From Promicromonospora citrea (GTDB taxonomy: Bacteria; Actinomycetota; Actinomycetes; Actinomycetales; Cellulomonadaceae), in contig NZ_JABEMG010000019.1 in the NCBI RefSeq assembly GCF_013004695.1, positions 1 to 50,333 on the forward strand: a stretch of DNA of 50,333 bases. Direction: 5' to 3'. Position 1 is the first letter of the stretch. Every line of letters starts with the position of its first letter. The translations under genes were made by a program, and so were the position numbers. Below, piece by piece: positions 1 to 50,333 of this stretch. The notes beneath the pieces are model-generated. The model did no database searches. It had not been told where the DNA came from and saw only the letters and a list, made by a program, of their open reading frames with translations.

Positions 1-2
1 CG

Positions 3-134
3 AAGCTCCTGGTGTGTGAACGACTCGTCTTTGGCGGACAAGTCCTCACCTACCAGGAGCTTCACTACTCCCACCAGCACAAACACAACCTTGACAGCCA
101 CACCCAACAACTAACCGAACGGCGTTGCGGCTAG
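3..134 (+). CDS. 3' end of an unidentified protein, cut by window start
   Basis: An open frame enters from the left edge and stops at the TAG at 132-134, giving about 43 residues. The fragment has hydrophobic and aromatic strands (KLLVCERLVFGGQVLTYQEL) followed by a polar His/Gln-rich tail, vaguely like the last strands of a GntR-type UTRA ligand domain, but it is too short to assign. Its stop overlaps the stop of the convergent regulator gene by three bases. The lower GC content differs from its neighbours. It may not be a real gene. Confidence 0.3.
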   Translation, partial: KLLVCERLVFGGQVLTYQELHYSHQHKHNLDSHTQQLTERRCG

Positions 135-991
135 TCCCTCTCCCCCACCAGCTCCTGCGTGCCCACCACCGCGAGCAGCTCGAGCTTGTCGGCGGTGTCC
201 GTCCCGACGGCGGGCGTGAACCACAGCAGCCGCTGGCGCCCGTCCTCGCTGAACAGGTGCAGGCAGTTCACGTCGAGCAGCCCGAGCACGGGGTGCACCA
301 GGCGCTTGCGGTCGGCGCGGCGGACGGCGACGTCGTGCTGCTCCCACAGCTCCGCGAACTCCGGTGAGCGGGCCCGGAGGTCGGCGACGAGCGACCGCGC
401 CTCGGCGTCCCGGGCGGGACGGCGGGCCACGGCGGCGCGCACGTCCGCGACGAACGCCCGCGACTGCGTCGCGTGCTCCTCCTCGGGGTACAGGGCGCGC
501 GCTCGCGGGTCGGTGAACCAGCGGCGCACGAAGCTCGCGTCCGGCCCCTGGAACCGCGAGTGGTCCCCGAGCAGCGCGACGGCGAGCGCGTTCTGCGCGA
601 GCGTGACGTGCAGGTCGGTGATCACCTGCGCCGGGGTCGACGTCATGCGCGTGAGCAGGTCCGTCATGCCGGGGTGCACGTGCGCCGCCGGACCGCCGCT
701 CACCGGCACCGGCCGCCCGGCCAGGTGGAAGAGGTGGTCGTGCTCGTCGGCGGTGAGGCGCAGCGCCCGGGCGAGCGCGGCGAGCATCTGCTCGGACGGC
801 TGGGAGCCTGCGCCGCGCTCGAGCTCGCTGTAGTAGTCGACCGACGCGCCCGCGAGCAGCGCCACCTCGTCGCGGCGGAGCCCCGCCACGCGGCGGCGCG
901 GGCCGGCGACGAGGCCGACGTCCTCGGGGCGGATGCGCTCCCGGCGCGACCGGAGGAACGCACCCAGCTCGGCGTACTTCGTGGTGCTCAT
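131..991 (-). CDS. MmyB-type helix-turn-helix transcriptional regulator
   Basis: A 286-residue regulator. Residues 1-75 form an Xre-type HTH (AELGAFLRSRRERIRPEDVGL, then RRDEVALLAGASVDYYSELERG); the rest matches the MmyB-like ligand-binding region, with the family's LRARSPEFAELWEQHDV and VLGLLDVNCLHLF blocks. The ATG at 991 is chosen because the HTH begins directly after it; upstream in-frame sequence is low-complexity. It is divergent from the tautomerase gene at 1106 with a 114-bp gap, so it may control that gene; that link is inference. The family usually represses a neighbouring oxidoreductase or small enzyme. Confidence 0.88.
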   Translation of the reverse strand: MSTTKYAELGAFLRSRRERIRPEDVGLVAGPRRRVAGLRRDEVALLAGASVDYYSELERGAGSQPSEQMLAALARALRLTADEHDHLFHLAGRPVPVSGGPAAHVHPGMTDLLTRMTSTPAQVITDLHVTLAQNALAVALLGDHSRFQGPDASFVRRWFTDPRARALYPEEEHATQSRAFVADVRAAVARRPARDAEARSLVADLRARSPEFAELWEQHDVAVRRADRKRLVHPVLGLLDVNCLHLFSEDGRQRLLWFTPAVGTDTADKLELLAVVGTQELVGERD

Positions 992-1105
992 GAGACCAGT
1001 GTGCGCGAGGCGTGGCCGGCGACCCAGGGGACGGCATCCCCTGGTACGGGCGCGGGGGCGGGCGGAAGGTGAGCAGGCCAACCCTTTCGAGAAAGGTCGT
1101 TTCCC

Positions 1106-1312
1106 ATGCCCTTCGCCAACCTCAAGGTTCCCGCCGACACCCTCACCCCCGAGTCGAGGAAGAGGCTCCAGGACGCCGTGACCGAGGCCTTCGTGGCCAT
1201 CTACGGCGAGCGCGCCCGCGGCACGACGCTGGTCATCCTGGAGGAGGTGGCCGACGGCGGGTGGAGCCTCGGCGGCACCATCCTCAACCGCGACGTGCTG
1301 GGCGTGAGCTGA
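1106..1312 (+). CDS. 4-oxalocrotonate tautomerase family protein
   Basis: A 68-residue protein, the usual subunit length for the 4-OT family. Met1 is followed by Pro2, which becomes the catalytic N-terminal proline after Met removal. The fold pattern strand (PFANLKVP), helix (TPESRKRLQDAVTEAFVAIYG), strand (GTTLVILEEV) and a C-terminal hairpin is visible. Such enzymes tautomerise small unsaturated keto acids or act as promiscuous dehalogenases; the substrate cannot be told. A GAGAAAGG stretch about 10 bases upstream can serve as ribosome binding site. It is divergent from the MmyB-type regulator, a plausible controller. Confidence 0.85.
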   Translation: MPFANLKVPADTLTPESRKRLQDAVTEAFVAIYGERARGTTLVILEEVADGGWSLGGTILNRDVLGVS

Positions 1313-1356
1313 GGCGAGCCTGCGCGGGCGACATGGAGGTGGCCGCGGGTCCCGGC

Positions 1357-1911
1357 TCAGGTCAGGTCGGTGCCGTAGACGAGGATCTCACCGCCGTCGT
1401 GCGGCACCGACCGCTCCAGGCGCAGCCCGATCTTCCGGGCGACCCGCTGCGAGGGCACGTTCCGCGGATGGATGATCGCGATCAGGTGCTCTGCCCCCGC
1501 CGCGCGGGCGGCGTCCCGGCACGCCGTCGCCGCCTCGGTCGCGTACCCGCGCCCCTGGAGCCCCGCGCGGACGTGGTAGCCGACCTCGACGTGCCGCTCC
1601 CCGCCGACGGACTGCCAGGTCAGGCCGCAGTCCCCGACGAAGTCGCCGTCGTGCGTCTCCACGATCCACAGCCCGAAGCCGTGCTCCGCGTAGCTGCGCA
1701 CGCTCCAGTCGATCCAGGCCTGGGCCTGAGCCCGGGTCTTCGGCGCCGGGTAGTAGCGCATCACCTCCGGGTCGCCGAGGAGGGCAGCCATGTGGTCGAG
1801 GTCGTCGGCGGTCATCTCACGGAACCGGAGGCGTGGCGTGGGTGGGGGATCATCAGGGCAGGCTATGCAGCGGTCAGGTCTTCGGCCCGTTCCGTGTCGC
1901 CATGTCGTCAT
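1357..1911 (-). CDS. GNAT acetyltransferase, RimJ/RimL type
   Basis: A 184-residue N-acetyltransferase. It opens with PRLRFREMTADDLDHMAALLGD, typical of the RimJ/RimL subfamily, followed by GDCGLTW, the strand HVEVGYHVRAGLQGRGYATEA with the acetyl-CoA motif (GLQGRGYA), and NVPSQRVARKIGLR, the usual helix before the last strands. The first about 28 residues before PRLRF are low-complexity and the true start may lie inside them. The substrate is unknown; small-molecule or protein N-terminal acetylation is usual. It stands alone between convergent and co-directional neighbours. Confidence 0.85.
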   Translation of the reverse strand: MTTWRHGTGRRPDRCIACPDDPPPTPRLRFREMTADDLDHMAALLGDPEVMRYYPAPKTRAQAQAWIDWSVRSYAEHGFGLWIVETHDGDFVGDCGLTWQSVGGERHVEVGYHVRAGLQGRGYATEAATACRDAARAAGAEHLIAIIHPRNVPSQRVARKIGLRLERSVPHDGGEILVYGTDLT

Positions 1912-2017
1912 CGCCTGCTGTGAGCGGCTCGCCGCGGCTTACCGGATCTGACGCATGCACCCCACGACGCGGTACGTGGACCAGCTCCATCAGCGTCCTG
2001 CACCTCGCGCTGACGGC

Positions 2018-2653
2018 CTAGACGAATCCCTCCTCCACGAGCCGGCAGCCCTCACGGGTGATGACGTGCCGCTGGCCCGAGCCGCCGACGACCCGGATCC
2101 AGCTCTCGGCCTCGACGCCGTCCGGGATCGCCCGGAGCGCGAACCCGCCGTACATCCCGGGCACGGGGTACGAGAGCGCGCCGACCTCGTGGACGACGGC
2201 GGTCTGCGCGTAGCGGAGCCTGACGGTGAGGGCAGGGCGGACGCGCGCCTCGACGAGGCCCTGGAGGTGTCCGTCCAGGACGGCGAACGGGAGCGCTCCG
2301 GGCTCCGGCCGAACCTCCTCGGTGAGCTGCTCGTGGCCGCGTTCCCGGGCGATGTCGGCGGCGGTCCGGCCGTCGGCGGTGCGCAGCGTGCGCCAGGCGC
2401 CCCGCCGGAGCAGCTCGCGGACGACCTCGACCGGCGCGCCGTGCCAGGCGGCCTGGTGGAGCGGCGTGAAGCCGGACGCGCCGCCGATGCGCCAGATGTT
2501 CGGGTGGTCCGGGTCGTCCCCGCTGTCCAGGGCGGCGAAGACGTCGTCCCAGCGCGCGGAGCGGGCGGCGTCGGCGACGGCGTCGGCGCGGGCGAGGAAG
2601 GGCTCAGCGTAGGCGTCGCGGTCGGTGGCGGCGGGCCAGTGGCGGGCGTCCAT
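2018..2653 (-). CDS. Ankyrin-repeat protein with conserved C-terminal domain (paralogue of 34604-35254)
   Basis: A 211-residue protein. Residues about 48-110 contain ankyrin repeats (GFTPLHQAAWHGAPVEVVRELL, then DGRTAADIARERGHEQL). The C-terminal half is a separate conserved domain (PVPGMYGGFALRAIPDGVEAES, ending GGSGQRHVITREGC). A close paralogue lies at 34604-35254, matching from DRDAYAEPFLAR to the C-terminus. The ATG at 2653 overlaps the upstream stop in a TGATG arrangement, so translation is probably coupled. Ankyrin proteins of this type occur among immunity proteins of contact-dependent toxins; that role is inference, as no toxin is adjacent. Confidence 0.75.
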   Translation of the reverse strand: MDARHWPAATDRDAYAEPFLARADAVADAARSARWDDVFAALDSGDDPDHPNIWRIGGASGFTPLHQAAWHGAPVEVVRELLRRGAWRTLRTADGRTAADIARERGHEQLTEEVRPEPGALPFAVLDGHLQGLVEARVRPALTVRLRYAQTAVVHEVGALSYPVPGMYGGFALRAIPDGVEAESWIRVVGGSGQRHVITREGCRLVEEGFV

Positions 2654-3192
2654 CAGTCGCACTCGTCGCAGCGGCCGCTCGCCGGGAGCTGGACGAAGCA
2701 GGTCGGGCAGACGGCCGGGAGCTGGGCGGGCGCGGCCTCCCCTGCGGACCGGGTGGTGCGGTGCCCGGGCACCCACTCGCGCACGTAGCCGCCGTCCTCC
2801 TGGTGGACGTCGACGAACGTCTTGTGGAAGTACGCCGACGCCTCGATGCCGGGTCCCGCCGACACCGCGATGTACGAGCGGGACGCCGGGATCCAGACCT
2901 GCGCCGTGTCGAGCGCCGCGGCGACCTCGCGCATGTGCGGGCGGTGCTCGACCGGCACCGGGAGGGCCTCGAGGGCGGCGTCGAACGAGGTGTAGTGCGC
3001 GCGGCCGCCGGTGCTCAGGGCGTCGCGGCAGGACGAGCAGAGGGGGAGCTTGGCGAGGTCGAGCTCGGTGGCCGGTTCCAGGAGCGCGAGCGACTTCTCG
3101 GTGAGGTGCTGGCACTCGCGGGCGTGGAGCATCTTGCCTGTGGGGACGCGGAAGAGGGAGTCGAGGTCGATGTCGGGTGGGGTGGGGAGCAT
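2653..3192 (-). CDS. Zinc-ribbon protein of unknown function
   Basis: A 179-residue protein with two likely zinc sites: an N-terminal set built from HARECQHL and LCSSC, and a C-terminal ribbon with CPTC and CDEC. The middle (YIAVSAGPGIEASAYFHKTF) has no motif I recognise. Its stop overlaps the ankyrin gene's ATG by one base, so the two are co-translated. The start at 3192 (MLPTPPDID) is preferred because the longer frame adds a tail of no clear character; no strong ribosome binding site is seen. It may be an accessory of the ankyrin protein; the distant ankyrin paralogue lacks such a partner. Confidence 0.6.
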   Translation of the reverse strand: MLPTPPDIDLDSLFRVPTGKMLHARECQHLTEKSLALLEPATELDLAKLPLCSSCRDALSTGGRAHYTSFDAALEALPVPVEHRPHMREVAAALDTAQVWIPASRSYIAVSAGPGIEASAYFHKTFVDVHQEDGGYVREWVPGHRTTRSAGEAAPAQLPAVCPTCFVQLPASGRCDECD

Positions 3193-3296
3193 GAGCAAAG
3201 TATGGGGTTCACCACCGACAGCCCCGAGGGTGATTCCCGCCCCGGAGCGGGTCACGACCCGTCTCGACCCACCCGGGCCGTGCGAAGCTGAGACTC

Positions 3297-4280
3297 ATGG
3301 ACGCCCCTGACCACCGACGCGGTTGGCTGCTGATGTCGACCGAGGGCGGGTCGTTGTACGACGACCGACTCGGCATCGAGTACCCGTACGACAGCAATGT
3401 CCAGAACTACAAGCGGCTGAAGCAGGGCGACCCGATCGCGTTGTGGGACGGCGAGCAGCTCTTGGGTATCTCCGTGATCGAGGACATCACGTCGGAGGCC
3501 GGCACGAAGACGCTGTATCGCTGCCCGGAGTGCGGGCGGACCCGCCCGAACCCGCCCTCGACGAAGAATCCGCAGTTCCGGTGCTCGAGGCCGACATGCA
3601 GGAAGTCGTTCGACACGCCCGTCATCGAGACCGTCGAGGTGACGAGGTACGCGGCCGTGTACGACGCCGGCTGGACATCACTCGACAGCCTCGTGAACCG
3701 GGACGAGATCCGGCCGTTCCTCCTCAAGAGCGCCAGCTTCAACGCTATCCGTGAACTCGACTGGACTGCGTTCGAGAACCTGCTCGCAGCCAAGGGCGCC
3801 CGGCGTGCTCTCGGCCGGATCGCTGCTCGAGTTCCGGACCTGTCCTATCGCCTGCCGACCGAACCGCAGATCGAGCTCGCCCACGGTTTCAACCAGTCGA
3901 TCGTCCGGGTCCGACGAGGGCAGCGAGAGTTCCGCCGACACATTCTCGCCAGCCAGGGCAGCCGGTGTGCTTTCACCGGCGACGCTCCACCGAATGCTCT
4001 CGAAGCGGGCCACCTGTACAGCTACGCCCAGCTCGGCGAGCACGTCGAGTACGGCGGACTGATGCTGCGCCGGGACATTCATCGGCTCTTCGACGACGGC
4101 CTGCTCTCGGTCGAACCCACGCGCCTGCGGATCGACGTCGCCCCCGATCTGTCGACGTATCCGCAGTATGCCGCGTTGCACGACAGGGAGCTCATGACCG
4201 AGCTGCGCACGGGACAGGCCGAATGGCTGGACCGGCACTGGCAGGAACATCGGGAGGCGTCCGGCTTCCACCGTGTGTGA
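3297..4280 (+). CDS. HNH endonuclease with N-terminal PUA-like domain
   Basis: A 327-residue nuclease. The N-terminus (GWLLMSTEGGSLYDD to GDPIALWDGEQLLGISVIE) has the GD.I.LW...LLG pattern of PUA/EVE-like nucleic-acid reader domains. A four-Cys zinc ribbon follows (CPEC and CSRPTC). The C-terminus is an HNH_2-type nuclease: CAFTGDAPPNALEAGHLYSYA, then GLMLRRDIHRLFDDGLLS with catalytic and metal-binding His and Asp. Reader plus HNH architecture fits modification-dependent restriction of foreign DNA, but no activity is proven. It is a single gene with no methyltransferase partner nearby, consistent with a type IV-like enzyme. Confidence 0.75.
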   Translation: MDAPDHRRGWLLMSTEGGSLYDDRLGIEYPYDSNVQNYKRLKQGDPIALWDGEQLLGISVIEDITSEAGTKTLYRCPECGRTRPNPPSTKNPQFRCSRPTCRKSFDTPVIETVEVTRYAAVYDAGWTSLDSLVNRDEIRPFLLKSASFNAIRELDWTAFENLLAAKGARRALGRIAARVPDLSYRLPTEPQIELAHGFNQSIVRVRRGQREFRRHILASQGSRCAFTGDAPPNALEAGHLYSYAQLGEHVEYGGLMLRRDIHRLFDDGLLSVEPTRLRIDVAPDLSTYPQYAALHDRELMTELRTGQAEWLDRHWQEHREASGFHRV

Positions 4281-4323
4281 CGCCACCGCCGAAACGCCCG
4301 CCAGACCGGCATGCCTTCAGCAA

Positions 4324-4866
4324 TCACGCCTTCCCGGCGTTGCCACCCTCGGTGGTGTCCACGGTAATCACGTCGGGCATCGAGAGCGCTCGCCACCTCC
4401 CCAGATCCGGCTCGGACCCGGTCAGCGCGGCGGCGAGCAGTGTCCACGCCGTGCCATGCCCGACCAGAACGATGTCTCGCCCGGGATGGTCTTCGATGAT
4501 CCGCCCGGCCGCCACGACCGTCCTCGCCTGCGTACGGGCCGTCGGCTCCCACCCCGGACGAACCTCTGCGTCCGGGGTCGCGAAAGCCTCGGCGATCGCA
4601 CGGACGAAGTCCGGCACCAGTCCCGCCGCCTGGCGCTCGTGCTCCCTCAGGTCCCGCACCACCGGGACGTCCCGACCTGCGAGCAATCGGGCCGTCCGCA
4701 CGGCCTTGGGTTCGGGCGAGGAGAACCAGACGGCGTCGGCCGACCACGGCGCACGTGCGGCCAGCTCCGTCACGAGATGCTCGTGGTCGGGATCGAGGAC
4801 CCAGGCCGAGGACGGGACGGAGGGGTCGATGATCGGGCGACCGTGCCGGACCAGGTAGAGCACCAC
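4324..4866 (-). CDS. Histidine phosphatase family protein (phosphoglycerate mutase-like)
   Basis: About 180 residues. The RHG signature lies at the N-terminus (LYLVRHGRP), with phosphate-binding Arg/Glu in the middle (SSPEPKAVRTARLL, DLREHERQAAG) and the second catalytic His in DIVLVGHGTAWTLL. These are the marks of the branch with a phosphohistidine intermediate. The substrate is unknown. The GTG at 4866 is chosen because the first strand begins right after it; an ATG at 4941 would add 25 residues without domain character. It is convergent with the HNH gene. Confidence 0.8.
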   Translation of the reverse strand: MVLYLVRHGRPIIDPSVPSSAWVLDPDHEHLVTELAARAPWSADAVWFSSPEPKAVRTARLLAGRDVPVVRDLREHERQAAGLVPDFVRAIAEAFATPDAEVRPGWEPTARTQARTVVAAGRIIEDHPGRDIVLVGHGTAWTLLAAALTGSEPDLGRWRALSMPDVITVDTTEGGNAGKA

Positions 4867-4987
4867 GACGTCAGCGTAGATGTCCGTCTGTCGCTCTCTG
4901 AGGACGCCAGCACACCACGGACGACGTCGAGTGCCGCGCACTGCGCGCCGTGCCCCGTCCGGGTGCCGCGATCAGCCGGGCAACGAC

Positions 4988-5647
4988 TCAACTCCCCCAC
5001 TGGGTCGCGCCTGCTTCGACCCACGACGGCAGGTCGGGTGCGGCGTCGAAGGTGTACAGCGTGTACTCCGGACACCCAGGGAGTACGGAGACGCCGGACT
5101 CGGCATGATCTGGCGCGAACCAGATGATCTCTCCCGTGCGCCGGTGCGCGAGCGTGAGGTTCCCGTTCGCCTCGGTCGCCACGACCACGAAGTCCTCCGA
5201 CTTGACCGGGACCTCGAGCCCCTCGTCGGTCCACATCCATCGGTAGGCGGCGAACACACCGTCCACCCCGCTGCCGGCTGCCTCTCGGGTCAGGACGGCA
5301 TCGCAGTTGATCCACCACCAGGGACTCGTGGGCTCGCCGAAGTGCCCCACGATCCCTCCTGTGGCCGTCCAGACCGACCGCAGGGTCTCCGGCACCTCGG
5401 CGCCGTTGTCATCGGGCTCGGGGGACCGGCAGAGCCACCCTCGGCGCGCGGCTGCCGGCCCCCAGGCGAGCAGCTCGTGACCGACGCCGTCGATGCGCAC
5501 CGGCGTAGTCGTCGCCGTCGAGAGCAGGCGCGAGAACGCGGGCAGACCCGGAAGCTTCACGGGCCGGTGCTGCTCGGGCGGGCCTCCTACGGAGATGTCT
5601 TCCGCAAGCCAGGAGCACTGTGCGAGCAGCCGGTCGACGTCGTTCAT
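4988..5647 (-). CDS. SMI1/KNR4 (SUKH)-like protein
   Basis: A 219-residue soluble protein without signal or membrane segments. The C-terminal half (TGEIIWFAPDHAESGVSVLPGC then PEYTLYTFDAAPDLPSWVE) resembles SUKH-type proteins of actinobacteria, many of which neutralise polymorphic toxins. The assignment rests on general similarity and is tentative. The ATG at 5647 (MNDVDRLLAQCSW) starts with a helix typical of the fold. No toxin gene is adjacent, so it would be an orphan. Confidence 0.5.
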   Translation of the reverse strand: MNDVDRLLAQCSWLAEDISVGGPPEQHRPVKLPGLPAFSRLLSTATTTPVRIDGVGHELLAWGPAAARRGWLCRSPEPDDNGAEVPETLRSVWTATGGIVGHFGEPTSPWWWINCDAVLTREAAGSGVDGVFAAYRWMWTDEGLEVPVKSEDFVVVATEANGNLTLAHRRTGEIIWFAPDHAESGVSVLPGCPEYTLYTFDAAPDLPSWVEAGATQWGS

Positions 5648-5778
5648 CGGGCACCGACCACAGATCGTGGATGGTCGCCGTCGCTCCACCTATACCGAGA
5701 CACGAACGCACGTTAGCCGAGGTCGATGAGCAACAAGCCCGCGCCCGTAAGGGTCGACGCGAGGCCCGGACGCCCGCC

Positions 5779-6270
5779 TCATCGCACCATCCGCATCTCG
5801 ACGATGCCGAGATCGTCGGTGAACTCCGCCCCCTCGACCCGGAACCCGTGCTTCTCGTAGAACCGCCGCGCCCGCGGATTGCCCTCCGCGACCCACAGCT
5901 CGGCGGGCCGGGTCGGCGGCAGGACGGCGTCGAGGAGCAGCGCACCGACCCCGGTCCCGTGGCACTCCCCGATCACGTACAGCGACCACAGCTCGTCGGA
6001 CCGAACCGGCGGGATGCCTTCCTTGACACGCGTCGCCGACGCCTTCCCGAACCCCACCACCCGCCCGTCGACGACGGCGACCGACGGCGGCGTCGCCCCC
6101 GGTTCGATCAGCCGCGCCTGCCATCGCTCCGTGCGGTGCTCGACCGTGTCGGTCTCCCAGTGCACAGCCGGCAGCAAGCCGGAGTACGTCTCCACCCAGG
6201 CGGTGTGGTGCACGACGGCGATCGCGCGGGCGTCATCAGGGGTGGCGGGGCGGACGCGTGGCTCGCTCAT
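5779..6270 (-). CDS. GNAT family N-acetyltransferase
   Basis: A 163-residue acetyltransferase. It begins with VRPATPDDARAIAVVHHTAWVETYSGLLP, typical of GNAT enzymes, then VAVVDGRVVGFGKA, the acetyl-CoA-binding stretch LWSLYVIGECHGTGVGALLLD, and the closing WVAEGNPRARRFYEKHGFR. The usual Gly in the pyrophosphate loop is kept (GTGVG). The ATG at 6270 is favoured; a longer start would add ten residues of Arg-rich sequence. The substrate is unknown. Confidence 0.87.
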   Translation of the reverse strand: MSEPRVRPATPDDARAIAVVHHTAWVETYSGLLPAVHWETDTVEHRTERWQARLIEPGATPPSVAVVDGRVVGFGKASATRVKEGIPPVRSDELWSLYVIGECHGTGVGALLLDAVLPPTRPAELWVAEGNPRARRFYEKHGFRVEGAEFTDDLGIVEMRMVR

Positions 6271-6489
6271 CGGGTCACGATGGCATGGTCGCCTCCGCAC
6301 GACGAAGCGATTTCACTCCAGTGGTCGCGTCAGCGGAGATGGCTCCCTCATGGGCTGTCACTCGACCAGGGTGCCGCACACCTCCCTGTACATGAAGGGA
6401 ATCTGTCGAACATTCAGGTTCTCAGTCACCCAATCAGCCCTGACCGCACCTTCCTTTGGCAAAACGACCTGTGAAGGAGCGATTCTCTC

Positions 6490-6771
6490 GTGACCGACCT
6501 ACTCATCGCAGCACTCGCCTCCACCAACGGTGCAAGGCTCGTCTTCCTGACGGCATGCGCTCTAGTGGCAGGGCGGTGCGTCCAAGAGATCGCTGGCATG
6601 GTCAAAGGCGCCTGTAGGGTCATCGAGCGCTGGGTCACCGCAGAATCAGAGCGCCGAGCCGAGTCCCAGAGGATGCACGACTTCGGTGCCATGTCACCAG
6701 CCACCCAACTGAACTACGCCCGCCTCGTGGAGGCACGAACGCGACGCCGACAGCGCGCGAAGCGCACGTGA
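6490..6771 (+). CDS. Small protein of unknown function with one hydrophobic segment
   Basis: A 93-residue protein starting at a GTG with a good ribosome binding site (GAAGGAG about 10 bases upstream). Residues 4-28 (LLIAALASTNGARLVFLTACALV) are moderately hydrophobic and could cross the membrane; the C-terminal half is charged and ends in a basic tail (RRRQRAKRT). I do not recognise the family. Both the gene and its roughly 220-bp upstream region have lower GC than the neighbours, hinting at recent acquisition. Confidence 0.55.
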   Translation: MTDLLIAALASTNGARLVFLTACALVAGRCVQEIAGMVKGACRVIERWVTAESERRAESQRMHDFGAMSPATQLNYARLVEARTRRRQRAKRT

Positions 6772-6776
6772 GCGCC

Positions 6777-7097
6777 TCACCCCTTCAGCGGGTCATGCCC
6801 CCAGTTCATCAACGAGTACCGCCACGGCGTCTCCGTCACGTCACCGTCCGGCCGCTGCGCCAGGTGCCGGTGCACGTACCCGACGACCTTGCGCATGTGC
6901 GCCCGGTCGTCGTCGGTCAGGTCGGCCTTCTTGGTGCGCAGCAGCGTCACGATGCGTCGTCCGGACTCGTGTCCCACCGATTCGCCGCCGTCGGACTGGC
7001 CGACCGCCTTCGACTTGTCGGTGTCGAGCCACGTCTCCAGCTCGCCCGCGGTCATGTTGACGGCCTCGCCGAACTCGTCGTCGGCCTCGTCGCTCAT
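6777..7097 (-). CDS. DUF3140 family protein
   Basis: A 106-residue protein carrying the DUF3140 blocks: FGEAVNMTAGELETWLDTDKS, ESVGHESGRRIVTLLRTKKADL and HMRKVVGYVHRHLAQRP, ending with the conserved WRYSLMNWGHDP. The function is unknown. Homologues commonly sit beside DUF2945 genes, as here: its ATG overlaps the upstream DUF2945 stop by four bases, indicating co-translation. The histone-like size and the surroundings have led to ideas of DNA binding or stress roles, but nothing in the sequence proves this. Confidence 0.85.
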   Translation of the reverse strand: MSDEADDEFGEAVNMTAGELETWLDTDKSKAVGQSDGGESVGHESGRRIVTLLRTKKADLTDDDRAHMRKVVGYVHRHLAQRPDGDVTETPWRYSLMNWGHDPLKG

Positions 7098-7309
7098 GCG
7101 TCCTCGTCCAGCGCCGTCGGCCTGTGCACCGCGTCCTTGCCGGTCTTGTCGCTGCGCACCCGGTACTGCGGGTCGTCCTCCGACGCGCGGACCGTCCGCC
7201 CCGCGGCCTCCGTGTCCTCGGTGATCTCCTCGACCACCTCGCCGTGCACGGTCTGCCCGTGGCTGCGCCAGGTGACCTCGTCGCCCGTGCGGTAGGTGTC
7301 GTCGCTCAT
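7094..7309 (-). CDS. DUF2945 (HVA1/TUDOR-like) family protein
   Basis: A 71-residue beta-rich protein. YRTGDEVTWRSHGQTVHGEVVEE at the N-terminus is the typical start of the DUF2945 or hypervirulence-associated (HVA1) TUDOR-like domain, and PQYRVRSDKTGKDAVHRPTAL closes it. The full domain fits the length. The molecular function is not established. It forms a coupled pair with the DUF3140 gene (ATGA overlap) and lies on the same strand as the LWG-repeat peptide gene upstream. Confidence 0.85.
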   Translation of the reverse strand: MSDDTYRTGDEVTWRSHGQTVHGEVVEEITEDTEAAGRTVRASEDDPQYRVRSDKTGKDAVHRPTALDEDA

Positions 7310-7360
7310 GACCTCAGGGTGTGCAGGCCCGCCGCGGCTCGCATCAGCAACGAGGCCTGT

Positions 7361-7507
7361 TCACCACAGGCCGCCGCCCTTGCGACGCTTGCTGCTGCTC
7401 CCCCACAGCCGCTTGGTCAGATCCTTGCTGCGGCCCTTCGTCGTGCTCCCCCACAAGCCTCGCTTCCAGCTCTTCGCCCGAGACTGACGACCCCACAGAC
7501 CAGCCAT
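7361..7507 (-). CDS. 48-residue cationic peptide with LWG repeats
   Basis: An ATG at 7507 preceded by GAGGGGG about six bases upstream opens a 48-residue frame ending in TGA at 7361-7363. The peptide has four LW units, at residues 4-5, 18-19, 34-35 and 47-48, the first three extended to LWG. Each is separated by Lys/Arg/Ser-rich spacers (RQSRAKSWKR, STTKGRSKDLTKR, SSSKRRKGGG). It is strongly basic (about 15 Lys/Arg, one Asp). The regular repeat and good ribosome binding site support a real gene. Function unknown: nucleic-acid binding or membrane-active peptide are both possible. It precedes the DUF2945/DUF3140 pair on the same strand, about 50 bp away. Confidence 0.65.
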   Translation of the reverse strand: MAGLWGRQSRAKSWKRGLWGSTTKGRSKDLTKRLWGSSSKRRKGGGLW

Positions 7508-7567
7508 CACCGACCCCCTCGCGTGCGGACAGGCTTCCATGCTAGGTAAGCCCCCGCGCCCTGCGCA

Positions 7568-8956
7568 TCACAGGCTTGCTGACGGCTCGTTGACACTCCG
7601 CCGGAGCGACCGGTCGGCGACCGTGACGAGCAGCGCACCGGCCGCGAGCGCCAGGACGACGATCGCGATGACGTGCATCCCCTGGTCGGACGGCGCGTCG
7701 CCGAACACGGGCCCGAGGATGCTCGAGGCGGCGATGGCGCCGATCTGCACGGACGTGCGGGACAGCCCGGAGGCCGAGCCGATCTGCGCGGCCGGCGCGC
7801 GGCGGAACAGGACCGCCTGGTTCGACACCGAGGAGAGCCCCTGCGCGACGCCGAACAGCCCCATGATGACGAGCAGGAACCAGACGGGCGATCCGACGTC
7901 GAGGAAGAGCAGGAACACGCCGCCGACCACGGAGGCGGTGGCCGCCACGAGGAGGGGGCCGCGCACCCGTGGCGTGCGGGCGATGGCGAGCGAGGTGACG
8001 GCGGCGCCGACGGCGGAGGGCAGCTGCAGCAGCCCGGCGGCGTCGCTGGTGTATCCGGCGACGGCCTGGGCCCACTGCGTGAACCCGTACACCACGAGGT
8101 AGATGCCGGTGTAGACGAGGAAGAGGCGCGCGTAGGTCGCGGTCAGCGCGTGGTTGGACGCGAGCATCCGCACGTCGACGAACGGCGCCTGCTGCCCGCG
8201 CTCCCACAGCACGAGTCCGACGAGCGCGACGACGGCGACCGCGACGAGCCACAGGGCGCGGGTCTCGAGGTGCAGGAAGAAGAACACGGCGCTGGTGATC
8301 CCGACGGCGAACAGGAGCATGCCGGGGAGGTCGAGCGACCGGACCCCGACCGTCCCTCGCGCGCCCGAGCGGGTGCGGTCGGACGGGAGCCACAGGAGGG
8401 TGAGCACGATGGTCAGGGCCGCGAAGGGGACGTTGACGAGGAAGATCGACTGCCAGGTGAAGTGCTGGAGCAGGAGGCCGCCGAGCACCGGGCCGATGGC
8501 GGCGGTGACCAGGCCGGAGATCGACAGCCCGGAGAGGAGGACCTGCGGGGCCTTGCGGTCGAGCCGCTTCTCCTGATCCCGGATGATCGTCATCGCGGCG
8601 GGGTAGGCGGACGAGGTGCCGATCCCGATCGCCAGGCGCGCGACGAGGGCTCCGGCGAAGGTCGGGGCGAGGAGCGGCACCAGTCCCCCGACGCCGGCGA
8701 TAACCAGGCCGGCGAGGTACACGCGGCGCGGGCCGAAGAGGTCCGCGAGCTTGCCCATCGTGGGCTGGAAGACCGAGCTGACGATGTACAGGCCGGCGAC
8801 CAGCCAGATCACGACCGAGGCGGAGGTGTGTGTCGCCCTCGCGATCGGCACCAGGGCGACCGAGATCATCGTCGTGTTGATCGGGTTCAGCGCGGGCCCG
8901 ATGAGGACGGGAGCCCCGAACCGCCCGCCGAACCCGACCGCCGACGGCGCGCTCAT
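7568..8956 (-). CDS. MFS multidrug exporter, DHA2-like
   Basis: A 462-residue integral membrane protein with many hydrophobic helices. Family marks are GKLADLFGPRRVYLAG (motif A between the second and third helices) and AIGPVLGGLLLQHFTWQSIF followed by LVNVPFA, characteristic of proton-driven drug exporters of the DHA2/QacA group. The substrate is unknown. Its ATG at 8956 overlaps the stop of the MarR-type gene by four bases, so regulator and pump form an operon and the regulator probably responds to the pump's substrate. Confidence 0.88.
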   Translation of the reverse strand: MSAPSAVGFGGRFGAPVLIGPALNPINTTMISVALVPIARATHTSASVVIWLVAGLYIVSSVFQPTMGKLADLFGPRRVYLAGLVIAGVGGLVPLLAPTFAGALVARLAIGIGTSSAYPAAMTIIRDQEKRLDRKAPQVLLSGLSISGLVTAAIGPVLGGLLLQHFTWQSIFLVNVPFAALTIVLTLLWLPSDRTRSGARGTVGVRSLDLPGMLLFAVGITSAVFFFLHLETRALWLVAVAVVALVGLVLWERGQQAPFVDVRMLASNHALTATYARLFLVYTGIYLVVYGFTQWAQAVAGYTSDAAGLLQLPSAVGAAVTSLAIARTPRVRGPLLVAATASVVGGVFLLFLDVGSPVWFLLVIMGLFGVAQGLSSVSNQAVLFRRAPAAQIGSASGLSRTSVQIGAIAASSILGPVFGDAPSDQGMHVIAIVVLALAAGALLVTVADRSLRRSVNEPSASL

Positions 8957-9417
8957 GCGTGGTGTCCGAGGTCTTCCAGCATCGACAGCACGGTGGAGAG
9001 CTGCGCCCGCTGATCCGTCGTGAGCTCGCGCTCGAGCAGGCTCGCCAGGTCGCGGTCGCGGCGCTCGTTGACCTGTGCCATCGCGGCCACGCCGTCGTCG
9101 GTCAGCCGCACGTTCTCCCGACGTCGGTCCGTCTCGTCCGGGACCTTCGTGACCAGCCCCTTCTCCACGAGGGCGCGAACCACGGCGCCCATCGTCTGGG
9201 GGCGCAGCGCCTCCTGCTGCGCGAGGGCCGCGGTCGTGAGCTCCCCGTGCCGGAACAGCCTGCTCAGCACCATCTCCTCGGAGCGCGTCAGCCCGTCGAG
9301 CCGCCCGGGCTGCCGGACCACGCGCCGCAGCCGGTCGGTCGCCAGACGGAGGCGTTGCGCGAGCCGCAGTGCGGGCTCTTCCGTCGTCGTCTCGTCCATG
9401 TCCCGAGTGTCGTTCAT
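8953..9417 (-). CDS. MarR family transcriptional regulator
   Basis: A 154-residue regulator with the MarR winged helix: LTRSEEMVLSRLFRHGELTTA, then LRPQTMGAVVRALVEKGLV and the wing VPDETDRRRENVRLTDDG. It is co-translated with the MFS exporter downstream and most likely represses it. Two ATG codons are possible, at 9417 and 9399; the first has GGAG ten bases upstream and is used here. Either way its 5' end overlaps or abuts that of the divergent PEBP gene, so the promoters must lie within coding sequence or the mRNAs be nearly leaderless. Confidence 0.87.
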   Translation of the reverse strand: MNDTRDMDETTTEEPALRLAQRLRLATDRLRRVVRQPGRLDGLTRSEEMVLSRLFRHGELTTAALAQQEALRPQTMGAVVRALVEKGLVTKVPDETDRRRENVRLTDDGVAAMAQVNERRDRDLASLLERELTTDQRAQLSTVLSMLEDLGHHA

Positions 9418-9952
9418 CGGCAAGTCGCTCCGGCGCGTCCGCGCGGGGCATGCGCGAAGCCTCTGGGAGTCCTCCGCGCTCCAGGGCCCCGAGACCCTCA
9501 CCGTCACGAGCGCGGCGTTCGCACCCGGCGGGCAGATCCCACCCGAGGCGCACCGGGGCGAGGGCGCCGGGGCGAACCAGTCCCCACCGCTGGCCTGGAG
9601 CGACGTGCCGGGCGGCACGCGGCAGGTCGTGCTCGTCATCGACGACACGGACGTGCCGCTGCGGCGGCCGCTGGTGCACACCATCGCGGTACTGCCGCCG
9701 GACGTCACGTCGCTCGCCGAGAACGCCCTGACCCCCGACAGCGCGGTCGCGACGTTCGTCCCGGGCGCGTTCGGGCGGGTCGGGTACCACGGGCCGCGGC
9801 CGATCGTCGGGCACGGGGTGCACCACTACGGGTTCGCCGTCTACGCGCTGTCGGTGGCGGTGGGCCACGTGACGAGCGTGCAGGAACTGCTCGCGGCGGC
9901 AGACGGGACGGTGCTCGCGCGGGGGCGGATCATCGGGACGGACCAGCGGTAG
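9398..9952 (+). CDS. YbhB/YbcL family (PEBP) protein
   Basis: A 184-residue protein of the phosphatidylethanolamine-binding/Raf kinase inhibitor-like family. Typical marks are ETLTVTSAAFAPGGQIPPEAH, the core QSPPLAWSDVPGGTRQVVLV followed by IDDTDVP, and GHGVHHYGFAVYALS near the end. The molecular role of bacterial members is unclear; cytosolic, no signal peptide. The start is uncertain: ATG at 9398 or GTG at 9407 (VSFIGKSL), neither with a clear ribosome binding site. It is divergent from the marR-like gene, with overlapping 5' ends. Confidence 0.82.
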   Translation: MSRVSFIGKSLRRVRAGHARSLWESSALQGPETLTVTSAAFAPGGQIPPEAHRGEGAGANQSPPLAWSDVPGGTRQVVLVIDDTDVPLRRPLVHTIAVLPPDVTSLAENALTPDSAVATFVPGAFGRVGYHGPRPIVGHGVHHYGFAVYALSVAVGHVTSVQELLAAADGTVLARGRIIGTDQR

Positions 9953-9970
9953 GTCCGCGAGGATCTGACC

Positions 9971-10507
9971 ATGAGTGCACCGAGCCTGCTCGACGGCCTG
10001 GCCGACGCCGCCCGCCTCACGCCCCTCCCCCGGCCGGTGGACTGGGCGCACGCCGAGCAGCACCTCGGCCTGGCCGTGCCGGACGACTACCGCCGGCTCG
10101 TCGACGCGGGCGGGGCGGGTCTCTGGTTCGACGACCTCCGGCTGTACGCGCCGGGCATCGCGGGACACGACCTCCTCGAGGCCGCCGGCGTGTTCGAGGA
10201 CCTGCTGCTCCTCTGGACACTCGACCCGGAGCACCGCCCCGCCGACCTGCCCGACGACGCACACCTCGTCGCCTGGGCGGACACCGGCAGCGGGGCGACG
10301 CTCTTCTGGCGCATCGACGCCGGGGACTCGTCCGGCCCGTACCCGATCTACGTGGAGGACGGCGACGGCGCGCGGTGGGAGAGGTTCGACGTGTCCGCCA
10401 CGGAGCTCCTGCTCGGGGTGCTGCGGGGGACGGTCGGCGGCGAGCTGATCCCGACCTCCTTCATGGACACGGACCAGGTCTTCCGGCCGTACGACGCCGG
10501 GCGGTAG
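9971..10507 (+). CDS. Orphan SUKH family immunity protein (paralogue of 38942-39472)
   Basis: A 178-residue SMI1/KNR4-fold protein: helix PVDWAHAEQHLGLAVPDDYRR, the family's GGAGLWFDDLRLYAPG turn, and GDSSGPYPIYVEDGDGARWE. It closely matches the SUKH gene at 38942 that directly follows a nuclease toxin, over almost the full length. Here no toxin precedes it; it lies 18 bp after the PEBP gene. SUKH proteins bind and block nuclease toxins in the cytoplasm. It probably gives cross-protection against toxins related to the one at 36222; that is inference. Confidence 0.8.
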   Translation: MSAPSLLDGLADAARLTPLPRPVDWAHAEQHLGLAVPDDYRRLVDAGGAGLWFDDLRLYAPGIAGHDLLEAAGVFEDLLLLWTLDPEHRPADLPDDAHLVAWADTGSGATLFWRIDAGDSSGPYPIYVEDGDGARWERFDVSATELLLGVLRGTVGGELIPTSFMDTDQVFRPYDAGR

Positions 10508-10513
10508 AGCGCG

Positions 10514-11200
10514 TCAGCGCCCCGTCTCGTCCAGCAGGCCCGCGTCCCGCACCACCATCGCCGCCGACACCCGGTTGTCGACGCGGAGCTTGCCGAACAC
10601 CCGGGTGAGGTTGGCTTTCACGGTCGCGACGCTGAGGTGCATGCGGTTCCCGATCTCGGCGTTCGACAGCCCGCGGGCCATCAGCACGGCGGCCTCACGC
10701 TCACGCCCGGTGAGCTCGGCGGCAGCTCGCGCGGCATCCGGGTCGGTCCGGGGGCGGCGGGCGGCCGCGGCGATGACCGTCGTCGTGATCGCGGGAGACA
10801 GCACCGGGTCGCCCCGGTGCACCGCCTTGACGGCCGCGATCATCTCGGGCGGTTCGGCATCCTTGAGCAGGAACCCCGCCGCGCCGTCGGCCAGGGCCGT
10901 GAGGACGTCGTCGCCGGTGTGGTAGGTCGTGAGCACTACGACGCGTGGGCCCGGCGTCGTGCGGCTCCGCAGGCGGCGGAGCACGGCGAGGCCGTCAAGC
11001 ACCGGCATCCTGATGTCGAGCAGCACGACGTCCGGCTGCAGACGCTCGATCTGCGCCAGTCCCTCGGCGCCGTCCGCTGCCTCACCGATGACCACCAGGC
11101 CGGGGTCACCGCCGAGGACGAGACGCAGGCCCCTGCGCACCATCGGGTCGTCGTCGACCAGGAGGATCGAGACCTGCCCGGGCACCTCGTCCGCGTTCAC
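10514..11200 (-). CDS. LuxR/NarL-type response regulator
   Basis: A 228-residue two-domain regulator. The receiver domain shows ILLVDDDPMVRRGL, the phospho-acceptor Asp in DVVLLDIRMPVLDG, the Thr in VVVLTTYHTGDDV and the Lys in GFLLKDAEPPEM. A C-terminal LuxR HTH follows (LTGREREAAVLMARGLSNAEI then HLSVATVKANLTRVFGKL). The GTG start at 11200 overlaps the kinase stop by four bases (GTGA), so the two are co-translated. Its likely target is the divergent ABC transporter at 12505, inferred from position. Confidence 0.9.
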   Translation of the reverse strand: MNADEVPGQVSILLVDDDPMVRRGLRLVLGGDPGLVVIGEAADGAEGLAQIERLQPDVVLLDIRMPVLDGLAVLRRLRSRTTPGPRVVVLTTYHTGDDVLTALADGAAGFLLKDAEPPEMIAAVKAVHRGDPVLSPAITTTVIAAAARRPRTDPDAARAAAELTGREREAAVLMARGLSNAEIGNRMHLSVATVKANLTRVFGKLRVDNRVSAAMVVRDAGLLDETGR

Positions 11201-12375
11201 CGCACCTCCCCGGTGGGCAGGACGGCGTCCAGGACGAAATCGCCGTCGACGATCTCGTGCCGGGCCGTCCCCGCGACGGCCGCGGTCCGCTCGGCCACGC
11301 CGACCAGCCCGTACCCCGGCTGCCCACCAGGGACGCCGGTCGCGGGGACGGGGTTGCTGACCCGGATCCGCACCTCGTGGCCGGTGTGCGTGACCCGCAC
11401 AGTGACGGGCTCGCCGGGTGCGTGCTTGCGCGCGTTCGTCAGCGCCTCCTGCACGATCCGGTACGCCTGGCGGCTCACGTACTCGGGCACGGTCCCCGCA
11501 CCGGTGATCCGGTGGTCGATCGACTGGCCCGACTCCTCCGCCTCCGCGACGAGGACGGGCAGCTCCAGCAGGGTGGGCTGCGGCGCCTCGGGCTCGGCAT
11601 CGGGCTTCCGGCGCAGGGTGCCGAGCACCGTGCGGAGGTCGGCCAGCGACTGGCGCGCGTCGGACTGGATCTGCGCGGCCGTGTCCCGGGCCGTGCCGGA
11701 GTCGAGGTCCGTGCGGTAGGCCAGGACACCCGCGTTGAGCGCGACGAGCGACAGCCGGTGGGCCAGGACGTCGTGCATCTCGCGCGCGATGCGCTCCCGT
11801 TCGGCCATGCGTGCCTGCTCGAGCCGCGCCTCGTCGGCCTCGCGCCGCGCGAGGGCGGCCGCCGACTGCTGCCGCGTCTCGGCCGTCCGGCTCGTGACCA
11901 GCCAGCCGGTCAGCGTCGCCAGAGCCGTGCCCGCGACCGTCAGCGTGAGCTCGAAGGTCGAAGCAGAGCTCCACGGCTCGTCGGCCGCCAGCATGAGCAG
12001 CCCGACCAGCTTCAGCGCCACAACGCCCGCCCCCGCGGCGATCGCGACCTGCCGGGAGCCGCGTCGCGCGAGCGACGCCTGGCAGTAGAGGACGGCGCCG
12101 AGGGCCGCCGGGGAGACCACCAGCGTCACCCCGGCGACGACCACCGCGGCGAGCGGGTGCCGGCGGTGGAGCAGCACGGCGAGCACGCCGACGGTCCCGC
12201 TCCCCGCGACGAGCGCCACCAACGGCCAGGGGACCTCCGGGAGACGAGCCAGGACCGGCGTCAGGTAGTAGAGCCACAGCCCTGCCGCCACCGACCAGCC
12301 GACGACGGCGCGCGTCGACGCCGCGTCACCAGGAACCGAAGGGCTCGCGGGCACGGAAAGCTGCGGGGAGGTCAC
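11197..12375 (-). CDS. NarL-type sensor histidine kinase
   Basis: A 392-residue membrane kinase. About five or six hydrophobic helices lie in residues 25-165, followed by a dimerisation helix with the phospho-acceptor His in ERERIAREMHDVLAHRLSLV (HisKA_3 type). The ATP-binding domain contains YRIVQEALTNARKHAPG (N box) and GYGLVGVAERTAAVAG (G box). Little extracytoplasmic sequence exists, so it may sense membrane state or work with the neighbouring ABC transporter, as BceS-like kinases do. It heads an operon with the response regulator. Confidence 0.9.
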   Translation of the reverse strand: MTSPQLSVPASPSVPGDAASTRAVVGWSVAAGLWLYYLTPVLARLPEVPWPLVALVAGSGTVGVLAVLLHRRHPLAAVVVAGVTLVVSPAALGAVLYCQASLARRGSRQVAIAAGAGVVALKLVGLLMLAADEPWSSASTFELTLTVAGTALATLTGWLVTSRTAETRQQSAAALARREADEARLEQARMAERERIAREMHDVLAHRLSLVALNAGVLAYRTDLDSGTARDTAAQIQSDARQSLADLRTVLGTLRRKPDAEPEAPQPTLLELPVLVAEAEESGQSIDHRITGAGTVPEYVSRQAYRIVQEALTNARKHAPGEPVTVRVTHTGHEVRIRVSNPVPATGVPGGQPGYGLVGVAERTAAVAGTARHEIVDGDFVLDAVLPTGEVR

Positions 12376-12504
12376 CCGGTCAGTCTAGGAATCGCCGTGC
12401 GAGCGCCTTAGCGACCTTCGGCTCGCGTTCGCCGGCCCATCGGCCGACGGCGTCCAGCCGGGAGCCCGATGCCGTCGGCCGGTCGGCGGTGGTGCAGTGC
12501 TGCC

Positions 12505-13245
12505 ATGATCAGATTCGACAGCGTCACCAAGACGTACCACGGCCAGGTGGTGCTCGACGCGGTGGACCTCCACGCCCCGGCGGGAGCGGTCACCGGTTTC
12601 CTCGGTCCGAACGGCGCCGGCAAGTCGACGGCCCTGCGCATCCTCGTCGGCCTGGCCCGGGCGGACCACGGGCAGGCCACGATCGGCGGTCGTCCGTACC
12701 GCCTCCTGGAGCGCCCCGCGGCGACCGTCGGCGTGCTGCTCGACGCGAACGCCGTCCACCCGGGCCGCACCGGGCGCGAGACGCTGACGCTCACCTGTCT
12801 CGCGCTCGGGCTGCCGCGACGCCGGGTTGACGAGGCGCTGGACCTCGTGGGGCTGAGCCGCCGCGAGGGACGACGGCGGGTGCAGGGCTACTCGCTCGGG
12901 ATGCGGCAGCGCCTCGGTCTGGCGCACGCGCTGCTGGGCGAGCCGGACGTCCTCGTGCTCGACGAGCCTGCCAACGGGCTCGACCCCCAGGGCCAGCGCT
13001 GGCTCGCCGAGCTGCTCCGGGACCAGGCCGCGCAGGGCCGCACGGTCCTGCTGTCGAGCCATCAGCTCGCCGAGGTGGAGCACCTCGCCGACCACCTCGT
13101 CATCATCGGTGGCGGGCAGATCCTCAGCTCCGGCACGACGGCGGACCTGGCCGCGGCGCACGGCAGCATCGCCGACCACTACTTCGCCCTGACCGACGGC
13201 GTGGACCGCGCGGCTGCCGCCCACGACGGACGGACCGCGGCATGA
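12505..13245 (+). CDS. ABC transporter ATP-binding protein
   Basis: A 246-residue ATPase with Walker A GPNGAGKST, signature YSLGMRQRLGLAHALL, Walker B VLVLDEPANGLDP and the switch His in LLSSHQLAEVEHLA. The order and spacing match export-type ATPases of antibiotic- or bacteriocin-resistance transporters. The ATG at 12505 follows a short region with GGTGGTGCAGTG. It overlaps the permease gene by four bases (ATGA) and is divergent from the two-component system 129 bp away, which probably controls it. Confidence 0.9.
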   Translation: MIRFDSVTKTYHGQVVLDAVDLHAPAGAVTGFLGPNGAGKSTALRILVGLARADHGQATIGGRPYRLLERPAATVGVLLDANAVHPGRTGRETLTLTCLALGLPRRRVDEALDLVGLSRREGRRRVQGYSLGMRQRLGLAHALLGEPDVLVLDEPANGLDPQGQRWLAELLRDQAAQGRTVLLSSHQLAEVEHLADHLVIIGGGQILSSGTTADLAAAHGSIADHYFALTDGVDRAAAAHDGRTAA

Positions 13246-13955
13246 TCGCCCGGCTCTGCCTGGTCGAGCTGCGCAAGCTCGTCGACACGATCTCGGGCGC
13301 CGTGCTGATCGGCGTCGCCGCGGTGCTCGCCGGGGTGTTCGGCGGCGGTGCGCTGCTCCTGCGTCCGGGAGCGCCGTTCTCCGAGGTGGCGCAGCTGGCG
13401 GGGGTGCCGGGCGGGACGCTCGTCGTCGTCATGGCGATCCTCCTGGTCACGGCCGAGGGAAGCCACCGGACGGCGCTGGTCACCTACACCGTGACCCCGC
13501 ACCGCCGGCGGGTGGCTGCGGCCAAGGCGGTCGCGGCGGCGACGCTCGGGCTGCTGGTCGTCGTGTTCGCCGTCGTGGCCGCGACGGTGATCGTGCCGGT
13601 CGGCGCCCTGGTGACCGGCGACGTTGCGAACTGGTCCGTCGAGACGGCGACGCTGGCCTGCTGGGCCGCCGGGACGGTGATCGGCGCACTGTCAGGGTGG
13701 GCGCTCGGCCTGGCGATCGGCAACGCACCGGCGGCGATCGTCCTGGTGCTGGTGTGGCCGATGATGACCGGGATGCTGGCCAACGTGTCCGCGCTGGTCC
13801 CCGTCCTGCCGTGGCTCGACAGCGCGGCGGTCGCCGGGTTCGCGGACGGGGTGGACCCGGGCGACCTGGGGCGGTTCCTCAGCGGGCTGGCGGCCTGGGT
13901 GGTCGTTCCTGCCGTCGTCGGGCTGGTTCGGGTCACGCGGGGGGAGGTGCGGTGA
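13242..13955 (+). CDS. ABC transporter permease
   Basis: A 237-residue membrane protein with about six hydrophobic helices: ISGAVLIGVAAVLAGVFGGG, LVVVMAILLVTAEG, ATLGLLVVVFAVVAATVIVP, AGTVIGALSGWALGLAIG, AAIVLVLVWPMM and AAWVVVPAVVGLV. The TAEGSHRTALVTYTVTPHRRR stretch is typical of ABC-2 type permeases. It pairs with the ATPase just upstream through an ATGA overlap. The substrate is unknown, though resistance export is common for this arrangement with a NarL-type two-component system. Confidence 0.85.
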   Translation: MIARLCLVELRKLVDTISGAVLIGVAAVLAGVFGGGALLLRPGAPFSEVAQLAGVPGGTLVVVMAILLVTAEGSHRTALVTYTVTPHRRRVAAAKAVAAATLGLLVVVFAVVAATVIVPVGALVTGDVANWSVETATLACWAAGTVIGALSGWALGLAIGNAPAAIVLVLVWPMMTGMLANVSALVPVLPWLDSAAVAGFADGVDPGDLGRFLSGLAAWVVVPAVVGLVRVTRGEVR

Positions 13956-13976
13956 GGCGGGTGCTTCTCTGAGGAC

Positions 13977-14001
13977 GGGGGCGCCGTGGGTTCTTGCCCC
14001 C
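13977..14001 (+). terminator. Possible transcription terminator after the ABC operon
   Basis: Six G/C pairs (GGGGGC at 13977-13982 and GCCCCC at 13996-14001) enclose a 13-base loop, 22 bp after the permease stop. No U-rich tract follows, as is common in high-GC genomes. Confidence 0.45.
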
Positions 14002-14015
14002 AACGACCACCGCCG

Positions 14016-14030
14016 CCGTACGGTTTGCCC
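14016..14030 (+). promoter_or_regulatory. 15-bp upstream element shared with the toxin gene at 36222
   Basis: The 15 bases CCGTACGGTTTGCCC are identical to 36181-36195. Each copy lies about 20-30 bp before the start of a gene with the same N-terminal sequence, and both are followed by a similar AC(C/G)GGGGGT stretch. The palindrome CCGTACGG at the left end could be an operator, or the element may be part of a promoter. Confidence 0.5.
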
Positions 14031-14048
14031 AAATTACCGGGGGTGAGG

Positions 14049-14321
14049 ATGCCCACGATGCCGCTCGGGCATGCGCCGGCACCCCCACCGGTCGCGAGCT
14101 CCCGTCCCGTAGCCCGCGAGTGGTGGCAGCGACTTCTTCGAGAGGCTGCGATCAACGAGATGGACGAGACGCTGCTCAGGTTGCAGAAGGCCGGTGACGA
14201 GGTGATGGGCGGTGACGGCGTGGTCGAACTGACGACGAACAGCACGAAGGCCGCCGAGTTCATCGAGGCCCGGATGAAGCAACTCGGCATCCGAGGATAT
14301 GTTCGGATCGTCCCGGAGTGA
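14049..14321 (+). pseudogene. Internally deleted polymorphic toxin: leader fused to a C-terminal remnant
   Basis: A 90-residue frame starting at ATG 14049 (GGGGGTGAGG upstream). Residues about 5-28 (PLGHAPAPPPVASSRPVARE, then WWQ) match the N-terminus of the 907-residue PrsW-nuclease toxin at 36222, and the upstream DNA matches too. The protease, linker and most of the toxin part are missing. Residues 29-90 (ending KAAEFIEARMKQLGIRGYVRIVPE) have no match in the large toxin and look like the tip of a different toxin domain. The following gene, 10 bp downstream, is a probable orphan immunity gene. Most likely a deletion relic of a second toxin locus. Confidence 0.6.
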
Positions 14322-14331
14322 TTGGAGATCC

Positions 14332-14709
14332 ATGACAGACCTTCTGGTGGCAGTTACCCCGGGTGAACACAGGTTTGATTCCGATCGGATCGCCGCTGCC
14401 GCTGTGCGGCGATGGCCGTCCGCCGAGGACGTCGACATCACAGGTCCTGAACTCGCTGACCTGGCCCGCCTGCTGTCCAAGCAGCTCACGATCGGAGATG
14501 GTCGGCACGTCGTGGTGGCGAACTTCCACGCGGACAACCAGGCCATCGGAGTCGAGGGCGACGACGAGCTCGAAGCCGAGTTCATCGCCCTCCTGGCCCA
14601 GCACACAACATTCCCGGACGACGGGATCGTCGTCGTGCACTGGGCCGACGACATCGTTGCCCTTCGGCCGAACATGGCTCCGGCTGAAGTCCAGGCACTA
14701 CACGGTTAG
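14332..14709 (+). CDS. Probable orphan immunity protein
   Basis: A 125-residue acidic soluble protein with ribosome binding site GGAG five bases before ATG 14332. The sequence (MTDLLVAVTPGEHRFDSDRI, VDITGPELADLARLLSKQLT, DGIVVVHWADDIVALRPN) is not a family I can name. Immunity is inferred from its position 10 bp after a toxin remnant, its size and acidity. It is intact although the toxin is not, the usual fate of immunity genes that still protect against kin. Confidence 0.55.
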   Translation: MTDLLVAVTPGEHRFDSDRIAAAAVRRWPSAEDVDITGPELADLARLLSKQLTIGDGRHVVVANFHADNQAIGVEGDDELEAEFIALLAQHTTFPDDGIVVVHWADDIVALRPNMAPAEVQALHG

Positions 14710-14827
14710 CAGTCGGAGCTCGCCGGGAGTCGCTGGACGAACCGTCGGCCCTCCAGATCGCGAGTCCCTTACTGATTCAGGCTGCCCGCTCGCCCAACAC
14801 CTCACGGGGTGCACCTAGACTCGCAGG

Positions 14828-16069
14828 ATGCCCGAGGGCCGCCCCCTCCCGCTGTGGGCGGGACGTACCGCCGCGCTGCTGGGCATCGTTCTCGTCGCCC
14901 TCACCCTGCGCCAGGCGGTCGCGGGGATCTCGCCGATCCTCGCCGACATCCGGGTGGATGTCCCGATCTCAACCATCGGCGTCGGGCTGCTCGGCACGCT
15001 GCCGCCGATCCTGTTCGCGGTCTCCGGGTTCATCGCGCCGCGCGTCGCCCGCGGCATCGGTCTCGACAGCGGCATCGTGCTGGCGCTGCTGCTCATGACC
15101 GCGGGCCACCTCGTGCGCGCGTTCGCCCCGGCCTTCGCGGTGCTGCTCGTCGGCAGCATCGTCGCGTTCGCCGGCACGGGCATCGGCAAACGTGCTGCTG
15201 CCGTCTGTCGTCCGGCGCTACTTCCCCGACCGGGTCGCCCTGCTGACCGCGGTGTACGGCTGCATCGTCGGCGTGAGCACCGCCGTGCCCGCCGCCCTCG
15301 CCGCGCCGATCGCCGAGCAGGTCGGCTGGCGGTTCTCGCTCGGCATCTGGGCGGCCACCTCGGCCGTCGCGCTCGGCCCGTGGCTCGTCGTGATCGCGCG
15401 CGAACGCCACCAGCGGTTCGCGGCTGCCGCCGCCGAGTCCCCGCCGCCGAGTCCCCGCCTCCCGCACCTGCCGCCCCCGTCACACGGTTGTGGCGGTCAC
15501 GCGTGGCGGTGTCGATCACCGTCGCCTTCTCGACCAGCACGATCTGCACCTACGCGGCCTTCGCGTGGCTGCCCGAGATCCTCGGCGACGTCGCCGGCTC
15601 GACGCCGACCGAGGCCGGGGCGCTGCTCGCCGTCACGGGCCTGATCAGCGTGCCCATCGCGCTCGTCGCGCCCCTGCTCGTCGCGCGGGTCCGCAACGTC
15701 GGGTGGCTGCTCGCCGTCGGAATCGCGAGCTTCGTGCTCGGCTACGCCGGCCTCCTGCTCGCGCCCGCGACGCTCACGCTGGTCTGGGTGCTGCTCATCG
15801 GCTCGGGGTCGATCCTGTTCCCGGTCAGCCTCGTGCTCATCAACGTCCGTACCCGCACCCCCGCAGGCACCGTCGCGCTGAGCGGCTTCGCTCAGGGCGT
15901 CGCGTACGCGCTCGGCGCGCTCGGGCCGCTGCTCGTCGGGCTGCTGCACGAGGCCAGCGGCGGGTGGACCGTGCCGCTGCTGTTCCTGACCGCTGTCGCC
16001 CTCGTGGCGACCATCCCGGCGATCACGCTGGCGCGGCCCGCCTTCGTCGAGGACGAGCTCGGTCGCTAG
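14828..16069 (+). pseudogene. CynX/NimT-like MFS transporter with two compensating frame disruptions
   Basis: The frame stays open over 413 codons, but residues about 121-210 are an Arg-rich shadow frame. In the +1 frame the same DNA reads VLLPSVVRRYFPDRVALLTA and AEQVGWRFSLGIWAATSAVA, normal MFS helices. The shift in is one extra A in the run at 15188-15190 (expected GIGNVLLPS); the shift back coincides with an exact 14-bp tandem duplication at 15432-15459. N- and C-terminal parts are normal transporter sequence (LRQAVAGISPILADI; IPIALVAPLLVARV-like helices). As written the protein lacks about three helices and is probably inactive, unless the extra A is a sequencing error. The family exports or imports cyanate, nitroimidazoles or other small molecules. 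Confidence 0.75.
15432..15459 (+). repeat. 14-bp exact tandem duplication inside the MFS gene
   Basis: GCCGAGTCCCCGCC occurs at 15432-15445 and again at 15446-15459. Adding 14 bp shifts the frame by two, which together with the extra A at 15188-15190 returns the gene to its first frame. Confidence 0.9.
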
Positions 16070-16470
16070 CTGACGCCGCCCTGGCCGAGCACGCTGTCCC
16101 GGTACGCCTGGAAGTCAGCCCAGCCGTCCGCGCCGCCGTCTTCGATGAACTCACCGGACGAGCCATCGAGCGCACGACACCCGAGGGCCCGTGCGGCCCG
16201 TTGGATCACCTCGACGACGTCCCCACCGCCCCGCACGTGCAGCATGATCGACTCCACCGGGTCCTCACGGCCGATGTTGAACTCTATCGACCAGTCCGGG
16301 TCTTCGAGGTTGCCCCACGTCGGGTCGTTCAGGTCCAGGTCGGGAAACAATGGGCCACCCGCTCGGAGGAATTGCGTCCAGAGATCGCGCTCGAGGGAGT
16401 TTCGTCGGTCCGCCAACTGTTCGGGACTGATCAGGCGAAACAGGCGACTGACAGGGGGAACGCATGACAC
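16066..16470 (-). CDS. Hypothetical protein, possible immunity protein
   Basis: A protein of up to 134 residues, soluble and acidic. Its C-terminal part (DWSIEFNIGREDPVESIMLH, then VRGGGDVVEVIQRAARALGC and SSGEFIEDGG) looks like a compact alpha/beta domain seen in orphan immunity-type genes, but I cannot name the family. The start is uncertain: the GTG at 16470 overlaps the start of the divergent methyltransferase gene by seven bases. The stop overlaps the convergent MFS stop by four bases. Confidence 0.55.
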   Translation of the reverse strand: MSCVPPVSRLFRLISPEQLADRRNSLERDLWTQFLRAGGPLFPDLDLNDPTWGNLEDPDWSIEFNIGREDPVESIMLHVRGGGDVVEVIQRAARALGCRALDGSSGEFIEDGGADGWADFQAYRDSVLGQGGVS

Positions 16471-16730
16471 AGGCCGATGCGCAGACCGGCATCGAGGCTG
16501 ACCGGACGTTGAGTTTCGAAGCCTTGCGCGAGCGGATGATCGCTGAGCTCATCGGGTCGGGCGTGCTCACGGACCCCGCGATCGAGGCCGCGTTCCGTGC
16601 CGTGCCGCGCGAGGTGTTCGCACCAGCCGGCACTCCGGCCGAGCTGCCGTACGCGATCAACGACGTCGTCGAGACGAGGTTCAGTGAGGACGGCAGGATC
16701 CTGTCTTCGCTGTCCGCACCGGTGATGCTT
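16464..16730 (+). pseudogene. 5' part of an interrupted PCMT-like methyltransferase (FxLD-type)
   Basis: ATG 16464 with GGGGGA upstream opens FEALRERMIAELIGSGVLTD, IEAAFRAVPREVFAP and DGRILSSLSAPVML, the N-terminal domain of protein-L-isoaspartate methyltransferase-like enzymes, especially those of FxLD-type lanthipeptide loci. Homology ends at about 16730; the frame then runs 29 codons into inserted DNA and stops at 16817. The SAM-binding part continues at 20572. Joining 16730 to 20572 gives one frame of 413 residues, a usual length for this subfamily. No lanthipeptide precursor or LanC-like gene was seen nearby. Confidence 0.8.
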
Positions 16731-16834
16731 CTCTGCACTAACGCCGCAGCTCCGGAGCCTGCCGGTCGATCGGCCAAGATGTTGCAGTCGCGCCTCCGCC
16801 TTCCCCAGGCTCCATGACCTGGCCCCAGGCAGGT

Positions 16835-17038
16835 CTACCTCCGAGTTGCTCGCCATTCGCGCACGGCAAGGAGCAGGGCAACAAGTACAGCCGCGAACGC
16901 CGCAAGCCAGAGCACGAGCGCGAACTGGGCGAAGGCGTCGATCTGCGAGGCTGCGATCAGCGCAACTGCGAGGAACATGAGCGCCACCACGGGCCTGCCG
17001 CGTCGCTTCCGGGTGGGCGCAGCATTTTTCCGGTCAGT
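16835..17038 (-). CDS. Small two-helix membrane protein
   Basis: About 67 residues with a basic N-terminus (TRKRRGRP) and two hydrophobic segments (VVALMFLAVALIAAS and FALVLWLAAFAAVLVALLLAV), ending in a basic tail. The GTG at 17038 has GAGG at a suitable distance; longer starts at 17089 or 17110 lack one. It lies in the mobile element after the Cys-rich membrane protein, on the same strand but beyond a strong terminator. Small basic two-helix proteins often serve as bacteriocin immunity; that role is only suggested by position. Confidence 0.5.
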   Translation of the reverse strand, partial: TDRKNAAPTRKRRGRPVVALMFLAVALIAASQIDAFAQFALVLWLAAFAAVLVALLLAVREWRATRR

Positions 17039-17138
17039 CACCGCAGATCCTCGCTTCGTCAACTCTGTGGGCAGGCTCTCGCCAGCCATCCGCACGGGTG
17101 GTTTCGCCACGTCAGCAACCGCCGTGTCGCGTCATGAA

Positions 17139-17182
17139 GGGCGGGCGCGCAGGCGCCGACGAGGCGCCTGACACACCCGCCC
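17139..17182 (-). terminator. Strong stem-loop terminator after the Cys-rich protein gene
   Basis: Inner stem CAGGCGCC (17150-17157) and GGCGCCTG (17163-17170) around a 5-base loop, and outer stem GGGCGGG (17139-17145) with CCCGCCC (17176-17182). It lies about 30 bp beyond the stop of the gene at 17212-18168. Confidence 0.75.
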
Positions 17183-17211
17183 AAACGTACTCCATTGACT
17201 GGCTCAGAGGG

Positions 17212-18168
17212 TCAGCTGCTTGCCTGCTGAATGCATCCAGCGATGGTTCCGGTCGAGCCACCAATCACCGCGGAGATGCAGAGGAGGCATGCGGTGCCTG
17301 CTGTCACGACGCATGCAGCGGCGCACGCAGCTGAGACCAGCGTGATCACGGCCCAGTTGATGCCCGCACTCGACAGGCAGCTGTTCAACCTGTCCCACCA
17401 GCCGACCTGAGCAACACTCCCGTCAGCCTCCATCAACTCCGGGTTCTCTGCCGTGATGGCGTCGGTGTGGGCGCCGTTCTGCCAGACGTCGAGTTGAGCG
17501 TGCGCCACATCGGAGAAGCTTGCTGACATCTCAACCACGGTGGTTGTGCCGTTGTCGTGGGAGAAGACAACCTTCGTCAGTTCGGGAATATCGGTACCGA
17601 GCAATGGCACCGTGACAAAGTAGATGCCAGCCGTCTCGGTGACCAACGCAGCATCCCAGTCGGGGCTGAGCCCGCTGCGCGGCTCGTACCCCGCGTCCTG
17701 AGCGGCTGTGACCAGCGCGTCGCCGGCACCACCGGCGACTTCATCACCCTGCTCGTCAAGCTGGACTGCCACGTCCATCGCGTGTTCTTGATCCACGCTG
17801 TCAGGCGTCACCGTTCGCTCCGAGACCTGGCTGACGCCACTCTCGGACAGGTTGAGCGCGAACGCGGTGGGAACCGGCGCCCCCTCGTGCGCCGGGCGGA
17901 CAGCGACGTAGGCGACCAGGGCAAAGATCACGGCCACGGCCGTCACACCTGCCCCGACGGCAAGCCGCCGTTGGGGTGAGTTCTGAGCGAGGCGCAGGTT
18001 CAGGAGCGCGAACACGAAGCTGACGAGCAGCAGGGCGAAACCGCCCAGGCGTAGGGCGACGACCACGCTCTCGCCCACCGGCAGGAAGGACGCTGCGCTC
18101 ATGGCCACGGACGTCGCGAGGAGCGCCACTACGGCGCGGCTCCTAGGATTGCGATCGGGGGAGTTCAA
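17212..18168 (-). CDS. Membrane protein with C-terminal Cys-rich bacteriocin-like module
   Basis: A 318-residue protein started by TTG 18168 with AGAGGAG six bases upstream. Three N-terminal hydrophobic helices (about 12-35, 40-62, 68-90) are followed by an extracytoplasmic region, residues 95-255. Residues 262-318 form a hydrophobic Ala/Gly-rich module with six Cys (264, 282, 286, 294, 297, 312): C-x17-C-x3-C-x7-C-x2-C-x14-C. This recalls secreted Cys-rich bacteriocin modules such as those of the halocin C8 type, often released from a larger precursor. The link is by pattern only. It is cargo of the Tn554-like element and ends at a strong terminator. Confidence 0.65.
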   Translation of the reverse strand: MNSPDRNPRSRAVVALLATSVAMSAASFLPVGESVVVALRLGGFALLLVSFVFALLNLRLAQNSPQRRLAVGAGVTAVAVIFALVAYVAVRPAHEGAPVPTAFALNLSESGVSQVSERTVTPDSVDQEHAMDVAVQLDEQGDEVAGGAGDALVTAAQDAGYEPRSGLSPDWDAALVTETAGIYFVTVPLLGTDIPELTKVVFSHDNGTTTVVEMSASFSDVAHAQLDVWQNGAHTDAITAENPELMEADGSVAQVGWWDRLNSCLSSAGINWAVITLVSAACAAACVVTAGTACLLCISAVIGGSTGTIAGCIQQASS

Positions 18169-18378
18169 AGGTTCTCCTCTATTTGATCCAATGGCACCCT
18201 GGTTGGGGGTGCCCGAGGCAACCGTATTCGCCCGTATGAGTGTTGTGTGACATCTGTGGGGGTTTCTGCGGGTGAATTTTTCCCAAGCCGTGGTATGCCT
18301 GTGGTCGGCAGGGAGTCGGCAGCGACTCGATGCGGCGATCCGGTTGTCGGCGACCGCGTCCGCCGCTGCGAGGGCGGC

Positions 18379-19222
18379 TCACATAGTTGTGTTCGCTGCA
18401 CCGACTTTCCGACGCAGGCGCCGTTGTGGCGACGTGTGGGGAACGCATGAGCCAAAATCAGGTCCCCCGTTGACGGCCTCGGTGGCGAACACGCGGCGGA
18501 AGTCGTGCGGGGTGAACCGCAGCGGTGTTCCGTCGACGTCGCGCAGATCGGCTCGCTCGGCCGCCTTGCGCAGCTTCTCCGCACTAGACAAGGTGCCTTA
18601 ATCGGGCATCTGTCGAGGTTGCAGCCCGGTAGGTGTTGAAGTCGACCATGTCGAAGTCTCGGGGCGACTTCCCGGTGGCGATCGCGATGTGCGTCAGCAG
18701 GTTCAATGCGTAGGTGCCGTAGGTGGCAGCGTCCGCGCGAGCCGTGCGCGCCTCGATGGCAACGAAGGCGGCGGCGTGGTTGTGCCGGCGGAACTGGGAG
18801 TAGACCCCGAGCAGACGGCTGGCGGAGAACCATGCGTAGCTGGGACGGATCACGCGCAGGACGATCAGGATCCTGATACCTCGGGTCAGCGAGTAGCGAT
18901 GCGCGGTGGGAACGTCCGGCAACCAACCATGACCACGCTGGTCGGAAGCGCTGTGCAGCCACCGGTCCTGCCAGTCCTCGCCGGCGAAGGTCTCCAGCCA
19001 GTCCAACACGCGCGTGAGCGCCAGCTCGTGCAAATGCCGCTCAGCGTGGGTCGGCTGCTCGTCCAGCAGGGTGACCATGGCCTCGGCAAGCGCCCGCCGC
19101 GTCTCATGCTCTCGGCCGGGCACCGCGGGAACGTAGGCGGGACCGGCGGGCGCGGTGAGAACGGCGGGCTCGCGGCGGCTGACCCGCGTCACGCGAGTCG
19201 TCTGCCCGTGTCGGCCGACCAT
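18379..19222 (-). pseudogene. Second tyrosine recombinase (TnpB-like), degraded
   Basis: ATG 19222 overlaps the first recombinase's stop (TGATG). An intact frame of 212 residues (to 18584) holds the N-terminal region, including HRYSLTRGIRILIVLRVIRPS and THIAIATGKSPRDFDMVDFN, then stops. A fragment at 18591-18379 contains the catalytic block LRFTPHDFRRVFATEAVNGG and then loses similarity. Full members have about 650-700 residues, so the catalytic middle and the end are deleted. Without the conserved Arg and final Tyr parts it cannot recombine DNA. Confidence 0.75.
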
Positions 19223-20463
19223 CAGTCCACCCCGAACACGTCGGACAGGTCCTGCTCGTCATACGTCCAGCCCGCCAGCGGACGCGGCCTGGGCCGCGGG
19301 CGGGGGTAGTGCTCATGAACCCTGGCGATCACCTCATCCACGCGAGGCCGCAGGTAGCGGCCCGTCGTGGTGACCTGCCGGTGCCGCAAGACCTGCTGGA
19401 CATCGACGAGAGTGACCTGCGGGTCGGCGATCAGCCGGAGCCCCAAGGTATGCCGCAGGTCGTGCAGCGTGATGTTGGCGCCGATCGAGTCGTTGATGCG
19501 TCGCAGCACCGCGCGCACAGCGGTGTAGGTCAGCGGCCGCAACGGATTGCGCCGGGTCCACCACAACGGCTCGTCCGGTTCGGGCCGGTGCCCCTCACCT
19601 GCGAGCTCGCCGAGGTAGAGAGCAAGCCACGTGAAGGCCTCCGGCGCCGCCGGGCAGGCCTGCTTCATCCCGCCCAGTCCCTTGGTCGCCACGTAGATGC
19701 GCCCCTCGCCTGGGCACGCATCCCCGACACTCATGCCCAGCAGTTCCGAGGCCCGGGCACCAGAGGACAGAAACATGCTGAACATGGCCCGGTCCCTGTT
19801 GCACTCCAGCCGGGAGAACGTGTCGTCCAGGACGTCGTCGGGCACCGCGCGAGGCGGCAGGTCAGGCTGCTTCTGACGGTAGCTGCCCCGCTTGTGCAGC
19901 CTGAACGGTTCCGTCGGGTTGTGATGGGCGTGGACTCGCCCGCCGCGACGAGACTGCGGCGGAACGGGCGAGACGATCGGCCCCTTGCCGGTCCGGACGT
20001 GGAAGGCGTAGAACGCCGCGACCACCGACAGTGCATGATTGATCGTCGCCGGCGCGTACCCAGCCGACAGCGACGGCTTCCCGGTCCTGGCGTTGATCGA
20101 CCCCGGCGAAGGCGCATCCGGCCGGGTTCGCACTCGGGCGGGGTTGTCACTCGTGCGCAGCCACAGCACGAAGTCGCGCACTTCGTCGCGTTGCGCACGG
20201 TCCCAGGGCACCTCGACCGCGGCCAGGAACCGGAACCAGCGCAGCAGGTCGTAGCCGTACGAACGACACGAAGATGCCCCGTTCCCGCACGCCAGAAGCT
20301 CGCGCAAGAACTCACTGACCGGCTCGATCGCTACGCCCGCACCGTCGATCACGACCCATGGCAGATCCGCCGCGCCCGTCGACCGGACCGCGCCGCTGCG
20401 CACCACTACGAGTTCTGCGACCGAACGGCCGCCACCCTCACCATCGACGTCACTCTGCATCAT
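19222..20463 (-). CDS. Tyrosine recombinase/integrase, Tn554 TnpA-like
   Basis: A 413-residue tyrosine recombinase. The core-binding domain includes SSCRSYGYDLLRWFRFLAAV and YAPATINHALSVVAAFYAFH. Catalytic residues are visible: Arg in LSSGARASELLGM, Lys in ATKGLGGMKQ, His-x-x-Arg in ITLHDLRHTLGLRL, His/Arg in QVLRHRQVTTTGRYLRP with Tyr. The ATG at 20463 has GAGGGGG eight bases upstream; a GTG at 20523 is possible. It heads a two-recombinase operon at the right end of the element. The enzyme looks intact although its partner is not. Confidence 0.88.
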   Translation of the reverse strand: MMQSDVDGEGGGRSVAELVVVRSGAVRSTGAADLPWVVIDGAGVAIEPVSEFLRELLACGNGASSCRSYGYDLLRWFRFLAAVEVPWDRAQRDEVRDFVLWLRTSDNPARVRTRPDAPSPGSINARTGKPSLSAGYAPATINHALSVVAAFYAFHVRTGKGPIVSPVPPQSRRGGRVHAHHNPTEPFRLHKRGSYRQKQPDLPPRAVPDDVLDDTFSRLECNRDRAMFSMFLSSGARASELLGMSVGDACPGEGRIYVATKGLGGMKQACPAAPEAFTWLALYLGELAGEGHRPEPDEPLWWTRRNPLRPLTYTAVRAVLRRINDSIGANITLHDLRHTLGLRLIADPQVTLVDVQQVLRHRQVTTTGRYLRPRVDEVIARVHEHYPRPRPRPRPLAGWTYDEQDLSDVFGVD

Positions 20464-20571
20464 CGATGCCGCCCCCTCACGATCGATCAAGAGGGCATCA
20501 GCGTCAGGGCCGACATCGCACACCGAGGGGACGACACGCCAGTAGTGCGGTCAACAAGACACGCGGGGAAC

Positions 20572-21546
20572 CTGCACCAGGCCCGGATCCAGGAAGGCCA
20601 GCGTGTGCTGGAGATCGGGTCCGGAGGCCCGAACGCGGCGATGCTCGCTCACCTCGTCGGACCTACAGGAACAGTGGTGAGCGTCGACATCGACAAGGGA
20701 GTCGCTACCCGCACACGCACCGGACTCGAACTGCTCGGCCTCACCAAAAGTGTCGAAGTTGTCACCGCCGACGCGTCCGAACCGCTCGGCCGCGGTGTGT
20801 TCGACCGGATCATGGTCACCGTCTCCCCCTGGTCTCTGCCCGAGACGTGGGTCGAACAGCTCGCACCCGACGGAATCCTGGTCGTCCCCCTCCAGATCGC
20901 CCCAGGGCTCCGGCGCATCATCGGCTTCCGCAAGAAGGATGGACGGCTCGTCACGGAGTCGACCGTGCCGGGCGGGTTCGTGCCGCTGCAGGGCTCGGGG
21001 TTGTTCAACCCGGCCTCTGCCCTGCTGACAGGCCCGTCAGGCAAGCCGGTCGCGTTCAAGTTTCCCGGCAGTGAGGTCCCCGAGCGCTTTGGGGTGTCGG
21101 ACGACGTACTGGCGACCGACCCGATCGACGCGTGGTCCGGCGTGATCTACAAGAACCGCACCATCTGGCTCGACCTGCTCACCTACCTCCTCATCCAACC
21201 GGGCGCATGCGCGATGGAGGCCGAGGAGCCGGCCGACCGCGGCTCGGACATGTCGTTCTACCCGGCCCTGGTCGACGGGACTTCGTTCGCAGCCCTGCAC
21301 CGTCGTCCGGCCTCAGAGAGCACAGTCGAGGTCGGCGCGATCGGTAAGGGACCCGACGCAACCCGCCTCACCAAGCGGCTCGCGGATACGATCGCCCACT
21401 ATGGAGCCCGCCACCGTGGCGCCGAACCGCTCTTCCAATGGTGGCCCACCGGCACCGATCCCGGCGACGTCCCACCGTCCGTTGCGGTTCTGCCACGACC
21501 GCACGGCACGCTCACCATCGGGTGGCTCGGGACGGGAATCGGCTGA
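20572..21546 (+). pseudogene. 3' part of the interrupted PCMT-like methyltransferase
   Basis: Continues the gene broken at 16730. It begins in frame with LHQARIQEGQRVLEIGSGG (SAM motif I), then VVSVDIDKGV, VVTADASEPL and FDRIMVTVSPWSLPETWVEQ, the PCMT-like Rossmann core, followed by an about 150-residue C-terminal domain ending at TGA 21544-21546. No other defects are seen, so the insertion is likely recent. No start codon or ribosome binding site serves this half, although read-through from outside could express part of it. The intact enzyme would methylate Asp/isoAsp residues, perhaps in a ribosomal peptide. Confidence 0.8.
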
Positions 21547-21551
21547 TGTGG

Positions 21552-22385
21552 TCACTCTGGAGTGGAGCAATCGATGCGACTCCGCCCTTCTGACTCCGTG
21601 ACAGGTTTCGCGTCGCAGTTCGGCACGGCCCTTTCGACGTCCATGCGGGAGCCGCCATCCCCAGCCGACTTCGTGCCAGCGATCTGATCGACCCGACAGT
21701 GCGGCCGTTCGACACGGCGAACCCGTTCCCACAGGTCGATCACGTGCCCCGCGACCCCCGTTACCGGTACGGACATGGCAAGTCCCCAGTTCGCTGCGCG
21801 CATCCGCTCGCGGTACGGCTCGATGCTGTCGCCGTAGCAGTTGGCGACAAGGTGCCCTCCGCCCGATGCGGTGCAGCGGTGCAGTTCGGTGAGCATCGGG
21901 GCAGGAATCTTGAAGTGCATGACGAACAGCGCGTGCACGAGGTCGAACGTGCCGGAGGCAAACGGCAGCGGGCCATGCGGCGCGACCGTGACGGCGTTCC
22001 GGGGGCGCGCCGCGGCCAGCGACGCCCAGCTCATGTCACATCCGGCGACGCGCGGTGTGAGTTCGGTCCGCAGTGTCTCGGCAGACTCACCAGTGCCGGT
22101 GCCAAAGTCCAGGACATTCCCCGGGGCCAGACCGCATTCACGGACGACCTTGATCATCGCTGCCTGGACTCTGGCGTGGATGCGGCGGTCCAGTACACGT
22201 GCCCGTTCGCTGAGCCGGAGCTCGCACACTTCCTGCACGAGGTGCGGATCCATATCGGCCGGAGGAACGGGCACATAGAGATAGTCCATGAACCGGTACA
22301 AGGTCCGTCCGCCGTGCTCAATGGCTCGGGGCCCGAGCATATCGCCGTCCAGAAGAAGCAGCGAGCCGTGCGCGATGAATCTCAT
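21552..22385 (-). CDS. SAM-dependent methyltransferase, last gene of a five-gene operon
   Basis: A 277-residue protein. SAM motif I is PGNVLDFGTGTGES; further class I marks are RVAGCDMSWASLAAA, LPFASGTFDLVHALFVMHF (motif IV region) and MLTELHRCTASGGGHLVAN. The substrate is unknown. The last about 60 residues are Arg/Asp-rich and unlike a folded domain, perhaps a shifted tail. ATG 22385 is used; GTG 22397 is an alternative. It follows the 2H phosphoesterase gene by 48 bp, the only gap in the operon, and converges on the broken methyltransferase gene, five bases apart. Confidence 0.75.
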   Translation of the reverse strand: MRFIAHGSLLLLDGDMLGPRAIEHGGRTLYRFMDYLYVPVPPADMDPHLVQEVCELRLSERARVLDRRIHARVQAAMIKVVRECGLAPGNVLDFGTGTGESAETLRTELTPRVAGCDMSWASLAAARPRNAVTVAPHGPLPFASGTFDLVHALFVMHFKIPAPMLTELHRCTASGGGHLVANCYGDSIEPYRERMRAANWGLAMSVPVTGVAGHVIDLWERVRRVERPHCRVDQIAGTKSAGDGGSRMDVERAVPNCDAKPVTESEGRSRIDCSTPE

Positions 22386-22433
22386 GGTGTCGCCCACGGC
22401 CCAGGAACCATCTCGCCCTTGGCCGACAGGAGG

Positions 22434-22991
22434 TCAGGCGTCATTGAGCCTGAACCGCTGGATGAGATCACCCTTGATGCCCTTCGCCCCGGCATGCGCG
22501 ACGTCGATGGATCGGACGGCGCAGTCCCGGACTCTGGCGGTGGACCGAGCCAGAAGCCGGTCGACGTCGTCGAAATGGTCCTCGACGACGGCCAGGGTGA
22601 GATGCGGTTCTCCGGTGGTCCGGCTGAGGCTGCTCATGAGCGTGACGATCGCCGCGCTCACACTGGCACGCCAGGACAGCACGGCCACGGGCGCGCTCAC
22701 GTCGGCAAGTACGTACTGGCCCGTGACCGTCTCGCGCACAGGTGCGCCGAACCGCAGGACGAACGGCTTGAGGCGCGGCACAGCCTCGGCAAGGATCGCG
22801 ATGACCGCGTCGAGGTCGCCGATGTCGATGGTCCCGAGCGCGATGGTGACGTGGGGCCGGCTGTTACCCGTCTCGCCGTAACGCACGAGCGACCCATGCC
22901 GTTGATCGATCGTGGCGTTGATGAGGGCGCAGTCATCGGCAGCTGGTCCCTCGACGGCGAAGCTCACGCCGATCTTCAGCGGTTCAGTCAC
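22434..22991 (-). CDS. 2H phosphoesterase (2'-5' RNA ligase-like)
   Basis: A 185-residue protein with the two His-x-Thr motifs of the 2H superfamily, in RPHVTIALGTIDIGDLDAV and GEPHLTLAVVEDHFDDVD, on symmetrical halves. Such enzymes open or form 2',3'-cyclic phosphate and 2'-5' bonds in RNA ends or small nucleotides. The GTG start at 22991 overlaps the nucleotidyltransferase stop by four bases. Next to a kinase and a nucleotidyltransferase it suggests an RNA-end or nucleotide-signal pathway; that is inference. Confidence 0.75.
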   Translation of the reverse strand: MTEPLKIGVSFAVEGPAADDCALINATIDQRHGSLVRYGETGNSRPHVTIALGTIDIGDLDAVIAILAEAVPRLKPFVLRFGAPVRETVTGQYVLADVSAPVAVLSWRASVSAAIVTLMSSLSRTTGEPHLTLAVVEDHFDDVDRLLARSTARVRDCAVRSIDVAHAGAKGIKGDLIQRFRLNDA

Positions 22992-23467
22992 GATCGGGCC
23001 TTCCCGTGATCGAGGATCGAGGCGATGAGGTCCGACGTCGAACGGACAGGTGGTCGTTCCACGGTGCACAGCTCCGTCCCCAGTGACTCGAGGTCGGCGC
23101 GCTCCGCAGCACTGAGGAAGGTGAAGCGGCTCGCGCAGAGGTAGCTCGGCCGCACGGCATGGACCGCCTCGGCCACGGCTCCGACGTCGTAGGCAACGAC
23201 GTAGTCCACGCACGCGAAGGCACTGAGGATCTCCACGCGCTCCTCGAAGGACAGCACCGGACGGCCAGCACCTTTCGCTTGCCGCACCGACTCGTCCGTG
23301 GCGAGGCCGACCACAAGGCTGTCGCCAAGACTGCGTGCGGCTTGCAGGGAGCGGACGTGGCGGGCGTGCGTCAGGTCGTAGACACCTTTGGTCAGGGCGA
23401 CTGTGCCGAGCGTCTTGCGGAAGTCCTCGTCACCGAACAGGGATGCAGGAGCCAGCTTCGTCCTCAT
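22988..23467 (-). CDS. Cytidylyltransferase-family nucleotidyltransferase (RfaE2-like)
   Basis: A 159-residue protein with the HIGH-family fold: KGVYDLTHARHVRSLQAARS, VGLATDESVRQAKGAGRP, VLSFEERVEILSAFACVDYV. These match the nucleotidyltransferase domain of RfaE/HldE. The nucleotide-binding motif reads HARH where most members have H-x-G-H; the Gly to Arg change could alter activity. Family members transfer AMP or CMP onto phosphorylated sugars or alcohols. It overlaps both neighbours by four bases, so it is made together with the kinase and 2H enzyme. No sugar-synthesis genes are near. Confidence 0.75.
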   Translation of the reverse strand: MRTKLAPASLFGDEDFRKTLGTVALTKGVYDLTHARHVRSLQAARSLGDSLVVGLATDESVRQAKGAGRPVLSFEERVEILSAFACVDYVVAYDVGAVAEAVHAVRPSYLCASRFTFLSAAERADLESLGTELCTVERPPVRSTSDLIASILDHGKARS

Positions 23468-24129
23468 TCTGCGGCCTCCAGGGTGGAGGCGACCTCGGGA
23501 GCCAACAGGCTCGCGATCGTGGCCAACACGGACCGGGCCGTGTCCTGGACCCGCCCGTCCAGGAGCGCCGTGTCGAGCTCGATGATCAGCAGGCCGTCTG
23601 TTGTCGGCTCCTTCACGAACGTTCGAGCGGCGTCGCGGAGCGCCTCCAGCTTGGTGGTGTTCATGATGCGACCCTCCGCAGTGGTGAGTCGGTTGGCCGC
23701 CTCGCGTTGCAGGCTTATCTCCGGTGTCGTGACGAAGACGAAGCACGCATGGACGCGACTCCGCACGCCCGGCTCACTCGCGATGGCCTCGACAGCCGCA
23801 AGGTGGGAATCGGTGACGAGGCCGAGGGCGTTGAGCGCGCGGGAGAAGATGATCCGGTCGTTCAGGCCACGGTCCAGGAGATGGAAGCGCGGCGGCCGCT
23901 CGTCGGCACCGACGGCGGCGAGGTACTGCAACGCGCTGCCGGCCAGATACAGATTGAGGCTCGCCAGGTCGTTCTTGTCGATCGGCGCATAGCGTCCGCC
24001 GCCATGGAAGTCACCCACCGCCCAGCCCGCACGCCGGATCCGGTGCGACACCACGTCCAGCACCGTCGTCTTGCCGCTCTTGGGCATGCCTGCGAACTCG
24101 ATCACGACATCGCGGGGCAACACGCTCAC
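23464..24129 (-). CDS. P-loop kinase, deoxynucleoside/thymidylate kinase-like
   Basis: A 221-residue ATPase with Walker A GMPKSGKTT after strand DVVIEFA. FHLLDRGLNDRIIFSRAL carries the DRG motif common to nucleoside and thymidylate kinases, and a lid-like Arg-rich helix may be EISLQREAANRL. It probably phosphorylates a nucleoside, nucleotide or RNA end; the substrate is not evident. GTG 24129 overlaps the TPR gene stop by four bases, ATG of the next gene overlaps its own stop. A housekeeping tmk is unlikely given the context and divergence. Confidence 0.7.
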   Translation of the reverse strand: MSVLPRDVVIEFAGMPKSGKTTVLDVVSHRIRRAGWAVGDFHGGGRYAPIDKNDLASLNLYLAGSALQYLAAVGADERPPRFHLLDRGLNDRIIFSRALNALGLVTDSHLAAVEAIASEPGVRSRVHACFVFVTTPEISLQREAANRLTTAEGRIMNTTKLEALRDAARTFVKEPTTDGLLIIELDTALLDGRVQDTARSVLATIASLLAPEVASTLEAAE

Positions 24130-25214
24130 GCAGGACTCTCCTCCGGATCAGGCGGGCGGAACGCTCGCAGGCAGAGGTCCTCAGACGGGTTCTCCCCGCC
24201 CGCGACCAGGTAGAACTCCATGTGGCCGAGCACGGCCTGTCGATTCCGCGCCTCGCTGTACTGTGGCATCTGTTTGGCGATCCGCAGCGCCTTCGCCCGT
24301 GATGACACCGTGCCCCGCGAGTACTCGTGAGCCCACTCGATGACGTCGGCCCATGCCCTCTTCATCTGCCCGGTCCGACGCTTGAGCTGGACGCACTTCA
24401 CGGCCTCCACGAGCAGCGTCTTCGACTCCGCGGTCTCACCCACCCTCAGCGCCATCAGCGCGGCGAAGAACAACGATGTCGGCTCCATCGGCGCCAGCGA
24501 CATCGCCGTCCGGTGCGCTTGGAGCGACTCGTCCCACCTGCCCTGGTCACGCAGCAGCAAACCGAGGTAGTCCCAGCTTTCGTACGACGACTCGTCCGCA
24601 CGGATCGCCTTCTTGATGTGGTCCATCGCGCGATCCGGCGCCTCGTATCGGTAGGCCGTCGCGAGCGCACGCCACGTGCCGGCCGAGTCGGCGTCAACCG
24701 GATCCGCTGCCTCGAGGATCGCCTCGGCGAGCCTGTTCAACCCCTTGTTGATGTAGGAGCGAGCCAGCCGCACCCTGATCCGCCCGTTGCCTGGCTGGAT
24801 CTCCAGAGCCTGCTGGTAGTAGGTGACAGCCCGGTCGTAGTCCGCCTCGATGTACGCCGACTGCCCCTCGTTGTAGAGGTGGGCCGCCAGGACGATCCGC
24901 TCCGACTCCTGCTCGAACGCGCGCAACCGATCATCCAGCTCCCACCGTCTCCGAGCCGCCTCCACGAGCTCGGCCCGCAGGGCATCACGGTCGCGCCGCG
25001 CCTCATTGAGCGTCCGTAGCCCAACCACCGCCCCGACCGCCAGGACGAACGTGATCACGGTGATGGCCGCGAGGGCGACGGCGATCGTCAGGTTCGCGAA
25101 GTCGATGTATCCCGATGGATCAAAGCCCGGCTCCGAGGCGCCCGGCGTAGCGTCGACAACTCCAGGGATCTGCTTTACGCGCGGCCGCGCCGGTACTCGT
25201 CGCTCGGACGACAC
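24126..25214 (-). CDS. Membrane-anchored TPR protein, first gene of the operon
   Basis: A 362-residue protein. A single hydrophobic helix lies at about residues 42-67 (LTIAVALAAITVITFVLAVG), followed by a coiled-coil stretch (LNEARRDRDALRAELVEAAR). TPR repeats fill residues about 105-290, e.g. AHLYNEGQSAYIEADYDRAV then YYQQALEIQPGN, and YESWDYLGLLLRDQGRWDES. The TPR part is likely cytoplasmic and may act as sensor or scaffold for the soluble enzymes encoded downstream. It starts at GTG 25214 and is divergent from jetA across 396 bp. Confidence 0.75.
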   Translation of the reverse strand: MSSERRVPARPRVKQIPGVVDATPGASEPGFDPSGYIDFANLTIAVALAAITVITFVLAVGAVVGLRTLNEARRDRDALRAELVEAARRRWELDDRLRAFEQESERIVLAAHLYNEGQSAYIEADYDRAVTYYQQALEIQPGNGRIRVRLARSYINKGLNRLAEAILEAADPVDADSAGTWRALATAYRYEAPDRAMDHIKKAIRADESSYESWDYLGLLLRDQGRWDESLQAHRTAMSLAPMEPTSLFFAALMALRVGETAESKTLLVEAVKCVQLKRRTGQMKRAWADVIEWAHEYSRGTVSSRAKALRIAKQMPQYSEARNRQAVLGHMEFYLVAGGENPSEDLCLRAFRPPDPEESPA

Positions 25215-25610
25215 CGCCGACGTCGGCGGTCAACACGTCTATGCCCTCCTGGGCTGGTGACGGCCCCGCACGAGTCGCAATGATGTTGCGATGGACTCCA
25301 CGTCGCCACCGTCTGGTCGGCCAGGTCGGCCGCTGGCGGCCCTGTGAGTTGGGCGGCGATGCCACCAGAGAGGTACGTCCCGCCCCTACCACGTTGCGAA
25401 CTTCGTGGTGGCCATCGGCACTCCGCTCGAGGTGCCAACTGCGCCAACGAGATCATCGAAACGGGATTCATCGGCGACCCCAGAATCCTGGCTTGCGGTC
25501 CGCACGAGTCTCGGCCCCGGCAGTTTCCTTGGCGACCGTGGATGACCTGCACGCAGGTCCATCTGCGCGCGCAATACCACTGTCAGTGGCCGCGTCTACT
25601 CTGTCTCCCG
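25215..25610. other. Intergenic region between the five-gene operon and Wadjet
   Basis: A 396-bp region between divergent start codons, without a convincing gene on either strand. It must hold promoters for both operons. I see no clear palindromic operator or terminator. Open frames that cross it are Arg/Ser-rich and lack ribosome binding sites. Confidence 0.6.
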
Positions 25611-27050
25611 ATGGATCTTGACCTCGTCGATCAGCTCCGGGAGCGCCACCCCGCGTGGCGCCTGCTGCGCGCCCGCAACGCCCCTCTCATCCTGTCTTTC
25701 CTCGGCGCGCACTTCATCGACGCCAACCGCGGCCCGACCCCAGCCGGTCATCTGACGGCCGCCCTGGACGACGTCCTACTGGACCTGCATCGCACGGATC
25801 CCGACCGCTACCCTTCGGAGCCCCAGGCATACCTCGACGACTGGTCCGGCACCGAGTCTGGCTGGCTGCGGCGCTACTACCCGGCGGACTCGGACGAGAT
25901 CCACTACGACGCGACGCCCGCGCTCGAACGGGCCTACCGGTGGGTCGAGGGCTTGCAGGCGCGGTCCTTCGTGGGCACCGAGTCCCGCCTGCACACCCTG
26001 GTGGAGCTGTTGCGGCAGATCGTCCACGGCACGCAGGAGGACCCGGCCGTCCGGCTCGCCGAGCTGCAGCGGCGCCGGACGGAGATCGACGAGGAGATCG
26101 CACAGGTCGAGGCGGGGAACGTCGCGGTCATGGACGAGACTGCGGTCCGCGACCGGTACCAGCAGTTCTCCTCGACTGCTCGCGAGCTGCTGTCCGACTT
26201 CCGCGAGGTGGAGGAGAACTTCCGGGCCCTGGACCGGTCGGCGCGCGAGAAGATCGCGAGCTGGGACGGCGGCAAGGGCGGGCTGCTCGCCGAGCTGGTC
26301 GGCAGCCGCACCGACATCGCCGCCTCCGACCAGGGGCGCAGCTTCCAGGCGTTCTACGACTTCCTGCTCAGCGAGGACCGCCAGGACGAGCTGGCCGGCC
26401 TTCTCGCCCAGGTGCAGGCGATCCCGAGGATCGGCGCGGACCAGCGGCTGCGCACCGTGCACCACGACTGGTCCGACGCCGCCGAGCGCACTCAGCAGAC
26501 CGTCCGCAACCTGTCCGAGCAGCTGCGCAGGTTCCTCGAGGACCGCGTCTGGCTGGAGAACCGGCGCGTCCTCGACCTCGTCCGCTCCATCGAGGCGACC
26601 GCCATAGCGGTCCGCAACGCGCCTCCGCCGGACTCATCAGGGGTCGGCCTCGAGGTCGACCAGCCCGGGGTCGCCGTCGCGCTCCCGTTCGAACGCCCCC
26701 TGTACGACACGGTCCCGGCGTCGGCAGTGGACAGCCTGATCGCACCCGAGGAGCCCGACCCCGTCGAGATCGACGCCCTGCTGGAGCAGCGGTTCGTGGA
26801 CACCGCGCGCCTGGTCGACAACATCCTTGCCGTGGTGCCGCCGCGTAGCACCGCCGTCCTCAGCGACGTCGTGCTGATGTACCCGGTCGAGCAGGGCGTC
26901 GCCGAGATCGTGGGCTACCTGTCGCTCGGCGACCAGGAGCAGGTCGCGGTCGACGTGGACGACACCGAGCAGATGGTCGTCGAGTACACCGACCCGGACG
27001 GCGTCCCGCGCCGGGTCACGATGCCGAAGGTGACGGTGACCCGCCGATGA
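25611..27050 (+). CDS. jetA: Wadjet protein JetA (DUF3375)
   Basis: A 479-residue protein matching DUF3375: it opens with LVDQLRERHPAWRLLRARNA and PLILSFLGAHFID, then ALERAYRWVEGLQARSFVGTESRLHTL, and a long helical middle (LAELQRRRTEIDEEIAQVEAGN). In Wadjet it is the MukF-like kleisin-associated subunit that with JetB and JetC forms a loop-extruding complex which recognises small circular DNA. ATG 25611 is chosen because homology begins there. It is first of a four-gene operon, stop overlapping the jetB start by four bases. Confidence 0.9.
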   Translation: MDLDLVDQLRERHPAWRLLRARNAPLILSFLGAHFIDANRGPTPAGHLTAALDDVLLDLHRTDPDRYPSEPQAYLDDWSGTESGWLRRYYPADSDEIHYDATPALERAYRWVEGLQARSFVGTESRLHTLVELLRQIVHGTQEDPAVRLAELQRRRTEIDEEIAQVEAGNVAVMDETAVRDRYQQFSSTARELLSDFREVEENFRALDRSAREKIASWDGGKGGLLAELVGSRTDIAASDQGRSFQAFYDFLLSEDRQDELAGLLAQVQAIPRIGADQRLRTVHHDWSDAAERTQQTVRNLSEQLRRFLEDRVWLENRRVLDLVRSIEATAIAVRNAPPPDSSGVGLEVDQPGVAVALPFERPLYDTVPASAVDSLIAPEEPDPVEIDALLEQRFVDTARLVDNILAVVPPRSTAVLSDVVLMYPVEQGVAEIVGYLSLGDQEQVAVDVDDTEQMVVEYTDPDGVPRRVTMPKVTVTRR

Positions 27051-27640
27051 GGACCCCGGAGGAGCAGGCGATCGGCACGGCCGTGATCGGCCTGATGCGT
27101 GGCGTCGTGTACCGCGAGTCGGACGAGACCAGGTGGGTGGCGCTGGGCCGTCATGCGGGGCCGGTGCGCGACCACTTCGCTGCCATCGGCGTCGATGTGG
27201 TGATCGACGACGTCGAGGGTTACGCCTACCTGCGCGCCCGAGAGGCGGAGGATGGCGAGGAGCCGCTCCCCCGCCTGGTCAACCGGCGTGCCCTGACCTA
27301 CAACGTGAGCCTGCTGCTCGTGCTGCTGCGCAAGCGCCTCGCCGAGTTCGAGGCGACGGGCGGCGAGGGTCGCCTCGTCCTGAGCCGCGACCAGATCGTC
27401 GAGATGCTGCGTGTCTTCCTCGCGGAGTCGACCAACGAAGCACGTGTCCTGGACCAGGCGGTGCGGACGATCGGCCAGGTCAGGGACCTGGGCTTCCTCC
27501 GCGAGCTGCGAGGCCAGACAGACCTGTGGGAGGTGCGCCGCGTCCTGAAGGCATATGTCGACGCATCGACCATGGGCGACTTCGACGCGAAGCTCACCGA
27601 GTACGCGAACGCTCAGACGGGAAGCGGGTCCGATGACTGA
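27047..27640 (+). CDS. jetB: Wadjet protein JetB (DUF4194)
   Basis: A 197-residue DUF4194 protein, the MukE-like subunit. Typical blocks are [45 protein letters not shown], and the winged-helix part [21 protein letters not shown] followed by LGFLREL. It links JetA to the JetC ATPase. It starts within an ATGA overlap with jetA and its end overlaps jetC by eight bases, showing strict co-translation. Confidence 0.9.
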
Positions 27641-30600
27641 CGCACTGTTCTCGGCGGTGGAGGTCGAGTCGACGGACAAGCTCACCGGCTACCGCCTGCA
27701 ACGCATCGAGGTCTACAACTGGGGAACGTTCCACAAGCACGTGTGGTCGCTCTCGCCGGCAGGGCAGACGTCCCTGCTGACCGGCGACATCGGCAGCGGC
27801 AAGTCCACCCTGGTCGACGCCGTGACGACCCTGCTGCTGCCGGCCAACCGCATCGCGTACAACAAGGCGGCGGGGGCCGACAGCAAGGAGCGCACGCTGC
27901 GGTCGTACGTGCTGGGCCACTACAAGTCGGAGCGCAACGAGACCACTGGTGCATCGCGACCCGTCGGCCTGCGCGATCACACGTCGTACTCGGTGATCCT
28001 GGGTGTCTTCGGCAACGCCGGGTTCGACGAGACCGTGACGATCGCTCAGGTCTTCCACCAGCGGGACCGCACCGGTCAGCCCGACCGGTTCTTCGTCACC
28101 GCGCAGGCAGACCTCTCGGTCGACCCCGACTTCAGCGGTTTCGGCGCCGACCTGAAGGCCCTCAGATCCCGGCTGCGCGCGGCGGGTGCGCACGTCGACA
28201 CGACGTTCCCCGAGTACTCCCGGCGGGTACGACGGCTGCTCGGGATCCGTTCGGAGCAGGCGATGGAGCTGTTCCACCAGACGGTCTCGATGAAGTCGGT
28301 GGGCAACCTCAACGAGTTCGTCCGCGGCCACATGCTGGAGCCTGCCGACGCCGCCAGCCGTGTGAGCGGCATGGTCGACCACTTCGAGAACCTCACGAAG
28401 GCGCACGAGGCCGTCCGCCGAGCGACCGAGCAGCTCGCTGCTCTCGACCCGTTGATCGACTCCTGCGACCGCTACGAGGAAGCCGTCGAACGGCACAGGT
28501 CCCACGTCCGCCAGCGGGACGCCGTCGCCCCCTACCTCGCCGAACGGGCCGCAGCAATCCTCACGGCCACACTTGACCGTGATCGCACCACTCTGACCGC
28601 CCGCGAGGGCGAGCAGCGGGACCTGGAACGTGAGCGGCGGTCGCTCGCCCCGCAGCGGGACCGCCTCGTGGGCGAGCGGCAGAACGCGGGCGGTGACCGC
28701 CTCGGCGAGCTGGAGGAGGCGATCCCGAAGGCCAAGCAGATGCTCCAGGACCGCACCGTCCGTCGTCAGGCCTACGCGCTCCTGCTCGACCAGGCGAGCC
28801 TCGACGACGTCACGACGGCGGCGGACTTCGCGGGCCGCATGGCCGACGTCGCAGCCCGCCGCGAAGGGCTCAAGGACGAGCGTGGCCGGATCGACGGTGA
28901 CAGGCGGCCCCTGCTGGAGCGCCACTCCGAGATCAACCGCAGGGGCGCTGCGTTGCTCAAGGAGATCTCCGGGCTGGAGCGCCGGCGCAACAACCTTCCC
29001 GGCCGCCTGGTCGAGCTGCGCGAACGGCTGTGCACCGAGCTGGGCCTCGACGAGGCGGACCTGCCGTTCGCGGGCGAGCTCGTCGACGTGCGCGACCAGC
29101 ACGCGCAGTGGCGCGGTGCCGCGGAGCGGGTCCTGCGTGGTTTCGCGCAGAACCTCCTGGTGCCCCAGCGCCTGTATGAAGACGTGACCGGCTGGGTCAA
29201 CGCCAACCACCTCGGCACCCGGCTGGTCTACCTGCGCGTCGCGGAGCGCCGGGTCCCCTCCCGGCCGGCGGACCGCGGGCCGGGGCTCCGCCTGTACGAC
29301 GTCCTGGAGGTCGAGGACGGCGGCTTCGCCGGCTACCTGGCGGCCGAGCTGGCGCACCGGGCCGACCACCGGTGCGTCGACGACGTCGGCCAGCTGCGCC
29401 GGGAGGATCGTGCCGTCACACGTGAGGGTCTGGTCAGGGACCGCGACCGGCACGAGAAGGACGATCGCAGCCGCGCGGACGACCCCCGCACCTGGGTGCT
29501 CGGTCGCGGCAGCGAGCAGAAGATCAAGGCGCTCAACGCCGAGGCCCGCACGCTCCAGGGAGAGCTGACCGGCATCAACGGCCAGCTCACTGCGCTGGAC
29601 ACGCGGCGGAACGCCCTTGACGACAGCGCCGCCGCGCTCGCTGGCCTGGCCCAGTACACGACCTGGCGCGAGGTCGACGTGGACGAGGCCCGCGACGCCC
29701 TGACGGCTCTCACCGGCGAGCGCGACCGTCTGGTGGCCGGATCGTCGCGGCTGACGGAGATCGACCGACAGCTCAGCGAGCTCGCCGAGCGGGAAGACAA
29801 GCTGACCCAGCGAATCGGCAGCGTCGGCGAGACGATCGGCGGCCTCAAGAGCGACGTCACGGCCGCGCAGCGCCGCCTCGACCGGGAACGCTCCACCCTC
29901 GACGCGCTCGACGAGGCCGCTCTCGCGGATGCCCGCGCCTGCTACCCGTTGCTCGAGGAGCGGCTGGGTCGCAAGGTGCCGGCCACGATCGACGAGTGCG
30001 ACGCGACCGCCGCGACGCTCCCGCGCGCCATCAACGCGGCCGTCGACGACGCACAGCGCCAGATGAACGGCTACGTGACCAGCATCCAGCAGCAGATGTC
30101 CGAGGTCCGCCGACGCTGGCCCGAGGCGACCACAGAGATGGACGCCAACGTCGCGGCGATCGGCGAGTACCGGAGCCTGCGGGACCGGGTGCGCCGGGAC
30201 GACCTGCCGCGGTTCGAGGCCGAGTTCAAGCACCAGCTCAACACCAACGCCGTCCGCGAGCTGACCCAGTTCTTCTCCTGGCTGCGCCGGCAGGCCGAGC
30301 AGATCGGTGACCGGGTGGAGCGGATCAACGAGGCACTCTCGGCGATCGACTACAGCCCCGGCCGGATCGTGCGCCTGGTCGCGGAACCCACGCCGAACCA
30401 GGAGATCAAGCAGTTCCGGTTCGACCTGCGTGCCGCGACCACGAACGTGCTCAGCCCGGACGACGCGTACACGGAGCAGCGGTTCGAGGAAGTGCGCCGC
30501 ATCATCGAACGGTTCCGCGGCCGAGAGAACCACGCCGACAGCGACAAGGCGTGGACCCGACGGGTGACGGACGTGCGCAACTGGTTCACGTTCGCCGCCT

Positions 30601-31013
30601 CCGAGCAGGACCGGGAGACGGGTGTCGAGCACGAGCACTACACCGACTCCGACGGAAAGTCCGGCGGGCAGAAGGAGAAGCTCGCCTACACGATCCTGGC
30701 CGCGTCGCTCGCCTACCAGTTCGGCCTGGAGTGGGGCGCCGAGGCCTCGCGCGACTTTCGCTTTGCCGTCATCGACGAGGCGTTCGGCCGTGGCTCGGAT
30801 GCCTCGACCCGGTACGCGCTCGGGCTGTTCGCCAAGCTCGGCCTCCAGCTGCTGATCGTGACCCCGCTGCAGAAGGTGCACGTGATCGAGCCGTACGTGC
30901 ACTCCATCGGATTCGTCGACAACCCGACCGGTGCCTCCTCCCGCGTGCACACCCTCACCATCGAGGAGTACCACGAGCGGCGGCGCGAGCACGCCGGGCA
31001 GGGAGGCGCGTGA
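27633..31013 (+). CDS. jetC: Wadjet SMC-like ATPase JetC
   Basis: A 1,126-residue MukB/SMC-like ATPase. Walker [10 protein letters not shown] is at residues 51-59 after [20 protein letters not shown]. Long coiled-coil arms (about 270-500 and 640-950) enclose a hinge region. The C-terminal head has the signature [20 protein letters not shown] (about 1010) and Walker [15 protein letters not shown] (about 1045). It is the motor that extrudes DNA loops before cleavage by JetD. Length and motif order are complete, with no frame disruption. ATG 27633 lies inside the jetB end. Confidence 0.93.
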
Positions 31014-32233
31014 GCGGCCGGGCGGTGCGTCCGGCCAAGCGCTGGACGGCGCCGTCGGACATCGCGGCGAAGGTGCGGCGCCGGTGGGACGACGGCGCGC
31101 TGTTGCGCGCCTTCGCGGCGGGCGACCCGTTCCCGGTGCTCGATGTCCCGGTCCACGGCCCGTCCGCCGCAGACCTCGGTGAGCGCTTCGACGAGGCGCG
31201 CGACTGGCTGGCGGCCTTGGACGCCGGCTCACGTGGCGGCCGGGCGTACGACCTGGTCAGCACGAGCGTCGGCGGCCGGGATCTCGGCCGCACCGAAGTT
31301 CCGGGACGCGCGGTGGTCACGTCGTTCGACCAGGCCTGGCGCCTGCTCGGCGTCCTCGACGACGTCGCCGCATTCGGCCGCGTGCTCACGACCGCCGACG
31401 CCCTCCTGCCCGACGCCGCCGTCCGCACCTGGGTGCTGGACAAGCCTCTGCGGGCCCTGGCACTGGAACCAGAGTGGCCGGCGATCACCGCCGCCTACCG
31501 GTGGCTACGGGACAACCGCGGCTCCGGCAGGTACCTGCGCCAGGTCGACGCACCTGGCGTGGACACCAAGCTGGTCGAGCGACACCGGGCTGTCCTCGCG
31601 GAGCTGCTCGGCGTCAGCTCGCGGGCCGCCGGCTTCATCGCCGACCTCGGCCTGTCCGGCAAGCCCACGGTGGTCCGGCTGCGCTGCGCACCCGGCCTAC
31701 TCGGCCTGCCCGACGTCGTGACGGACGTGACGCTGCGCCTGGACGAGGCCCGGCAACTCGCTCCCCGTGTCGTTACGCAGGCACTGATCGTGGAGAACGA
31801 GATCACCTACCTGAGCGTGCCGGTCCCTCGCGGCGGGCTGGTCCTGTGGGGCAAGGGGTTCGACGTCGACCAGCCAGCCTCGCTCCCCTGGCTCCGGAAC
31901 ACCGACGTGACCTACTGGGGCGACCTCGACACCCACGGGTTCGCGATCCTCGACCGCTTGCGCGCGTGGCTCCCGCAGGCGCGCTCGGTGCTGATGGACC
32001 GGGACACCCTCCTGGCCCACGAGGGCCGCTGGGGACGGGAAGAACGTCCGACGTCGGCCGCGCTCACCCGCCTGACCGACGCCGAAGCGGCGGTCTATGC
32101 CGACCTCGTCAGCGACCGGTACGGGGCACGGGTTCGGCTGGAGCAGGAGCGGATCGACTGGGCGTGGGCGTCCCACCGGCTGCCGGCCGGACACACCGGC
32201 GGGGTACCCGGGGAACTCCGTCTGCGCAGGTGA
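31010..32233 (+). CDS. jetD: Wadjet nuclease JetD (DUF3322/DUF2220)
   Basis: A 407-residue protein, started by GTG 31010 in a GTGA overlap with jetC. The N-terminal part ([20 protein letters not shown]) matches DUF3322. The C-terminal DUF2220/TOPRIM domain shows the acidic residues expected for metal-dependent cleavage: [14 protein letters not shown], then [20 protein letters not shown] and [15 protein letters not shown]. This is the topoisomerase VI-like nuclease that cuts the trapped plasmid. It completes the jetABCD set in the order of type I systems. Confidence 0.92.
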
Positions 32234-32290
32234 CGGCCCCTGCCGATAAGGTTTCGGCTCTCGATGCCCCCCGAACCGGAGCCTTCCACA

Positions 32291-33148
32291 GTGAGCGAGT
32301 ACCAGTTCTACGAGTTCCTCGCGGTCGACAGGCCGCTGACTGCTGACCAACAGGCCTCGGTGCGGGCGTTGTCGACGCGGGCACGGATCACGTCCACCTC
32401 GTTCGTGAACGAGTACGAATGGGGCGACTTCAAGGGCTCTCCGGACGAGCTCGTGCGCAAGTACTACGACCTCCACCTGTACTACGCGAACTGGGGCACG
32501 CGACGCCTGGTGCTCAAGATCCCGGCGGTCGCGCTGTCCGGGGTGGATCTGGACCAGTACGTCGTCGGCGAGCACATGGACGCCCGCCGGTCCGGGAAGA
32601 ACCTGATCCTGGACCTCGGCTCCGAGGGCGATACCGAGGACTACTGGGACGAGGACGAGGAATGGACGATCGGCGGCTTCGCGGCGTTGCGGGCCGAGCT
32701 GCTCGACGGCGACCTCCGGCCTCTGTACCTCGTGTTCCTTGCCGCGATCGGCGTGTGGGCGATCGACGAGGACGCGTTCGACTACGCCGACGGGGACGTC
32801 CTTGAACCTCCTGTCCCAGATGGACTCGGAGAGCTGACCGGGGCGCAGCAGGCACTGGCCGCCTTCCTCCGCCTGGACACCGACCTCCTGGCCGAGGCGG
32901 CAAGCACGAGCCGGCCCCGCGACGCCGTCGGGCAGCCCGCCCCGCGGGAATGGGTGACCGCGCTGCCCACGAAGGTGAAGGACGACGCGCTGGTCGCGCT
33001 GCTGGCGGGCGACCATGCCGCGGCGAGAGCCAGGCTGCTGCGCCGGCTCGGCGGTACTGCCTCGAACACGGCGGCCGAAGGTACGCGCACGATCGGTGAG
33101 CTCCTGGACGCTGCCGCGAAGCGCAAGCAGGAAAGAGACGAGCTCTGA
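32291..33148 (+). CDS. Conserved hypothetical protein following Wadjet
   Basis: About 285 residues from GTG 32291 (GGAG ten bases upstream); an ATG at 32264 is possible. The N-terminus (SEYQFYEFLAVDRPLTADQQ, ARITSTSFVNEYEWGDFKGS, YYDLHLYYANWGTRRLVLKIP) belongs to a conserved but unnamed family that, from general knowledge, is often fused or adjacent to SWIM-like or plasmid-associated genes. No catalytic motif was recognised. It lies 57 bp after jetD on the same strand and 42 bp before a pRiA4b ORF-3-like gene, so may be transcribed with Wadjet. Confidence 0.7.
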   Translation: MSEYQFYEFLAVDRPLTADQQASVRALSTRARITSTSFVNEYEWGDFKGSPDELVRKYYDLHLYYANWGTRRLVLKIPAVALSGVDLDQYVVGEHMDARRSGKNLILDLGSEGDTEDYWDEDEEWTIGGFAALRAELLDGDLRPLYLVFLAAIGVWAIDEDAFDYADGDVLEPPVPDGLGELTGAQQALAAFLRLDTDLLAEAASTSRPRDAVGQPAPREWVTALPTKVKDDALVALLAGDHAAARARLLRRLGGTASNTAAEGTRTIGELLDAAAKRKQERDEL

Positions 33149-33190
33149 CCGTGTGGAGCACCTCTCCACCGTGGTCGGTACCGTGACCGG

Positions 33191-34501
33191 GTGAGCGATC
33201 ACCCCGCCCCCTCGCCAACCCCCGGGACCACGGCGGGAGCTTCCCCGACCGTGCTCCGGATCCGGATCGACCTCGTCGACGCACACCCACCCATCTGGCG
33301 CCGACTCGATCTGCGATCCGACCTCACGCTCGACGTCGTGCACCAGGTCATCCAGGACGCCTTCGGGTGGGAGGACGCCCACCTGCACCGGTTCGCGGTC
33401 GGCGGCAGCGTGTGGGACCGCTACGCCCAGCTCTTCCTGTGCCCGTTCGACGTCGCCGAGGGCGAGGACGAAGGCACCCCGGAGGAACAGGTCCGCCTCG
33501 ACCAGGTGCTGAGCGAGCCCGGCGACGTGCTGCGGTACGTGTATGACTACGGCGACGACTGGCAGCTCACGCTCCGCCTGGAGCAGACCCTGCCCACCGA
33601 GCCGGGCACACCCCCGGCGGTGTGCGTGGACGGAGAGCGCGCCGCGCCGCCGGAGGACTCCCGGTTCGAGTACATGAATGACGGCCTGGCCGCACTCGTC
33701 GACGACCCGGACCGGTTCAACCCCGCCGAGGTGAACGAGCGGCTCGGCCGGCCCTGGTACATGCTGCGCGCTCGCGGCCTGCACCCACGCCTGCTGGAAC
33801 TGGTGAACATGCTCTCGCTCACCGACGACGGCGCCGAGCTCGGCACCCGGCTCGCCGCCCTCCCGGACGAACCCACCCGCCCGTCCGACGACGACCTCCG
33901 TACCGCGCTCGGTGCTCACCTGTGGTTCCTCGACCAGGCCGGCGGCGGCGGCATCCCGCTCACCGCGGCGGGCTACCTGCGCCCAGCGTTGGTGGAAGAA
34001 GCAGCCACCTGGATCCCCACGATGGCGGACTGGATCGGCAAGGCGAACCGCGAGGACCTCACCTACCCGGTAGCGGCCTTCCGCGAGGCGCTGGTCAAGA
34101 AGCTCAAGCTCCTGCGCAAGTTCAAGGGAGCGCTGCACCTGACCCGCGCCGGCGCCGCCGCGCGCGACCGTCCCGCCGTGCTGTTCGACCGGATCGCGGT
34201 GTCGATCGCCCCGCCACACGAGCGCGGACGGTTCACCGTCGACGCCGACCTGCTCGTCCTCGCCTACGCGGCGGTCACACCCGGCGGCGAACTGCCCCTG
34301 GACCGGATTGCGGCCCACCTGACCGACCTCGGCTACGAGCACGACGACGGACAGCCGGTCGCCAGACGCGACCTTCGCCTGTACGAGTCCACCGTCCACC
34401 ACGCGCTCGTCAACATCGCCGAACCGCCATCCGGGCGTCGAGCGCGGAGTCAGATCAGTGCAGTCGCGGCCGCACTGGCCAACGCGGCTCTGCAGCATTG
34501 A
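33191..34501 (+). CDS. pRiA4b ORF-3-like protein
   Basis: A 436-residue protein started by GTG 33191. Residues about 20-190 match the plasmid pRiA4b ORF-3-like domain: RIRIDLVDAHPPIWRRLDLR, LDVVHQVIQDAFGWEDAHLH, then YVYDYGDDWQLTLRLE. The remaining 240 residues (GAHLWFLDQAGGGGIPLTAAGYLRP and following) are a helical extension common in actinobacterial members. The family is linked to mobile DNA but has no proven function. Co-directional with the gene before it and with Wadjet. Confidence 0.85.
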   Translation: MSDHPAPSPTPGTTAGASPTVLRIRIDLVDAHPPIWRRLDLRSDLTLDVVHQVIQDAFGWEDAHLHRFAVGGSVWDRYAQLFLCPFDVAEGEDEGTPEEQVRLDQVLSEPGDVLRYVYDYGDDWQLTLRLEQTLPTEPGTPPAVCVDGERAAPPEDSRFEYMNDGLAALVDDPDRFNPAEVNERLGRPWYMLRARGLHPRLLELVNMLSLTDDGAELGTRLAALPDEPTRPSDDDLRTALGAHLWFLDQAGGGGIPLTAAGYLRPALVEEAATWIPTMADWIGKANREDLTYPVAAFREALVKKLKLLRKFKGALHLTRAGAAARDRPAVLFDRIAVSIAPPHERGRFTVDADLLVLAYAAVTPGGELPLDRIAAHLTDLGYEHDDGQPVARRDLRLYESTVHHALVNIAEPPSGRRARSQISAVAAALANAALQH

Positions 34502-34603
34502 GGTCCAGCGACCTCGTCCACCTCGCTACCGGCCGCGTGAACGAGGCCTTTCGCAGCACCCGTTCACCAGAGGGCCGCTGCACTTGTCACGCAAGCCGGA
34601 GGC

Positions 34604-35254
34604 TCACACAAACCCCTCCTCCACCAGCTGACAACCGTTGCGGCTGATGACGTGCCGTTGACCGGAGCCGCCCACGACCCGGATCCAGCTCTCCGCCTTC
34701 ACGCCTTCCGGAATCGCCTTGAGCAGGAACCCTCCGTACATCCCCGGGACCGGGTACCAGATCGTGCCCGCCTCATGGACGACGGCGGCCTGCGGGTACC
34801 GCAGCTTGATCGCGAGCGCCGGGCGTACGCGTGCCTCGATCAGGCCCATGAGGTGCCCGTCCAGCACGGAGAACTGGAGGTCGCGCGCGGGGCCTGGTGA
34901 CTGCAGTTCTGATACGAGCTCCTCGTGCCCCCGCTCACGCGCGATAGTCGCTGCGTCCCGGCCGTCCGCGGCACGAAGCGTCCGCCAGGCGCCTCGTCGG
35001 ACGAGCTCCCTGACGACCTCGGGCGAAGCCCCGTGCCACGCGGCCTGGTGCAGCGACGTGAATCCGGAGTCCCCACCGATCCGCCAGACGTTCGGATGGA
35101 ACATGGTTCCGTCCGAGGGCTCGCTGTCCAACGTGGCGATCACGTCACGCCACTGCCCGGTGCGTGCGGCGTCGGCGATCGCGTCGATCCTTGCGAGGAA
35201 GGGCTCGGCGTACGCGTCGCGGTCCATCGACGCATGCCAGTGGAGAGGTTCCAT
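34604..35254 (-). CDS. Ankyrin-repeat protein (paralogue of 2018-2653)
   Basis: A 216-residue protein parallel to the copy at 2018: the same DRDAYAEPFLAR start, ankyrin units GFTSLHQAAWHGASPEVVREL and DGRDAATIARERGHEEL, and the C-terminal domain PVPGMYGGFLLKAIPEGVKA then SWIRVVGGSGQRHVISRNGC. ATG 35254 fits the paralogue's start. The zinc-ribbon partner seen at the first copy is absent here. It lies between defence and toxin genes, in keeping with an immunity-type role, though none is shown. Confidence 0.75.
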   Translation of the reverse strand: MEPLHWHASMDRDAYAEPFLARIDAIADAARTGQWRDVIATLDSEPSDGTMFHPNVWRIGGDSGFTSLHQAAWHGASPEVVRELVRRGAWRTLRAADGRDAATIARERGHEELVSELQSPGPARDLQFSVLDGHLMGLIEARVRPALAIKLRYPQAAVVHEAGTIWYPVPGMYGGFLLKAIPEGVKAESWIRVVGGSGQRHVISRNGCQLVEEGFV

Positions 35255-35399
35255 CGCAGGAGTCTTGCACCGGTTCACGGTGCCGCGGTGATGGCCAGCT
35301 GGTCGAGGCTCGCGTGCGCGACGCGGAAATCACGTGGTGCGGCACCATCCCGCATGGCACGCTCGACGACGCCACGAACGCACGCACGAGGAGGCATGC

Positions 35400-35993
35400 A
35401 TGTCGGCGGTCAGCCTACGTGAGCCCGTGCCTGCCGAGCTGGGCACCAGGGAGTTCGTCCTGCGCCCGATCACCGGCGACGACGCCGCGATGGATCACGC
35501 CGCCGTCATGGAGACGCGCGAGGATCTGCGGTTGTGGGAGCAGTCGTCGCGGCCGGAGGACGACTTCACCGTCGAGGCGAACCGCAAGGATCTTGTCGAC
35601 CTCGAGCAGCGCCACACGGCGGGTCGCGCCGACGCGTACACGGTGCTGGACCCGCTCGGCAGCGCGTGCCTGGGCTGCGTCTACGTCTTCCCCACGGACG
35701 CCACCTTCCTCGCCAAGGCGATGGTGACGCCGGCGGGCGCCGACGTGTGGGCAGACGTGCAGGCCGTCGTCTACTTCTGGGTGCGCCGGTCGCGCATGGA
35801 GACCGGCTTGGACGGACGCCTGCTCGACGCGCTGCGCGCCTGGTTCGCCGAGGCCTGGAAGCTCGAGCGCACCGTCTTCGTCACCAACGAGCAGTTCACG
35901 CAGCAGGTCGACCTCATCGAGCGCACCGACCTGACGCGCAGGTTCGAGCTGGTCGAGCCTGGTAAGTCCGGGGTCTACCTGGTGTACGGCTGA
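35400..35993 (+). CDS. GNAT-like acetyltransferase family protein
   Basis: A 197-residue protein with a strong GAGGAGG ribosome binding site seven bases before ATG 35400. FVLRPITGDDAAMDHAAVME is a typical GNAT start, and YTVLDPLGSACLGCVYVFP is the central strand pair. The acetyl-CoA loop is poorly conserved: instead of a Q/R-x-x-G-x-G/A motif it reads RRSRMETGLDGRLLDALRAW. So it may bind acetyl-CoA atypically or not at all. Substrate unknown; it stands alone. Confidence 0.75.
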   Translation: MSAVSLREPVPAELGTREFVLRPITGDDAAMDHAAVMETREDLRLWEQSSRPEDDFTVEANRKDLVDLEQRHTAGRADAYTVLDPLGSACLGCVYVFPTDATFLAKAMVTPAGADVWADVQAVVYFWVRRSRMETGLDGRLLDALRAWFAEAWKLERTVFVTNEQFTQQVDLIERTDLTRRFELVEPGKSGVYLVYG

Positions 35994-36180
35994 GACAGGC
36001 CGAACGGCCGTCAACGGGTGACACGGCAGAGGTTGGCGCGGAGAGGGATGCCGGAGTGCGTCCCGCGGGACTCGTCCTCCGAACCAGCTGGGCCGCGCCC
36101 CTAGCTGCCCAGACCGCCCGAGCGCCGACGGATTCCCCGCGTCGTCGTCATGGTCTTCCTTGCCGCCACGCCCGCCTCCA

Positions 36181-36195
36181 CCGTACGGTTTGCCC
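36181..36195 (+). promoter_or_regulatory. 15-bp upstream element shared with 14016-14030
   Basis: Identical to the element before the deleted toxin at 14049. Here it ends 26 bp before the toxin's ATG at 36222, followed by a similar G-rich stretch. Being outside the coding region, its conservation suggests a role in control or simply shared descent of the two toxin loci. Confidence 0.5.
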
Positions 36196-36221
36196 GGGTT
36201 ACGGGGGGTAGAGGGCTGAGG

Positions 36222-38945
36222 ATGACTGCGACACCGCTAGGGCATGCACCGACCTCGCCACCGATCGCGAGCTCTCGTCCCGCACCCAGGGAATGGTGGC
36301 AGCACCTGGCCGTCTGGCGCTCCCGCTGGCTCGGCTCGCACCCGCGTGCTGCCCGGGTGTGGGCGGTGGCCCGGACCGTCGTGCTGGCCGGGTCGCTGCT
36401 CTGGCTGCTCGGGCTGTGGTTGTTCCTCCCCGAGCTGCGCCTGGGGATGCGCGCCTATCTCGGCTGTCTGTGGGTCGTGGTCGCCTGGTTCGCCCTCGCG
36501 CGGACCAAGACGCTGACCTGGTCCGGGTTCCTGGGATTCTTCGCGCTGTGCGTTCCGTGGTCGGTCGGCATCGGCCTGGTCACGACGATCATGGCGGGCC
36601 AGGTCGCACAGATCGATCTGCTCGCCGTCTCGGAGACCGGCGCCCAGGTCGCCATCGCCGGCATCGTCGAGGAGGCCGGCAAGCTCGTGCCCATCGTGGT
36701 CCTGGCTTTGCTCGCGCCACGGCGGGCCGCCCGGTTCGCGGCCGTCGACTGGCTCTTGCTGGGCCTGGCGTCCGGCACGGCGTTCCTCGCCGTGGAGGAA
36801 GCCGTCCGACGCACAGCGCTGGCGACCGGCAACGCGGGCTTGGGTTCCTTGCTCGGCCTCGCACCCGACGCCGTCCTGCCGCCGGGGTACGTCCAGTTCG
36901 GGCTGACGCCGATCCCGACCCCGATGAGCGCGGAGGGAGCGCTGCTGGCGCCGACGTCGGCCGGGGAGTTCGGCGGGCACGCGATCATGACCGCTCTGGT
37001 CACCAGCGTGGCCGGGCTCGCTGTCGCGGCCTGGCAGGCTCGCCGTCGGCTCACCGGGGTTGCCCTGGCGGCGTCCTCCGTGGTGGTGCTGTGGTCCGCG
37101 ATCGCCGACCACGCCATGTACAACGCCGGCATGGAGCTGTTCAGCGCTCTGCCCGGCGACGGCGACACCCCCGCCTGGCTGGATCCCGACTCCACGACCA
37201 TCCCCTGGTGGCTGCGCGTCCCCTGGTCGTTCCTGGGCCAGGGGCACGGGCGCGTCCCGGTCTTCCTGCTCCTGGTGCTGGTGTGCCTCCTGGTCGACGC
37301 AGCCCGGCTCGCGGCCCGCCCTGCCGCAAACCTCACCGGGCGGCCCGTACCCGCCTGGGTCGCCCGGCTGGTCCCGGGTGGACCGGTTGTCGTGAGCGCG
37401 ATCGCCGGCGCGATCACCAGTCTGGTCTGGATCATCGGACGCGACCTCGCACAGGCCATCGCCGGGCACGCCCGACGTCGAACGGACGGCAACGAGCCGG
37501 CCGAGCCCCGGCGGGTCGCCGCGGCACGTGGTGCGGCACTCGTCTCGGGGCAACGAGCGCTACGCGAGCTGGCCTACGAGCACGCCTCGGCACGTGTCCA
37601 CCCGTGGACGCGACGGCTCGCGGCCGTCGCCGTCCTGGCCGGACTCGGCTGGCTGGTCTTCGCCGCGGCGCCGGCCACGGCCCGCGAGATCGGCACTTCC
37701 ACGAACGACCAGTTCCAGCTGCCGGGCCCCAACCCCACGGACGCGCCGTCCGGTGTCCCGACGGGCCGGCCGACCGGGCTGCCCTCGGACTTTCCGTCGG
37801 TCCCGCCGTTGGACCTGCCCCCGCAGATGCCCACAGATCTGCCGACGAATCTGCCCAGCGGCTTCCCGACCGGGCTTCCGACCGACCTACCGAGCACCCA
37901 GCCGACCTTCGATCCGGACGACTTCCCGTCCCTCGACCCGGACTTCGTGTTCCCGAGCCTGCCGCCAAGCCCCGACACCGGTGAGTGGCTGGCCGGCGTG
38001 CTCGACGCGCTCGCCGACTGGTGGCACGACCAGCCCCTGCTCACCCAGCTTGCGATCGGCGCAGGGATCGCCGCGCTCATCGTCCTGTCCGGAGGGTCGC
38101 TCGGACTTGCCCTGGGCATCTCCGGCGTCCTGACCTGGGGCCTGGACAAGTCAGCAGGGATCGCGACCTTCGTCCGCGACCCGCGGCAGGCCACCCGCGA
38201 CTACTTCGCGACCGCGACGCCGGCCCAGCTCGCTGCCGACACGCTCGGCGTCGCCCTGACGTTCGCGCCCGGCAACTTCGCCGGCGCCGCGGCCGGACGG
38301 ATCGTGCGCAACTCCGCGGACGACCTGGTCGCCGACCCCGGCTTGTGGTGGGCTGCACGCCGCGACGCTTTCGACTGGGCGGACGAGACCGGCGCGATCA
38401 ACCCGGCGCTCCTCCTCAAACGACATCCACGGAACCCCGCCGACCTGATCAAGGGCCACACCTACGACCTGGATGGAGCCCTGTACCGCGTCGACGACTT
38501 CGGCCGACCCGCTGGGATCGAGGCAAAGCTGACCAAGGACACGATCGGCGGCGCGACCGATCCGAAGGTCACACCTCTCGGTGCTGCGGATGGATTGCAC
38601 GCCGGCCACCTTCATGGCGCGCTGCTCGGTGGGTCCAACGATCACGCCGCGAACTTCGTCGCACAGTACGAACGGTCGAACAATCCGTGGCAGCGCATGA
38701 TCGAGCGGGAAGTATCCAGGGTGGTCAAGGCAGGTGAAGACGTCACCTACAAGGTCACCCCGGCCTACGACGGCGACGCCGTCGTCCCCTCGACTATCCA
38801 CATCCGGGCCGAGGGCTCGGACGGGTACCGGCTTGACTACACTCTCCCGAACAAGGACCTGCCCCTCTACTCGGCCGAGGTCAAGGCCGGAAATCTTCCA
38901 AAGAACGAGCACGGCTTCCGCTTCGGCACAAGGGACCGAGCATGA
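36222..38945 (+). CDS. Polymorphic toxin: PrsW-like membrane protease plus C-terminal nuclease
   Basis: A 907-residue protein from ATG 36222 (GAGGG upstream). Residues 45-405 are a multi-helix membrane domain with PrsW protease marks: EEAGK at 150-154, AVEEAVRR at 190-197, GGHA at 251-254 and DHAMYN at 296-301, supplying the Glu/His set of an intramembrane metalloprotease. A further helix is at 468-485, then a Pro/Thr-rich linker at 498-585, another hydrophobic segment at 607-640, and a nuclease domain from about 735. The latter has ADGLHAGHLHGALLGGSNDH, NFVAQYERSNNPWQRMIERE, as in DNA/RNA non-specific endonucleases (His796, Asn811, Glu828). Its stop overlaps the SUKH immunity gene. The protease may release the toxin after secretion or self-processing; PrsW modules on actinobacterial toxins have been noted before. 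Confidence 0.82.
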   Translation: MTATPLGHAPTSPPIASSRPAPREWWQHLAVWRSRWLGSHPRAARVWAVARTVVLAGSLLWLLGLWLFLPELRLGMRAYLGCLWVVVAWFALARTKTLTWSGFLGFFALCVPWSVGIGLVTTIMAGQVAQIDLLAVSETGAQVAIAGIVEEAGKLVPIVVLALLAPRRAARFAAVDWLLLGLASGTAFLAVEEAVRRTALATGNAGLGSLLGLAPDAVLPPGYVQFGLTPIPTPMSAEGALLAPTSAGEFGGHAIMTALVTSVAGLAVAAWQARRRLTGVALAASSVVVLWSAIADHAMYNAGMELFSALPGDGDTPAWLDPDSTTIPWWLRVPWSFLGQGHGRVPVFLLLVLVCLLVDAARLAARPAANLTGRPVPAWVARLVPGGPVVVSAIAGAITSLVWIIGRDLAQAIAGHARRRTDGNEPAEPRRVAAARGAALVSGQRALRELAYEHASARVHPWTRRLAAVAVLAGLGWLVFAAAPATAREIGTSTNDQFQLPGPNPTDAPSGVPTGRPTGLPSDFPSVPPLDLPPQMPTDLPTNLPSGFPTGLPTDLPSTQPTFDPDDFPSLDPDFVFPSLPPSPDTGEWLAGVLDALADWWHDQPLLTQLAIGAGIAALIVLSGGSLGLALGISGVLTWGLDKSAGIATFVRDPRQATRDYFATATPAQLAADTLGVALTFAPGNFAGAAAGRIVRNSADDLVADPGLWWAARRDAFDWADETGAINPALLLKRHPRNPADLIKGHTYDLDGALYRVDDFGRPAGIEAKLTKDTIGGATDPKVTPLGAADGLHAGHLHGALLGGSNDHAANFVAQYERSNNPWQRMIEREVSRVVKAGEDVTYKVTPAYDGDAVVPSTIHIRAEGSDGYRLDYTLPNKDLPLYSAEVKAGNLPKNEHGFRFGTRDRA

Positions 38946-39472
38946 GCACACAGAACTTGATCGACGCTGCCCACCTCAGGCCCCCCGTACAGCCGGTGGA
39001 CTGGGTGCATGCCGAGCAACACCTCAATCTGCGGCTGCCTGCGGACTACCGTGAACTCGTCTCCGCGGGCGGGGCGGGCGTCTGGTTCGACGACCTACGG
39101 CTCTACTCGCCCGGCGATCCCCTGCGGAGTCATGACCTACTGGAATCGAACGGCGTCTTCGAAGATCTCTTGCTCCTCTGGGAAGACGACCCGGAGCTCC
39201 GTCCCGCGGACCTACCCGAGGACGCCCGGCTGATTGCCTGGGCAACCACCGGTCACGGTGAGACGCTCTTCTGGCGCGTCGATGCCGGGAACTCCTCCGG
39301 CGTGTATCCGATCTACGTCGAGGACGGCGACGGTGCGCGGTGGGAGAGATTCGACTTGTCGACCACTGATCTTCTGCTCGGCATCCTGCACGGAACAGTC
39401 AAGAGCCAGCTTTTCTCGGACCTCTTCATGGATACAGAACAGGTATTCCGCCCGTACACCCAGCAAGCGTGA
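38942..39472 (+). CDS. SUKH family immunity protein for the nuclease toxin
   Basis: A 176-residue SMI1/KNR4-fold protein with PVQPVDWVHAEQHLNLRLPA, GGAGVWFDDLRLYSPGDP and GVYPIYVEDGDGARWERFDL. It starts in an ATGA overlap with the nuclease toxin, the standard toxin-immunity layout, and would bind the nuclease domain in the cytoplasm. A close paralogue without a toxin is at 9971-10507. Its own stop overlaps a GTG start for the following orphan toxin tip. Confidence 0.87.
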   Translation: MSTQNLIDAAHLRPPVQPVDWVHAEQHLNLRLPADYRELVSAGGAGVWFDDLRLYSPGDPLRSHDLLESNGVFEDLLLLWEDDPELRPADLPEDARLIAWATTGHGETLFWRVDAGNSSGVYPIYVEDGDGARWERFDLSTTDLLLGILHGTVKSQLFSDLFMDTEQVFRPYTQQA

Positions 39473-40002
39473 CGGCCAAGCAGACGAACCAAGCAGTCGC
39501 AGCCGTCCGACATGACTCGTATGCTTCCACGACCGTGAACAGGTCAAGCGCCGCTGAGGATTACCGGATCAAGATCTACGGCGAGAACCAACGAAGCATC
39601 CCCATCGGCACGAACGCCAAGGGCAAGGTGGCTCATGCCCACCCGGACGGCTTCACCTCACAGTACGGCGCCGTCGGAGACGCAAAGCACATCGGCACAA
39701 CGACCAACTCCTACATTCTTGACACGCTCCCGAAGTTCCTCCGCGGGTACGCGGTGGGTCAAGTCCCCGGTAGTGGTGTAGCGGTTGGTGATCCTTGCAC
39801 CGTCTCCATAACGGAGATCCTTGCAGGACCTGGAGCAGGGGACACGACTATTGCGACTACACCCGGTCATACGTGTGGCGCCCCCTCGATCGGTGCACAG
39901 CGAACGACGTCGGATCAGCGGCAACTCGACGGGCGCCGCATCACCCGCCCGATTCCCATCGGAAGTTTCCCTCCAACGCATCGGATGTCGGCGGGTCGCT
40001 GA
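39469..40002 (+). pseudogene. Orphan toxin C-terminal tip
   Basis: A 177-residue frame from GTG 39469, overlapping the SUKH stop. Residues about 27-100 (SAAEDYRIKIYGENQRSIPI, HAHPDGFTSQYGAVGDAKHI, TNSYILDTLPKFLRGY) look like a nuclease tip; GDAKH may be a D-x-K site of a restriction-endonuclease-fold toxin. After about residue 103 the sequence lacks domain character. It has no leader, membrane or trafficking part, as expected of a displaced toxin cassette which can recombine onto the full toxin. No immunity gene on the same strand follows it, since the next gene is antisense and overlaps its end. Confidence 0.5.
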
Positions 40003-40330
40003 CGTCGCTTCGCCAGATCCTGCCGTGCTGGTCAACACCCGCGCGAAAAGCAGGTCCGGCAACGATCGTTGCCATGAGGTTCTCTGCTGCGACTCTCAGG
40101 GCTCCTTCGTTCTCGTCGACGTCAGGAAACACGTCACGAGCGTCGGCCTGCCTCGACCGGATCAGCGGATCCATTCCCCTTGCGTCGAGCAGCAACTCGA
40201 CAGGGATCTCATCGTCTCCGAGCCGAACCGTCTGGCGAACCATCGCGCCGTCGACCTCGGCATCCGCTACCGGCGTTCCGACTCTCGATGCAAGGCGGAC
40301 GGCGATCTCAATCGCAGCAGTGTCTGGCAT
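39941..40330 (-). CDS. Probable immunity protein for the secreted toxin-like protein
   Basis: A 129-residue acidic soluble protein (IEIAVRLASRVGTPVADAEV, PVELLLDARGMDPLIRSRQA, LRVAAENLMATIVAGPAFRA). ATG 40330 overlaps the upstream stop in a TGATG arrangement; an ATG at 40339 is possible. I do not recognise the family. Coupling to a secreted toxin-like protein suggests immunity. Its 3' end overlaps the orphan toxin tip on the other strand by about 60 bp. Confidence 0.6.
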   Translation of the reverse strand: MPDTAAIEIAVRLASRVGTPVADAEVDGAMVRQTVRLGDDEIPVELLLDARGMDPLIRSRQADARDVFPDVDENEGALRVAAENLMATIVAGPAFRAGVDQHGRIWRSDVSDPPTSDALEGNFRWESGG

Positions 40331-40932
40331 CAGCGGCACTGTGCACTTGCCGGGATGGCGGTGATAATCCGCTTACTGACACGCGCGATTGCAACGTCTG
40401 GATAGTAGTTTCCCACAACCTCGCCGGTATCTTCGTTCACCAGATTGATCTTTCGCGAATAGCAGTACGTGTCGTTCGAGCCCCTGTACGTGACCTTGTC
40501 AGGATCCTTGAAGGCCCACAAAATTCCATAGTCCGCGATGTCGCGCCAGTTCTCCCGGGCCAGGGCCGCTTTTGCTTGCCACTGACTCAGATGATTCTTT
40601 ACGGTGTGCCGATAACCCCAGTTCTCGCTGCCGCAGTTGAGAGTGGACGAACCGCCCGGCAGCCCTGCTCCTGGTGCTCGGTTCGTGAACGTTCGAACGA
40701 CTTTGAGGTTCTCGTCGAAGATCCCGCAAGCACCCCAGGTGGCCTGAGGCGCCAGCCCTTTGTCACTATCGGCATCGCTCACATCGGCGACCCAACTGTG
40801 GCTCGAACCCTCCTCGACCATCAGCGCCGCGCTGTCACTTTGCGTCGATGCGACCGCAGTAGTGCCACCGACAGCAAGCATCGATACGGTCGCGAAGACC
40901 GCGACAGTGCATCGAGCAACTCTCAGGCGCAC
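40330..40932 (-). CDS. Secreted toxin-like protein, possible BECR-fold ribonuclease
   Basis: About 200 residues from GTG 40932, with GGAGGG six bases upstream. A signal peptide is clear (RLRVARCTVAVFATVSMLAV then GGTTAVAS). The C-terminal domain shows YRHTVKNHLSQWQAKAALAR, ENWRDIADYGILWAF and the ending RVSKRIITAIPASAQCR. His followed by a terminal I-I-T-x-x-P strand recalls BECR-fold ribonuclease toxins (EndoU/colicin type), an assignment by pattern only. Four Cys after the signal suggest two disulfides, fitting an exported protein. It is coupled to a probable immunity gene downstream. Confidence 0.65.
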   Translation of the reverse strand: MRLRVARCTVAVFATVSMLAVGGTTAVASTQSDSAALMVEEGSSHSWVADVSDADSDKGLAPQATWGACGIFDENLKVVRTFTNRAPGAGLPGGSSTLNCGSENWGYRHTVKNHLSQWQAKAALARENWRDIADYGILWAFKDPDKVTYRGSNDTYCYSRKINLVNEDTGEVVGNYYPDVAIARVSKRIITAIPASAQCR

Positions 40933-41025
40933 ATTCCCTCCAACACGACGCCCCATCCGCCCGCACCAACATCTACCGGGCGTAGGTACCGGACGCAACT
41001 GCAGAATTTTTCCACTCATGGGTCA

Positions 41026-41052
41026 ACATCACGACATCAGGACATCACGACA
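41026..41052. repeat. Short direct repeat upstream of the secreted toxin-like gene
   Basis: ACATCACGACA occurs at 41026-41036 and 41042-41052. It lies about 95-120 bp upstream of the leftward start at 40932, so it could be a regulator site, but may be chance. Confidence 0.35.
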
Positions 41053-41057
41053 CGCGA

Positions 41058-41097
41058 AGAGGCCCGAACCCACGAAACTCCGCGAGTCCGGGCCTCT
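41058..41097 (-). terminator. Stem-loop between lpdA and the secreted toxin-like gene
   Basis: AGAGGCCCG (41058-41066) pairs with CGGGCCTCT (41089-41097), a nine-base perfect stem; a small ACTC-GAGT hairpin sits in the loop. It lies after the lpdA stop and probably ends its transcript. Confidence 0.6.
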
Positions 41098-41109
41098 CAC
41101 CAGCCACGA

Positions 41110-41127
41110 CGCCCGAAAATCCGGGCG
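41110..41127 (-). terminator. Second stem-loop just after lpdA
   Basis: CGCCCG (41110-41115) and CGGGCG (41122-41127) form a six-base stem with an A-rich six-base loop, eight bases beyond the lpdA stop. Confidence 0.45.
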
Positions 41128-41134
41128 GACGAAC

Positions 41135-42538
41135 CTAGAAGTTGATCATGTGCCCAGCAATCCCATGAATCGACTCCTGCAGCGCCTCCGACAGCGTCGG
41201 GTGCGTGTGCACGTTCCGCGCCATCTCGTCGGCGGTCAGGTCCCACTTCTGCGCCAGCGTCAGCTCCGGCAGCAGCTCCGAGACGTCCGGCCCGATCATG
41301 TGCGCGCCGAGGATCTCGTTGTACTTGGCGTCCGCGACGAGCTTCACGAAGCCCGTCGGGTCGCCCAGGCCGTGGGCCTTGCCGTTGGCCATGAACGGGA
41401 AGGTCGCGACCTTGACGTCGTAGCCCTCGTCCTTGGCCTGCTGCTCGGTGAGGCCGAACGAGCCGATCTGCGGCGAGCAGAAGGTCGCGCGCGGCATCAT
41501 GCGGTAGTCGCCCAGGGTCTGGGTCTCGGCCCCGCCGATGGTCTCGGCGGCGACGACGCCCTGCGCCTCCGCGACGTGCGCCAGCATGAGCTTGGCGGTG
41601 ACGTCGCCGATCGCGTAGATGTGCGGCACGTTGGTGCGCATGTAGTCGTCGATGTCGATGGCGCCGCGGTCGGTGAGCTGCACGCCCGTGTTCTCGAGGC
41701 CGAAGCCGCTGACGTTGGGTGCGAAACCGACGGCCATGAGCACCTTGTCGACGACGAGCTCGCCCGGCTTGTCGTCCTTGACGCCCTTGTAGGAGACGGT
41801 GACCGAGGAGCCGTCGTCCTTCACGGTCTGGACGGCGGTCGAGGTCAGCACCTTGATGCCGAGCTTCTTGTACTGCTTGGCGATCTCCTTGGAGACGTCA
41901 GCGTCCTCGTTCGGCAGGGCACGGTCGAGGAACTCGATGATGGTGACGTCCACGCCGTAGTTCTTGAGGACGTAGCCGAACTCCATGCCGATGGCGCCGG
42001 CGCCGACGATGGCGATCGACTTCGGCAGCTCGCGCGTGAGGATCTGCTTCTCGTAGGTGACCACGTTCTCCGACAGCTCGACGCCGGGCAGCAGGCGCAC
42101 CTGCGAGCCGGTCGCGATGATCGCGTTGTCGAACGTCACCGTCTCGGTGCCGCCCTTGTTGAGGGCCACCTCGATGGTGTTCGCGTCGCGGAAGGTGCCG
42201 CGGCCGTCGTACTCGGTGATCTTGTTCTTCTTCATGAGGAAGTGCACGCCCTTGACGCGCCCGTCCGCGACCGAGCGCGACCGGTCGAAGGCCTTCCCGA
42301 AGTCGAACGAGACGTCCCCGGACATGCCGAAGAAGTCCTTCTGGTGGTTGAAGATGTGGGCCAGCTCCGCGTTGCGCAGGAGAGCCTTGGAGGGGATGCA
42401 GCCCACGTTCAGGCAGACACCACCCCAGTACTTCTCCTCGATGATCGCGACGGACTTACCGAGCTGGGCAGCGCGGATGGCGGCGACGTAGCCACCAGGT
42501 CCCGCGCCGAGGAGAACGACGTCGTAGTGGGAAGCCAT
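41135..42538 (-). CDS. lpdA: Dihydrolipoyl dehydrogenase
   Basis: A 467-residue flavoenzyme, usual length for E3 of 2-oxoacid dehydrogenase complexes. The FAD-binding GAGPGG (11-16), the redox disulfide [13 protein letters not shown], the NAD-binding [17 protein letters not shown], the second FAD site YAIGDVT and the C-terminal HTHPTLSE with the catalytic His-Glu pair are all present. It re-oxidises dihydrolipoamide with NAD in the cytoplasm. It is a single gene, separated from E1/E2 genes as is common in actinobacteria, and is followed by two stem-loops. Confidence 0.97.
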
Positions 42539-42614
42539 GGGTCAAGGGTATTAGGGCGCGCCAACCCCGGTGACGTGACGTCGGTCTCGTTGCGTGGACA
42601 CGCGGGAACGCACG

Positions 42615-43097
42615 TCAACGCACGGTGTCGACACCCTTGTTGGCCAGGGCGTCCGCCCGCTCGTTGCCCGGGTCGCCGGCGTGCCCCTTGACCCACACCC
42701 AGCTCACCTGGTGCCGCGCGACCTCGGCGTCCAGCGCCTGCCAGAGGTCCACGTTCTTCACGGGCTGCTTGGACGCCGTCTTCCAGCCGTTGCGCTTCCA
42801 GCCGGCGATCCAGCTCTTCATGCCGTTCATGACGTACGACGAGTCGACGTGGATGATCACCGTGCTCGGCCGCGTCAGCGCCCGCAGCGCCTCGACGACG
42901 GCGGTGAGCTCCATGCGGTTGTTCGTCGTGACCTTCTCGCCGCCGAACAGCTCCTTCTCGTGCTCGCCGAACCGCAGCAGCGCGCCCCAGCCGCCCAGGC
43001 CCGGGTTGCCCTTGCAGGCGCCGTCGGTCCACATCTCGACGGTGCCCTGGAGGGGCGTCGGCATCTCGTCCGCCTGCACGGTGCTGCTGTCGGTCAC
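42615..43097 (-). CDS. rnhA: Ribonuclease HI
   Basis: A 160-residue enzyme with the four acidic catalytic residues: Asp in [18 protein letters not shown], Glu in [14 protein letters not shown], Asp in [17 protein letters not shown], and Asp in [12 protein letters not shown]; the basic-protrusion region [15 protein letters not shown] is present. It degrades the RNA strand of RNA-DNA hybrids, including primers and R-loops. GTG 43097 is used; an internal ATG at 43064 is also possible. It lies 76 bp upstream of lpdA on the same strand. Confidence 0.95.
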
Positions 43098-43183
43098 GGC
43101 CTCACCCTAGCCGTGTCAGTGGTGCCGCGTAGCGTTGCGGGCAGACGTCGGACGAGCCCCAGCACCACTCTCGGAGGAACGGT

Positions 43184-44035
43184 ATGAAGTTCGGTTTCAT
43201 CAGCAGCTTCGGCACCATCGACGAGCACGTCGCCCTGGCGGGCGAGGTCGAGGAGCACGGCTGGGACGGCTTCTTCACGTGGGACGCGGTCAGCATGGAC
43301 GGCGCGTGGGCCATGCCGGTCTACGACCCGTTCTCGATTCTGGCGGCCGTCGCGGCGCGGACCGAGCGCGTGACCCTCGGCGCCATGGTGTTCGCCGTCC
43401 CGCGGCACCGCCCGTGGGAGCTCGCGCAGCGCGCCCTGACGGTCGACCGGCTGTCGGGCGGGCGCCTCGTGCTGCCCGTCGGCATCGGCGTGACCGACGA
43501 CCGCGGCTTCACCTCGGTGCCGGGTCAGGAGACGGGCCTCAAGGAGCGGGCAGCCCTGCTCGACGAGACGCTGGAGTGGCTCGAGCGGTCGTGGTCCGGC
43601 GAGGAGTTCGAGTACGCGGGCGAGCACGTGCGCACCGGCCCGTTCCGGTTCCCCGAGCGCCCCGTCGGCGGGCGCATCCCGGTCTGGCCGGTCGGGGTGT
43701 GGGACGCCGAGCGTCCGCCCGCCAAGAACCTGCGCCGCGCGCTACGGTGGGACGGGATCGTGCCGCAGCTGCGCGGCACGGCGGACGACCTGACGCCGGA
43801 GGACGTCGCCGGTCTGGTCGCCTGGCTCACCGAGCACCGTGACGGCGACACCGGCCGCCCGTTCGAGGTCATCCTGCAGGGCAAGCTCTCGCCCGACGCC
43901 GGGAAGGCCACCGAGCAGGTCGCCGCGATGGCGGAGGCGGGCGTGACGTGGTGGATCGAGTCGTGGTGGGACCCGGCCACGGACACGGCGGCGTCCCTGC
44001 GGGACAAGGTGCGTCAGGGGCCGCCGCAGATCTGA
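43184..44035 (+). CDS. LLM-class (luciferase-like) flavin or F420 oxidoreductase
   Basis: A 283-residue TIM-barrel enzyme. Characteristic stretches are AGEVEEHGWDGFFTWDAVSM, ILAAVAARTERVTLGAMVFA, PWELAQRALTVDRLSGGRLV and LPVGIGVTDD, as in bacterial luciferase-like monooxygenases or F420-dependent reductases. FMN versus F420 use cannot be decided here. GGAGG lies seven bases before ATG 43184. It is divergent from rnhA. Confidence 0.88.
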   Translation: MKFGFISSFGTIDEHVALAGEVEEHGWDGFFTWDAVSMDGAWAMPVYDPFSILAAVAARTERVTLGAMVFAVPRHRPWELAQRALTVDRLSGGRLVLPVGIGVTDDRGFTSVPGQETGLKERAALLDETLEWLERSWSGEEFEYAGEHVRTGPFRFPERPVGGRIPVWPVGVWDAERPPAKNLRRALRWDGIVPQLRGTADDLTPEDVAGLVAWLTEHRDGDTGRPFEVILQGKLSPDAGKATEQVAAMAEAGVTWWIESWWDPATDTAASLRDKVRQGPPQI

Positions 44036-44093
44036 CCGGCTGCCCCGCACCGACGCGAGGCAGGCACGGCAGCACTCCCTGACAGGAGACGAT

Positions 44094-46241
44094 GTGACGA
44101 GCGACCGCCCGACAGCGCTGCGGGCCGACATCCAGGCGCTGCGGGCCGTCGCCGTGCTCCTGGTCGTGCTGTTCCACCTGTGGCCGAACCGGCTGGGCGG
44201 CGGCTACGTCGGCGTCGACGTGTTCTTCGTGATCTCGGGCTTCCTCATCACGTCGCACATCCTGCGCGACGCCGAGGCCGGGCGGTTCTCCGTCACGTCG
44301 TTCTGGGCACGGCGGATCCTGCGCCTGCTGCCCGCCTCCCTGCTGGTGCTCGCCGTCACGGCGGCGGCCGTGTGGTGGCTGGCACCCGGCCAGTACTGGG
44401 AGCAGTGGTTCCGCGAGATCGCCGCCTCGGGGCTGTACGCGCAGAACTGGCTCCTGGCCACCGACGCGGTCGACTACCTCGCGGCGGACAACGAGCCCTC
44501 CCCCGTGCAGCACTACTGGTCGCTGTCGGCGGAGGAGCAGTTCTACCTCGTCTGGCCGCTGCTCATCGGGGCGGCGCTGCTCGTGACGTCCGGGCGGGCC
44601 CGCCGCGCGGCGCGCTCACGGCACGGCGCGCACGGCGCCGGGCGCGCGCCGTGGCGGCCGGTCGCCGCGGCGCTGCTGACCCTCGTCGTCGTCGCCTCGC
44701 TGGTCGCCTCGGTCGTGTGGACGAGCTCCGACCAGGCGTACGCGTACTTCGTGACGCCCACGCGCGCCTGGGAGTTCGGCGCGGGAGCCCTGCTGGCCTT
44801 CGTCCCGAGCCTGAGCCGGTACCTCGCCCCCGCGGGCACCACGGGCGGGCGCGCCACGATCCTTCCTGCCGTCGCGGCCTGGGCGGGCCTGGGCCTGATC
44901 GTCGTCTCGGCGCTCGTGCTCACCGAGGCGACGCCGTTCCCGGGTGCCTGGGCCGCGCTGCCCGTCGTCGGTACCGCGCTGGTCATCTGGGCGCAGGCGA
45001 CCGACCGGTTCACCGAGCGGCTCGCCGGCCTGCCGCCGGTCCAGCTCGTCGGGGACGTCTCCTACGCCGTCTACCTGTGGCACTGGCCCCTGATCGTCCT
45101 GCTCCCGTCCGCGACCGGGCACAGCCTGCGCACGCTGGACAAGCTCGCGATCGCTGCCGTCACCCTCCTGCTGGCATGGGCCACCCGGCGCTGGGTCGAG
45201 CGCCCTGTCCTGCGGCACCGGCAGCGGTTCGCACCCCGGACGACGTTCGTGGCCGCGGCGGTCGTCGGCTCGCTCGTGGTCGGCGCGAGCCTCGCCGGGG
45301 TGCAGACGGCGCGGCAGCAGGCCGCCGCCGCCCTCGCCGCCGCCGACAGCGCCCGGAGCGCCGAGTGCTTCGGCGCCGCGGCGCGCCCGCCGGACGGCGC
45401 GCCCTGCGTCAACCCGGACCTCGCCGGGCTCGCGGTCCCCGCGCCGGAGGCCGCCGACGACGACACGCCCGAGCCCTACGCCGAGGGCCCCGACCAGTGC
45501 CGCTGGACCACCCGGAAGAGCCCCGACCCGGCGCGCTGCGAGCGGGGCGACCGCGGCGGCGACGTCCGGGTCGCCCTGGTCGGCGACTCGCACGCCGCCC
45601 ACTGGGCGAGCGGCCTCGTCGAGGCGGCCGAGGCCAACGGCTGGCTGCTCGACCTCTACACCAAGGAGGGCTGCGCGTTCTCGGACGTCATGCGGGTCCA
45701 GGACGAGGTCATCACCCCGGCCTGCATCGCGTGGGTCGACCGGGCCGAGCAGCTCCTGCTCGACGGCGACTACGACGTCGTCGTCACGTCGCAGATCAGC
45801 GGCAAGGAGTGGGTGCCGCCGGAGGGCACGGCGCCGGGCACGAGCCAGGAGCGGATCGCGGAGGACGGCCTCGTCACGCTGTGGGGCCGGCTCGCCGACG
45901 CCGGGCTGCCCGTGCTCGCCCTCGCGGACACGCCACGGCCGGACCCGAAGGTCATCGACTGCCTGAGCGAGCCCGGCGCCGACCCGGCCACCGACTGCCG
46001 CGTGCCGCGCGACGAGGCCACCCGCCCGGTCGACCCGCAGCGCGGCGCCGCCGCGCGCCTGGACCGGCCGGACGTGCGGCTGGTCGACCTCACGGACGTG
46101 TTCTGCGACGCGACGGAGTGCTTCCCCGTCATCGGCGGCGCCACGGTCTACCGCGACGACGACCACCTCACCGACACCTTCGCGGCCACCCTCGCGCCCT
46201 ACCTCGCCGACGCGATCACGCCCCTGCTCGCGGACGCCTGA
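44094..46241 (+). CDS. OafA/YrhL-type acyltransferase with SGNH domain
   Basis: A 715-residue membrane enzyme, GTG start at 44094 with CAGGAGA upstream. The N-terminal acyltransferase-3 domain (about residues 5-390) has about ten helices, starting ADIQALRAVAVLLVVLFHLW with the catalytic His, YVGVDVFFVISGFLIT and HYWSLSAEEQFYLVWPL. The extracytoplasmic SGNH domain follows: VALVGDSHAAHWASGLVEAA (nucleophile Ser) and DDDHLTDTFA (Asp-x-x-His). Such proteins move acetyl groups across the membrane onto surface polysaccharides or peptidoglycan. The GTG start lies 58 bp after the oxidoreductase gene. Confidence 0.93.
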   Translation: MTSDRPTALRADIQALRAVAVLLVVLFHLWPNRLGGGYVGVDVFFVISGFLITSHILRDAEAGRFSVTSFWARRILRLLPASLLVLAVTAAAVWWLAPGQYWEQWFREIAASGLYAQNWLLATDAVDYLAADNEPSPVQHYWSLSAEEQFYLVWPLLIGAALLVTSGRARRAARSRHGAHGAGRAPWRPVAAALLTLVVVASLVASVVWTSSDQAYAYFVTPTRAWEFGAGALLAFVPSLSRYLAPAGTTGGRATILPAVAAWAGLGLIVVSALVLTEATPFPGAWAALPVVGTALVIWAQATDRFTERLAGLPPVQLVGDVSYAVYLWHWPLIVLLPSATGHSLRTLDKLAIAAVTLLLAWATRRWVERPVLRHRQRFAPRTTFVAAAVVGSLVVGASLAGVQTARQQAAAALAAADSARSAECFGAAARPPDGAPCVNPDLAGLAVPAPEAADDDTPEPYAEGPDQCRWTTRKSPDPARCERGDRGGDVRVALVGDSHAAHWASGLVEAAEANGWLLDLYTKEGCAFSDVMRVQDEVITPACIAWVDRAEQLLLDGDYDVVVTSQISGKEWVPPEGTAPGTSQERIAEDGLVTLWGRLADAGLPVLALADTPRPDPKVIDCLSEPGADPATDCRVPRDEATRPVDPQRGAAARLDRPDVRLVDLTDVFCDATECFPVIGGATVYRDDDHLTDTFAATLAPYLADAITPLLADA

Positions 46242-46250
46242 CGCCCGGCC

Positions 46251-46269
46251 CCGGCCGGGAAACGGCCGG
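46251..46269. terminator. Terminator between acyltransferase and leuD
   Basis: CCGGCCG (46251-46257) and CGGCCGG (46263-46269) form a seven-base stem with loop GGAAA, followed by AAAA on the plus strand. It lies between convergent genes, so could serve both. Confidence 0.65.
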
Positions 46270-46330
46270 AAAACGGCCGAGCCCCCCGGGACCAGGTCTC
46301 GGCGGGCTCGGGCGGGCAGGCGGCGTCAGG

Positions 46331-46966
46331 TCAGACCGGCCGCGCCGCCTCGATCTCGACGGACGGCAGGTGCTTCGCCGGCAGCGTCTTCGGCCGCCAG
46401 GCCGCACGGGTCTGCTCGAACGCCGTGATGTCGGCCTCGTTCTGCAGCGTGAGGCCGATGTCGTCGAGGCCCTCCATGAGGCGCCAGCGCGTGTAGTCGT
46501 CGATCTGGAAGGGGACGGTGACGTCGTCGGCGGTCGCCGTCTTCGCGTCGAGGTCGACGGTCACCTCGGTGCCCGGCTTGGTCTCGAGGATCTTCCACAG
46601 GATCTCGATGTCCTCGGGCGAGACGACGCCCGTCACGAGGCCCTGCTTGCCCGAGTTGCCGCGGAAGATGTCGGCGAACCGCGAGGACAGCACGACGCGG
46701 AAGCCGTAGTCCTTGAGCGCCCAGACGGCGTGCTCGCGCGAGGAGCCGGTGCCGAAGTCCGGGCCGGCGACGAGCACCGAGCCGGCCGAGTACGCCTCCT
46801 GGTTGAGCACGAACGACGGGTCGCCGCGCCAGGCGGCGAACAGCGCGTCCTCGAAGCCGGTGCGCGTGACCCGCTTGAGGTACACGGCCGGGATGATCTG
46901 GTCGGTGTCCACGTTGCTGCGCCGCAGCGGCACGCCGACGCCGGTGTGGGTGGTGAACTTCTCCAT
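46331..46966 (-). CDS. leuD: 3-isopropylmalate dehydratase small subunit
   Basis: A 211-residue protein of standard length. [20 protein letters not shown] then IPAVYLKRV is the family start, and [20 protein letters not shown] contains the substrate-binding loop. With LeuC it isomerises 2-isopropylmalate to 3-isopropylmalate in leucine synthesis. ATG 46966 is 14 bp after the leuC stop; the two form an operon divergent from the IclR-type regulator. Confidence 0.97.
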
Positions 46967-46980
46967 GGTCAGCAGTCCTC

Positions 46981-48495
46981 TCAGCGTGCGACGGGCAGCG
47001 GCAGGTCGACGACGACGGACTCGCCCACCGACGGGGCCCCCACGCCGTCGAGCGGCGACCCGTCGAACGTGGTGATGTCGACGCCCTCGGGCAGGTCCAG
47101 GTCGGCGACGCTCGAGAGCGTCCCGCGGATCGCCGTCGCCGCGGCGACCAGCGGCGACACCAGGTGCGTGCGCCCGCCCTTGCCCTGGCGGCCCTCGAAG
47201 TTGCGGTTCGACGTCGACGCGGACCGCTCCCCCGGCGCGAGCTGGTCGGGGTTCATGCCCAGACACATCGAGCAGCCGGCGTTGCGCCACTCGGCGCCGA
47301 ACTCCTTGAAGATCACGTCCAGCCCCTCGGCCTCGGCCTGCAGGCGCACCCGGGCCGACGACGGCACGACGAGCACGCGCACGTCCTCCGCCTTGGTCCG
47401 GCCCTTGACGACCTTGGCCACCGACCGCAGGTCCTCGATGCGGCCGTTGGTGCAGGAGCCGATGAACACCGTGTCGACCTTGATGTCGCGCAGCGGCGTG
47501 CCGGCGTCCAGGCCCATGTACTCCAGGGCGCGCTCGGCGGCGGAGCGCTCGCCCTCGTCCGCGATCTCGGCGGGCACGGGCACGGACGCCGACAGCGGCA
47601 GGCCCTGGCCCGGGTTCGTGCCCCACGTGACGAAGGGCTCGAGGTCGGCCGCCTCGAGCACGACCTCGGCGTCGAACTGCGCGTCGTCGTCCGAGCGCAG
47701 CGTCCTCCAGTACTCGACCGCCTCGTCCCAGTCCGCGCCCTCGGGCGCGTGCGGGCGGCCCTTGAGGTACTCGAACGTGGTCTCGTCGGGCGCGATCATG
47801 CCCGCGCGGGCACCGGCCTCGATCGACATGTTGCAGATGGTCATCCGGGCTTCCATCGACAGGTTCCGGATGGCCTCGCCGCGGTACTCGAGCACGTAGC
47901 CCTGACCGCCGCCGGTGCCGATCTTGGCGATGATCGCCAGGATGATGTCCTTCGACGTCGTGCCAGGGGGCAGCGTGCCGTTGACCGTGATCGCCATGGT
48001 CTTGAACGGCGCGAGCGGCAGCGTCTGCGTGGCGAGCACGTGCTCGACCTCGGACGTGCCGATGCCGAACGCCAGCGCGCCGAACGCGCCGTGCGTGGAC
48101 GTGTGCGAGTCGCCGCACACGACGGTCAGGCCCGGCATCGTCAGGCCGAGCTGCGGACCCACCTGGTGCACGATGCCCTGGTCGGCGTCGCCGAGGCTGT
48201 GCAGGCGGACGCCGAACTCGCGCGCGTTGCGGCGCAGCGTCTCGATCTGGGTACGGCTCGTCTCGTCGGCGATCGGCCGGTCGATGTCGAGCGTGGGGGT
48301 GTTGTGGTCCTCGGTGGCGATCGTCAGGTCCGGTCGCCGTACCTGCCGCCCGGCGAGGCGGAGCCCCTCGAACGCCTGCGGGCTCGTGACCTCGTGCACC
48401 AGGTGCAGGTCGATGTAGAGAAGGTCGGGCGAGCCATCCTTGCCTCGGCGCACGAGGTGCGCTTCCCAGACCTTCTCCGCCAGCGTGCCGGCCAT
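46981..48495 (-). CDS. leuC: 3-isopropylmalate dehydratase large subunit
   Basis: A 504-residue aconitase-family protein. [14 protein letters not shown] starts it; [35 protein letters not shown] and the [17 protein letters not shown] block provide the three Cys for the 4Fe-4S cluster. It carries the cluster and most of the active site of the LeuCD enzyme. AGGAGGCG lies about eight bases before ATG 48495. Expression is probably under the divergent IclR-type gene, 87 bp away. Confidence 0.97.
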
Positions 48496-48552
48496 GCGGT
48501 TCGCCTCCTGTGATTACCTCTGCCAGAAACAACTTGGGGCCTCGACTTGCAA

Positions 48553-48567
48553 TCTCACGTTCCGAGA
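48553..48567. promoter_or_regulatory. Candidate IclR-type operator between leuC and the regulator
   Basis: An imperfect palindrome TCTCACGTTCCGAGA (TCTC-N7-GAGA) lies in the 87-bp gap, 15 bp before the regulator start and 58 bp before leuC. Size and place suit the binding site of an NdgR/LtbR-type regulator. AT-rich stretches on both sides may be -10 regions. Confidence 0.5.
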
Positions 48568-48582
48568 CGGCAATATCGCGGT

Positions 48583-49359
48583 ATGGACGATACTAGCGGA
48601 GTCGGCGTCTTGGACAAGGCGGCGTCCGTCCTCGGGGCTCTCGAGGCCGGCCCTGCCACCCTGGCGCAGCTCGTCTCCTCCACCGGTCTGGCCCGTCCGA
48701 CGGCGCACCGCCTCGCGGTCGCCCTCGAGCACCACCGGCTGGTGGCACGAGACATGCAGGGCCGTTTCGTGCTGGGTCCGCGCCTCAACGAGCTGGCCAC
48801 GGCCGCCGGTGAGGACCGCCTCCTGGCGGCAGCGAACCCGGTGCTCATCGCGCTGCGCGACCACACGGGCGAGAGCGCGCAGCTCTACCGCAGGCAGGGC
48901 GACCACCGCGTGTGCGTCGCCGCGGCCGAGCGCCCGGTCGGCCTGCGCGACTCCATCCCCGTGGGCGCGACGCTCAGCATGAGCGCGGGCTCGGCGGCCC
49001 ACGTGCTCCTCGCCTGGGAGGAGCCGGACCGCCTGCACCGCGGGCTGCGCGACGCGACGTTCACGGCCACGATCCTGTCCGGCGTCCGACGCCGCGGCTG
49101 GGCCCAGTCCGTCTCGGAACGTGAGCTCGGCGTGGCGTCCGTCTCGGCCCCGGTCCGTGGCCCGTCGGGTCGCGTCGTCGCCGCCGTGAGCGTCTCCGGA
49201 CCCGTCGAGCGCCTGTCGCGGCAGCCGGGTCGCCTGCACTCGGCCGCCGTCGTCGCCGCGGCGAACAAGCTCACCGAGGTGCTGCACCGCGCCGTGCGGA
49301 CGACGTGTGTGCGCCGTGAGCGGTCCGTGAGTGTTGGGCCGCCACGCCGGGCCTGGTGA
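48583..49359 (+). CDS. IclR family regulator, NdgR/LtbR-like
   Basis: A 258-residue regulator. The N-terminal winged helix is [48 protein letters not shown]; the C-terminal effector domain includes [21 protein letters not shown] and [20 protein letters not shown]. Divergence from leuCD is the conserved layout of NdgR/LtbR regulators, which control leucine and branched-chain amino acid genes in actinobacteria. ATG 48583 is used. The C-terminal 15 residues after RAVRTT are basic and probably poorly conserved. Confidence 0.9.
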
Positions 49360-49442
49360 TTCCCCAGGTCGGGGTCGCGTCAGTAGTGTCGTCCGGGACG
49401 TGTGCACGCCGGGTGCGCACGCGCCTACGTCGGAGGAATCTG

Positions 49443-49625
49443 ATGCCGCCTAAGGTGAGACTCATCATCATCTGGGTCGTGGTGATCTTCTTGCTCTACT
49501 CGGTCATCAACGACCCCGAGCGCTCCGCCGACGTCGTGCTCGCCCTCTGGGACGTGATCTGGGGTGCCATCGCCAACATCGGCACCTTCTTCGAGGAGCT
49601 CTTCACCGGGTCGATCGGCCGGTGA
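49443..49625 (+). CDS. Small single-span membrane protein
   Basis: A 60-residue protein with TCGGAGGAA six bases before ATG 49443. One transmembrane helix (VRLIIIWVVVIFLLYSVI) follows a basic PPKVR start; the remainder (ADVVLALWDVIWGAIANIGT, FFEELF) is amphipathic. Small proteins of this type are common in actinobacteria; function unknown. It is 50 bp before the PH-domain gene on the same strand. Confidence 0.75.
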   Translation: MPPKVRLIIIWVVVIFLLYSVINDPERSADVVLALWDVIWGAIANIGTFFEELFTGSIGR

Positions 49626-49675
49626 CCACGTAGGGTCGGCGTCGAGCAACCGACCGCACCCCTCGGGAGGCCCGC

Positions 49676-50333
49676 ATGAGCGTCGCAGCGGACTTCGTCC
49701 CGAACCGCGCCCTGCGGCGGTACATCCTGGCCGACGAGCGCGTCGTCGTCGCGACCCACCGGCACTGGGCCCGGCTCTGGGAGCCGATCCTCACGACGTC
49801 GGCCGCGTTCGTCCTGGCCCTGGCCATCCTCGTGAACGTCGACCCCGGCGTCCGCGACTCGATGGGCTGGGTCTGGCTCCCGTTCCTCGTGCTCGGCGCG
49901 CGGCTGCTGTGGAAGTGGCTGGAGTGGCGGTCGGAGTGGTTCGTCATGACGGACCGCCGCCTGCTGCTGCTCGACGGGTTCCTCGTGCACCGGGTGGCGA
50001 TGATGCCCTCGGAGAAGGTCACCGACCTCGGCTACGAGCGGACCCCCGTCGGCCAGGTGCTCGGCTACGGCACCTTCATCTTCGAGACGGCGGGCCAGGA
50101 CCAGGCGCTCGACCGCGTCGCCTGGATGCCCCGGCCCGACGCGCGCTACCGCCTCATCATCGCGACCCTCTTCCACCCCGACGCCGCCGAGGCCGAGGCC
50201 GCCGCCCAGGCCGGCACGTCGAGCCGGCCGATCGTGGTGCCGCCGTCGGAGCCCGCGCCCGCCGCGGCGCCGCCCGCGCTCATGCCGCGCATCGGCCGAC
50301 GCAGCAACCCGCCCACCCAGCGCATCGAGCTCC
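49676..50333 (+). CDS. PH domain-containing membrane protein, cut by window end
   Basis: At least 219 residues from ATG 49676 (CGGGAGG upstream), with no stop before the window end. Two hydrophobic helices lie at about 39-55 and 64-80 (EPILTTSAAFVLALAILVNV, MGWVWLPFLVLGARLLWKWL). A bacterial PH (bPH2-type) domain follows: WFVMTDRRLLLLDGFLVHRV, PSEKVTDLGYERTPVGQVLG, GTFIFETAGQDQAL. The rest is a Pro/Ala-rich tail. Family members are membrane-associated; function unknown. Confidence 0.85.
   Translation, partial: MSVAADFVPNRALRRYILADERVVVATHRHWARLWEPILTTSAAFVLALAILVNVDPGVRDSMGWVWLPFLVLGARLLWKWLEWRSEWFVMTDRRLLLLDGFLVHRVAMMPSEKVTDLGYERTPVGQVLGYGTFIFETAGQDQALDRVAWMPRPDARYRLIIATLFHPDAAEAEAAAQAGTSSRPIVVPPSEPAPAAAPPALMPRIGRRSNPPTQRIEL

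What the first reader, a model, noticed from the sequence alone, without database searches (positions are those of the whole stretch)
21552..25214. Unnamed five-gene operon: TPR membrane protein, P-loop kinase, nucleotidyltransferase, 2H phosphoesterase, methyltransferase
Four genes overlap by exactly four bases (24126-24129, 23464-23467, 22988-22991) and the fifth follows by 48 bp, so the set is one unit. Three enzymes act on nucleotides or RNA ends: a nucleoside-kinase-like P-loop protein, a cytidylyltransferase-like protein and a 2H enzyme with two H-x-T motifs. A membrane TPR protein could be the sensor. It is divergent from a complete Wadjet operon and beside a mobile element. I do not recognise it as a named defence or RNA-repair system. 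Two readings fit: a nucleotide-signal immune system, or capping/repair of RNA ends. Both are inference.
Basis: partly seen in the sequence, partly recalled or inferred. Interest (0 to 1): 0.82.

Follow-up and report, generated by a model that had tools for sequence, protein, structure and literature searches.

The report
Travelling five-enzyme nucleotide-processing operon
A rare set of five neighbouring bacterial genes, inherited together and apparently exchanged between actinobacteria, seems to build and break down an unidentified nucleotide compound, possibly as part of a stress or anti-virus response, and it matches no named system in the databases searched.

Summary
Five genes on the minus strand (25214-21552) form one unit: membrane TPR protein, P-loop kinase, HIGH-type nucleotidyltransferase, 2H phosphoesterase and class I methyltransferase. 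The same order was found in four other genomes (one Promicromonospora, three Streptomyces); two Streptomyces copies add a RelA/SpoT-type HD gene. In a sample of 392 Streptomyces-genus genomes, the two with a close kinase are the two with the 2H gene. pN/pS is below 1 in all 16 gene pairs compared, and GC3 is lower than in neighbouring genes. In one genome the 3.8-kb set sits between two genes that are close neighbours in 11 of 15 relatives, so it behaves as a horizontally exchanged accessory islet. Structure models place the kinase with nucleoside/nucleotide kinases and the 2H protein with cyclic phosphodiesterases (weak model). Best reading: a kinase-then-nucleotidyltransferase pathway, formally like NadR, makes a nucleotidylated compound that the hydrolases remove, organised at the membrane by the TPR protein. 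RNA-end repair is less likely: no ligase, no polynucleotide-kinase resemblance. Defence is plausible (Wadjet beside it here, a PglW gene near another copy) but unproven. Substrate, product and phenotype are unknown.

The parts
24126..25214 (-). Gene 1: membrane protein with one hydrophobic segment and TPR repeats (362 aa)
   Evidence: TPR_2 E 1.1e-11; one hydrophobic segment, residues 44-64; 75% identity to the MEB111 copy, 39% to two Streptomyces copies
25023..25085 (-). Predicted transmembrane segment of gene 1 (residues 44-64)
   Evidence: Kyte-Doolittle mean 2.77 over 21 residues; a comparable segment (2.49-2.78) in all 5 copies
23464..24129 (-). Gene 2: P-loop kinase with deoxynucleoside/thymidylate kinase fold (221 aa)
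   Evidence: AlphaFold2 pLDDT 84.7; best PDB matches AbmG, Drosophila dNK, thymidylate kinase, E about 2e-8 to 3e-8
24067..24090 (-). Walker A motif GMPKSGKT of the kinase
   Evidence: Residues 14-21, identical in all 5 copies
22988..23467 (-). Gene 3: HIGH-superfamily nucleotidyltransferase, nearest HldE/RfaE domain II and ethanolamine-phosphate cytidylyltransferase (159 aa)
   Evidence: TIGR02199 101.7 bits, below its 181.5 cut-off; profile hits 3elb 3.6e-24 and 5x9q 2.6e-21
23357..23368 (-). H-x-x-H motif of the nucleotidyltransferase (HARH here; HAAH or HYGH in relatives)
22434..22991 (-). Gene 4: 2H phosphoesterase (185 aa)
   Evidence: Pfam 2_5_RNA_ligase2 4.1e-06; model closest to Arabidopsis Appr>p cyclic phosphodiesterase and E. 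coli LigT
22845..22853 (-). First H-x-T motif (HVT) of the 2H protein
   Evidence: conserved in 5 of 5 copies
22596..22604 (-). Second H-x-T motif (HLT) of the 2H protein
   Evidence: conserved in 5 of 5 copies
21552..22385 (-). Gene 5: class I SAM methyltransferase (277 aa); about the last 50 residues are not shared with the three aligned relatives
   Evidence: Methyltransf_25 5e-11; alignment

Best explanation
It is a horizontally exchanged accessory operon that makes, modifies and destroys a small nucleotidylated compound. Inferred steps: the dNK/TMPK-fold kinase phosphorylates a nucleoside or nucleoside-like alcohol. The HIGH-superfamily transferase joins a nucleotide to that phosphate, giving a pyrophosphate-linked product; NadR uses the same kinase-then-transferase logic to make NAD. 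The methyltransferase tailors the product or a target. The 2H phosphodiesterase, with the RelA/SpoT-type HD protein in two Streptomyces copies, removes the product or a cyclic by-product and so acts as an off-switch. The membrane TPR protein gathers the enzymes at the membrane or senses the trigger. Most likely use: a stress or anti-phage response. Shown: gene set, conservation of order, selection, insertion at one site, folds (predicted) and motifs. Inferred: substrate, product, order of steps, biological role.
For: Five-gene order kept in 5 genomes. At E <= 0.001, close kinase and 2H gene occur in the same 2 of 392 Streptomyces-genus genomes. pN/pS 0.13-0.68 in 16 gene pairs; operon GC3 0.74-0.89 against 0.92-0.98 in seven neighbouring genes from four of the five loci. 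In G615 the operon lies between TetR and acyl-CoA dehydrogenase genes; in 11 of 15 relatives the dehydrogenase lies within the 1.5-kb flank of TetR. Kinase model: the 50 PDB matches listed (of 342 with E <= 0.001) are nucleoside or nucleotide kinases. Transferase in the RfaE/ethanolamine-phosphate cytidylyltransferase group with HxxH and RSTS motifs in 5 of 5. 2H model nearest the Appr>p phosphodiesterase and LigT. HD protein of L007 nearest SpoT/RelA (6.5e-15) and MESH1 (2.7e-8). A distant kinase relative in G1107 overlaps a weakly Nudix-like gene by 4 bases. NadR logic: passages of PMC9503650. Wadjet beside the window copy and a PglW gene 3.8 kb from the L008 copy.
Against: No substrate or product is known. 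The transferase's nearest families make CDP-alcohols and ADP-sugars, so the product need not be a dinucleotide. The 2H model is good in only one of five AlphaFold models (76.9, the rest 36-41), and the L007 2H protein is below Pfam's cut-offs. Fold similarity does not fix substrate. A known defence gene was confirmed near 2 of 5 copies only; the other three loci were not scanned. No kinase relative in the phage, plasmid or IMG/VR collections. No recognisable killing effector (nuclease, NADase, pore) among the five proteins. The glycine of the usual HxGH motif is lost in the window and MEB111 copies. Two distant kinase relatives (L026, L027) show no partner gene that I recognised.
Confidence: 0.42

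Rival explanations
1. RNA-end healing or capping: the kinase phosphorylates 5'-OH RNA, the 2H protein opens 2',3'-cyclic phosphates, the transferase adds a 5' nucleotide cap and the methyltransferase protects the 3' end, repairing RNA cut by toxins.
For: 2H enzymes resolve cyclic phosphates in RNA repair (passages of PMC9503650). Weak matches of the methyltransferase to bacterial Hen1 (E 0.02) and to a phage family named tRNA methyltransferase (1.2e-05 and, in L007, 1.3e-06).
Against: No ligase among the five genes. No polynucleotide kinase among the 50 PDB matches listed for the kinase. Transferases of this subgroup act on small phospho-alcohols or sugar phosphates (recalled). Other methyltransferase families score better than Hen1.
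Confidence: 0.17
2. CDP-alcohol pathway at the membrane: the kinase phosphorylates a small alcohol, the transferase makes a CDP-alcohol as in the Kennedy pathway, the methyltransferase methylates it, and the product modifies lipid or surface glycan.
For: Best profile match in PDB of the transferase is ethanolamine-phosphate cytidylyltransferase (3.6e-24) and of the methyltransferase a phosphatidylethanolamine N-methyltransferase (9e-08). The TPR protein has a membrane segment.
Against: No choline or ethanolamine kinase among the 50 PDB matches listed for the kinase. No CDP-alcohol phosphotransferase among the five genes. 2H and RelA/SpoT-type HD enzymes have no place in that pathway (recalled). 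Methyltransferase similarity is at generic level (34.8 bits).
Confidence: 0.15
3. A small nucleoside natural-product (antibiotic) cluster, with the kinase analogous to AbmG of albomycin synthesis.
For: Top structural match of the kinase is AbmG in complex with cytidine and ADP (its link to albomycin is recalled, papers seen only as a listing). Streptomyces hosts. A methyltransferase and a nucleotidyltransferase could be tailoring enzymes.
Against: No exporter or scaffold-forming enzyme recognised among the five genes. A membrane TPR protein and a 2H hydrolase would be unusual in such a cluster (recalled). AbmG is one of many nucleoside and nucleotide kinases with similar scores.
Confidence: 0.14

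Closest known systems
NadR (P-loop nicotinamide riboside kinase plus HIGH-superfamily NMN adenylyltransferase)
   Same: A P-loop nucleoside kinase works with a HIGH-type nucleotidyltransferase in two steps (passages of PMC9503650)
   Different: Separate proteins; the transferase is of RfaE type and no NadR or NMNAT model is among its matches at E up to 1; 2H, methyltransferase and TPR partners added
HldE/HldC (D-glycero-beta-D-manno-heptose 1-phosphate adenylyltransferase)
   Same: Nearest curated family of the transferase (TIGR02199, 3e-29)
   Different: 101.7 bits against a cut-off of 181.5; no heptose kinase among the five genes
AbmG, deoxynucleoside kinase and thymidylate kinase
   Same: Fold of the kinase model; Walker A and DRG motif
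   Different: No clear sequence similarity: best E 0.24 with the single protein; with a profile best E 0.022 to an SRP receptor, thymidylate kinase at 0.53. Own conserved motifs FHGGGRYAP and N[KR]LT-GR-M
Plant Appr>p cyclic phosphodiesterase / E. coli LigT
   Same: 2H fold and two H-x-T motifs
   Different: 11-16% identity in the structural matches; no PDB sequence found with a profile at E up to 5
MESH1 / RelA-SpoT hydrolase domain
   Same: HD protein of L007: 6.5e-15 to SpoT/RelA, 2.7e-8 to MESH1. The L008 protein was not scanned; it is close to that of L007 (pN 0.056)
   Different: Accessory: no such gene between the 2H and methyltransferase genes of the window, MEB111 and G615 operons; elsewhere in those genomes not tested
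Clover defence (CloA dGTPase, CloB nucleotidyltransferase)
   Same: Idea of a nucleotide made by one enzyme controlling a nucleotide-acting partner (abstract and passages of PMC12265719)
   Different: No dGTPase among the five genes; the transferase is HIGH type; five genes with a membrane TPR protein. No direct alignment made

Membership tests
HldE/HldC heptose-phosphate adenylyltransferase | Score above the curated TIGR02199 cut-off | tested here: not met
   101.7 of 181.5 bits
HldE/HldC heptose-phosphate adenylyltransferase | Activity on heptose 1-phosphate | not testable with these tools
   needs enzymology
NadR / NMN adenylyltransferase | Match to an NMNAT or NadR model | tested here: not met
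   not among the NCBIfam or Pfam matches of P0003 at E up to 1
dNK/TMPK nucleoside and nucleotide kinases | Fold with Walker A and DRG motif | tested here: met
   predicted model and motifs
dNK/TMPK nucleoside and nucleotide kinases | Phosphorylates a nucleoside or nucleotide | not testable with these tools
   needs enzymology
2H phosphoesterases | Two H-x-T/S motifs in the 2H fold | tested here: met
   motifs in 5 of 5 copies; fold by Foldseek on a moderate model
CBASS | CD-NTase plus Cap effector | tested here: not met
   no PADLOC match of the transferase or 2H protein at E up to 1; weak hits of the other three are to PrimPol 0.088, Cas11a 0.031 and mad2 3.5e-4
RNA repair systems (Pnkp/Rnl, RtcB type) | RNA ligase together with a polynucleotide kinase | tested here: not met
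   no ligase among the five genes; kinase model nearest nucleoside kinases
Clover defence | CloA-type dGTPase with CloB-type NTase | tested here: not met
   no such gene among the family matches of the five; the HD protein of L007 is RelA/SpoT type. No direct alignment with CloA or CloB
Anti-phage defence systems in general | Protection against phage | not testable with these tools
   context only: Wadjet beside the window copy, PglW near L008

The most novel reading that the evidence does not exclude
A new kind of nucleotide-signal system: a HIGH-superfamily transferase, rather than a CD-NTase, Cas10 or TIR enzyme, makes a pyrophosphate-linked nucleotide signal from a nucleoside phosphorylated by its own kinase; 2H and RelA/SpoT-type HD enzymes are the erasers, and a membrane TPR protein is sensor or receptor for phage or envelope stress.
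Probability: 0.15. Interest if true: 0.9.

Novelty: new variant of a known kind. Interest (0 to 1): 0.6.

Why it matters
If the reading is right, a cofactor-style chemistry (nucleoside kinase plus HIGH transferase) has been packaged into a mobile membrane-linked unit with dedicated erasers, which would add a route to nucleotide signals beyond the polymerase-like enzymes now known. Whatever its role, it is a discrete, conserved, testable set of genes without a named function in the libraries searched, and the kinase's distant relatives beside an IrrE-like peptidase gene and a weakly Nudix-like gene hint at a broader unstudied kinase family.

Tried and rejected
Searches for relatives on mobile elements. 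Kinase: none in plasmids, phages or IMG/VR (distant kinase P0024 none in plasmids). TPR protein: none in plasmids (phages and IMG/VR not searched). 2H: none in IMG/VR (phages and plasmids not searched). Transferase: 5 IMG/VR loci at 39% identity over about 70 residues and 35 plasmid records, all below 60% identity; of the two regions opened, the NBC_01601 plasmid relative lies in a different gene set (Gfo/Idh oxidoreductase, NUDIX) and the Nonomuraea region carried no annotation.

Rows dropped before a count. Marginal kinase matches were not counted as relatives: 2 of the 4 (E 5e-4 and 8e-4; 47 and 107 residues inside frames of 1,526 and 1,151 aa) and 11 of the 13 (E 1e-4 to 1e-3; 33 to 49 model positions at the P-loop). 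In the TetR test 26 of 26 genomes matched and the best 20 were given loci; L031 is G615 itself, L032-L046 (84-89% identity) were used, and L047-L050 (42-67%) were set aside as too distant.

A recombinase trio beside the operon was considered; Pfam recognises only the 19222-20523 gene as an integrase, so that idea is left open. Five paper searches for the gene set listed 10 of 138, 10 of 10, 12 of 15, 2 of 2 and 8 of 44 papers; by title and abstract start none describes it. PMC10853773 was opened because it names P-loop kinases; its passages concern DndF. The overlap-motif pattern was uninformative (0 matches, 1.5 expected).
Full report
Anatomy. On the minus strand, 25214-21552, five genes follow one another: a TPR protein (362 aa), a P-loop kinase (221 aa), a nucleotidyltransferase (159 aa), a 2H phosphoesterase (185 aa) and a methyltransferase (277 aa). 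Genes 1-4 overlap by four bases each; gene 5 follows by 48 bp from ATG 22385. Pfam supports four of the five assignments; the kinase has no Pfam match above cut-off, and the 2H match is marginal (27.3 bits, cut-off 27; the L007 protein is below its cut-offs). PADLOC gives no convincing match: TPR to PrimPol 0.088, kinase to Cas11a 0.031, methyltransferase to mad2 3.5e-4, none for the other two. The TPR protein has one hydrophobic segment near its N-terminus and no second one, so it is probably single-pass (inference).

Conservation. In L007 and L008 a sixth gene lies between the 2H and methyltransferase genes; that of L007 is an HD protein most similar to SpoT/RelA and MESH1 (HD_4 3.8e-9), and that of L008 is close to it (pN 0.056). 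The window, MEB111 and G615 operons have no such gene at that place.

Distribution. Strong kinase matches: 2 of 199 relatives, one of them the window's own genome; 1 of 394 genomes of the class, the window's own; 4 of 392 of the Streptomyces genus, 2 close and 2 at about 28% identity without recognised partners; 2 of 396 of the phylum with a wider profile, the own genome and a distant one, G1107, at about 30% identity. These samples overlap, only the 6 or 7 best first-look candidates per genome were scored in the kinase profile searches, and NBC_00154 was not in the sample, so these are lower bounds. A peptide-pattern scan of the genome collection (84,980 species by the tool's description) gave 4 relatives, one of them distant. 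With the 2H profile, the same 392 gave exactly the two genomes that have the close kinase. The set is rare, patchy and, as far as sampled, co-inherited.

Selection and mobility. Pairwise pN/pS (Nei-Gojobori counts) is 0.13-0.68 in 16 gene pairs; the 2H gene is the highest in two of three comparisons, the methyltransferase in the third. Synonymous differences between the window and MEB111 are near saturation, so those ratios are rough. GC3 of operon genes is 0.74-0.89 in all five hosts, against 0.92-0.98 for seven neighbouring genes chosen from four of the five loci. In G615 the operon fills 3.8 kb between a TetR gene and an acyl-CoA dehydrogenase gene. Among 15 relatives with TetR at 84-89% identity, the dehydrogenase lies within the 1.5-kb flank in 11: stop-to-stop gaps of about 31-190 bp in 9, about 442 and 951 bp in 2. 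In the other 4 the dehydrogenase lies about 1.6-4.5 kb away with other genes between, one of them a 1,476-aa protein with a NACHT domain. The operon is therefore an accessory insert, in G615 at a site of gene turnover.

Neighbourhood. The window copy is divergent from a complete type I Wadjet operon, JetA-D at 25611-32233. The L008 copy has a PglW gene 3.8 kb away; whether the rest of a BREX system is there was not examined. The neighbours of L005, L007 and L025 were read by eye only, look mostly metabolic, and were not scanned for defence genes. Two of five with a confirmed defence gene is suggestive, not a statistic; no control operons were scored.

Enzymes. The kinase model is good (pLDDT 84.7). 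Its 50 listed PDB matches are nucleoside or nucleotide kinases, led by AbmG, Drosophila dNK and thymidylate kinase; by sequence alone no such link is significant. GMPKSGKT, LLDRG and N[KR]LT-GR-M are kept in 5 of 5. The transferase belongs to the RfaE domain II / ethanolamine-phosphate cytidylyltransferase group with HxxH and RSTS motifs in 5 of 5, though the glycine of the usual HxGH is replaced in the window (HARH) and MEB111 (HAAH) copies. The 2H model (pLDDT 76.9, reached by one of five AlphaFold models) is nearest the Arabidopsis Appr>p cyclic phosphodiesterase and E. coli LigT. The methyltransferase gives only generic class I matches. Distant kinase relatives sit next to an IrrE-like peptidase gene (L009, 1-base overlap) and a weakly Nudix-like gene (L068, 4-base overlap, E 0.0013, below Pfam's cut-off).

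Interpretation. A nucleoside-type kinase feeding a HIGH-type transferase is the logic of NadR (passages of PMC9503650): phosphorylate, then nucleotidylate. Adding hydrolases of the 2H and RelA/SpoT HD kinds suggests that the compound is made and removed, as expected of a signal or a controlled nucleotide. The membrane TPR protein suggests a scaffold or sensor. I hold this as the best reading at 0.42. RNA-end repair, a CDP-alcohol pathway and a nucleoside natural product are kept as rivals. Horizontal exchange is well supported; a defence role is plausible but rests on context in two of five loci.

Novelty. No curated family cut-off or PADLOC system covers the set, and five full-text searches, whose lists were partly capped, showed no paper that describes it by title or abstract start. 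Most papers of subscription journals are not held, so an earlier description cannot be excluded; from memory, comparative-genomics surveys of nucleotide-centred conflict and RNA-repair systems exist that I did not read. I therefore rate it a new variant of a known kind (mobile nucleotide-handling operons) and state the bolder case separately.

Noticed in passing
window 20524-21546 (+): Remnant of a PCMT-type methyltransferase (PF01135, 7.4e-21, model positions 62-207 of 210) whose start appears cut off at the integrase gene beside it.
   Followed up: partly
window 17212-20523 (-): Integrase-family gene (19222-20523) followed by tandem reading frames 18584-19222, 18165-18962 and 17212-18168 without Pfam matches at 1e-4; possibly one mobile element.
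   Followed up: partly
window 33251-34501 (+): PRiA4_ORF3-family protein (PF07929, 4.2e-40) just beyond the Wadjet operon.
   Followed up: no
L051 9979-14409: A 1,476-aa NACHT-domain protein occupies, in another genome of the Streptomyces sample, the same TetR/acyl-CoA dehydrogenase gap that holds the operon in G615.
   Followed up: partly
L009 8195-10221: Distant kinase relative overlapping an IrrE-like peptidase gene by one base in a Deltaproteobacteria MAG; possibly another two-gene system.
   Followed up: partly
L068 8758-10094: Distant kinase relative overlapping a weakly Nudix-like gene by four bases in a 2.4-Mb genome of the phylum.
   Followed up: partly
L008 7170-7900 (-): By eye a PIN-like toxin frame with a small upstream partner between the operon and the PglW gene; the first has no Pfam match at 1e-4.
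   Followed up: partly
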